The notes under the pieces: generated by a model | Seen by the model: the letters and a program-made list of their open reading frames with translations, nothing else | What the model was told of the DNA's origin: nothing | Databases searched by the model: none | Assembly: GCA_030643545.1 (NCBI GenBank) | Contig: DAOWLE010000032.1 | Coordinates: forward strand, 1-40,006 | DNA length: 40,006 nt | Origin: a bacterium | GTDB taxonomy: Bacteria > Patescibacteriota > Minisyncoccia > JAHIHE01 > DAOWLE01 | Direction of reading: 5' to 3' | In this document: positions 1-40,006 of the stretch, in pieces | How positions within the stretch are numbered: the first letter of the stretch is position 1 | Layout of the letters: every line of letters begins with the position of its first letter | Position numbers and translations under genes: made by a program

Positions 1-921
1 GAAAGTTCTGACAATAGGCAGTTTCTCATCGCTAAATCCGATAATTTTTCCAAGAGTGCCGTTTACATAGCCGCGATCAAAATTATTTTTTATAAACATC
101 ACTTTAGCTCCTTTTTTAAGCTCTAATTTTTCAGGAGCCAAGCAAGTTTTTTTGAGAACTTCCGCAATATTTTCCTGCCCTCTTGTTTCCATATGATAAA
201 CAAATTTTTTTCCTTCTATTTTATTCAGATGAAAATCATTAATTGCGTCAACATCCATATTGTGAGTGTAAAGTTTAATTGGAGAAATAGCCGATGAATT
301 TTCCTGATATTTTTTGTTGAGCAATAATTCGCGGGATCTTTCAATTGCGTTTTCGCGAATGCAATTTAAAAGAGCGGTGAGCTCATCGTCTTTCTGGCGG
401 TGTTGTTCGTCAAGATAACATATTTTAATATCCAAATTTTGCCAAATGTCGGACTCATTAATAAATTTCGGCTTGCCTTGTTTTTGCACCGGAGGAAGCT
501 GAAAAAAATCGCCGGAGCAGACAACTTGCATTCCGCCGAAAGATCTAGCGCTGGCTTTGAACGCTTGGCAAATGCGGTTTATCATATCAAATTGAAAAGA
601 ATGAAGCATTGACACTTCATCAATTATAAGAACATTGGTATTTTTAAATCGTTTCCGAAGATAAGATCTTTTCAAAAGTTTTCTGATGTCCCGCTCGGTG
701 AGTTTGTCTTTTATTCCCATTCCCGACCAGGAATGAATGGTAACTCCGTCCATATGAGTAGCGGCGATTCCGGTGGAAGCGGTGATAGCGACTCCCCGGC
801 TGTTTTCTTTCAAGTAAGAAATATATTTATTCAATAAAAAAGTTTTTCCGCTTCCGGGCTGGCCAGTCAGATAAATATTATGCCCTAATTTTAATATATC
901 CAAAGCGTCTTGCTGTGTCAT
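1..921 (-). CDS. Pif1-like / RecD-like ATP-dependent helicase, C-terminus beyond window edge
   Basis: Manual translation from ATG at 921: MTQQDALDILKLGHNIYLTGQPGSGKTFLLNKYISYLKENSRGVAITASTGIAATHMDG...LIIDEVSMLHSFQFDMIN...QVVCSGDFFQLPPV: Walker A, DEVSML Walker B, GDFFQLPPV. Missing from the ORF track because it runs off the edge. Confidence 0.93.
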   Translation of the reverse strand, partial: MTQQDALDILKLGHNIYLTGQPGSGKTFLLNKYISYLKENSRGVAITASTGIAATHMDGVTIHSWSGMGIKDKLTERDIRKLLKRSYLRKRFKNTNVLIIDEVSMLHSFQFDMINRICQAFKASARSFGGMQVVCSGDFFQLPPVQKQGKPKFINESDIWQNLDIKICYLDEQHRQKDDELTALLNCIRENAIERSRELLLNKKYQENSSAISPIKLYTHNMDVDAINDFHLNKIEGKKFVYHMETRGQENIAEVLKKTCLAPEKLELKKGAKVMFIKNNFDRGYVNGTLGKIIGFSDEKLPIVRTF

Positions 922-1000
922 AATTTTTATATTTTTTAAAACTTATCCGTTTGAGCATTTTTACTCGTAACTTATTTTTTCACTTGTTTTTTTCAATCAA

Positions 1001-1029
1001 ATTATAACATAAAATTTCGGTATTATCAA
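1001..1029 (-). promoter_or_regulatory. sigma70-like promoter for the Pif1-like gene (TTGATA-N17-TATAAT)
   Basis: -35 at 1024-1029, -10 at 1001-1006 on the minus strand, 17-bp spacer. Confidence 0.6.
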
Positions 1030-1064
1030 TAAAAAAATGATACCTGTTTTTTAGATATCATCAT
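1026..1064 (-). CDS. putative 12-aa leader ORF MMISKKQVSFFY
   Basis: AGGAGGTG at 1071-1078 lies 6 nt upstream of ATGATG; overlaps a terminator-like hairpin. Confidence 0.4.
   Translation of the reverse strand: MMISKKQVSFFY
1031..1062 (-). terminator. terminator-like hairpin TGATATC-N9-GGTATCA-T7
   Basis: Inverted repeat followed by T7 on the minus strand. Confidence 0.55.
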
Positions 1065-1111
1065 TGTTTTCACCTCCTAATTTTTTTCTATTCCTCCTTT
1101 ATAGTATTTTA

Positions 1112-1141
1112 ATAATAGCAAAATCCCGCGTATTTTGTCAA
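1112..1141 (-). promoter_or_regulatory. sigma70-like promoter TTGACA-N18-TATTAT
   Basis: -35 at 1136-1141, -10 at 1112-1117, minus strand. Confidence 0.5.
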
Positions 1142-1160
1142 ATCAAAAAACAGCAATAAA

Positions 1161-2072
1161 TTAAATCTTCAAATACTTCCTGATGGCGATTAAACTGCTG
1201 ATTGTGCCGAGGAAAATTCCGGTGAGGATTTGAAGGGTGATGATTTTCAAAGCATTGCTTTTGAAAAAATCAACCAAATTTATTTCAGAAACAACATTTG
1301 AAATTTTCGGCGAAGCGAGAATAATCCCGGAATAAAAAAGCAAGAAGCAAATAATTCCGCCCACAATTCCAAAAAGCATTCCTTCAATAATAAACGGCCA
1401 GCGGATATACCAATTGTTTGCGCCGACAAGCCGCATAATTTCTATCTCGCGATGATGTGAATGCATTGTCAGACGGATCGCGTTAAAAGTAATAATAATC
1501 GCAATCAGGCAAAAAATCAGAGTCAGGAAAATTCCTCCTTGGCGAACCGTTCTTGAAATATCCGAAAGCCGATTTATCTGTTCTTTATTTTCCTTGTAAT
1601 TTATTTTGCTGATCAGCACCCGATAATTATCCTGCTCAAGAAAATTCACCACCCCCGGATAATCTTCCGGCTGGCGCGCCTTGATATTTAAAGTTGCGTA
1701 AAGCGGATTTGTTTCTATCTCAGCGATTGATTCCGAAATAGTCGGATTTTCTTTATGTTCAAGCTGAAATTCCTCCCACGCTTTTTCTTTGGAAACATAT
1801 TCAACAAATTTAACCTGGCTCAAATTTTCCAGCTCGCTTTTAATTCTTTGAATGTCAAATTCCACCACCTCTGATTTAAAGTAAACGCTGATGTCCATTT
1901 TTTCCTGGATGTCGGCCAAAATTTTATCGGTGAGCTGGTTAATCATAACGAGAATACTCATCATAAAAAGAGCTAAAATAATCACGCTGATCGTAGCGAT
2001 ATTAAGCCAGCCATTGCGCCAAAAATTTTTAAAACCGTATTTAATTATTCTGTTTAAATTTGTTAAAAGCAT
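1161..2072 (-). CDS. ftsX: cell division protein FtsX
   Basis: 303 aa, four-TM FtsX permease pattern, directly downstream of ftsE. Confidence 0.93.
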   Translation of the reverse strand: MLLTNLNRIIKYGFKNFWRNGWLNIATISVIILALFMMSILVMINQLTDKILADIQEKMDISVYFKSEVVEFDIQRIKSELENLSQVKFVEYVSKEKAWEEFQLEHKENPTISESIAEIETNPLYATLNIKARQPEDYPGVVNFLEQDNYRVLISKINYKENKEQINRLSDISRTVRQGGIFLTLIFCLIAIIITFNAIRLTMHSHHREIEIMRLVGANNWYIRWPFIIEGMLFGIVGGIICFLLFYSGIILASPKISNVVSEINLVDFFKSNALKIITLQILTGIFLGTISSLIAIRKYLKI

Positions 2073-2076
2073 AAAA

Positions 2077-2757
2077 TTAAATTATGTATCTTCCTTTTTC
2101 CTGATCTCTAATAATTCTACCTTGATCAAGAGTAATTACTCTTTTGTTTAAAGAATTAATGACTTCGCGGTTATGTGTCGCCAAAATAACCGTTGTGCCG
2201 TACTGGTTAATTTTCAAAAGCAATTGGATAATATCCCAGCTGTTAATCATGTCCAAATTTCCAGTCGGTTCGTCAGCCAAAAGAATTTTCGGCTTATGAA
2301 CCAAAGCCCGGGCAATTGAAACCCTCTGCCTTTCCCCGCCGGAAAGTTCATTCGGATAATTATTTATTTTTTCCGAAAGCCCGACAATTTCCAAAAGCTG
2401 AGGAATAAGATTTTGGATTTCTTCATTTGTTTTTCCCGCCATTTCCAAAGCGAAAGAAACATTTTCAAAAACCGTTCTTTTATCCAAAAGTTTGAAGTCC
2501 TGAAAAATTACTCCAATTTTTTGCCTTAATCTCGGAAGATGAGACGGTTTGATAAAATTAATATCATAACTGTCCAAAACCACTTTTCCTTTTGTCGGCG
2601 ATTCTTCGGCGGTAAGCAATTTAAGAACAGTCGTTTTACCCGCGCCGCTTTGCCCGACAATTGAAACAAATTCCCCTGATTCAATATTCAGGTTTATATC
2701 TCTAAGCGCAAAAAAATCAGAAGGATAAATTTTAGAAACACTGTCAAAAAGAATCAT
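2077..2757 (-). CDS. ftsE: cell division ATP-binding protein FtsE
   Basis: ABC ATPase: GQSGAGKTT, LSGGERQR, LLADEPTGNLD. Confidence 0.95.
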   Translation of the reverse strand: MILFDSVSKIYPSDFFALRDINLNIESGEFVSIVGQSGAGKTTVLKLLTAEESPTKGKVVLDSYDINFIKPSHLPRLRQKIGVIFQDFKLLDKRTVFENVSFALEMAGKTNEEIQNLIPQLLEIVGLSEKINNYPNELSGGERQRVSIARALVHKPKILLADEPTGNLDMINSWDIIQLLLKINQYGTTVILATHNREVINSLNKRVITLDQGRIIRDQEKGRYII

Positions 2758-2983
2758 AATATATTTTTATTTTTAATAAGTTTTTAGAATTTCGAAGATA
2801 AGAACTGTAAAAACAGCCTAAAAATTTCTAATTTTTAATTTCTAATTTTTATTGAATTTCTAATGACTTAATTTCTAAACAAATTAATTAAGTTTAAAAA
2901 TTGTTTCATTGAAAATTTAATCAAAATTCAAAATTAGAAATTGAAAATTAGCCTTAATGTTTTCACTGAAATTCCTAATATAT

Positions 2984-4079
2984 TCAATCCTTTGTATCTT
3001 TCAAGTAACTCTCTATAAAATAGTCTATCTCTCCTTCCAAAACTTTTTCCACTTCATTTGTTTCTTTTCCGGTCCGATGGTCTTTGACAAGCTTGTAAGG
3101 ATGGAGCACATAAGAGCGAATCTGCCTTCCCCATTCCGCTGAAGTGTATTCGCCGCGGATTTTTTTCTTTTCTTTTGCTTTTTCCTCTTCTGTTCTTTGA
3201 AAAACTTTCGCCCGCAAAAGTTTCATTGCGTTTTCTTTATTTTGCATTTGGCTTCTTTCGGTCTGGCACGCAGCGACAATTCCAGTCGGCAAATGCGTAA
3301 TCCGAACCGCCGAATCAGTCGTGTTGACGCTTTGTCCGCCAGGCCCGGACGACCGAAAAGTGTCAATTTTCAAATCATCCTGATTTATTTTTATTTCCTC
3401 GTCTTTTCCGATCTCCGGCAGAACTTCTACTAAGGCGAAAGATGTATGACGAAGATGCTCGGTGTCAAAAGGAGAAATTCTCACCAATCGATGGACTCCT
3501 GATTCTGATTTTAAAAATCCATAAGCGTAATCGCCTTTGATATCTAAAACAACATTTTTAATTCCCGCTTCGCCTCCGAATGACTGGTCAATAATTTTCG
3601 CCTGAAAATTTTTGCTTTCTAAATATTTCAAATACATTCGCAAAAGCATTTCTGTCCAATCCTGGGCGTCAACTCCGCCGGCTCCGGAATGAATCGCCAG
3701 AATCGCGTCAGCCCGATCATATTTCCCCGAAAGAAAAGTTTTTAATTCGTATTTTTTAAAATCTTTTTCAAATTTTTTCAAGCGAACTTCCAATTCTTTT
3801 TCTAATGCTTTATCTTTTTCCAATTCTAACATTTCCAAGCCGGTTTTGATATTTTCCAATTCATTTTCCATTTCTTGCCAAGTTTTTAACTCGTTTTGAA
3901 AATCATCTAATTTTTTCATCACTTTGCCGGCTTTTTTTGCATCTTTCCAAAAATCTTTTTCGCTTGATTGTTTTTCCAATCCTTTAATTTCCGCTTTTAT
4001 TTTGGCAAAGTCAAAGACACCCCCGTGTTTGAGAAATTCTCTTGGTTAAATTTTTTAATTTATCTTTTAATTCTTGCAT
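2984..4079 (-). CDS. prfB: peptide chain release factor 2, with +1 programmed frameshift at 4010-4016
   Basis: GGQ motif (RSSGPGGQSVNTTDSAVRITHLPTG). Upstream frame from ATG 4079: MQELKDKLKNLTKRISQTRGCL then CTT TGA C; +1 frame continues DFAKIKAEIKGLEKQSSEKDF. Confidence 0.95.
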
Positions 4080-4092
4080 ATTTTTTATTCAG

Positions 4093-4165
4093 AGCCGAGA
4101 GCGGGATTTGAACCCACGACCTACGCGTTACGAATGCGTTGCTCTACCGACTGAGCTATCTCGGC
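4093..4165 (-). tRNA. tRNA-Thr (CGT)
   Basis: Cloverleaf with acceptor GCCGAGA/TCTCGGC, loop TTCGTAA, T-loop TTCAAAT; no encoded CCA. Confidence 0.95.
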
Positions 4166-4255
4166 ATTTCCAAAAATTTTTAAAAAAGTTATAATAGAAT
4201 TAAGTCCTAATAATATTTTACACTATTTTTAATTTTCAAGCAAACACAAATATTT

Positions 4256-4669
4256 ATGTCAAAATTAGAAATCACCAAAACAATTTTATTCATTCTGGGA
4301 ATTTATTTAATCGGTCTCGGGTTGGGACATTTATTTTTTCCAGAACAAGGGCATCAATTAATCAAACAGGAAATTTTTGATTCAAGTAATCCATGGATAG
4401 CAATTGCCGTTGCGGAAATGGGAATAATGTTTTTTGTTTTTGGAATAGCCGCGCTGATTGCCGCAAAAAATCCAGTCAAAGAAAAAAATTTGGTCTTTGT
4501 CGTTATCTTGTCAAGCATTTTAACTGACTTAATCCGCGTCTGGGCAATTTTTTTCAAACAAAGTTGTCCCGGTTTATGGATATTTTTTATTGCTTCTGTT
4601 TTGCTCTGGATAGCAGTAATCATTTTTTATCCGCGAAATAAAGAATTAAAAAATAAATGGAAAATTTAG
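4256..4669 (+). CDS. hypothetical small integral membrane protein (about 4 TM)
   Basis: 137 aa hydrophobic ORF; overlaps the next gene by 13 nt. Confidence 0.75.
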   Translation: MSKLEITKTILFILGIYLIGLGLGHLFFPEQGHQLIKQEIFDSSNPWIAIAVAEMGIMFFVFGIAALIAAKNPVKEKNLVFVVILSSILTDLIRVWAIFFKQSCPGLWIFFIASVLLWIAVIIFYPRNKELKNKWKI

Positions 4670-5685
4670 AAAAATCAATCATCGCCACTATTTGCTATTA
4701 TGATACTTTGGATTATCCGCTAACTGGATTTGAAATTTACAAGTATCTCGTAACCCCCTCTTTTTCTCCCCCTTATCAAGAGGGAGTTAGAGGGGGTGGT
4801 GTGAATGTTTCTTTTAATAATATTTTGAACGCATTAGAAAATAATTCGGAATTGAAAAAAATTATTCAGGAAAAAAACGGCTTTTATTTTTTGCAGGGTA
4901 AAGAAAAAATTCTTCCGCAAAGAATTAAACGACAAAAATTAGCCGACCAAAAATGGAAAAAAGCAAGAAAAATTATCTGGCTTTTGCAAATTATCCCTTA
5001 TTTAAGAATGATTGCCGTGAGCGGCTCTTTGGCTTTAGAAAATACGCGCAAAAATTCTGACATTGATCTTTTAATTGTTACAAAAGCTGGAAGAATCTGG
5101 ACTTGCCGAACTTTAATTACAATTTTAATCACGCTTTTGGGGAAAAAACACTACAAAGGAAAAACTCGCGACAGAATTTGCCTGAACCATTATATTACCG
5201 ACAAATCTTTAAGAATTCCGTTTGAAAGTTTATATAACGCCCAAACTTACGCGCGCTTGGTCAATGTTTATGAATTTTTTCTCCCCCTTGCAAAGGGGGA
5301 AATTAAGAGGGGGTATTTTCAGCAATTCCAAAAAGAAAATTTATGGGTTAAGAATTATTTAGTTTTTTGGCTTAATATTAAAGCGGGGAATTTAAGAATG
5401 ATTAAGAAAAATAAAACTCTTATTTCTTTCGCTAAATTTTCAGAAACTGTTTTGGATAACCTCATTGGAAACCAAATAGAAAATACTCTGGGCAAATGGC
5501 AGGAGAAAAGGATTAAAGCTGATCCGCTTTTTAAAAAACCGGGCGGGCGGATTACTGCTGACAAAAATCAGCTTGAATTTCATCCGGAATCCCACGAAGT
5601 CAGAATAGTTAAAAATTTTAATCAAAAAATGAGAGATTTGGAACTTTCAGAATTAGCAAATCAAAAAGATTCAGGATTGAATTGA
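4657..5685 (+). CDS. nucleotidyltransferase-domain protein
   Basis: SGSLALENTRKNSDIDLLIVTKAGRIW matches the GS-x(n)-DxD minimal nucleotidyltransferase pattern. Confidence 0.75.
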   Translation: MENLEKSIIATICYYDTLDYPLTGFEIYKYLVTPSFSPPYQEGVRGGGVNVSFNNILNALENNSELKKIIQEKNGFYFLQGKEKILPQRIKRQKLADQKWKKARKIIWLLQIIPYLRMIAVSGSLALENTRKNSDIDLLIVTKAGRIWTCRTLITILITLLGKKHYKGKTRDRICLNHYITDKSLRIPFESLYNAQTYARLVNVYEFFLPLAKGEIKRGYFQQFQKENLWVKNYLVFWLNIKAGNLRMIKKNKTLISFAKFSETVLDNLIGNQIENTLGKWQEKRIKADPLFKKPGGRITADKNQLEFHPESHEVRIVKNFNQKMRDLELSELANQKDSGLN

Positions 5686-5689
5686 TTTC

Positions 5690-5717
5690 TTGCTTATTTT
5701 AAAGGATTTGTTATAAT
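5690..5717 (+). promoter_or_regulatory. putative promoter TTGCTT-N16-TATAAT upstream of hup
   Basis: Hexamers at 5690-5695 and 5712-5717; implies a leader of ~200 nt. Confidence 0.45.
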
Positions 5718-5784
5718 TAGAATAACTGTGGATAACTTAATAAATGAAAAATTGATTAATTTGATATTTCGATATTAATTTTTT

Positions 5785-5812
5785 CCGCCTATGGCGGATC
5801 CGCCATAGGCGG
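5785..5812. repeat. perfect 28-bp palindrome CCGCCTATGGCGGATCCGCCATAGGCGG
   Basis: Direct reading; related forms at ~38929-38950 and ~39417-39443. Confidence 0.9.
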
Positions 5813-5825
5813 AAATATTTAATTT

Positions 5826-5920
5826 TGTCGCCCCGTCCAGCCTTTTTATAAAAGGGTTAGGCGGGACGCTGTAATTTATAGCTAAATCAAAGATTTAGAC
5901 AAATTACGCGAGAGGAGGTG
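5826..5920 (+). promoter_or_regulatory. two-hairpin leader element ending in AGGAGGTG (copy 1)
   Basis: Hairpin CCCGTCCAGCC...GGGTTAGGCGGG, then GTAATTT..GCTAAATC-AAA-GATTTAG..AAATTAC; strongly similar to 39584-39667. Confidence 0.6.
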
Positions 5921-5928
5921 AATAAAAA

Positions 5929-6201
5929 ATGAACAAAGATGAACTTATTGATGCCGTAGCATCTAAAACAGGCGTTTCTAAAAAAGAAACAGAAGATCTT
6001 ATCAACTCTACCTTGGATGTTATTGAAAAAACTATGGTGCAAGGCGATAAAGTAGCTTTGACCGGTTTTGGCGTTTTTAGCGTTAATCAGCGAGCTGCTC
6101 GAGTTGGAATTAATCCGCAAACAAAAGAAAAACTTCAAATTCCAGCAATGAAAGTTCCTAAATTTAAAGCTGGAAAAAGCTTAAAAGATGCAGTTAAATA
6201 A
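5929..6201 (+). CDS. hup: HU/IHF-family DNA-binding protein
   Basis: MNKDELIDAVASKTGVSKKETEDLINSTLDVI...GFGVFSVNQRAARVGINPQT. Confidence 0.95.
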   Translation: MNKDELIDAVASKTGVSKKETEDLINSTLDVIEKTMVQGDKVALTGFGVFSVNQRAARVGINPQTKEKLQIPAMKVPKFKAGKSLKDAVK

Positions 6202-6218
6202 AACTTTTTAACAATATA

Positions 6219-6265
6219 GACAAAATCCCTTTTGTATCTTTTTAAAAGCCAAAAGGGATTTTGTC
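6219..6265. terminator. bidirectional terminator-like hairpin (16-bp stem)
   Basis: GACAAAATCCCTTTTG / CAAAAGGGATTTTGTC. Confidence 0.7.
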
Positions 6266-6272
6266 GTGTCAT

Positions 6273-6349
6273 CGGAGCGTGGCCTAGTGGCTTAAGGCGC
6301 CTGCTTTGGGAGCAGGAGATCGCGAGTTCAAATCCCGCCGCTCCGACCA
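6273..6349 (+). tRNA. tRNA-Pro (TGG), CCA encoded
   Basis: CGGAGCG...CGCTCCG-A-CCA, anticodon arm CTGCTTTGGGAGCAG. Confidence 0.93.
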
Positions 6350-6376
6350 AAAAACTTTAAATTAAAAAGGGATCAA

Positions 6377-7534
6377 ATGCGTAATGGAAATTTTTTATTT
6401 ACTTCGGAATCAATGACCGAAGGCCATCCAGACAAGATCTGCGATCAAATTTCAGACGCTGTTTTGGATGAAATTTTAATTCAGGATCCGTTTGCCCGCG
6501 TTGCCTGTGAGACAATGGCTGGAGCGGGCTTTATTATTGTCGGCGGGGAAATTACTACTTCGGCGAAAGTTAACATTGATAAAATTGTCAGAAATGTTTT
6601 GAAAGACATCGGCTACACTAAACCAGAATATGGTTTTGATTATAAAAGCGTCGGGGTTTTAACTTCTGTTCATGAACAGTCAGCTGATATTGCCAAAGGA
6701 GTGAATAAAAAAAAGAAAAAATCTGTCGGCGCCGGTGACCAAGGAATGATGTCTGGTTTTGCCACAAATGAAACACCAGAATTTATGCCGCTTTCCATTA
6801 TTCTTGCTCATCGATTAGCTAAGCAATTAACAGAAGTTAGAAAAAAAGGAATTCTTCCTTATCTTCGTCCAGATGGCAAAAGCCAAGTTACTGTTGCTTA
6901 TAAAAACGGAAAACCAAAACAAATCAAAGCAGTCGTTATTGCGGCACAGCATAATCCTGATGTAAAATTAAGCAGGATTAGAAAAGATATTTTGAAAAAA
7001 GTCATTAAGCCGGTTTGCGGAAAATATTTGACCAAACAAACGAAATATTTTATTAACAATACTGGACGATTTGTTATTGGCGGACCAGTTGCTGATACCG
7101 GCTGCACTGGCAGAAAAATTATTGCTGATACTTATGGCGGAGTAGGCGGGCATGGCGGCGGCGCCTTTAGCGGCAAAGACGCAACCAAAGTTGATAGAAC
7201 TGCTGCTTATATGGCTCGTCATATTGCCAAAAATATTGTTGCTGCCGGGCTTGCTGAAAAATGCGAAATTCAACTTGCTTATGTTATTGGCGGCACTGAA
7301 CCGCTTTCAGTAATGATTGATACTTTTGATACAGGCAAATCAGAAGCAGATAAACTTTACCAATTAGTTAAGAAAAATTTTCCTTTGATGCCTTCTGAAA
7401 TGATTGATTATTTAAATTTAAGAAAACCGATTTTCAAAAAAACAGCAAATTACGGCCACTTTGGCCGCAATATTTCTGGGTTTACCTGGGAAAAGACAGA
7501 TAAAGCGAATGAATTAAAAAAAGCGTTGAAATAA
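6377..7534 (+). CDS. metK: S-adenosylmethionine synthase
   Basis: [68 protein letters not shown]. Confidence 0.97.
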
Positions 7535-7568
7535 AAACAATCACTTAAAAAATTAAATTTAAAAAAAT

Positions 7569-8402
7569 ATGGAAAAATATGAAAATGAATCGTCATTTTT
7601 AAAAATTGAAAAAATTAACGGGCCAAATGACAGCGAGATGTCGTTTTGTCCTGAAAGAGGTGGAATTATTAAGTCAATGAAAATTAAAGGCGTTGAAATA
7701 TTATATATGGATGATGAAAGTTTTGTTAATTGCGCAAAAAATGTTAGAGGAGGGATTCCAATTCTTTTTCCAATGGCTGGTCCAAAAACAAATGAAGGAC
7801 CGTTTTCTAATCCAAATTTTAAGCAGCATGGTCTTGCAAGAAATTCAAGCGATTGGGAAAATGAAGAAATAAAGAAAAATGAGTTTACTGAAATATTAGA
7901 ATCAAACGATGAAACAAAAAAAGTATTTCCGTATGACTTTATTTTAAAAATGAAAGCAAAAATAGAAGACGATGGATCAATAACAATATCTCAAGAAGTC
8001 GAAAATAAAGGAGATAATGAAATGCCTATATCAATGGGGCTGCATCCATATTTTAATGTTCCGGAAGGGGAAAAAGAAAAAATTAAATTTGATTTTGATG
8101 GTGGAAAAAATATAGAGAAAGAAATTAAAGAATGGATAGAGAAGGGAGACGGCGATTTTTTAAAAAGAATTGATAATCCAAAAGAAGAAATTAAAATAAC
8201 CATTCCTGGAATTGGAACAATAAAAATGAACATATCAGAAGAATATGAAAAAATATGGATTTGGATGCTTCCTGATCAAAATTTTATTTGTATTGAGCCG
8301 GTAATGCGTGATAATCAAAATGGCGAAATAGTTAATGGTCCGAAAATGATAAAATCTGGTAAAGTATTTTCAGCTGAGGTTAAATATTCTCTTGAGAATT
8401 AA
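7569..8402 (+). CDS. aldose 1-epimerase family protein
   Basis: GGIPILFPMAGP, KQHGLARNSSDW, SMGLHPYFNVPEGEKEKI. Confidence 0.85.
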   Translation: MEKYENESSFLKIEKINGPNDSEMSFCPERGGIIKSMKIKGVEILYMDDESFVNCAKNVRGGIPILFPMAGPKTNEGPFSNPNFKQHGLARNSSDWENEEIKKNEFTEILESNDETKKVFPYDFILKMKAKIEDDGSITISQEVENKGDNEMPISMGLHPYFNVPEGEKEKIKFDFDGGKNIEKEIKEWIEKGDGDFLKRIDNPKEEIKITIPGIGTIKMNISEEYEKIWIWMLPDQNFICIEPVMRDNQNGEIVNGPKMIKSGKVFSAEVKYSLEN

Positions 8403-8441
8403 GAAGATTGATATTATAAAACATTATGATATTTTTTAAAT

Positions 8442-9176
8442 ATGTCATCTTTGTCCCAACTCAAAAAAGAATTGAAGAAATTGTCTAATCCGAAGCAGGC
8501 GGAAATTTTGCAGAGATTTTTTAAAACTGGCAAAGGCGAATATGGAGAAGGAGATATTTTTCTGGGAATAAAAGTTCCAGTTCAAAGAAAAGTTGCGGCA
8601 AAATTTCAAAATCTTTCCTTAAAAGATATAGAAAAATTGCTTGAAAGTAAAATTCATGAGCATCGGATGATTGCTCTTTTTATTTTAATTAAAAAACATG
8701 AAAAAGCGGATGAGTGCGAAAAGAAAACGATTCTCAATTTTTATTTGAAAAATATAAAGAATATAAACAACTGGGATTTGGTTGATCTTTCCGCGCCGAA
8801 AATAGTCGGAGATTATTTAATGAAAAAATTAAAAGAAGGCGACCCAGCACATAATTATGTGCTGGGTCGCCTTCTCTGCAAACTTGCCAAGTCAAATAAT
8901 TTATGGAAAAAAAGAGTTGCGATTATTTCAACATGGACTTTTATAAAAAATAATGAATTCAGCGAAACATTAAAAATTTCAAAAATTCTTATCGCGGATA
9001 AACATGATTTAATCCATAAAGCTGTCGGCTGGATGTTAAGAGAAATCGGAAAAAGAGACCAAAAAACCGAAGAAAAGTTTTTAAAAAAATATTATCTGAA
9101 AATGCCAAGAACAATGCTTCGCTATGCCATTGAAAGATTTGATGAAAATAAAAGAAAATTTTATTTAAAAAAATAA
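8442..9176 (+). CDS. DNA alkylation repair protein, AlkD-like HEAT-repeat glycosylase
   Basis: GIKVPVQRKVAAKF, EHRMIALFIL, NNWDLVDLSAPKIVG, NLWKKRVAI. Confidence 0.9.
   Translation: MSSLSQLKKELKKLSNPKQAEILQRFFKTGKGEYGEGDIFLGIKVPVQRKVAAKFQNLSLKDIEKLLESKIHEHRMIALFILIKKHEKADECEKKTILNFYLKNIKNINNWDLVDLSAPKIVGDYLMKKLKEGDPAHNYVLGRLLCKLAKSNNLWKKRVAIISTWTFIKNNEFSETLKISKILIADKHDLIHKAVGWMLREIGKRDQKTEEKFLKKYYLKMPRTMLRYAIERFDENKRKFYLKK
8834..8875. repeat. perfect 42-bp palindrome inside the alkD-like ORF
   Basis: AGAAGGCGACCCAGCACATAATTATGTGCTGGGTCGCCTTCT. Confidence 0.97.
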
Positions 9177-9181
9177 TCGCA

Positions 9182-10936
9182 TTATTCTTCCGGCAAAATT
9201 TGATAATAATTCAATAAAAATTTAGACAGTTCGCTGAAAGTTGAAGTTGTTGAATCAGCGGCAAAGCGAATTCCCTGAGGATTGTCTAATTTAATTAAAA
9301 TAATAAATTTCGGATCAGGCACCGGGCCAAAACCAATAAAAGAATGAATAGTTTCATCAGAATATCCGCGTTTGTCTTTGCTTGGAACTTGAGCCGTTCC
9401 GGTTTTTCCGGCAATATGATAACCTTTAACGCCAGCTCTGTTGCCATAACCGTTTTTTATCACGCTAATCATCATCGCTGAAAGCCGATTGGCTGTTTGC
9501 GGCGAAATAACATGGCGGATAATTTTCGGCTCTATTATTGTTTCGTTTTTATCAAAATGAATAAATTTTTCAACAATATGCGGCTGCATTAATTTTCCGT
9601 TGTTGGCAATAGCAGAAACCGCAGTAATAAGCTGAAGAGGCGTTACTGCTACTCCCTGCCCAAAAGAAGCGGTGGCAAAATTAACATCGCTTTTTTTATT
9701 TTTTAAATTAGATAAATTTCCTCCCCGCTCTCCGGTAAGCCCGATTCCCGTCGGAACTTCAAATCCGAAATCCCGGACATATTTTTCAAATGCTTCCTTG
9801 CCTGTTTCTTCTTGGGCAAAAATAGCTCCGGTATTTAACGACTTTTCCAAAACCTGAGTCATTGTTTTTTTGCCGTGAGCTTTCAAATCCGAATTCCTGA
9901 TATTATATCCGTTAACGCGGACAACTCCTTTGTCTTCATAGTAAGTTGACGGTGTTATCGCGCCGCTGTCCAAAGCCGCCGCCATTGTTATTAATTTAAA
10001 AATAGAGCCCGGTTCAAATTGATCCTGAATAATTGAATTCAAAAAAACATTCAAATCTTCTTCTTCAAAATATTTATTAGGATTAAAACTCGGCTGGCAG
10101 GCAACCGCGCGCAAAGCTCCGGTAACGGGATCCATAATAATAATTGACCCGCTTTCAGCTTCCCATTTTTCAATTAATTTTTTCAAAATTTCTTCGGTTT
10201 TAAACTGAATCGTCCGATCAATTGTCAGAACCAAATCGTCCCCGTCTTCAGCTGGCTCCGTATTTCTGTCGCTGATAGAAATCCATCGGCCGATTGTATC
10301 CCGCTCCGCTTCCAAAAATCCTGATTTCCCCTGAAGAATTTCATTGTGATATCCTTCAAGCCCGTACTGGCCTTTTTTCTTGTCATCGGAAAAACCGACA
10401 AAACCCAGAATATGCGACAATAAATTTTCCTCAGGATAATAACGCCAGCTTTCCGGAACCAAATACAAACCTTTGATATTCAAATCTTTAATTTTATTAA
10501 CTGTATCTTCCTCAAGCTTGCGCTTGATAACTTCATACGGATCATCTGGCTTATCTAGTTTTGTTAATAATTCCTCCTCTGGAATTTCCAAAATGGAAGA
10601 AATTTTTTCAGCTGTTTCTTTCGGCTGTTCAATCTGGCGCGGAACAGCGTAAAGCATTTCCAAGTTTTTATTAACCGCCAAAGGATAAAGCTGGTTTGAA
10701 TGCAAATCAGAAACAAAAATTTCCCCCCTTTCCGGAAAAAGCTCGCTATAAAATTCGCGCTGGTCTAATGCTAATTTAGCGTAAATATTATGTTGGAAAA
10801 TCTGAAGATTTGCCATTCGCCAAACAATAATTACAGTAATAAAAAAAACAACGCCTATCAAAAAATAAACGCGCCAATTATCAGATCCTTCTCCGTTAGA
10901 ACGGCAAAAAATAAATCTCTTTTTTTTAGAAATCAT
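9182..10936 (-). CDS. ftsI: penicillin-binding protein, FtsI/PBP2-type transpeptidase
   Basis: QDQFEPGSIFKLITMAAAL (SxxK), KSLNTGA (SxN), AGKTGTAQ (KTG); one N-terminal TM; dcw context. Confidence 0.93.
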   Translation of the reverse strand: MISKKKRFIFCRSNGEGSDNWRVYFLIGVVFFITVIIVWRMANLQIFQHNIYAKLALDQREFYSELFPERGEIFVSDLHSNQLYPLAVNKNLEMLYAVPRQIEQPKETAEKISSILEIPEEELLTKLDKPDDPYEVIKRKLEEDTVNKIKDLNIKGLYLVPESWRYYPEENLLSHILGFVGFSDDKKKGQYGLEGYHNEILQGKSGFLEAERDTIGRWISISDRNTEPAEDGDDLVLTIDRTIQFKTEEILKKLIEKWEAESGSIIIMDPVTGALRAVACQPSFNPNKYFEEEDLNVFLNSIIQDQFEPGSIFKLITMAAALDSGAITPSTYYEDKGVVRVNGYNIRNSDLKAHGKKTMTQVLEKSLNTGAIFAQEETGKEAFEKYVRDFGFEVPTGIGLTGERGGNLSNLKNKKSDVNFATASFGQGVAVTPLQLITAVSAIANNGKLMQPHIVEKFIHFDKNETIIEPKIIRHVISPQTANRLSAMMISVIKNGYGNRAGVKGYHIAGKTGTAQVPSKDKRGYSDETIHSFIGFGPVPDPKFIILIKLDNPQGIRFAADSTTSTFSELSKFLLNYYQILPEE

Positions 10937-10947
10937 AGTTCAATTTT

Positions 10948-11304
10948 TTATCTTTTCGCAAATTCCCTGTCTCCTCCCCTCATATAGCTCACTTTTGATG
11001 TTTCCACTAAATTAAATTTTTCTTTCGCTCCCTGAAGATGATTGACTGACTGCAGTTCCGCCGCTTCTACTTTTAATTTTTGGTTTATCGCGCGAAGCTC
11101 TTCAATTTTTTCTTCGCAATTGCGGATCTGATATCCTTTTGCCGCTGTTTGATTTGCTTGCGCCAGATAAAAAAGACCCATAAGGCAAACAAGGCAAACA
11201 GTAACAAAGCCCAAAGTAACTTTACCGATAAAAATTTTGTTTTTGATTTTCTTTTTACATCTTCCAAGGCCTTTTTTGCTGGCTGGAATAGTGAATGAAA
11301 TCAT
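10948..11304 (-). CDS. FtsL-like small TM/coiled-coil division protein
   Basis: 118 aa, single TM then heptad-like CEEKIEELRAINQKLKVEAAELQSV; between rsmH and ftsI. Confidence 0.65.
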   Translation of the reverse strand: MISFTIPASKKGLGRCKKKIKNKIFIGKVTLGFVTVCLVCLMGLFYLAQANQTAAKGYQIRNCEEKIEELRAINQKLKVEAAELQSVNHLQGAKEKFNLVETSKVSYMRGGDREFAKR

Positions 11305-11444
11305 GTAAATACAATTTTAATAAAAAATAACTTATTTTTTGTGAATAAAAATCATATCTTTATCAAAGAATGATTTAAGATTTACGAATTATGATTTAAG
11401 AATTTTTTGTGGAACTTTGCTCCATTTTATTCATAAATCTTAAA

Positions 11445-12359
11445 TCATGAATCATAAATCGCTTTTTCAGCTACCCGCAGTTTCGCGCTGCGGCTTCGCG
11501 GATTTTTTTCAACTTCTTCGGAAGTCGGAACGATTGGTTTTTTGGTGATAATTTTTAATCTGCCGATTTTGGATTGCTCTTTGAAAAATTGTTTGACGAT
11601 TCTGTCTTCTAAAGAATGAAAAGAAATGATTGCGATTTTTCCGCTTGGTTCTAAAATTTCAATCGCTTGCGGCAAAACTTTTTTAATATTGTTTAATTCA
11701 TCGTTAACGGCAATTCTCAGCGCTTGGAAAACTCTCGTCGCAAAATGAATTCGCTGGTGCCGAAACTGCGCCGGAATTGCTTGTCTGATAGCTTCAACTA
11801 ATTGAAAAGTGGTTTTAATCGCCTTAATTTTTCTCTGTTCGCAAATCTTTTTAGCAATCCTCCGCGAAAATCTTTCTTCTCCATATTCCTGAAAAATCTT
11901 CACTAATTCTTTTTCCGGCAAAATATTAATAATATATTCGGCAGTTAAAAAAAATTTATTAAAGGAACAATATTGCATAATCAGCGGCTCATCTTTCTTA
12001 AACGAAAATCCCCTTCCACTCTCATCCATCTGCCAAGATGAAAAACCCAAATCCAGCAAAATTCCGTTTACCGGTTTAAAATTATTTTCCTCAACAATTT
12101 TTTTTAAATTTACAAAAGAATCATTAATTAAAATCACTCTATTTTTGATATTTGATTTTTGATTTTTGATTTTAGCCGCTTGTATTTTATATAATTCAAC
12201 ATCTATCTCAATTCCCAAAATTTTTCCATCAGGTTGAATTTTCTTTAAAATAGCGGCGCTGTGTCCTCCGCTCCCAAAAGTGCAATCAACAAAATTTTCA
12301 TTTGCTTTTGGATCTAAATATTCTAAAACTTCTTTTAAAAGAACGGGAATATGAGACAT
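11445..12359 (-). CDS. rsmH: 16S rRNA m4C1402 methyltransferase RsmH
   Basis: MSHIPVLLKEVLEYL, FVDCTFGSGGHSAAIL, GILLDLGFSSWQMDESGRGFSF, FHSLEDRIVKQFF. Confidence 0.97.
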   Translation of the reverse strand: MSHIPVLLKEVLEYLDPKANENFVDCTFGSGGHSAAILKKIQPDGKILGIEIDVELYKIQAAKIKNQKSNIKNRVILINDSFVNLKKIVEENNFKPVNGILLDLGFSSWQMDESGRGFSFKKDEPLIMQYCSFNKFFLTAEYIINILPEKELVKIFQEYGEERFSRRIAKKICEQRKIKAIKTTFQLVEAIRQAIPAQFRHQRIHFATRVFQALRIAVNDELNNIKKVLPQAIEILEPSGKIAIISFHSLEDRIVKQFFKEQSKIGRLKIITKKPIVPTSEEVEKNPRSRSAKLRVAEKAIYDS

Positions 12360-12362
12360 AAT

Positions 12363-12451
<89 letters not shown>

Positions 12452-12527
12452 TTGCCCACAACTAAATCTGTTGAAAATAAAAAATATGAAACTTTCAAGT
12501 TATGAATTATAAGTTACAGGCTACAAG

Positions 12528-12959
12528 TTATATTCCCAAATCTGAAAGTTCTTCCGCCATATCCCCTATCGTTGATTCTGATTTTTGTTTGTAAATATCC
12601 CAGCGTGATTTGTCCCAAACTTCCAAGCGATTATAAACGCCAGTGACGATCGTCTGTTTTTTTAAAAAAGCGTATTTTTTCAAATAATCCGGAACTAAAA
12701 TTCTGCCGGCGCTGTCCAATTCCACTTCCATTGCTCCGGCAAGCATCAGCCGCATAAAACCGCGGGCGTTTGATTGGCCAACCGGCAAATTCCCTAATTT
12801 CTCGGCTAATTTTTTCCATTCATTCATTGGATAAACAAAAAGACAGTTATCTAATCCGCGAGTGATAACCGCTTTCTTGCCCAAACCAGACCGGAACCGC
12901 GAAGGTATTGCCAGTCTTTTTTTACTATCAAGACTATGAATGTATTCGCCAATAAACAT
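12528..12959 (-). CDS. mraZ: transcriptional regulator MraZ
   Basis: MFIGEYIHSLDSKKRLAIPSRFRSGL, ELDSAGRILVPDYLKKYA. Confidence 0.96.
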   Translation of the reverse strand: MFIGEYIHSLDSKKRLAIPSRFRSGLGKKAVITRGLDNCLFVYPMNEWKKLAEKLGNLPVGQSNARGFMRLMLAGAMEVELDSAGRILVPDYLKKYAFLKKQTIVTGVYNRLEVWDKSRWDIYKQKSESTIGDMAEELSDLGI

Positions 12960-13004
12960 AATTTTTCCTCCTCTGTTATTCCCGCAGAGGCGAGAATCTA
13001 ATTA

Positions 13005-13088
13005 TCCACAAATTTAATAGCTTATCCCCACTTTTATCCACTTTTTGACACTATACTTTTATTATACTCCACTTAGATAAAATGTCAA
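13005..13088 (-). promoter_or_regulatory. mraZ promoter (TTGACA-N16-TATAAT) with four phased GTGGR boxes, candidate MraZ operator
   Basis: -35 at 13083-13088, -10 at 13061-13066; boxes at 13005, 13027, 13037, 13068. Confidence 0.65.
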
Positions 13089-13115
13089 GACACTAATATA
13101 CACTTGTCAAAATTA

Positions 13116-13145
13116 AACAAATGCTTTATTTTAAAGCATTTGTTA
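13116..13145. terminator. hairpin ACAAATGCTTTA-TTT-TAAAGCATTTGT
   Basis: Perfect inverted repeat, AT-rich flanks. Confidence 0.5.
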
Positions 13146-13270
13146 AATAATCATTAATTTTATTATTTTTATCCAAATTTTTTATCCACAATTTATTCAC
13201 ATTTTTTAAAGTTTAAAATACCAGAAGGCGACATACGCGAATGTTGCCTTCAATAAATTTACAAATCGGG

Positions 13271-13383
13271 GTTGACCCAGCTCTAGATTTTAAGTAAATA
13301 TAACGAAAAAGGAAAGCCAAAATTAAATTAGGATGATCAAACTATAAATAGATAATTTTTCTAAAATCTGGGGCTGGGTTGAC
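13271..13383. mobile_element. MITE-like element, copy 1 (101-bp core, TIR CCAGCYCYAGATTTTA, direct GTTGAC flanks)
   Basis: Core 13277-13377; GTTGAC at 13271-13276 and 13378-13383; homologous in the same orientation to 32756-32855. Confidence 0.7.
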
Positions 13384-13407
13384 ACCTTTCCATAAAAGTA
13401 TTATTAT
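13379..13407 (+). promoter_or_regulatory. promoter TTGACA-N17-TATTAT at the element's right tip, reading to secE
   Basis: -35 at 13379-13384, -10 at 13402-13407. Confidence 0.6.
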
Positions 13408-13476
13408 AAAAATAGCCATTAGGGCTGTTTTTAAAAACTGTTGATAACTATTATAAAATCAATTTAAAGAAAAAAT

Positions 13477-13668
13477 ATGAACATCATCAAAAAAATAATT
13501 ACTTTCTTAAAAGATGTCAGATTAGAACTGAAAAAAGTTACCTGGCCGACAAAACAAGAAGCGACAAAACATACAATCACCGTAATTGCCGTCAGCATCA
13601 TCGCCGCCGCTTTCCTCGGAGGAATAGATTTTTTATTTAATTATTTAATTGATAAATTTATTATCTAA
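13477..13668 (+). CDS. secE: preprotein translocase subunit SecE
   Basis: FLKDVRLELKKVTWPTKQEATKHTITVIAV and a C-terminal TM; upstream of nusG. Confidence 0.95.
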   Translation: MNIIKKIITFLKDVRLELKKVTWPTKQEATKHTITVIAVSIIAAAFLGGIDFLFNYLIDKFII

Positions 13669-13732
13669 AAATTTTAAAATTCTTTAATCGAATTGATTTA
13701 AAATTAGAAAATAATTAAAAAATAATAATTAC

Positions 13733-14134
13733 ATGCAGCAAAAATTAAAAACGCAAATAGATTATTGGAAAAAATCAGCTCAAAGGGATTTAGACACAGC
13801 CCAAGTTTTATTTAAAAACAAACGTTATGATTCCTGTCTTTTCTTTTGTCATTTATCGTTAGAAAAATTGTTAAAAGGATTAGTGGTAAAACAAACTAAA
13901 AAAGCGGTTCCGTATATTCATCATTTAGAAAAATTAACAATTTTAGCAGAATTAACATTAACAGAAGAACAAATAAAAAATTTAAGAGTTATTACTGATT
14001 TTAATATTGCTGGACGTTATGATAAATTTAAATTTGCTTTTTATGAAAAATGCACAAAAGAATATACAGAAAAATATTTTGATATTACTAAAAAATTATT
14101 TCCATGGTTAGAAAAAAAATACCAAAAAAATTAG
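13733..14134 (+). CDS. HEPN-domain protein (putative toxin partner)
   Basis: YWKKSAQRDLDTAQVLFKNKRYDSCLFFCHLSLEKLLKGLVV; overlaps the MNT gene by 31 nt. Confidence 0.88.
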   Translation: MQQKLKTQIDYWKKSAQRDLDTAQVLFKNKRYDSCLFFCHLSLEKLLKGLVVKQTKKAVPYIHHLEKLTILAELTLTEEQIKNLRVITDFNIAGRYDKFKFAFYEKCTKEYTEKYFDITKKLFPWLEKKYQKN

Positions 14135-14433
14135 AAGAAAAAATTCAAGAATATATTGAAGTTTTAGAAAAAGATAAATTACCTATTAAAAAAGTGATAC
14201 TTTTTGGCTCTTACGCCAAAGGCACTCAACACAAATGGAGCGATGTTGATTTGTGTATTATCTCGCCAAAATTTAAAAATGCTTTTGACGCACTGCATTA
14301 TTTGTCATTAAAAACAATTTTCGATATGAAATATACCATTGAACCGATTGGATTTAGTCCGAGGGATTTTCAAGATAAATACAGTTCGCTTATTCAGGAA
14401 ATAAAAACAACCGGAATTGAAATAGATGTTTGA
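14104..14433 (+). CDS. MNT-type minimal nucleotidyltransferase (putative antitoxin partner)
   Basis: KKVILFGSYAKGTQHKWSDVDLCIISPKF. Confidence 0.9.
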   Translation: MVRKKIPKKLEEKIQEYIEVLEKDKLPIKKVILFGSYAKGTQHKWSDVDLCIISPKFKNAFDALHYLSLKTIFDMKYTIEPIGFSPRDFQDKYSSLIQEIKTTGIEIDV

Positions 14434-14504
14434 AGTTATGCGAAATAATTTTTAAAATTTCTTTTAAAGGTCGCGCATAACTTTCGCTATACGATATATT
14501 ATAA

Positions 14505-14816
14505 TTAAGGAATAAAAATATATTAGAGTCAGAAAAATTTGAAAGTGGCGCGTCATCCCAAGATAACGAAATATCTGTTCTTTTAAAAAAGCTTAAATTT
14601 ACTGGCGAAATCTGGGATTTTGAAATGAGAGAGCAAGAAATCAAAGAAAGAGGAGCTGAATTACCAGAAAATATTGAAGGATTAAGAAAACAATGCTTGC
14701 AACGAAACAAAGAAAGATTGGAAAATCTAATTTCTTCAGCAAGAACTGATAGGTATAAAAAAGAAAAACAAATAGAATTAGATGAAATAAAAAAGCGTCT
14801 TGAAGAAATTGAATAA
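14505..14816 (+). pseudogene. possible 5'-degraded ORF without a standard start codon
   Basis: Open frame ...LESEKFESGASSQDNEISVLLKKLKFTGEIWDFEMREQEIKERGAELPENIEGL...; first ATG only at 14625. Confidence 0.5.
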
Positions 14817-14883
14817 TAAATTTCGTTGGTCTTACGCAGAAACAAATTTATAAATCCGTCTTTGATGGTTAAAAAAATACGCA

Positions 14884-14912
14884 GTAGGGGCGTATCGCAA
14901 TACGCCTCTACG
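14884..14912. repeat. palindromic repeat GTAGGGGCGTATCGCAATACGCCTCTACG
   Basis: Direct reading of the inverted repeat. Confidence 0.8.
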
Positions 14913-14993
14913 CAATACACATTTTTATGTCCCAAAATTTTTAAAACAATTAGACAAAACTTTTTCAATTTTATAAGTTTTTAATTTACTATT

Positions 14994-15539
14994 ATGCCAA
15001 AGCAAATAGGCGACCTTGAAAAAAAATGGTATGTCCTTCATACTTATTCCGGATATGAAGATAATGTTTCTAGAAATTTGAAACAGCGTATTGAGTCAAT
15101 GGGAATGGAGGATAAAATTTTTAGTGTCTTGGTCCCAAAAGAGAAAAAAATAAAAATTAAGAATGGCAAACGCAAAACCGTTGAAGAAAGAATTTTTCCC
15201 GGTTATGTTTTGGTGCAAATGATTGTTACTGACGACTCGTGGTATGTAGTCAGAAATACTCCGAATGTCACCGGATTTATCGGTTCAGGAACAATTCCTA
15301 CTCCAATTTCCGAAGAAGAAATTAAAACTTTACAGAAAAGAATGGGTGTTTCCGAACCAAAATATAAAATTGATGTTGTTGTCGGCGAAGCAATTAAAAT
15401 TATTGACGGACCCTTTAAGGACTTTGACGGAAAAGTGAACGACATTGATCCGGACAGAGGAAAAATTAAAGTTCTAGTTTCAGTTTTCGGGCGGGAAACG
15501 CCGGTTGAATTGGACTTTTTACAGATTAAGAAAATATAA
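14994..15539 (+). CDS. nusG: transcription termination/antitermination protein NusG
   Basis: [51 protein letters not shown] (KOW). Confidence 0.97.
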
Positions 15540-15541
15540 TT

Positions 15542-15964
15542 ATGAAGAAAATTAAAACTATAATTAAATTACAGATTCCGGCTGGAAGCGCAAATCCAGC
15601 GCCGCCAATCGGACCGGCTTTAGGACAGCATGGATTAAATATTCAAGAATTCTGTGTCCGTTTTAATGATGCTACAAAAAGCCAAAAAGGAGATATTGTT
15701 CCGGTTGAAATTTCTGTTTTTGAAGACAGAACTTTTGATTTTGTTTTAAAAACTCCGCCGGCTGCCGAGCTTCTTAAAAAAGCGGCGAATATCAAAAAGG
15801 GGTCTAAAGTCCCCCATCGGGATAAAGTTGGCAAAATAACTAAAAATCAAGTTCGCGAAATCGCCGAGAAAAAAATGCCCGACTTAAACGCCAATGACAT
15901 TGAACAAGCAATGAAAATAGTTGAAGGAACGGCAAGGAGCATGGGAATTACTGTTGAAAAATAA
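15542..15964 (+). CDS. rplK: 50S ribosomal protein L11
   Basis: [38 protein letters not shown]. Confidence 0.98.
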
Positions 15965-15993
15965 TTTCATTGAAAATTCTTAAACTTTATAAA

Positions 15994-16668
15994 ATGAATA
16001 AATCTGATAAAAAAACACAACTTGAATTTGATAAATCAAAAATCTATGAAATAGATGAGGTTTTGGATTTAGTAAAGAAAAATTCCAAGGCAAAATTTGA
16101 CGAATCAGTGGAAGTTCATATCCGTTTGGGAATTGATCCGAAAAAATCAGACCAGCAAATCAGAACCTCGGTCGCTTTGCCGCACGGAACCGGCAAGAAA
16201 AAAAGAGTTGCCGCTTTTATTACTCCGGAAAAAATAGAAGACGCGAAAAAAGCCGGAGCTGATTTAATTGGCGGAGAAGATTTAATTAATGAAATTAAAG
16301 AAAAAGGCCAGTGTAATTTTGACGCGGCGGTGGCAATGCCTGATATGATGAGACAGTTAGCTTCAATCGCCAAAATTTTAGGTCCGCGTGGATTAATGCC
16401 TTCTCCAAAAAGCGGAACAGTGACTATGGAAATCGGCAAAGTGATTAAAGAATTGAAAAAAGGAAAGGTGGATTTTCGCAACGATGAATCAGGAAATATT
16501 CATTTGAGCATCGGCAAAGTTTCTTTTGACTTGGAAAAATTAAAAGAAAATTTCAACGCTTTTATGGAAGTTTTAAAAGACGCCCGCCCAAAAGGAATAA
16601 AAGGAGAATTTATTAAAAATGTGAGTGTTTCCTCAACAATGGGAAAAGGAATTAGGGTGAAAGTTTAA
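15994..16668 (+). CDS. rplA: 50S ribosomal protein L1
   Basis: KFDESVEVHIRLGIDPKKSDQQIRTSVALPHGTGK, LGPRGLMPSPKSGTV; ATG 15994 preferred over the track's TTG 15970. Confidence 0.95.
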   Translation: MNKSDKKTQLEFDKSKIYEIDEVLDLVKKNSKAKFDESVEVHIRLGIDPKKSDQQIRTSVALPHGTGKKKRVAAFITPEKIEDAKKAGADLIGGEDLINEIKEKGQCNFDAAVAMPDMMRQLASIAKILGPRGLMPSPKSGTVTMEIGKVIKELKKGKVDFRNDESGNIHLSIGKVSFDLEKLKENFNAFMEVLKDARPKGIKGEFIKNVSVSSTMGKGIRVKV

Positions 16669-16718
16669 AAACTTATATTTTCTATTATTCTTATTTTTTT
16701 GTCATTCCTTTTTTTTGT

Positions 16719-16779
16719 TATTCCTGCGAAAGCAGGAATCTACTATAAAAGTAGATTCCCGTTTTCACGGGAATGACAG
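16719..16779. repeat. paired dRS3-like ATTCC-hairpin element
   Basis: ATTCCTGCGAAAGCAGGAATCTACTATAAAAGTAGATTCCCGTTTTCACGGGAATGACAG. Confidence 0.85.
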
Positions 16780-16829
16780 AAGATAAATTTCTGTTATTTT
16801 AAAATAAAATAAAATAAGAAGGAAGAAAA

Positions 16830-16976
16830 ATGAAAAGGATGAAAAAAATGAATGAAGGAATAGAAAAAACAAAATGGTGGAAAGCTACGAAAATTGAAGG
16901 ACTACCGATAACTTGGGGGGCTATCGCAATAGTAATATTATTTGTTGTTGCAATAACACTATTAATTGTAGAGTAA
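16830..16976 (+). CDS. small single-TM protein, 48 aa
   Basis: MKRMKKMNEGIEKTKWWKATKIEGLPITWGAIAIVILFVVAITLLIVE; purine-rich SD AGAAGGAAG upstream; absent from the track (below length cutoff). Confidence 0.65.
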   Translation: MKRMKKMNEGIEKTKWWKATKIEGLPITWGAIAIVILFVVAITLLIVE

Positions 16977-17126
16977 AGAAAAAAGAACGGAATTTGTAGA
17001 AAAAGAACCTGATTTTGAATTAGAAAGAATAAACAACGAAACAATTAATATACTAAGACCAGGCGACAGAGAAATTTTAAGAATATTCTTTGGTTAATCA
17101 AAGAATAACAAAAAAAACAAACAAAC

Positions 17127-17155
17127 AGCTTCTAAATAGAAGCTTCTTTTTTTTA
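17127..17155 (+). terminator. intrinsic terminator AGCTTCT-AAAT-AGAAGCT-T-rich tract
   Basis: Hairpin plus U-tract. Confidence 0.85.
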
Positions 17156-17198
17156 TTTGAAAATGTGGTATAATTAAGATGATATTGGATATTTTCCT

Positions 17199-17227
17199 TG
17201 TTCGAAAAAACAATCTATTGTATAATA
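17199..17227 (+). promoter_or_regulatory. promoter TTGTTC-N17-TATAAT
   Basis: Lies 10 nt upstream of ATG 17237. Confidence 0.5.
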
Positions 17228-17236
17228 AAAACGATT

Positions 17237-19705
17237 ATGGAAAAAAGAAACATAAAAATTCAAACAGAAAATTTACGGGTTGAAGCAAAAGAATTAGTTG
17301 CCGCGCCAAAAGAAACAAAAGGCGCTTTTTGTGATACTTTTGTTTACGAACCGGAAAATATACAGGAGCAGGCGCTGGGAAATCTTTATATCGTCGGCGG
17401 AATTTCAAATAAGCTCGCCAACAATTCTTCTTATTTAGTAAATCTTTTAGCTTCAATCGTTAAAAAGGATTATTACGCCAATCCAAAAAGAAATCCTTTT
17501 GAGGCCTTAGAATCCGCGCTTCATAAAGCCAATATGACTTTGGCTGATTTTACCGAGTCCGGAAATACATCATGGATCGGCAATCTTGATATGGTTGTCG
17601 CTGTCTGGCAGGATAAAATACTTCATTTTTCTTTGGCTGGAAAAATTAAAGTTTATCTTCTTCGCAATAATGAAATTACCGACATCGGACAAAATTTATT
17701 AAAAAGCGAAACAAAGCCGCATCCTTTTAAAACATTCGCCAATATTGCCAGCGGCTCTTTGGAAGAAGGAGACAAAATAATTTTTGCCACTCCGGCGATT
17801 GCCCATGAATTTTCATCCGGAACATTAAAAAATATTTTCTCTATTGAAACAAGCGAAGGCGCTCTGAAAAAAATTGAGGACTTTTTCCGAAAAGAAAAAA
17901 ACAAAGAAAATCTGGGAATGCTGACTTTAGAAATAAAAAAGGAAGTTTTGCCCAAAGAAGAAATTACTCTTCCTAAAATTAAGATTGAGCAGGAACAAGA
18001 GATTGAAAAATATAAAAAAGAAATTATTGAAAAACCAAAATCAGTTGGCGACCAAATTCAAGAAAACGGAAAAAAATTAACATTGGAAAATATTCTTGGC
18101 GAACGCTTTGAAGAAAAATCAGAAAAAGCTCCTGAAGAAGAAAATCCAGAAGAAGAAACTTTTGAAAAAGAATTTGATCAAGAAAATGAAGAACTTGAAA
18201 TTAAGCAAAGTAAGCCAACGGTTTTTGAAAAAGTAATAGACAAAAAAGAGATAGCTTCCGCTAAAATTTCTTCGCTTTCTTTATCTTTTAAAAATGTTTT
18301 GATAAAATTAAAAGAATTGATTTTAACTTTAGTAAAATCAATAAAAGCAAAATTAGTTCCGGCAATAAGTTCAATTTTTAAAAAAATTTCCTTTATATTG
18401 AAACCCGAAGGCGATATTCCGGAATATCGCCCGCGAGAAACCCACGACGAATCTATAGAAGAAAGCGACATTACGGAATATCGCCCGCAAAAATCAAGAT
18501 TGTTCGCAACAACGATAAAAAATAAAATTTTCAAATCGCGGTATCTCCAAAAAATAAAACAAAAATGGAATTCCTTTCCAGCTTCTAGCCGTCTCCTTTT
18601 AAGCACTTCACTTATTTTAATAATCCTTTTTGCCGGAAGTGTGATGCTTTTGTCTCAGAAAAAAACTCACGAAATAAATTTAAACCGCTATAGCGAAATC
18701 TTGTCTGAAGCAAATCAAAAAGAAGACCAAGCTGAAGCAGCTATGATTTATCAAGATGAAATAAAGGCGAGAAAAATACTGAAAGAATCGCAAGAACTGC
18801 TCGGACAAATTACCGGTTCGGATTATCTTCAGGAAGAAGTCAAAGAGTTAGAAGCGAAAATTCAAGAGCAATTGAAAAAATTAGATCATCTTGTTGAAAT
18901 TTCCGAACCGAAAATAGTTTATGATTTTAAAAAATTAAAACCTGAAATTGAAACCAAAGAGCTTCTTAATCTAAACAATATTTTATTTTCTTACAATCCT
19001 GCTAATAATAAAATTTACAAATACGATTTATCGGAAAATGTCGGTCTAACAGTTGAAGCGGATTCCAACGGCTTGGGACGATTGCAAAAAGGAACCGCCT
19101 TGACTGATAACCGCCTCGCCTTTTACACTGACGCGCCTGGCATAGCCGTGTTTAATTCAGATCGCGATGAATTGAAAAAAGTAGATACGGTTTTGGCTCA
19201 GGAAATTTCTTTGGAAAACCTTAAAGATATTTCAAGCTATGGAGCAAATATTTATTTTTTGGATGCCAGAAATAATCAAATTTGGAAACACTCGCCGATT
19301 CTAAGCGGATTTTCAAAAGCAAAACCTTGGATAAAGCCGAATGAAGAATCTGATTTCAGCAACGCGGTTTCTTTGGCAATTGACGGAGCGATTTACATTT
19401 TAAAACAAGACGGAACAGTTTTAAAATATTTGTCCGGATATAAAAAAGAAGGATTTATTTTAAGCGAGTTGACTCAGTCAATCAGCCAGCCGACAAAAAT
19501 TTACACTCTTCCCGGATACGCTAATCTTTACATCCTTGAACCGGAAAACAAAAGAGTTTTAATTTTTGACAAGCAAGGTAAAATCATTGCTCAATATTTC
19601 AGCGAAAAATTTAATGATCTGAAAGATTTGGTTGTTTTGGAAAAAGAAAAGAAAATTTATTTACTAAACGGAACAGAAATTGTTGAGATTGGAATAGAAA
19701 ATTAA
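17237..19705 (+). CDS. PPM-phosphatase-like N-terminus, central TM, C-terminal beta-propeller-like domain
   Basis: N-term GAFCDTFVYEPEN...YIVGGISN...GDKIIFATPAIAHEF; TM SSRLLLSTSLILIILFAGSVMLL; C-term repeats (IYKYDLSENVGLT, NIYFLDARNNQIWKHSP, AIYILKQDGTVLKYLSG, NLYILEPENKRVLIFDKQGK). Confidence 0.6.
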   Translation: MEKRNIKIQTENLRVEAKELVAAPKETKGAFCDTFVYEPENIQEQALGNLYIVGGISNKLANNSSYLVNLLASIVKKDYYANPKRNPFEALESALHKANMTLADFTESGNTSWIGNLDMVVAVWQDKILHFSLAGKIKVYLLRNNEITDIGQNLLKSETKPHPFKTFANIASGSLEEGDKIIFATPAIAHEFSSGTLKNIFSIETSEGALKKIEDFFRKEKNKENLGMLTLEIKKEVLPKEEITLPKIKIEQEQEIEKYKKEIIEKPKSVGDQIQENGKKLTLENILGERFEEKSEKAPEEENPEEETFEKEFDQENEELEIKQSKPTVFEKVIDKKEIASAKISSLSLSFKNVLIKLKELILTLVKSIKAKLVPAISSIFKKISFILKPEGDIPEYRPRETHDESIEESDITEYRPQKSRLFATTIKNKIFKSRYLQKIKQKWNSFPASSRLLLSTSLILIILFAGSVMLLSQKKTHEINLNRYSEILSEANQKEDQAEAAMIYQDEIKARKILKESQELLGQITGSDYLQEEVKELEAKIQEQLKKLDHLVEISEPKIVYDFKKLKPEIETKELLNLNNILFSYNPANNKIYKYDLSENVGLTVEADSNGLGRLQKGTALTDNRLAFYTDAPGIAVFNSDRDELKKVDTVLAQEISLENLKDISSYGANIYFLDARNNQIWKHSPILSGFSKAKPWIKPNEESDFSNAVSLAIDGAIYILKQDGTVLKYLSGYKKEGFILSELTQSISQPTKIYTLPGYANLYILEPENKRVLIFDKQGKIIAQYFSEKFNDLKDLVVLEKEKKIYLLNGTEIVEIGIEN

Positions 19706-19901
19706 AATTAATCTTCTATAGTCATTACGAAAGGATAATTTTTATCCTTTCTTTTTTTTATCTTATGGCGCAATAGTAGATTCCCGCCTACGCGGGAATG
19801 ACAAAAAAGTGTATAAATTGTGGATTTGCTGTGAATTTCAAGAGGATAACAAGAGGATAAAAGAAATAATTATGGCGATTGTTTAAAATTTTAATTTATA
19901 G

Positions 19902-19938
19902 TATAATAAGAAGGCAACAATATATATTGTTGCCTTCT
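19902..19938 (+). promoter_or_regulatory. -10 TATAAT followed by a perfect 30-bp palindrome at the predicted dnaB mRNA 5' end
   Basis: AGAAGGCAACAATATATATTGTTGCCTTCT at 19909-19938. Confidence 0.6.
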
Positions 19939-19956
19939 GGACTGGACAAAAATACT

Positions 19957-21345
19957 ATGGCAGAAAATAAAAAAGAAAATTTTTCAAACAGCGGCATAAA
20001 AAACAGCGCCAATCGTTTGCCGCCGCAAAATATTGAAGCCGAACAATCAATTCTCGGCTCTTTAATGTTGTCCAAAGAAGCGATTATCAAAATTGCTGAT
20101 TTGATCAAGCCAAAAGATTTTTATCACCCGGCTCATGAAACTATTTATGAAACAATTATTGATCTTTACGAAAATCGCGAACCGATTGATCTTTTAAGTT
20201 TGTCCAACCGACTCAAAGAAAAAGGTAAACTTGAAGAAATCGGCGGACAAAGCTACCTAACCACTTTAGTAAATTCGGTTCCCACCGCCGCTCACATTGA
20301 TCATTATGGAAAAATCGTCCAAAAAAAATCCACCCTTCGGCGGCTGATTGACGCGGCTTCGCAAATTGTTAATCTTGGTTATGATGAAGAAAAAGAAGCT
20401 GATGTTTTGCTTGACCAAGCTGAACAAAAAATTTTTAATGTTTCCCAGAATTATCTTCATCAGGATTTTTCGCCGATCAAGCCGATTCTTGAAGAAGCGT
20501 TTGACCGTATTGATGAACTTCATAAAAATAAAGGAAAGCTGCGCGGACTGCCGACCGGCTTTTATGAATTAGATAATATTCTGGCTGGCCTGCAAAATTC
20601 AAATTTAATTATTCTGGCCGCCCGTCCGTCTTTGGGGAAAACATCTTTAGCAATGGACATTGCCCGGAATGTCGCCACCCGGGAAAAAATTCCGGTTGGA
20701 ATTTTTTCTTTGGAAATGTCCCAGGAAGAATTGATTGACCGTCTTCTCTGCTCACAGGCGAATATTGATCTTTGGAAATTACGAACCGGCCGCCTTTCAA
20801 GTGAAGGAGAAAATGACGATTTTTCCCGAATCGGACAGGCAATGGGCGTACTTTCCGAAGCGCCGATTTTTATTGACGACGCAGCTTCATCTTCAGTAAT
20901 GGAAATGAGAACAATGGCGCGGCGTTTGCAAGCCGAACACGGATTAGGATTAATTATTGTTGATTATATTCAAATGATGAAATCCCAGTCAAGTATTGAA
21001 AACCGCGTTCAGGAAATCAGCGAAATTTCCCGTTCTTTAAAATCTTTGGCGCGCGAATTAAAAATTCCGGTTCTGGCGCTTTCCCAGCTTTCAAGGGCAA
21101 TTGAATCGCGCGAAGGCCAGTTTCCCCGCCTTTCTGATTTAAGGGAAAGTGGATCTATTGAACAGGATGCCGATGTTGTTTTATTTATTTACCGCGAAGA
21201 CAAAGTTAAAAAAGATACAGAGCAAAAAAATGTCGCTGACATTGTTATCGCCAAGCATCGTAACGGACCAGTCGGCCAAGTCAAATTATATTTTAATGAA
21301 AACTACGCAAGTTTTAGAAATTTAGAGAAAAGAAGAACAGAGTAA
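19957..21345 (+). CDS. dnaB: replicative DNA helicase DnaB
   Basis: LPPQNIEAEQSILGSLML, LIILAARPSLGKTSLAMDIARN, LIIVDYIQMM; ATG 19957 preferred because 19879 lies upstream of the predicted promoter. Confidence 0.95.
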   Translation: MAENKKENFSNSGIKNSANRLPPQNIEAEQSILGSLMLSKEAIIKIADLIKPKDFYHPAHETIYETIIDLYENREPIDLLSLSNRLKEKGKLEEIGGQSYLTTLVNSVPTAAHIDHYGKIVQKKSTLRRLIDAASQIVNLGYDEEKEADVLLDQAEQKIFNVSQNYLHQDFSPIKPILEEAFDRIDELHKNKGKLRGLPTGFYELDNILAGLQNSNLIILAARPSLGKTSLAMDIARNVATREKIPVGIFSLEMSQEELIDRLLCSQANIDLWKLRTGRLSSEGENDDFSRIGQAMGVLSEAPIFIDDAASSSVMEMRTMARRLQAEHGLGLIIVDYIQMMKSQSSIENRVQEISEISRSLKSLARELKIPVLALSQLSRAIESREGQFPRLSDLRESGSIEQDADVVLFIYREDKVKKDTEQKNVADIVIAKHRNGPVGQVKLYFNENYASFRNLEKRRTE

Positions 21346-21351
21346 AATTTT

Positions 21352-21945
21352 ATGTTTCCAAATTGCATCCAAAATCTAATCAATGAATTTTCCAAACTGC
21401 CCGGCATTGGTCCAAAAGCCGCTGAGCGGATAGTTTTTTATTTGCTTGAAAAACCCAAAAAAGAAGTTAAAACATTTATCCAAGCAATGATTGAAGTAAA
21501 AACAAAAACAAAAATCTGCAGGCAGTGTTTTAATGTTTCAGAAAACGAACTTTGCCGGATTTGTTCGGATTCAAAAAGGGATAAAACAATAATTTGCGTT
21601 GTTGAAAACGCCTTGGATATTATTCCTTTGGAAAAAACCGGGCAATTCAAAGGCCTTTACCATATTTTAGACGGCAAAATTGAGCCGAGCAAAGGAATTA
21701 CTCCTGAAAAACTGCGTATTAAAGAATTAATGTCCCGAGTTGAAAAAGAAAAAATTAAAGAAGTTATTATTGCCACTAATCCGACAACCGAAGGCGAAAC
21801 AACCGCTTTGTATTTAGTCCGCTTGTTAAAACCTTTAGATATAAAAATAACCCGGATTGGCCGGGGTTTGCCTACTGGAGCAAGTTTAGAATATGCTGAC
21901 GAGACAACTTTAAGCAGCGCGCTAATTGGGAGGAGAGAATACTAA
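21352..21945 (+). CDS. recR: recombination protein RecR
   Basis: FSKLPGIGPKAAERIVFYLL, CRQCFNVSENELCRIC, Toprim ATNPTTEGETTALYL. Confidence 0.96.
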   Translation: MFPNCIQNLINEFSKLPGIGPKAAERIVFYLLEKPKKEVKTFIQAMIEVKTKTKICRQCFNVSENELCRICSDSKRDKTIICVVENALDIIPLEKTGQFKGLYHILDGKIEPSKGITPEKLRIKELMSRVEKEKIKEVIIATNPTTEGETTALYLVRLLKPLDIKITRIGRGLPTGASLEYADETTLSSALIGRREY

Positions 21946-22047
21946 CCTTTCAAATTGAAAACTGAAAACTAAAAATGAAAAACGACAAAGAAAAATTTAA
22001 AAAGTAATTTAAATAATTTTAGATTTTAGATTGTCGTTTTTAGTTTT

Positions 22048-22386
22048 TCATTTTAAGTTTTTCATTTCCTTAATCTCCACAATTTCCACCTCCGTATAAT
22101 ACTGCCTGTGTCCTTTTTTTAAATTATATCTTTTTTTCGCTTTGTGTTTAACAATTTCAACTTTTTTTGCTCGCGCTTGCTTTAAAAGTTTTCCCTTAAC
22201 TTGCGCGTTTTTAACCAGAGGTTTTCCAATCTCTGTTTTTTTATTTTTTTCAACTAATAAAACATTATCAAAAATAACCTCATCGCCTTCTTTGGCGTTA
22301 AGTTTTTCAACTTTAATTTTATCGCCTTTGGAAATTTTATACTGCTTCCCGCCAGTTTTAATAATTGCTAACATAAATTTTGTCAT
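22048..22386 (-). CDS. rplU: 50S ribosomal protein L21 (start probably at 22374)
   Basis: MLAIIKTGGKQYKISKGDKIKVEKL...KAKKRYNLKKGHRQYYTEVEI. Confidence 0.94.
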   Translation of the reverse strand: MTKFMLAIIKTGGKQYKISKGDKIKVEKLNAKEGDEVIFDNVLLVEKNKKTEIGKPLVKNAQVKGKLLKQARAKKVEIVKHKAKKRYNLKKGHRQYYTEVEIVEIKEMKNLK

Positions 22387-22564
22387 TCCCGCGTAGGCAG
22401 GAATCTACTATTAAAATAAGTAATAATTTTTATCGAATGTAAAATTATAAACGAAAAATTCAAAATATTCTTCTGCTAAATTATATTTATATTATATCAA
22501 ACTTTCAAAAAAATAGCAAGAGCTGATCTTAAAACCCAAAACTTACAACTTAAAACTTCAGATT

Positions 22565-24127
22565 TTAGATTTGAAGCCTTTTATCAAGATTATTTTGCTG
22601 CATTTTATCTATCGCGAAAAGCAGTCCTAATTCTACCATAAAAAACATCAAAACTTTGTCGTTAAAAAGTGTTACATCAAAAAAACTATAGCCCAAAATC
22701 CAGATCAAGAAAACACCGAAGCAAAGAGCGTAAAACTTATATAAATTATCCGGCGATTTTCTGAAAATCATCCAGGATTTTTTCAAAATAAAATATAAAA
22801 TTGCCAGAAACGCCAGAATTCCCAGAATTCCGGTTTCGGTGGCAATATCAAGATATAAATTATGAGCTGAAGATCCGCGTTTTGCCGCAGAAATATTTTG
22901 GTCTAAAGCCAATGGATAATTTCCGATTCCGATTCCCAAAATCGGATGGCGCACAATAGAAAAAATCGTCTGCCGCCAAATTTCAATCCTTCCTTTATTT
23001 GAAACTTCATCTATATCAGAAATTGAACGGGCGCGCTTGAAAAAAATTAAAGAGTCGCTGGAAATATCCTGTCCCGACTGCCATGATTGAAATTTATAAA
23101 AAACAGGCGGATAAAAAACAGAAATCGCGAATAACAGAAAAAATAAGATTAACGGAACAAAAACGCGGCGAGACAAAAACGGTTCTATTTGTTTAAAAAA
23201 TAAATAAAATAGGATCATTAAAGGAAAAATAATACTTAACCAGGCGCCTCTTGAACCGGATAAAATTATTCCAAGAATTGATAAAATAAAAAAAGTTTTT
23301 AGAATTTTTCTTTTCTGAATGTCTTTTTGAAAAAATTTCAGGAGAATTAAAAACAAAGGCACGGAAAAAATACAAATCATCGCAAATGAATGAGAATCAG
23401 GCATAATTGAAAAAAGCCGCAAGGTCGGCGGCGCCGAATCATAATAAGAAAACCAGGTATTTGAATAAGTCATAAGTTCGCCTAAATTTTTTCCGTAAAA
23501 AACAGTGGAAACATTTTCCGCCCAGAATTGCCAAAAAGCGTAAAGCGGATATTTTAAAACAGACAAAAGCTGAAAAAAACCGATAATAATTGTTAATCCT
23601 CCGGCAACAGCCAGCGCTTTTATTGCGCGCAGAAAACTTTTTTTCGTTTTGATAATGTTAACGATTAAAATATAAAATACAAAAATGTTAGCCAAAAAAA
23701 GAATTTTTTTAACGCCGGCAACAATATCTTCAGCAATAATTAAAGATAAAATACTAATTAATAAAAAGGCAAAAAGAAATAAATAAAATTTTGAAGAGCA
23801 GATACTGACAAAAAATTTTTTAAAATACTTCAGCCAATTTATCGGACTGCGCCCAGCGGTTTTGAAAAACCAAACAAAAAATAAAACTGCCAAAAGTATC
23901 CGCCAAGAAGCCATTGAATCAAAATTTTCTTTAATCGGCAAAGCGATAAAAAGCGGAATAGAAGCGATAAGCAATATCAGTGAATTTTCCAAAGGATGCA
24001 AAAGAATATAAAAAAATAAAAGAGCGGTTAAAAACAAAGCTGCCTCGCGCGGAATAAATCCAAAAGAAATAAGAGCGACAATGATAATTTCAAAAAGAAA
24101 TATTAATTTTAGAGAAGTAATTTTCAT
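22565..24127 (-). CDS. O-antigen ligase / polymerase family membrane protein
   Basis: Polytopic; GSRGAWLSIIFPL and GIGIGNYPLALDQNISAAKRGSSAHNLYLDIATETGILG typical of Wzy_C. Confidence 0.85.
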   Translation of the reverse strand: MKITSLKLIFLFEIIIVALISFGFIPREAALFLTALLFFYILLHPLENSLILLIASIPLFIALPIKENFDSMASWRILLAVLFFVWFFKTAGRSPINWLKYFKKFFVSICSSKFYLFLFAFLLISILSLIIAEDIVAGVKKILFLANIFVFYILIVNIIKTKKSFLRAIKALAVAGGLTIIIGFFQLLSVLKYPLYAFWQFWAENVSTVFYGKNLGELMTYSNTWFSYYDSAPPTLRLFSIMPDSHSFAMICIFSVPLFLILLKFFQKDIQKRKILKTFFILSILGIILSGSRGAWLSIIFPLMILFYLFFKQIEPFLSRRVFVPLILFFLLFAISVFYPPVFYKFQSWQSGQDISSDSLIFFKRARSISDIDEVSNKGRIEIWRQTIFSIVRHPILGIGIGNYPLALDQNISAAKRGSSAHNLYLDIATETGILGILAFLAILYFILKKSWMIFRKSPDNLYKFYALCFGVFLIWILGYSFFDVTLFNDKVLMFFMVELGLLFAIDKMQQNNLDKRLQI

Positions 24128-25308
24128 ATTCTTAAATACTTTATGCTATCCAATGTTTCTCTGGCGCATTTTTCCCAAGAGAATTTTTTAACTTGCTGAA
24201 ATCCTTTTTCAATTAAATCTTTTCTTAAATTTTCATCAGTCAATCCTTTATAAATTGCCTGGCTTATTTCTTCAGTATCAGTCGTGTTTTTTACAAAAAT
24301 AGCCGCGTCTCCAGCCACTTCTGGAATTGAACCAGTTTTATTTGTAATTACTGGCGTGGCGCTCGCCATTGATTCCAAAATCGGCAAGCCAAAACCTTCA
24401 TAATCAGAAAGCCAAATAAACAAAGAAGCGAAATTATAAATCAAAATCAAATCTTCATCAAAAAGATAATCTTTTTTAATAATCGCATTTCTTTTTAAAA
24501 AATTATTTGTTTTCTGAATTTGTTTTTCTATATCAACAAAAGGATAAGTGTGATTTTTGCCGATAATTAAAAACTGATAATCCGGCAAATTCAATTTTTC
24601 AAACGCTTTAATAATTTTGGAAAGATGCCTGCGATTGAAAATTGAACCGATATAAAAAACAAATTTATTTTTTATACCGTATTTTTCTTTTATTTTTTTA
24701 ATCTTTTCTGAATCGTCAAATTTATAATTATCTTGAACAGCAGCAGAATTATTCTGCGGCAAAAATTGCACAGATTTTTTTTTGAAACTCTCCCCCACTC
24801 CCAAAGGAGTAACTTTAATTTTTTCTGGATTTACTTTGTAATATTTAATAATTTCATTTTTTGAAAAATTTGAAGGAGTAAAAATAATTTCTGCTTTTTT
24901 CGCCGCGCAGAAAGACATTTTTCTCAAAAGAATTCTATTAGACAATGAAAACCATTCGGGACGCGCTTCGTAAGAAATATCATGAATCGTCACCGCTGAT
25001 TTTATCGAACAAAAAAAAGGTAAAAGATAAGAAGGCGAAAAGAAAAAAATCGGATGGTCTTTTTTTAAAGCCGCCAGCAAAGTAAAATGCTGCCAAAAAG
25101 CATTGCTTTTTAAATTAATTGGATTTTTAATAATTTTTTTAATGAAGTTTCGGCTCTTTAAAATTTTATCTTCTGGAATTGAATTTTGAAAATACAAAAT
25201 AAAACGAAGGTCTTTTTCGCCTTTCCAGTATTTTAGTAAATTTATTAAATACCGGCCCACCCCGGTTTTTTGCCCTTCCAAGCTACGGGCATCAATAGCA
25301 ATTGTCAT
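24124..25308 (-). CDS. family 1-type glycosyltransferase (GT-B)
   Basis: GVGRYLINLL, FIWLSDYEGFGLPILESMASATPVITNKTGSIPEVAGDAA. Confidence 0.93.
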   Translation of the reverse strand: MTIAIDARSLEGQKTGVGRYLINLLKYWKGEKDLRFILYFQNSIPEDKILKSRNFIKKIIKNPINLKSNAFWQHFTLLAALKKDHPIFFFSPSYLLPFFCSIKSAVTIHDISYEARPEWFSLSNRILLRKMSFCAAKKAEIIFTPSNFSKNEIIKYYKVNPEKIKVTPLGVGESFKKKSVQFLPQNNSAAVQDNYKFDDSEKIKKIKEKYGIKNKFVFYIGSIFNRRHLSKIIKAFEKLNLPDYQFLIIGKNHTYPFVDIEKQIQKTNNFLKRNAIIKKDYLFDEDLILIYNFASLFIWLSDYEGFGLPILESMASATPVITNKTGSIPEVAGDAAIFVKNTTDTEEISQAIYKGLTDENLRKDLIEKGFQQVKKFSWEKCARETLDSIKYLRI

Positions 25309-25326
25309 AAAATTATGATTTAAAAT

Positions 25327-26241
25327 TTATAATTTTCCTGTTCGTCCCAGATAAAAATCCTCCATTCCTTTCATCACTGCTTTCGCCCATATTCTTTTTT
25401 CGGGAATGAAAATAAATTTAATTATTTGTTTGATTAGAATCCAAAAACTATTAAGATAAACGCAAAAACGAATTAAAAAAGAGCCGTTTCTTTTGGCTAA
25501 ATAAAGCCCGTTACGAGTGTGATAATAAACATAGCTGGAAGATCCGGACTTGGTGCTTCGCGATACTTTGTGGTAAATTTTTGCTTTTGGCGCAACAATT
25601 ATTTTCCAACCGTTTTTTTTGGCTTTTAAATTCCAGTCAGCATCTTCATAATACAAAAAATATCCGTTCCACATCAAGCCGATTTTCTCAATAACTTCTC
25701 TTTTAATCAAAAGAGCGCAACCAGTAAAATAATCAACTTCAAAAGATTCATTTGGCAAATTTTCAACAGAGTCAATCTGATTATAATAAAGATGAGTTCC
25801 TTTATTCAAGAGACGATTTATTTTTCCGCCCAGAAACCAAATTCTGTCTTTGTGATCATAAAAATTTATTTTTGGGCCAAGCATTCCAATCTTTTTATCG
25901 GACTTGGCGGCTTTTATTAATTGCGTTAAAAAATCCTGCTTAACTGTCGTATCGTTATTCAAAAGCAAAATATAATCTGCCTGATTTTCCAAAGCGTATT
26001 TTATCCCGACATTATTTCCTCCGGCAAATCCCAAATTATTTTGATTTTCCAAAAAAATTAAATCCTCGTTATGCCCTGAACAAAAAATTTTCAATCGCAA
26101 AACCGATTCGTCTGTTGAACCATTGTCAACCAAAACAATCTGATAATTCAGATAATCAATCTTTTTCAAGCTTTCAAGGCACTCAATCGTGTCTTTCCAG
26201 CCGTTCCAGTTTAAAATAATAATAAAAACTTTTGGTTCCAT
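25327..26241 (-). CDS. family 2 glycosyltransferase (GT-A)
   Basis: VFIIILNWNGWKDTIECLESL, LVDNGSTDES, LLLNNDTTVKQDFL. Confidence 0.94.
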   Translation of the reverse strand: MEPKVFIIILNWNGWKDTIECLESLKKIDYLNYQIVLVDNGSTDESVLRLKIFCSGHNEDLIFLENQNNLGFAGGNNVGIKYALENQADYILLLNNDTTVKQDFLTQLIKAAKSDKKIGMLGPKINFYDHKDRIWFLGGKINRLLNKGTHLYYNQIDSVENLPNESFEVDYFTGCALLIKREVIEKIGLMWNGYFLYYEDADWNLKAKKNGWKIIVAPKAKIYHKVSRSTKSGSSSYVYYHTRNGLYLAKRNGSFLIRFCVYLNSFWILIKQIIKFIFIPEKRIWAKAVMKGMEDFYLGRTGKL

Positions 26242-26300
26242 ACAATCATTTTATCACAAGAAAAATACTTGGGCAAATTTTAAAAATATTTATCATTAAA

Positions 26301-26331
26301 AGAAGGCGACATTAGCCAATGTCGCCTTTCT
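26301..26331. repeat. AGAAGGCGAC-type palindrome
   Basis: AGAAGGCGACATTAGCCAATGTCGCCTTTCT. Confidence 0.85.
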
Positions 26332-26361
26332 AAGATAGAATATCGCCTTCAAATATTTATT

Positions 26362-26898
26362 TTATCTCTTCTTCCATTGCGGAGCTCTTCTTGCTTTTTT
26401 TAATCCTGGTTTTTTTCGCTCAACTTTTCTTGGATCGCGTTTTAAAAATCCAGCTCGTTTTAATTTTTTCTTTAATTCAGAATCACAAACAAGCAGCGCT
26501 CTGGCAATTCCGTGACGAACCGCTTCTGCTTGGGCTTTTGAGCCGCTTCCTTTTACTTTTATTGAAATACTAAACTTGTCTAAATTTTTTGTAAGTTTTA
26601 GCGGTTGTTGAACAATAATTTGCTGTTCAAGCGTTGGAAAATATTTTTCAAAAGGCATTTCATTGACGACAAAATCAACCTTCTCTTTTTTTGAAGAATA
26701 AAGGCGAACTTGCGCAACGGCTGTTTTTCTTCGGCCAATTCCAGCAAAATATTTTTCTTTTTTCTCTTCTTTTTTCTCTTCTTTCTTTTTTTCTTCCCTA
26801 ACCTTCTCTTCTTCCTTCACAACTTTTTTCACAACTGATTTCTTCGCTGGTTTTGCTTTAACTTTTTTAATTTTTTTAGATTTTTTTTCTGTTATCAT
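26362..26898 (-). CDS. rpsI: 30S ribosomal protein S9 with charged N-terminal extension
   Basis: YFAGIGRRKTAVAQVRLY...GFLKRDPRKVERKKPGLKKARRAPQWKKR. Confidence 0.96.
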   Translation of the reverse strand: MITEKKSKKIKKVKAKPAKKSVVKKVVKEEEKVREEKKKEEKKEEKKEKYFAGIGRRKTAVAQVRLYSSKKEKVDFVVNEMPFEKYFPTLEQQIIVQQPLKLTKNLDKFSISIKVKGSGSKAQAEAVRHGIARALLVCDSELKKKLKRAGFLKRDPRKVERKKPGLKKARRAPQWKKR

Positions 26899-26914
26899 AA
26901 TTTATTCTTATCTA

Positions 26915-27337
26915 TTATTTAAATCTCCCTTCATAAGGATTCTCTTTTCCTTTAAAAGATTTTAATCGTTTTATCATATGAGCTCTTAATTTATTTTTAG
27001 GCAGCATTCCCCAGACAGCTTTTCTCAAAACCGCCGATGGATTTTTCTCAAATAATTTTCCGTAAGAAATTTCTTTAATGCCGCCCGGATAGCCGGTATG
27101 ATGATAATAAATCTTTTTCTCTTCCTTGTTTCCGCTAACTTTAATTTTATCAATATTCACCACAACAACAAAATCTCCTCCGTCAATATGCGGAGCAAAA
27201 TCAACTTTCCCCTTTCCTCTTAAAAGCAAAGCAACCTCTGTCGCTAATCTGCCCAAAATTTTTCCCTCAGCGTCAACCAAATGCCACTGCCTTTCAGGCG
27301 TTATTTTTTTATTAGTTTTTTTATTATTTGTTGCCAT
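26915..27337 (-). CDS. rplM: 50S ribosomal protein L13
   Basis: RQWHLVDAEGKILGRLATEVALLLRGK, HTGYPGGIK, AVWGMLPKNKL. Confidence 0.97.
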   Translation of the reverse strand: MATNNKKTNKKITPERQWHLVDAEGKILGRLATEVALLLRGKGKVDFAPHIDGGDFVVVVNIDKIKVSGNKEEKKIYYHHTGYPGGIKEISYGKLFEKNPSAVLRKAVWGMLPKNKLRAHMIKRLKSFKGKENPYEGRFK

Positions 27338-27360
27338 ATTTTTAAAGAATTAAACAATCT

Positions 27361-27442
27361 GTCATTCCCGCGAAAGCGGGAATCCAGTATTGAAATTGTT
27401 TTTTTACATAAACTGGATTCCCAATCAAGTTGGGAATGACAG
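27361..27442. repeat. paired dRS3-like element
   Basis: GTCATTCCCGCGAAAGCGGGAATCCAGT...ACTGGATTCCCAATCAAGTTGGGAATGACAG. Confidence 0.85.
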
Positions 27443-27469
27443 TTTTTATACGATTTAAAATTTTTATTC

Positions 27470-27832
27470 CTACACCAATTCAATCCTCGCTATTTTTGCC
27501 GCGTCGTTTTTTCTGAAGCCAAGTTTAATAATTCTAAGATAACCTCCTTTGCGGTTGGCGTATTTCGGAGCAATTTTATTGATTATTTTTTTAGCCGACT
27601 GATCGGAAAAAATACTGTGAATTTTTTTCTTGGAAGCTAAATCATTTTTTTTCGCTGCGGTAATTAATTTTTCCAAAAACGGTTTAATTTCTTTCGCCTT
27701 CGCTTCAGTGGTAATAATCTTTTCTTTCAACACAATAGCCGTAGCCAAGCTTTTAAATAAAGCTTTTCGTGATGCCTGATTTCTCTTTAATTTTCGTCCT
27801 TTTTTTAATTTTTTCATAAAAAAATCATTCAA
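27470..27832 (-). CDS. rplQ: 50S ribosomal protein L17
   Basis: MKKLKKGRKLKRNQASRKALFKSLATAIVLKEKIITTEAKAKEIKP. Confidence 0.95.
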   Translation of the reverse strand: MNDFFMKKLKKGRKLKRNQASRKALFKSLATAIVLKEKIITTEAKAKEIKPFLEKLITAAKKNDLASKKKIHSIFSDQSAKKIINKIAPKYANRKGGYLRIIKLGFRKNDAAKIARIELV

Positions 27833-27842
27833 TATCTATTTA

Positions 27843-28002
27843 AATCCAAGAAGATAAGTATTTTTTCACGAAGATTTAAGCCCAGCACCTAATTTTACTT
27901 TTAATACCATTAAACAAAATAAAATTTACTTTTTCGAAAAAACACTATTATAGTGGAACTGAGGCGAGCAACTGAGTGAAAAAATATTTGTCTTCTTGGA
28001 TT
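27843..28002. mobile_element. 160-bp MITE-like element with 27-bp terminal inverted repeats
   Basis: AATCCAAGAAGATAAGTATTTTTTCAC vs AATCCAAGAAGACAAATATTTTTTCAC (2 mismatches). Confidence 0.65.
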
Positions 28003-28017
28003 ATTAAAATTAAAATT

Positions 28018-29028
28018 TTATTCCTTTAATGTTAATCCCAAATTTCCCAGCGCTCTTTTAATTTCCTTCACTCCTTTATCGCCCATTCCCTCAAGATTTT
28101 TTATTTTCTCTTCATTCTTCTTGACAATTTGCCCTACATTTTTAATCTTATTCTCTTTTAAAATATTAATTGTTCTTGTGGATAATTTTAATTCATCTAT
28201 TCCCTTTTTCAAAAAATCTTCGTCTGTTTTTTTGTCCGTCTTCTCTTTAATTTTTTCTTCTTTTTCTTTTTTTTCTTTTTTAATCTCTTTGCTCTTCGCT
28301 TCTTTCGCTTCTTTCTCTTCTTTCTCGCGGTCTTTTATTTCTTCTATTTCAGCAAAAACATTAAATTGTTCAACCAAAATCGCCGACGCTTTTTTTAACG
28401 CCTCTTTCGGAGTGATAGAGCCGTCTGTTTCAATGTCTAAAATTAATTTATTATAATTAGTCATCTGTCCGACACGCATATTTTCAACCTTGTAGCTTAT
28501 TTTCCGAATCGGGCTGAAAATAGCGTCAACAGCAATATTTCCAATGCCAAGCTTATTTTTCTCCCGCTGTTCAATTGAAGCATACCCCAAACCTTTTTCA
28601 ATTTGCATTTCCATTTCTAAAACCGCGTTTTTATCAGTGAGAGTGGCAATATGTAAATTTTTATTGGCGATTTCCACTTCAGAAGAAGTTTTAATGTCTG
28701 CCGCTGTTACTTTTCCTTCACCTTTTGCCTTGAGAGTAATTTTTGCCGGTTCGTCAGTAAACATTTTAAATTTAATTTGCTTAAGATTTAAAATAATTTC
28801 CACGACATCTTCAAAAACTCCGGAAAGAGTGGAAAATTCATGTTCAGCTCCGTTGATTTTTACCGAAGTAATCGCCGCACCCGGCAAGCTGGAAAGAAGA
28901 ATTCTTCTGAAAGCGTTTCCCAAAGTCATTCCATAGCCGGGAAAACAAGATTTTATTTCAAAAGACGCCAGATTACCCTCTTCTTTAATAATTTTTGGTT
29001 TCTCCGGCAAATTAATTGTTGTTTGCAT
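28018..29028 (-). CDS. rpoA: RNA polymerase alpha subunit
   Basis: PGYGMTLGNAFRRILLSSLPGAAITSVKINGAEHEFSTLSGV; C-terminal domain after a K/E-rich linker. Confidence 0.97.
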   Translation of the reverse strand: MQTTINLPEKPKIIKEEGNLASFEIKSCFPGYGMTLGNAFRRILLSSLPGAAITSVKINGAEHEFSTLSGVFEDVVEIILNLKQIKFKMFTDEPAKITLKAKGEGKVTAADIKTSSEVEIANKNLHIATLTDKNAVLEMEMQIEKGLGYASIEQREKNKLGIGNIAVDAIFSPIRKISYKVENMRVGQMTNYNKLILDIETDGSITPKEALKKASAILVEQFNVFAEIEEIKDREKEEKEAKEAKSKEIKKEKKEKEEKIKEKTDKKTDEDFLKKGIDELKLSTRTINILKENKIKNVGQIVKKNEEKIKNLEGMGDKGVKEIKRALGNLGLTLKE

Positions 29029-29093
29029 AATTTTGATTCCTTTTAACGAATGCTATTTTGATTAAAAAACATCCGAGTATTAAATATTTATTT

Positions 29094-29723
29094 TTATCTA
29101 GAATAATGTTCCACCACCATTTTAATATCAGCGCCTAAATCCACTTCTTTGGCGAGAGGAAGTCCTGTTATTTTAGCTTCTAATTTTTCTTTGTTTAACA
29201 AAATCCACGCCGGCGCGTCATATCCTTTTAAAGTTTTTTCAATTTCTTTAAAAACAATTTTATTTTTGCTCTGTTCTTTCGCTGCTATCAAATCCCCTTC
29301 TTTGACCTGATAAGACGGAATATTAACCAATCTCCCGTTTACCGTAAAATGCCCGTGCGTAACCAATTGCCGCGCTTTTGTTCTGGAAGAAGCAAATCCG
29401 CTTCGGTAGACAGCATTGTCAAGCCGCGTTTCTAAAATAGTTAAAAACGCCTGATTGATATTTTCTTTCTTGGCGCTAGCCGCTTGAAAATATTTTCTAA
29501 ATTGTTTTTCAAGAAGCCCGTAAATTCTTTTTATTTTCTGTTTTTCCCGAAGCTGGGCGCCATATTCGGAAATCGCCCGCCGTCTTTTCGCCCCATGCGC
29601 TCCAGGCGCGTAAGGCCGCCTGACCATTGAACATTTCGGCGAATAACAACGTTCCCCTTTTAAAAAGAGTTTCTTTCCTTCTCGTCTGCATTGTTTACAT
29701 TTTGGATTAAGATTTCTAGCCAT
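29094..29723 (-). CDS. rpsD: 30S ribosomal protein S4
   Basis: ARNLNPKCKQCRREGKKLF, RLDNAVYRSGFASSRTKARQLVTHGHFTVNGRLVNIPSY. Confidence 0.97.
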   Translation of the reverse strand: MARNLNPKCKQCRREGKKLFLKGERCYSPKCSMVRRPYAPGAHGAKRRRAISEYGAQLREKQKIKRIYGLLEKQFRKYFQAASAKKENINQAFLTILETRLDNAVYRSGFASSRTKARQLVTHGHFTVNGRLVNIPSYQVKEGDLIAAKEQSKNKIVFKEIEKTLKGYDAPAWILLNKEKLEAKITGLPLAKEVDLGADIKMVVEHYSR

Positions 29724-29810
29724 AATTAAAATGATTTATAAATTACGATTTAATATTTTTTTTTGATTAATTTCTTTTTGGTAGTTTTTTGGCATAATGA
29801 AAATTTAAAA

Positions 29811-31109
29811 TTACTCGGTGAATTTGAAAGTGGAAACTATTTGATCAATTATTTTTGGTTTGGTAATTTCATTATCTAATATGCATTTATCATACGCTTT
29901 CTGAATTTCTTGATTGTTAATTGGCAAATAATTTGAGCAATTAGGATATGGCACGGCGAAAGATACAACAAAACATTCTTTATTTCTTATTGCAGTATAA
30001 TTATAGGTTGTATAAGCTGTTCCTGCTGCTGCGCTACCTGTTTCTTGCAAACAAAAAGGTATGTCATTTACGGTTATTATTTCCGTGGGACAATTATTAA
30101 CAAAATTAGCATAATCGCATTGTATTACTTCTGTCTTTGGCTGCAGAACTTGCTCTGTAAAAAAATCTTCCGGATATTTCATTTCAAATCCATATTCTTT
30201 ATTCTTATAAGTTTTCCAATCAGAAATTTCGTTAGATTCGGTAAATTTAAAAGTAGAAATAATTTGATTAAAGATTAATTCTGATTGTGCAAGAGCATTC
30301 TCAGTATCCTCAAAAATATTATAGGTCATTAAAAACAAATGATTTTTACCTACCAAATAAATACTCGGACTAGAACCACCTTTTGTTTCATTAATCCAAT
30401 AAAATCCTCTTCCGTTAGTAATAGATATTTCTTTCATTTTATTAAATTCGGTTTTTAATCTTTTCTTAAGATAATCAAGATTACCTTCTATGAATCCACG
30501 AGAAACAAAACCATAAACTTCTACCATTTGGATATTGTCTTTATTCAAACCATCTCCTTCCCAAATAGTCATATTAAAAGGATCTTTGTTAATTTCTGCT
30601 AAATTCCAATTAGAAGGATATTTAATTTCGTATCCATACTTTTCATTTTCATAAATTTTCCAATCCGCCATTTCATCTTTTCCATCATTTTCCTCAAAAT
30701 ATTCCAAGCAAGATTTATGTAGTGAACCGCTGATTATTTTTTCGCAGACTAAAGAATCATCTTTGATAATTGCTAATTCAGTATAACAGTCCCCTCTCGC
30801 TTCCGGAAAATCAGCAGAGATTTTTTTGCAATAATTTTCGTCTTTTTCCTCTTTTGCCAAATCTGTCCAGCATTGATTTTTTTCGCTGATGTTTTGAATA
30901 GACGCGCATTTTCCTGTTTCCTTTTCGGCAATTTTACTCGCATCTGGTCCTGATTCATAAACTTTTGCAGTTTCTTTTGAAATATCGTTATAATATTTTC
31001 CAAGAATAAAACCGCCCGCGCCAACAGCAATAATGCCAATAATAATGGCTATAATTAGAAAATTTTTGTTTGGATTAGTTGAATTAGTTTGATTAATTTG
31101 ATCGTTCAT
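29811..31109 (-). CDS. membrane-anchored exported protein with two PsbP-like repeats and a Cys-rich segment
   Basis: N-terminal TM; DWKIYENEKYGYEIKYPSNW and DWKTYKNKEYGFEMKYPEDF; eight Cys in KCASIQNISEKNQCWTDL...LHKSCLEYF-type stretch region. Confidence 0.6.
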   Translation of the reverse strand: MNDQINQTNSTNPNKNFLIIAIIIGIIAVGAGGFILGKYYNDISKETAKVYESGPDASKIAEKETGKCASIQNISEKNQCWTDLAKEEKDENYCKKISADFPEARGDCYTELAIIKDDSLVCEKIISGSLHKSCLEYFEENDGKDEMADWKIYENEKYGYEIKYPSNWNLAEINKDPFNMTIWEGDGLNKDNIQMVEVYGFVSRGFIEGNLDYLKKRLKTEFNKMKEISITNGRGFYWINETKGGSSPSIYLVGKNHLFLMTYNIFEDTENALAQSELIFNQIISTFKFTESNEISDWKTYKNKEYGFEMKYPEDFFTEQVLQPKTEVIQCDYANFVNNCPTEIITVNDIPFCLQETGSAAAGTAYTTYNYTAIRNKECFVVSFAVPYPNCSNYLPINNQEIQKAYDKCILDNEITKPKIIDQIVSTFKFTE

Positions 31110-31200
31110 ACTTTTTTGTTTTAAATAAATAAAATATTTAAAAAGAAAATTTTTGATATTTGAAATTTGCCTACCTGCCGCAGGCAGGGATTTGATTTGG

Positions 31201-31262
31201 AATTTACCCTGTTAAATAATTTTTGTAAAGCAAAAATTGCTTTGCATTTAACAGGGTAAATT
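31201..31262. repeat. 62-bp palindromic element with 17-bp perfect arms
   Basis: AATTTACCCTGTTAAAT ... ATTTAACAGGGTAAATT, with inner hairpin AAAGCAA-AAA-TTGCTTT. Confidence 0.9.
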
Positions 31263-31289
31263 TGAAATAGTTTGGATTTTGAAATATTT

Positions 31290-31724
31290 TTAAACTCTTC
31301 TTACTTTTGGCGGACGGCAACCATTATGGGGAACAGGAGTTACATCAGTGATTGATTTTACTTCCAATCCGTTTGCTGATAATGATCTAATCGCCGAATC
31401 ACGGCCGGATCCGATTCCTTTAACAAAAACATCTACACTTCTTAAATTCATTCTTTTGCTTTTTTCAACTACATCTTTCACCACCAAAGTCGCCGCGTAC
31501 GGAGTGGCTTTTTTGGCGCCTTTAAAGCCGATTGATCCCGAAGACGACCAAGTCAAAACCTGTCCGATAGGATCGGTTAAAGTGACGATTACATTATTGT
31601 AAGTCGCCTGAATATATGCCTGCCCGAAAGAAACATTTTTCTTTACTTTCTTTTTGGACTTTTTGCCTGTTTTTTTTGCTTCAGAAACTTCTGAAGTAAC
31701 TTTTTTAATTCGTTTTTTACCCAC
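31290..31724 (-). CDS. rpsK: 30S ribosomal protein S11
   Basis: [57 protein letters not shown]. Confidence 0.97.
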
Positions 31725-31742
31725 AATATTAAAATTAAAATG

Positions 31743-31868
31743 TAAATATCAAAATGAAAAATGACAGAGCAAAATGTTAAAATGAAATGAATTAAAAACT
31801 ATTTTAACATTAGCTAATTTTTAATTTTACACTGTCATTTTGATTTTTGATTTTTCAATTTTGAATTT
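31743..31868. repeat. AT-rich hairpin-forming dispersed repeat (copy 1)
   Basis: Strong similarity to 39160-39298; shares AAAATGTTAAAATG...ATTTTAACATTAGCTAATTTT. Confidence 0.8.
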
Positions 31869-32258
31869 CTATGTCTTTTCTGATGATTTCCTTCGTCCGC
31901 TGCCCATTGTTCTACGGACATTTCCGCGGACTGTTCTGGTATTTGTTTTTGTCCGCTGTCCTCGGGCCGGCAAACCTTTTATATGTCGAGTCCCTCGATA
32001 ACAATTAATTTCTTTCAGCCGTTTGATATTAAAAACAAAAATTCTTCTTAATTCTCCTTCAACTTTATAACTTTTTTCTATTTCAGTTCTCAATTTGTTT
32101 ACTTCTTCATTGGTAAGATCTGACGCGCGTTTATTAAAATCAATGTCAGCATTTTTTAAAATTTTTCCGCTCAAAACACGGCCTATTCCATAAATATAGG
32201 TTAAAGCAATTTCTATTCTTTTTTCCGAAGGGATATTAACCCCGGCAATTCGCGCCAT
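31869..32258 (-). CDS. rpsM: 30S ribosomal protein S13
   Basis: [26 protein letters not shown]...[24 protein letters not shown] 32258 preferred, since the track start overlaps rpmJ. Confidence 0.96.
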
Positions 32259-32265
32259 AATATTT

Positions 32266-32379
32266 TTATCCTTGCCTCTGTTTGTGTTTTGGATTTTCGC
32301 AGATAACATAAAGTCGCCCTTTTCTTCGGACAATTTTACATTTATCGCAAATTTTTTTAACAGAAGCTCTGACTTTCAT
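32266..32379 (-). CDS. rpmJ: 50S ribosomal protein L36 (missed by the ORF track)
   Basis: [37 protein letters not shown], between infA and rpsM. Confidence 0.97.
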
Positions 32380-32381
32380 AA

Positions 32382-32594
32382 TTATTTAAATCTCCTCACA
32401 ATTCTTCCTTTTGTTAAATCATAAGGACTGATTTCAACTAAAACTTTATCACCAGGTAAAATACGGATGTAATTCATCCGCATTCGTCCGGAAATATGGG
32501 CTAAAATTTCTTGCCCGGTTTCCAAAGAAACTTTAAAAGTCGTGTTAGGCAAAGTTTCTAAAACTGTTCCATTAAGCTGAACTAATTCTTTCAT
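32382..32594 (-). CDS. infA: translation initiation factor IF-1
   Basis: [64 protein letters not shown]. Confidence 0.97.
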
Positions 32595-32616
32595 TTTTTA
32601 ATTTTTTAAAAAAATT

Positions 32617-32680
32617 AATTTTCTCTAACGTGAGAAAATTCGTTTTCGCTAATTTAAAATAATCCGCCATAAAATTAGCG
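32617..32680 (-). promoter_or_regulatory. tandem hairpins in the infA leader, the second terminator-like
   Basis: CGCTAATTT-N16-AAATTAGCG and AATTTTCTC-ACGTTA-GAGAAAATT-AATTTTTTT (minus strand). Confidence 0.55.
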
Positions 32681-32725
32681 ATTGATTAGAGATTAAGCAA
32701 TTGATTAAAGATAACACATATTTTT

Positions 32726-32754
32726 ATCTTACCAAAGTTAATATTATTTGTCAA
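32726..32754 (-). promoter_or_regulatory. promoter TTGACA-N17-TAAGAT at the element tip, reading to infA
   Basis: -35 at 32749-32754, -10 at 32726-32731, minus strand. Confidence 0.5.
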
Positions 32755-32861
32755 CCCAGCCCCAAATTTCAAGCAAATATAACAAAAAAGGGAAGCTGAA
32801 ATTAAATTAGGACAGCCAAATTATAATAGATAGTTTTTTTAAAATCTGGAGCTGGATCAAC
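32750..32861. mobile_element. MITE-like element, copy 2 (100-bp core)
   Basis: Core 32756-32855; flanks GTCAAC and ATCAAC; homologous to 13277-13377. Confidence 0.7.
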
Positions 32862-32863
32862 TC

Positions 32864-34570
32864 TTAATTTTTAATATTAATATCAACTCTGTTCACTGTT
32901 AATGGAACTCTCTTAACCCAAAACGGCCAAAAGCTCACTTTCGCTTTTTCAATTTCTTTTAAATCAGATAAATATGTTTTAAGTTCTTCTTCATTCTTGC
33001 CAAGCAAATCTTCTTTAATTAATAGCGGATCAATTTTCCAACGAACGATTCCTTCCAGATGCACCGGCAAAATCATTTGCCCTTGCGCAATATCTAAATT
33101 TGGACCGCCGTAATCAAAAATTTCATCTTCAGAAACAATTTCTTTTTGATTTGATAATTTTGAAAAAAGATTTTCTAAAGCAATTTTCTTAATTTCTTCT
33201 TCGGAAAAAATCATCGCTTGAGCAAAACTTTTTGCTTTCATAATAAATTTTTCCGTTATTGCGCTAACTTCCGTATCAGAAATATATTCTATTTCCGGTT
33301 CCTGAATCGCTGCGTCTAAAAGTTTATAACCTTCAGGCGCTTCATCTTCAAGAGCGCCGATTATTTCCTCTTTGATTCCCTGCGATAAAAATTCTTTCGC
33401 TTTTTCCAAATCATCTTTGCTGACTACCGTTGCCTCGCCCACTTTTCCGCCTTTCGTCGCTTCCGCTGAACGGCCGTAAATTCCCGCGTATTTTGACGAG
33501 CCCTCAAATCCTGGAATAGTAAAAGATGTCGGTTTAATATTATATTCTTCTCCGGCTTCGGCAGCAATAACTTCAACATCAATCGTTCCGGGAATGTCTC
33601 TTCCTTCCACTCTTTTAAACCCGGGCACGCTGATTGTTTTTGCCGTTCGGAAAAGTTTTCCGTCTTTAGATAAAAACCGAGTGCTGGCAACAAGCGTTTG
33701 CAAAGAAGATCCCCATTCATTATAAACAGTAATTATGCCTCGCGCTTTTTCGTAAATTTTCTTTTTGCCGGTAGCGTCAAATTCTTTTTCTTTTTCTTTT
33801 TGAACGCTGATTATTTGTCCGGGGATTTTATTTGTCTGTATATCTGAACCTTGGATATTTTTATCAATAGTCATTTCCAAATTAAGAACAATTGGCTCCG
33901 TTTTTGGCGTAAGAACAATTTCTGCTTTAGGAAGAAGAACTAATGCGATTAAAGCAATAATAATAAAACAAGCCGTTAAAAATCCCAGAAAGAATTTAAC
34001 GCTCAAACTTGGAAGAAGAAAAACTGTTTTTTTCTTAGGCGGCTCATCTATTTTCTGCGGCGGTTGAACTTTTTGTAAAATTGGTTCCTGTTTTCTCTTA
34101 TCTTCTTTATTTACTTCATCTCCCTTGCTTGTCCTTTGAAGCCCGAAGGGCGAAGGAGGATTCCCCTTATTTCTCTTACTCTCCTTCTTCATCACAATAT
34201 CCCTTATTTTAATCGGCGCTCTCTCCTGTTTGGAATTTTCCTCTTTTATTTCCTGCGAGAAAAATCCGTTTTCCGCTGATAAATTATCGTCTTGAGTTCC
34301 AAGAGAATTTTCAATTTTTTTATGAACGACAAAACCGGCCTTTGTTGATAAATTTTTTCCAATCTTGTCAGTTGTGTTAATGACAATTTTTTTATCAAGG
34401 CGGTTGGCTTCTTTTTTTAAAATTTTCAAATTAACAATGCTTTGCAAAAGAACCGCTTTTCTGGGAACAACCAAGGTAATTTCCTCAGCCGCGCTTTTTT
34501 TCAAACGTTTGATAATAGAAGTTAATTCTTCGTCAATGTCCAAATAAATTGTTTTTTTTAATGAAACCAT
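32864..34570 (-). CDS. membrane protein with an N-terminal nucleotide-binding-like domain and a large extracellular region, possibly baseplate J-like
   Basis: 568 aa; TM FFLGFLTACFIIIALIALVLL; KARGIITVYNEWGSSLQTLVASTRFLSKDGKLFRT; family assignment tentative. Confidence 0.45.
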   Translation of the reverse strand: MVSLKKTIYLDIDEELTSIIKRLKKSAAEEITLVVPRKAVLLQSIVNLKILKKEANRLDKKIVINTTDKIGKNLSTKAGFVVHKKIENSLGTQDDNLSAENGFFSQEIKEENSKQERAPIKIRDIVMKKESKRNKGNPPSPFGLQRTSKGDEVNKEDKRKQEPILQKVQPPQKIDEPPKKKTVFLLPSLSVKFFLGFLTACFIIIALIALVLLPKAEIVLTPKTEPIVLNLEMTIDKNIQGSDIQTNKIPGQIISVQKEKEKEFDATGKKKIYEKARGIITVYNEWGSSLQTLVASTRFLSKDGKLFRTAKTISVPGFKRVEGRDIPGTIDVEVIAAEAGEEYNIKPTSFTIPGFEGSSKYAGIYGRSAEATKGGKVGEATVVSKDDLEKAKEFLSQGIKEEIIGALEDEAPEGYKLLDAAIQEPEIEYISDTEVSAITEKFIMKAKSFAQAMIFSEEEIKKIALENLFSKLSNQKEIVSEDEIFDYGGPNLDIAQGQMILPVHLEGIVRWKIDPLLIKEDLLGKNEEELKTYLSDLKEIEKAKVSFWPFWVKRVPLTVNRVDINIKN

Positions 34571-34681
34571 AATCTTATGACTTAAAACTTGGAACCTGGA
34601 ACTTATAACTTGGAACTTTTTCGCCTTCGGCGAATTTTTTAAAATTTTATGTTGCGAGTTGCAAGTTACGAGTTCTAAGAT

Positions 34682-35944
34682 CTATGTCTGCATCATTTTA
34701 ATTGTTTTTCTTAAAATTTTTGAAATAGCGTTTTCTTCGCCGGCTAAATCCAAAGTTAAATTCGCCAAAGCCATTGGCGTTATGTCAGCCGGTTCTGTGA
34801 GCATTTCGGTTTTGTCAATAATGCTTTCTATTTCTTTCGGTTTAATAAAATCAACCGTTGGTTTTTTGGCAAAAGCAAGCTCCTCTGACCAAGATGTTCC
34901 TTTTAAAACTTTTTCAATATCAGGCAGTCCGCTTCCCCCGCCGCATAGCAAAATTCTTGACGGCAGAAGATCCGCGTCAGAAAACTCCTTCAATGATAAT
35001 TCTACCCCAGAAAGCCAGACTTGGCAATCTTCTTCCAATATTTTTTCAATTTTCTGGCTGATTTTTTCTTCTAAGCGATTCTTGGCATATTTAATTTTTA
35101 CTTCTTCGGCTTGGTTAAAATTTAATCCCAAATCCTGAGCAATTCTTTTGGTAAAAGCCCGTCCGCCCAAAGCAAACATTTTTGTCCCTTCCACTCCGCC
35201 GTTTCTGACAACAGCGATATCAGTTGTTCCTCCGCCAATATCAATAAAAATCGCGCTAAAATCTAAAGATCTTTCTTCTCCCAAAGAACGCGCCATCGCA
35301 TACGGCTCATCAGCAATGCTCAAAAGATTTAATCCCAGATCTGAAGCGATTGTCTGGAGCGCGCCTAAATGGATAAGCGGCGCGTAAGCGTTAAAAATTC
35401 CAATGGAAACATCTTTTCCCTGAAATCCTAAAGGATTGGTAATCCGATAGCCGTCAATTTTTACATCAACAATCGCCGCGTTAATTAACTTGACATCAAT
35501 TTCCGACTGGCCGGTTTCCCAGGCGATCTGTTGGCGGATTTTATCAAACGCTTTGTATTGGACTTTCTCAATAATATTTTTAAGCTCGGACATATTTATT
35601 TTCATTTCCGGATTTAACCGCTCGTAATGAACAACCGTCGTAATTCCCTTGACTAATTCTCCGGCAATGCCAATAACGGTTTGTAAAGCTTCAACTCCGG
35701 CCATTTTTTGAGCTTTTTCAATCGCTTCTTGGCAAGTTGAAACAACTCCGGCAATATCAGTGACCGCGCCGCTTTGCATATCTCCCGGCTTTTGCCGAAC
35801 CCTGCCGACTCCTTTGACAATCCCCTTCCGTCTTTCAAAATCAATTTCAAAAATCAAAACTTTGACAACTTCTGTGCCAATATCCAAAGCCATAGCATAA
35901 TCGCCGTCATTTTTGTTTTTGAAAATTTTAGAAAAGAAAGCCAT
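34682..35944 (-). CDS. FtsA/PilM-like actin-fold ATPase
   Basis: YAMALDIGTEVVKVLIFEID, AIFIDIGGGTTDIAVVRNG, LLCGGGSGLPDIEKVL. Confidence 0.85.
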   Translation of the reverse strand: MAFFSKIFKNKNDGDYAMALDIGTEVVKVLIFEIDFERRKGIVKGVGRVRQKPGDMQSGAVTDIAGVVSTCQEAIEKAQKMAGVEALQTVIGIAGELVKGITTVVHYERLNPEMKINMSELKNIIEKVQYKAFDKIRQQIAWETGQSEIDVKLINAAIVDVKIDGYRITNPLGFQGKDVSIGIFNAYAPLIHLGALQTIASDLGLNLLSIADEPYAMARSLGEERSLDFSAIFIDIGGGTTDIAVVRNGGVEGTKMFALGGRAFTKRIAQDLGLNFNQAEEVKIKYAKNRLEEKISQKIEKILEEDCQVWLSGVELSLKEFSDADLLPSRILLCGGGSGLPDIEKVLKGTSWSEELAFAKKPTVDFIKPKEIESIIDKTEMLTEPADITPMALANLTLDLAGEENAISKILRKTIKMMQT

Positions 35945-35972
35945 ATATTTCTTTTGTTATTTCCATTTCCTT

Positions 35973-36042
35973 CTGTCATTCTCGCGCAGGCGAGAATCCA
36001 CTATTACAACAAACGAGATTCCTGCCTTCGCAGGAATGACAG
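35973..36042. repeat. paired dRS3-like element
   Basis: CTGTCATTCTCGCGCAGGCGAGAATCCACT...GAGATTCCTGCCTTCGCAGGAATGACAG. Confidence 0.85.
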
Positions 36043-36160
36043 GTAAAAAAATATTTCTGTTAAAACGCAAAACTTTTAAATCTTTTTTTATTATAACACA
36101 CTTTTTAAAAATTAAAAAATCAAACTGTGGATACTTTTTAAATTTAAAATTGGCTATTGC

Positions 36161-36264
36161 CCCCGTTCCTAATTTCATAAGACAGTTATGATACAAAAGA
36201 ATAACCCTGAACAGCTTCGGGTAGTTAAATTGTAACAGACAGTATTGCGAAATTAGGAACGGGG
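36161..36264. mobile_element. MITE-like element with 16-bp perfect TIR, abutting TTGACA
   Basis: CCCCGTTCCTAATTTC ... GAAATTAGGAACGGGG, then TTGACA at 36265-36270. Confidence 0.7.
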
Positions 36265-36340
36265 TTGACAAATTGCTTTTATTATAGTAAAGTAAAATAT
36301 AATAGAAATAAAAATTGCTCTTTTAAAAAAACTTTTAGAT

Positions 36341-36472
36341 GGCGTAATTTGTTTGGTAAATTCAAAATTTCTCCCCCTTTTTAAAGGGGGATTAAGGGGG
36401 ATTTATTTAATCCCTAAAATCTATTATTCGGTTTAGCAAATAGTTTACGCCATTTTAAGAGTAAGGAGGTGG
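36341..36472 (+). promoter_or_regulatory. possible third variant of the hairpin leader, with a CCCCCTTT repeat in its loop, ending in AAGGAGGTGG
   Basis: GGCGTAATTTGTTTGGTAAA ... TTTAGCAAATAGTTTACGCC. Confidence 0.45.
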
Positions 36473-36503
36473 ATAAAAAAAATAGGAGAAGTGATGTAGA
36501 AAA

Positions 36504-37265
36504 ATGAAAAGAATTTTAGAAGAATTAAGGGAAAAAGAAAAAGAAGCGAAAGAAGAAACAAAACAAGGGCGATTTAAAAAAGCTGCTGATATCTATATTG
36601 AAGCCATTAAAAAAAGTTTTGAATTCGTTGGACCCAATGATTGTTTCTGGTCGTATGCTCCTACTTCTTTTGATTCAGACCAAAGAAAAATTCATCCGAG
36701 AGTAGAAGGATTCAAGACAAAAGAACGGAAAGAAGAAATGAAAGACGGTTGGGATCTGAGAAAAAATATGCTCATGGGTTTAAACATAGCAATCGGACAT
36801 CTTAAAGAAGAAGAAAAAGAAAAGTATATTAATTTTCTTCACAAATTGCTAAAGATTCCAATGGATGAAAATACTGTTGAGTGGATTCTGCATGGACTAA
36901 AAAAATTCTGGAACCAAGAAACAGTAAAATTAATCCCGCGAGTTAAATTTTTTGATCCTATGCTTAGTACTATCATTGCTGACAGTTTACCCAGTATTCC
37001 ATTATCGCAAGTAATACAACGATTAGAGGAAAAAGAAATTGCAGAAATATACATTCCATATGGTGATAATGAACAGCGATTGTGGATGTTAATTTCTGAA
37101 ATATTCCAGTCAACACAAGATTCAAACATAAAAGAATATTTAACTTCAGTGGGTGAAAACGAAGAACCAGAATGGAAAAAAACGGCAGCGCGAGGAATAC
37201 TTGAAGGAAAAAAGCTAAGAACATCTTCAGTCCCCTATGGAAGTGTTTTGCAAATAGAAAAATAA
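36504..37265 (+). CDS. hypothetical protein
   Basis: 253 aa ORF with leader and a terminator at 37269. Confidence 0.75.
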   Translation: MKRILEELREKEKEAKEETKQGRFKKAADIYIEAIKKSFEFVGPNDCFWSYAPTSFDSDQRKIHPRVEGFKTKERKEEMKDGWDLRKNMLMGLNIAIGHLKEEEKEKYINFLHKLLKIPMDENTVEWILHGLKKFWNQETVKLIPRVKFFDPMLSTIIADSLPSIPLSQVIQRLEEKEIAEIYIPYGDNEQRLWMLISEIFQSTQDSNIKEYLTSVGENEEPEWKKTAARGILEGKKLRTSSVPYGSVLQIEK

Positions 37266-37268
37266 AAT

Positions 37269-37308
37269 ACCGAGGTTTACAATTTTCAAAATCTCGGTTC
37301 TTTTTTTT
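37269..37308 (+). terminator. intrinsic terminator ACCGAG...CTCGGT-TCTTTTTTTT
   Basis: Hairpin plus T-tract. Confidence 0.85.
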
Positions 37309-37582
37309 GGAAAATAAATCTCACATTCTCATAACACTATGATAATACCTATTATCATAGTGAAAAGAAAAGACAGTACTTGCATAAATTGCTAAAATTT
37401 TTATTTGCTTTCAAGACTTTAAAAAGGTAGAATATGTAGAGATATAAAATTTTGAATTCTGAATTTTGAATCAAATTCCAATTTTGAATTTTGAAACTTT
37501 TATATTGTTTTAATTCGTTTAAAAATTAAGCCATTAAAAATTGATTAAAAATTAGAAATTAAAAATTAGAAATTAATAAGTT

Positions 37583-38815
37583 ATGTTCGTTTTTCCTAAA
37601 ATTGAAAAAATAACTTTAGATGTGAGTATATCCCACTTTCTTTTAATGTTCGGATACAAACTTTTTTCTTTGTACTTTCCTTTATTTTTAATCGCCCGCG
37701 GATTGTCTCTGCCTCAAGGCGGTTATACTTATCTTTTAATTTATCTGCCGATTGCGATTTTCGCGCCGGTAGTCGGTTTTTTAAGCGGCAAAATAAATCC
37801 GGCGATTTTAGCCGCCTTCGGAACTTTCGGCTATGGATTTTATTGTCTGGAAATGATTTTAATAAATCCGGCACAAAATCCGATTTTATTTTTTCAGGCG
37901 CAAATTTTTTTGGGAATTTCCGCGGCTCTGTTTTTTGTAAGCGCCAGAAAAATTTTAATTTCGTCAAAATTGGAAAATCACAATCGAGCGTTCGCCTGGT
38001 TTTATTCATCTCCTTATTACGCCAGCGCAATCGCTCCGGCAGTCGGCGCTTTAGTAATTTGGCAATTTGATTTTTACGGCGTTTTTATTTTAGGTTTAAT
38101 TCTGCAATTTTTAAACGCGGTTTTTTGCTTGAGTAGGTTAGGAGCGCAAAAAATCCCCCTAACCCCCTTTAAAAATGGGGAAGAAAAAGCGGGAATCCAC
38201 TTCTTAAATATTTTCAAAAATTACCAAAAAGCATTCAAGAAATTAAAAGAAAGAAATATTTTTATTTTGCTTTCTGTTTCTTTTTCTGTTTTGATTTTAG
38301 CCGGATTTTACCGCGCGTTTTTTGTTTTATTTTTAAAAGATCTAAATTGGTCTCAAAATTTCATTCTGCTTTTTATTTCTTTGCTTTCCCTAATTTTTAT
38401 TCCAATTTCATTTTTTATTATAAAAAGAATCGGAAAAACAGGAAGTGGAAAAAATATTTTTCAGGGAGTGATAATTACCGGAATTTTTTCAATCGCTCTG
38501 GGCGGATTGAGCACTTTGGCAAGTTTTTCTACAATTTTTATGGCAAAATTCGGACAATCAATCGGCGGAATAATTGCCGGTTCTGGAAGAAGCGGATTTT
38601 TATCAAAAAAATTAAAAAAATGTCCGGAACAAGCCAGCGCCATAGACACAATTTTCTCGCCGCTGGGAATCGCCATCGGCTCTTTGATTTCCGGCTTGAT
38701 TATCGGATTTTTGGGATTTAATAATTTATTCATCCTCGGCGGAATTTTTGTTATTATCACAGCGATTATTGGAAAGATTTTATGGCGGCGGAATAATACA
38801 GATACAAAAAATTGA
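37583..38815 (+). CDS. MFS-type transporter
   Basis: 410 aa, ~12 hydrophobic segments, MFS-like layout. Confidence 0.75.
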   Translation: MFVFPKIEKITLDVSISHFLLMFGYKLFSLYFPLFLIARGLSLPQGGYTYLLIYLPIAIFAPVVGFLSGKINPAILAAFGTFGYGFYCLEMILINPAQNPILFFQAQIFLGISAALFFVSARKILISSKLENHNRAFAWFYSSPYYASAIAPAVGALVIWQFDFYGVFILGLILQFLNAVFCLSRLGAQKIPLTPFKNGEEKAGIHFLNIFKNYQKAFKKLKERNIFILLSVSFSVLILAGFYRAFFVLFLKDLNWSQNFILLFISLLSLIFIPISFFIIKRIGKTGSGKNIFQGVIITGIFSIALGGLSTLASFSTIFMAKFGQSIGGIIAGSGRSGFLSKKLKKCPEQASAIDTIFSPLGIAIGSLISGLIIGFLGFNNLFILGGIFVIITAIIGKILWRRNNTDTKN

Positions 38816-38995
38816 CTTCTTTTATTTTTTTTGTTATATTTAAGTTAGAGTAAAAATGATGTTTTAATTTTTATATTTGTTTTTGTTATTTTAAAATTTG
38901 TTTAGAAATTAAGTCATTGTCCGCTTTCTGCGGATCCGCCGTAGGCGGAAAAATTTAATAAAAATTAAAAATTAAAAATTAAAAATTTTAAACAT

Positions 38996-39067
38996 AGCGG
39001 GGTAGAGCAGTGGCAGCTCGTGAGGCCCATAACCTCGAGGTCGCAGGTTCGAATCCTGCCCCCGCAA
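38996..39067 (+). tRNA. initiator tRNA-fMet (CAT)
   Basis: AGCGGGG...CCCCGCA with unpaired 1:72 (A/A), D-arm GAGC/GCTC, loop CCCATAA; closely parallels E. coli tRNA-fMet. Confidence 0.92.
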
Positions 39068-39078
39068 CAAATTTTTTT

Positions 39079-39150
39079 GCCGGCGTAGCTCAGGGGTAGA
39101 GCAAAGGATTCATAAGCCTTGGGTCGGCCGTTCGAATCGGCCCGCCGGTA
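39079..39150 (+). tRNA. tRNA with CAT anticodon (elongator Met or lysidine Ile2)
   Basis: GCCGGCG...CGCCGGT-A, loop TTCATAA. Confidence 0.92.
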
Positions 39151-39159
39151 CTTTGAAAA

Positions 39160-39298
39160 TTTAAATATCAAAATGCAAAAATCAAAATGACAAAGCAAAA
39201 TGTTAAAATGGAATAAATTTAAAAACCATTTTAACATTAGCTAATTTTCAATTCTACATTGTTATTTTGATATTTGATTTTTCAATTTTCAATTTGCT
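39160..39298. repeat. AT-rich hairpin-forming dispersed repeat (copy 2)
   Basis: Similar to 31743-31868; TGTTAAAATGG/CCATTTTAACA arms. Confidence 0.8.
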
Positions 39299-39300
39299 AT

Positions 39301-39375
39301 GGGCTGGTGGTGTAGCCCGGTTAACACGTCTCCCTGTCACGGAGAAGATCGAGGGTTCAAATCCCTTCCAGCCCG
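39301..39375 (+). tRNA. tRNA-Asp (GTC)
   Basis: GGGCTGG...CCAGCCC-G, anticodon arm TCTCC-CTGTCAC-GGAGA. Confidence 0.93.
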
Positions 39376-39583
39376 CATTGGATATGTGAGGTTAAGAGAG
39401 AAGATCGTGGATTCTCCGCCTTCGGCGGATCAGCCGTAGGCTGAAAATCCCATCGGCTGCGCCAATTTGGTGCGGGGTCACGGAGAAGATTGAGAGTTTT
39501 AATAAAGTTTATTTTTCTAATAAACGGGGGAGGGGCTCCGTTTTATTATTTATAAAAGTCGATTCAAAAATTATAAAAAAAAT

Positions 39584-39667
39584 GGCGCCCAGCCCTTTTT
39601 GAAAAAGAGCTGGACGCTGTAATTTGTTGCTAAATTAAAATTTAGACAAATTACGCGAAAGGAGGTG
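39584..39667 (+). promoter_or_regulatory. two-hairpin leader element ending in AGGAGGTG (copy 2)
   Basis: GCGCCCAGCCCTTTTTTGAAAAAGAGCTGGACGCTGTAATTTGTTGCTAAATTAAAATTTAGACAAATTACGCGAAAGGAGGTGA. Confidence 0.6.
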
Positions 39668-39674
39668 AGAATTT

Positions 39675-40006
39675 ATGGACACAAATAATTCTGGAATGAT
39701 TGAAGGGGAATCTGAACAAAAAGGGAAAATAAAGAACTGGTTTCAAACAAACTGGAGAATGGTTTTGGCAACAATTGTAATTATCTGTATCGGTATTGGA
39801 GCTTATGCCTATTATGAAAATTATTATCAGCCAAAAGAATCTGAAATTGAAGAAGAAGAATTAGTTTTAGAAGAAGAATTTGAAGAAGGAGAATTAGGAG
39901 AAAAAGAGTATGAAGAAGGAGAAATAGTTGAAGGAGATGTGGAAGATGAAGAGATCAAAGAGAATAATGAAGGAGAAGAAAATGCCGAAAGTATTTCTTT
40001 TGAAGA
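39675..40006 (+). CDS. single-TM protein with long Glu-rich segment, truncated by the window end
   Basis: MDTNNSGMIEGESEQKGKIKNWFQTNWRMVLATIVIICIGIGAYAYYENYYQPKESEIEEEELVLEEEFEEGELGEKEYEEGEIVEGD... Confidence 0.75.
   Translation, partial: MDTNNSGMIEGESEQKGKIKNWFQTNWRMVLATIVIICIGIGAYAYYENYYQPKESEIEEEELVLEEEFEEGELGEKEYEEGEIVEGDVEDEEIKENNEGEENAESISFE

Follow-up and report, generated by a model that had tools for sequence, protein, structure and literature searches.

The sequence upstream of infA in the window (the whole stretch of 40,006 nucleotides that was analysed, from a Patescibacteria genome) is probably a non-autonomous, MITE-like element of a GIY-YIG nuclease family that was inserted at TTGAC and moved in trans by the nuclease. 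An element of this kind, ~101 bp long and bounded by ~15-bp terminal inverted repeats (CCAGCYCCAGATTTT), would insert into the TTGAC core of the sigma-70 -35 box, in either of the two orientations, and would be flanked on both sides by a target copy of ~5 bp. On the promoter side, this copy would retain TTGACA at its original distance from the -10 box. With TTGACA kept at the old spacing, the DNA upstream of the -35 box would be displaced and the promoter would not be destroyed.

The first-pass annotation had described the infA sequence as a second copy of an element located upstream of secE, and blastn confirmed this with 82.5% identity over 103 bp (E = 7e-25). When 13271-13384 was aligned with 32749-32861, the whole element matched, so that the similarity is not confined to the arms; the local score was 68.5, compared to a maximum of 30.0 among 500 shuffles. 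The cores of the two copies are oriented alike. In copy 2, the span from CCAGC to GCTGG covers 32756-32855, and the flanks are GTCAAC (32750-32755) and ATCAAC (32856-32861), as had been claimed. The proposed minus-strand promoter, TTGACA (32754-32749)-N17-TAAGAT (32731-32726), is directed toward infA, whose identity as IF-1 was verified by Pfam. The secE copy abuts TTGACA (13379-13384)-N17-TATTAT (13402-13407) with its other end, so opposite element ends do adjoin the two -35 boxes. No Rfam family matches either window copy, and a known RNA element was ruled out on this basis. The coordinates are listed in Table 1.

Table 1. Positions in the window of the two MITE-like copies and of the adjoining promoters and genes.
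Feature	Position	Strand	Support
MITE-like element copy 2 (infA)	32755..32855	- (orientation of abutted promoter)	82.5% identity to copy 1; six genomic copies
Terminal inverted repeat, far end of copy 2	32841..32855	.	AAAATCTGGAGCTGG on +
Terminal inverted repeat, promoter-side end of copy 2	32756..32770	.	CCAGCCCCAAATTTC on +
Promoter-side target copy TTGAC, within -35 box (copy 2)	32750..32754	-	sequence
Far-side target copy TTGAT, 1 mismatch (copy 2)	32856..32860	-	sequence
infA promoter -35 box TTGACA	32749..32754	-	same box, element-free, in 13 order relatives
infA promoter -10 box TAAGAT, 17 bp from -35	32726..32731	-	
infA (IF-1), 70 aa, first downstream gene	32382..32594	-	Pfam PF01176, E = 8.5e-27
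MITE-like element copy 1 (secE)	13277..13378	+	alignment to copy 2; six genomic copies
Far-side target copy TTGAC of copy 1, identical to promoter-side one	13272..13276	+	
secE promoter -35 box TTGACA; bases 1-5 form the promoter-side target copy	13379..13384	+	
secE promoter -10 box TATTAT	13402..13407	+	
secE, first gene downstream of copy 1	13480..13668	+	Pfam PF00584, E = 1.2e-21

Just downstream of secE, the window carries an ORF with a HEPN domain (13733-14433; Pfam E = 1.6e-20). It is overlapped by an ORF at 14104-14433 that matches PADLOC candidate models weakly, and together the two look like a HEPN-nucleotidyltransferase toxin-antitoxin-like pair.

Six full copies of the element were found in the source genome (845 kb, 45 contigs). 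The four outside the window, one each on contigs C32, C13, C43 and C14, have the same layout as the window copies. All six carry inverted repeats close to the sequence given above, and TTGACA lies directly outside one end, with a -10 box (4-6 of 6 positions matching) 16-17 bp onward. The genes downstream are secE, infA, groES-groEL, dCTP deaminase and two of unknown function. It is the core-right end that faces TTGACA in three copies and the core-left end in the other three. Terminal inverted repeats, the lack of a gene, a length of ~101 bp and several dispersed copies in one genome are features of a MITE. As far as sequence alone can establish it, the repeats, the six copies, the insertion in either orientation and the direct repeats are directly documented. 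The putative target site duplication is identical in the secE copy and has one or two mismatches in the other five. On the promoter side the copy is always TTGAC, and the opposite flank is TTGAC once, TTGAT four times and TTAAT once, whichever element end faces the promoter. This difference between the two sides is not predicted by plain duplication and stands as a counterpoint to our reading. An integron attC site was rejected, the TTGACA context being incompatible with the GTTRRRY core.

ISDra2 inserts 3′ of TTGAT and has TTGAC as its right cleavage site. A single-strand element of the IS200/IS605 type is thus suggested by TTGAT on the left and TTGAC on the right in four of the six copies, and the hairpin-forming ends are a further likeness to IS200/IS605 elements and REP sequences. 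In that family, however, the end sequence follows the orientation of the element, whereas the asymmetry observed here follows the promoter (3:3). The present element has ends that form an inverted-repeat pair, the duplications of related elements elsewhere are TTTAC, TAAAC, CTTGC or ATGAA, and no match to the Y1 transposase (Y1_Tnp, PF01797) was obtained in the source genome or in genome G043. On the grounds of orientation and the absent Y1_Tnp, this origin was rejected; it seems extremely unlikely.

The region upstream of infA was compared in 17 relatives from the same order and in three other relatives from the class. Thirteen of the order relatives have an infA promoter of the form TTGACA-N17-TAAACT, -TAGACT or -TACACT, the surroundings of which are conserved, and no repeat-like sequence was found near the promoter in those 13. 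In the source genome, the promoter (TTGACA-N17-TAAGAT) is located at -160. That these promoters are element-free can be read from the sequences themselves; the site is not defined base for base, the comparison being made at the level of the order with no genome of the same family or genus included. Because order relatives have the promoter without the element, the element must have entered an existing promoter, at its -35 box. The first-pass annotation had favoured target choice over a fixed internal promoter, and this is supported by the element-free promoters, by the 3:3 orientation and by the position of the -10 box outside the element. The second TTGA(C/T)-like copy at the far end fits a target duplication of ~5 bp.

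The same observations bear on a mobile promoter, in which the end of the element itself would provide an outward -35 box. TTGACA is indeed always found directly outside a GCTGGG end, but either end does so, copies elsewhere have other flanking sequences, and the complete promoter is present in relatives that lack the element. For this last reason a mobile or internal promoter was rejected, and the idea appears barely tenable. It is also conceivable that the sequence is a fixed, non-mobile regulatory element or operator that was spread by selection upstream of the -35 boxes of growth operons, given that secE, infA and groES-groEL are growth genes and that every copy in the source genome adjoins a -35 box. 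We regard this as very unlikely: the core is long and asymmetric and occurs in both orientations relative to the promoter, dCTP deaminase and genes of unknown function are among the six, relatives have the same infA promoter without it, and other copies are located in 16S rRNA, RNase P RNA and pilin genes.

With TTGAC taken as the target of the MITE-like element, the preference may concern this sequence and not promoters as such; the targets duplicated by related elements elsewhere are different ones, as given above. A sample of 57 kb of the source genome contains 16 other non-coding TTGAC sites, six of them with a -10 box at 16-18 bp, so that the chance of finding six of six copies at promoters is 0.375^6 = 0.003. 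A preference for non-coding TTGAC explains most of the promoter bias. The remainder may be due to selection, the restored -35 box making an insertion tolerable.

A blastn search with the sequence of copy 1 in 54 relatives gave only short partial matches, and a one-sided search for the repeat in 286 genomes gave mostly single matches that are probably due to chance. When repeat pairs at a spacing of 62-92 bp were searched for in one genome per species (84,980 species), 27 stretches were obtained, nearly all from Patescibacteria. In these gene-less relatives the repeats are constant and the cores unrelated, at lengths of 91-106 bp; one of 113 bp includes masked bases. Perfect 5-bp direct repeats flank 5 of 29 copies outside the source genome, compared to 0.96 expected (p = 0.0008). 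They are TTGAC, TTTAC (twice), TAAAC and CTTGC; the two TTTAC copies belong to paralogous pilin genes and hence are not independent. An independent copy in Vogelbacteria (L126) has TTGAC on both sides and lies at a promoter with the sequence TTGACA-N17-TATACT. Other gene-less copies are found inside 16S rRNA (L114, L133), in or adjoining RNase P RNA (L115, L116, L125, L127 and others) and close to 23S rRNA genes that contain group I introns. No viral, phage or plasmid relatives were found, and a reservoir of that kind was dropped from consideration.

Three observations were made beside this survey. In a Doudnabacteria locus (L121, 1099-4003), three gene-less copies with TTTAC on both sides are located at the starts of pilin-like genes, whose reading frame appears to begin within the element (...KTGAGFTLIELLVV). 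Genome G043 contains many perfect hairpins of 27-37 bp (CCCAGCYCCAATT...AATTGGGGCTGGG; for example in L091, L094, L097 and L098) that have the same end sequence as the elements and lack the interior. At L116:1641-1816, a T-box leader match remained below threshold (40.7 bits, gathering 93).

Elements of ~300 bp with the same repeats carry a single ORF of 85-87 aa that encodes a GIY-YIG nuclease. Examples are intergenic (G043:C8:2788-3090) or located in RNase P RNA (L140) and 23S rRNA (L137). The catalytic domain is supported by Pfam (E = 1.1e-18 to 2e-15), and Y16, G18, R26 and E63 are invariant among five nuclease sequences. The closest solved relatives by sequence are the UPF0213 proteins 1ywl (EF2693) and 1zg2 (BH0048). 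A profile of the five proteins has matches in 129 of 286 genomes of the class at E <= 1e-20. In 72 of 92 GIY-YIG loci examined, near-perfect inverted repeats surround the gene (score >= 14; shuffles reach at most 12), whereas a control set of 115 further small ORFs from these loci yielded no such case. The location of the nuclease gene between matching repeats is thus observed, not inferred. The 72 elements span 273-411 bp with a median of 298, and direct repeats of at least 5 bp are found at the boundaries of 24 of them, compared to 4.3 expected; none of 2000 re-pairings reached this number. Gene-less and nuclease elements with common repeats occur together in G043 and likewise in L140. In the GIY-YIG element of the source genome, the repeats (CCCAGCCCTTTTGGCATTAT) agree with those of the gene-less copies over no more than the first 8 bases, CCCAGCCC. 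The assembly therefore lacks the exact autonomous partner, which counts against our reading. A different GIY-YIG gene on contig C43 of that genome (3947-4174, L166) has TGTCATTCCTGCGAAGGCAGGAATCC-type repeats spanning ~443 bp and possibly represents a second, separate nuclease-repeat family.

Inverted repeats with duplications of ~5 bp are typical of DDE elements. The sequences could therefore be classical MITEs that are moved by an unseen DDE transposase, the GIY-YIG genes being passengers that use the same ends; direct repeats of 5 bp are seen in gene-less and nuclease elements alike. However, elements of ~300 bp are too short for another gene, and with 72 of the 92 GIY-YIG genes between repeats, the repeat sequences vary while the nuclease stays. 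No repeat pair at the distance of a transposase gene was noted in the loci examined, which do not cover whole genomes. We consider such a transposase unlikely.

The nuclease elements are located at several kinds of functional sites. By a simple blastn test, 16 of the 72 are in rRNA genes, and RNase P RNA also hosts some. Duplications of 8-9 bp are found at the 5′ ends of tRNAs in L203, L238, L246 and L255; these and L201, L223 and L233 have a nuclease element at a tRNA 5′ end, and several repeat the tRNA start. In eight loci, the terminal AT of the element and the G of the target form the ATG of an ORF of at least 167 aa. Elements ending in ...GGGAT directly 5′ of the G of a gene were seen in L217, L225, L227, L234, L243, L265, L269 and L278. 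TTGAC sites followed by a -10 box also occur, with TATAAT at 16 bp in L208 and weaker boxes in L259, L215, L222 and L236. On contig C44 of the source genome (L161/L190), a 314-bp GIY-YIG element occupies the loop before AGGAAGGCGGGGATGACG in the 16S rRNA gene. Three states were seen at this position: the 13-bp native loop (L133), the 314-bp nuclease element (source genome) and a 102-bp gene-less element (L114). Gene-less and nuclease elements thus occupy one 16S site in different lineages. In rRNA insertions, the native loop is replaced and not duplicated, another weak point of our reading.

A mechanism that would connect these observations starts from full-length members of the Patescibacteria-wide family, which we take to be ~300-bp units with one single-domain GIY-YIG nuclease gene directly between the inverted repeats. 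The nuclease most likely makes a staggered cut in the target and perhaps also nicks or frees the ends of the element. Host repair would finish the insertion, fill-in yielding the repeats of ~5 bp, and gene-less copies would be mobilised in trans. The role of the nuclease as mobiliser, the geometry of the cut, the movement in trans and a near-neutral effect on transcription are inferences without activity data.

Among known systems, MITEs of bacterial insertion sequences are similar in being short and gene-less, with terminal inverted repeats, short direct repeats and several copies per genome in both orientations. They differ in that the gene-bearing partner here encodes a GIY-YIG nuclease instead of a transposase and that insertion occurs at functional signals (-35 boxes, start codons, tRNA 5′ ends and RNA hairpins). 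Free-standing GIY-YIG homing endonuclease genes are similar in that the mobile unit carries no gene besides that of the nuclease. The present elements, on the other hand, are bounded by inverted repeats, have direct repeats and gene-less derivatives, and do not meet the homing criterion of one cognate site shared by alleles, as rRNA, RNase P, tRNA, start codons and TTGAC are unrelated sites. Intervening sequences (IVS) of rRNA are also inserts of ~100 bp closed by a stem in rRNA hairpins, whereas the same repeat family is found here upstream of promoters as well; the window copies are intergenic and do not meet the criterion of an rRNA location. For CPR bacteria, rRNA insertions with GIY-YIG ORFs have been described (Tsurumaki et al. 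2024, PMC11270868), and these ORFs resemble the present elements in nuclease family, host group and location in rRNA stem-loops. The main text of that paper says nothing about inverted repeats, palindromes, RNase P or intergenic copies, and the promoter, tRNA and start-codon sites as well as the gene-less forms appear to be new relative to it. A literature search for GIY-YIG together with MITEs, palindromes, REPs or target duplication returned nothing relevant; subscription papers and preprints were outside the search, and an earlier description is not excluded. Apparently, this widespread family of miniature elements, whose sole gene is a small nuclease, has not been described.

Whether these elements constitute a new minimal class of transposon, we judge to be evenly balanced. 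Such a class would consist of ~300-bp units with inverted repeats and a GIY-YIG nuclease as the only mobility protein, together with gene-less derivatives. Its insertion sites would be signals indispensable to the cell (-35 boxes, start codons, tRNA 5′ ends, rRNA and RNase P hairpins), the signal being rebuilt by target duplication or hairpin replacement. If it is true that a lone GIY-YIG nuclease moves inverted-repeat DNA with target duplication, this would be mobility without a transposase. The lack of resemblance to homing that earlier authors saw in the GIY-YIG ORFs of CPR rRNA insertions may be explained in this way too. At infA, the sequence that lay upstream of the -35 box has been displaced by ~100 bp, and this displacement may retune an operon central to translation. 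In the very small and dense genomes of Patescibacteria, the persistence of mobile DNA would be explained by an element that leaves promoter boxes, start codons and RNA hairpins usable after landing on them.
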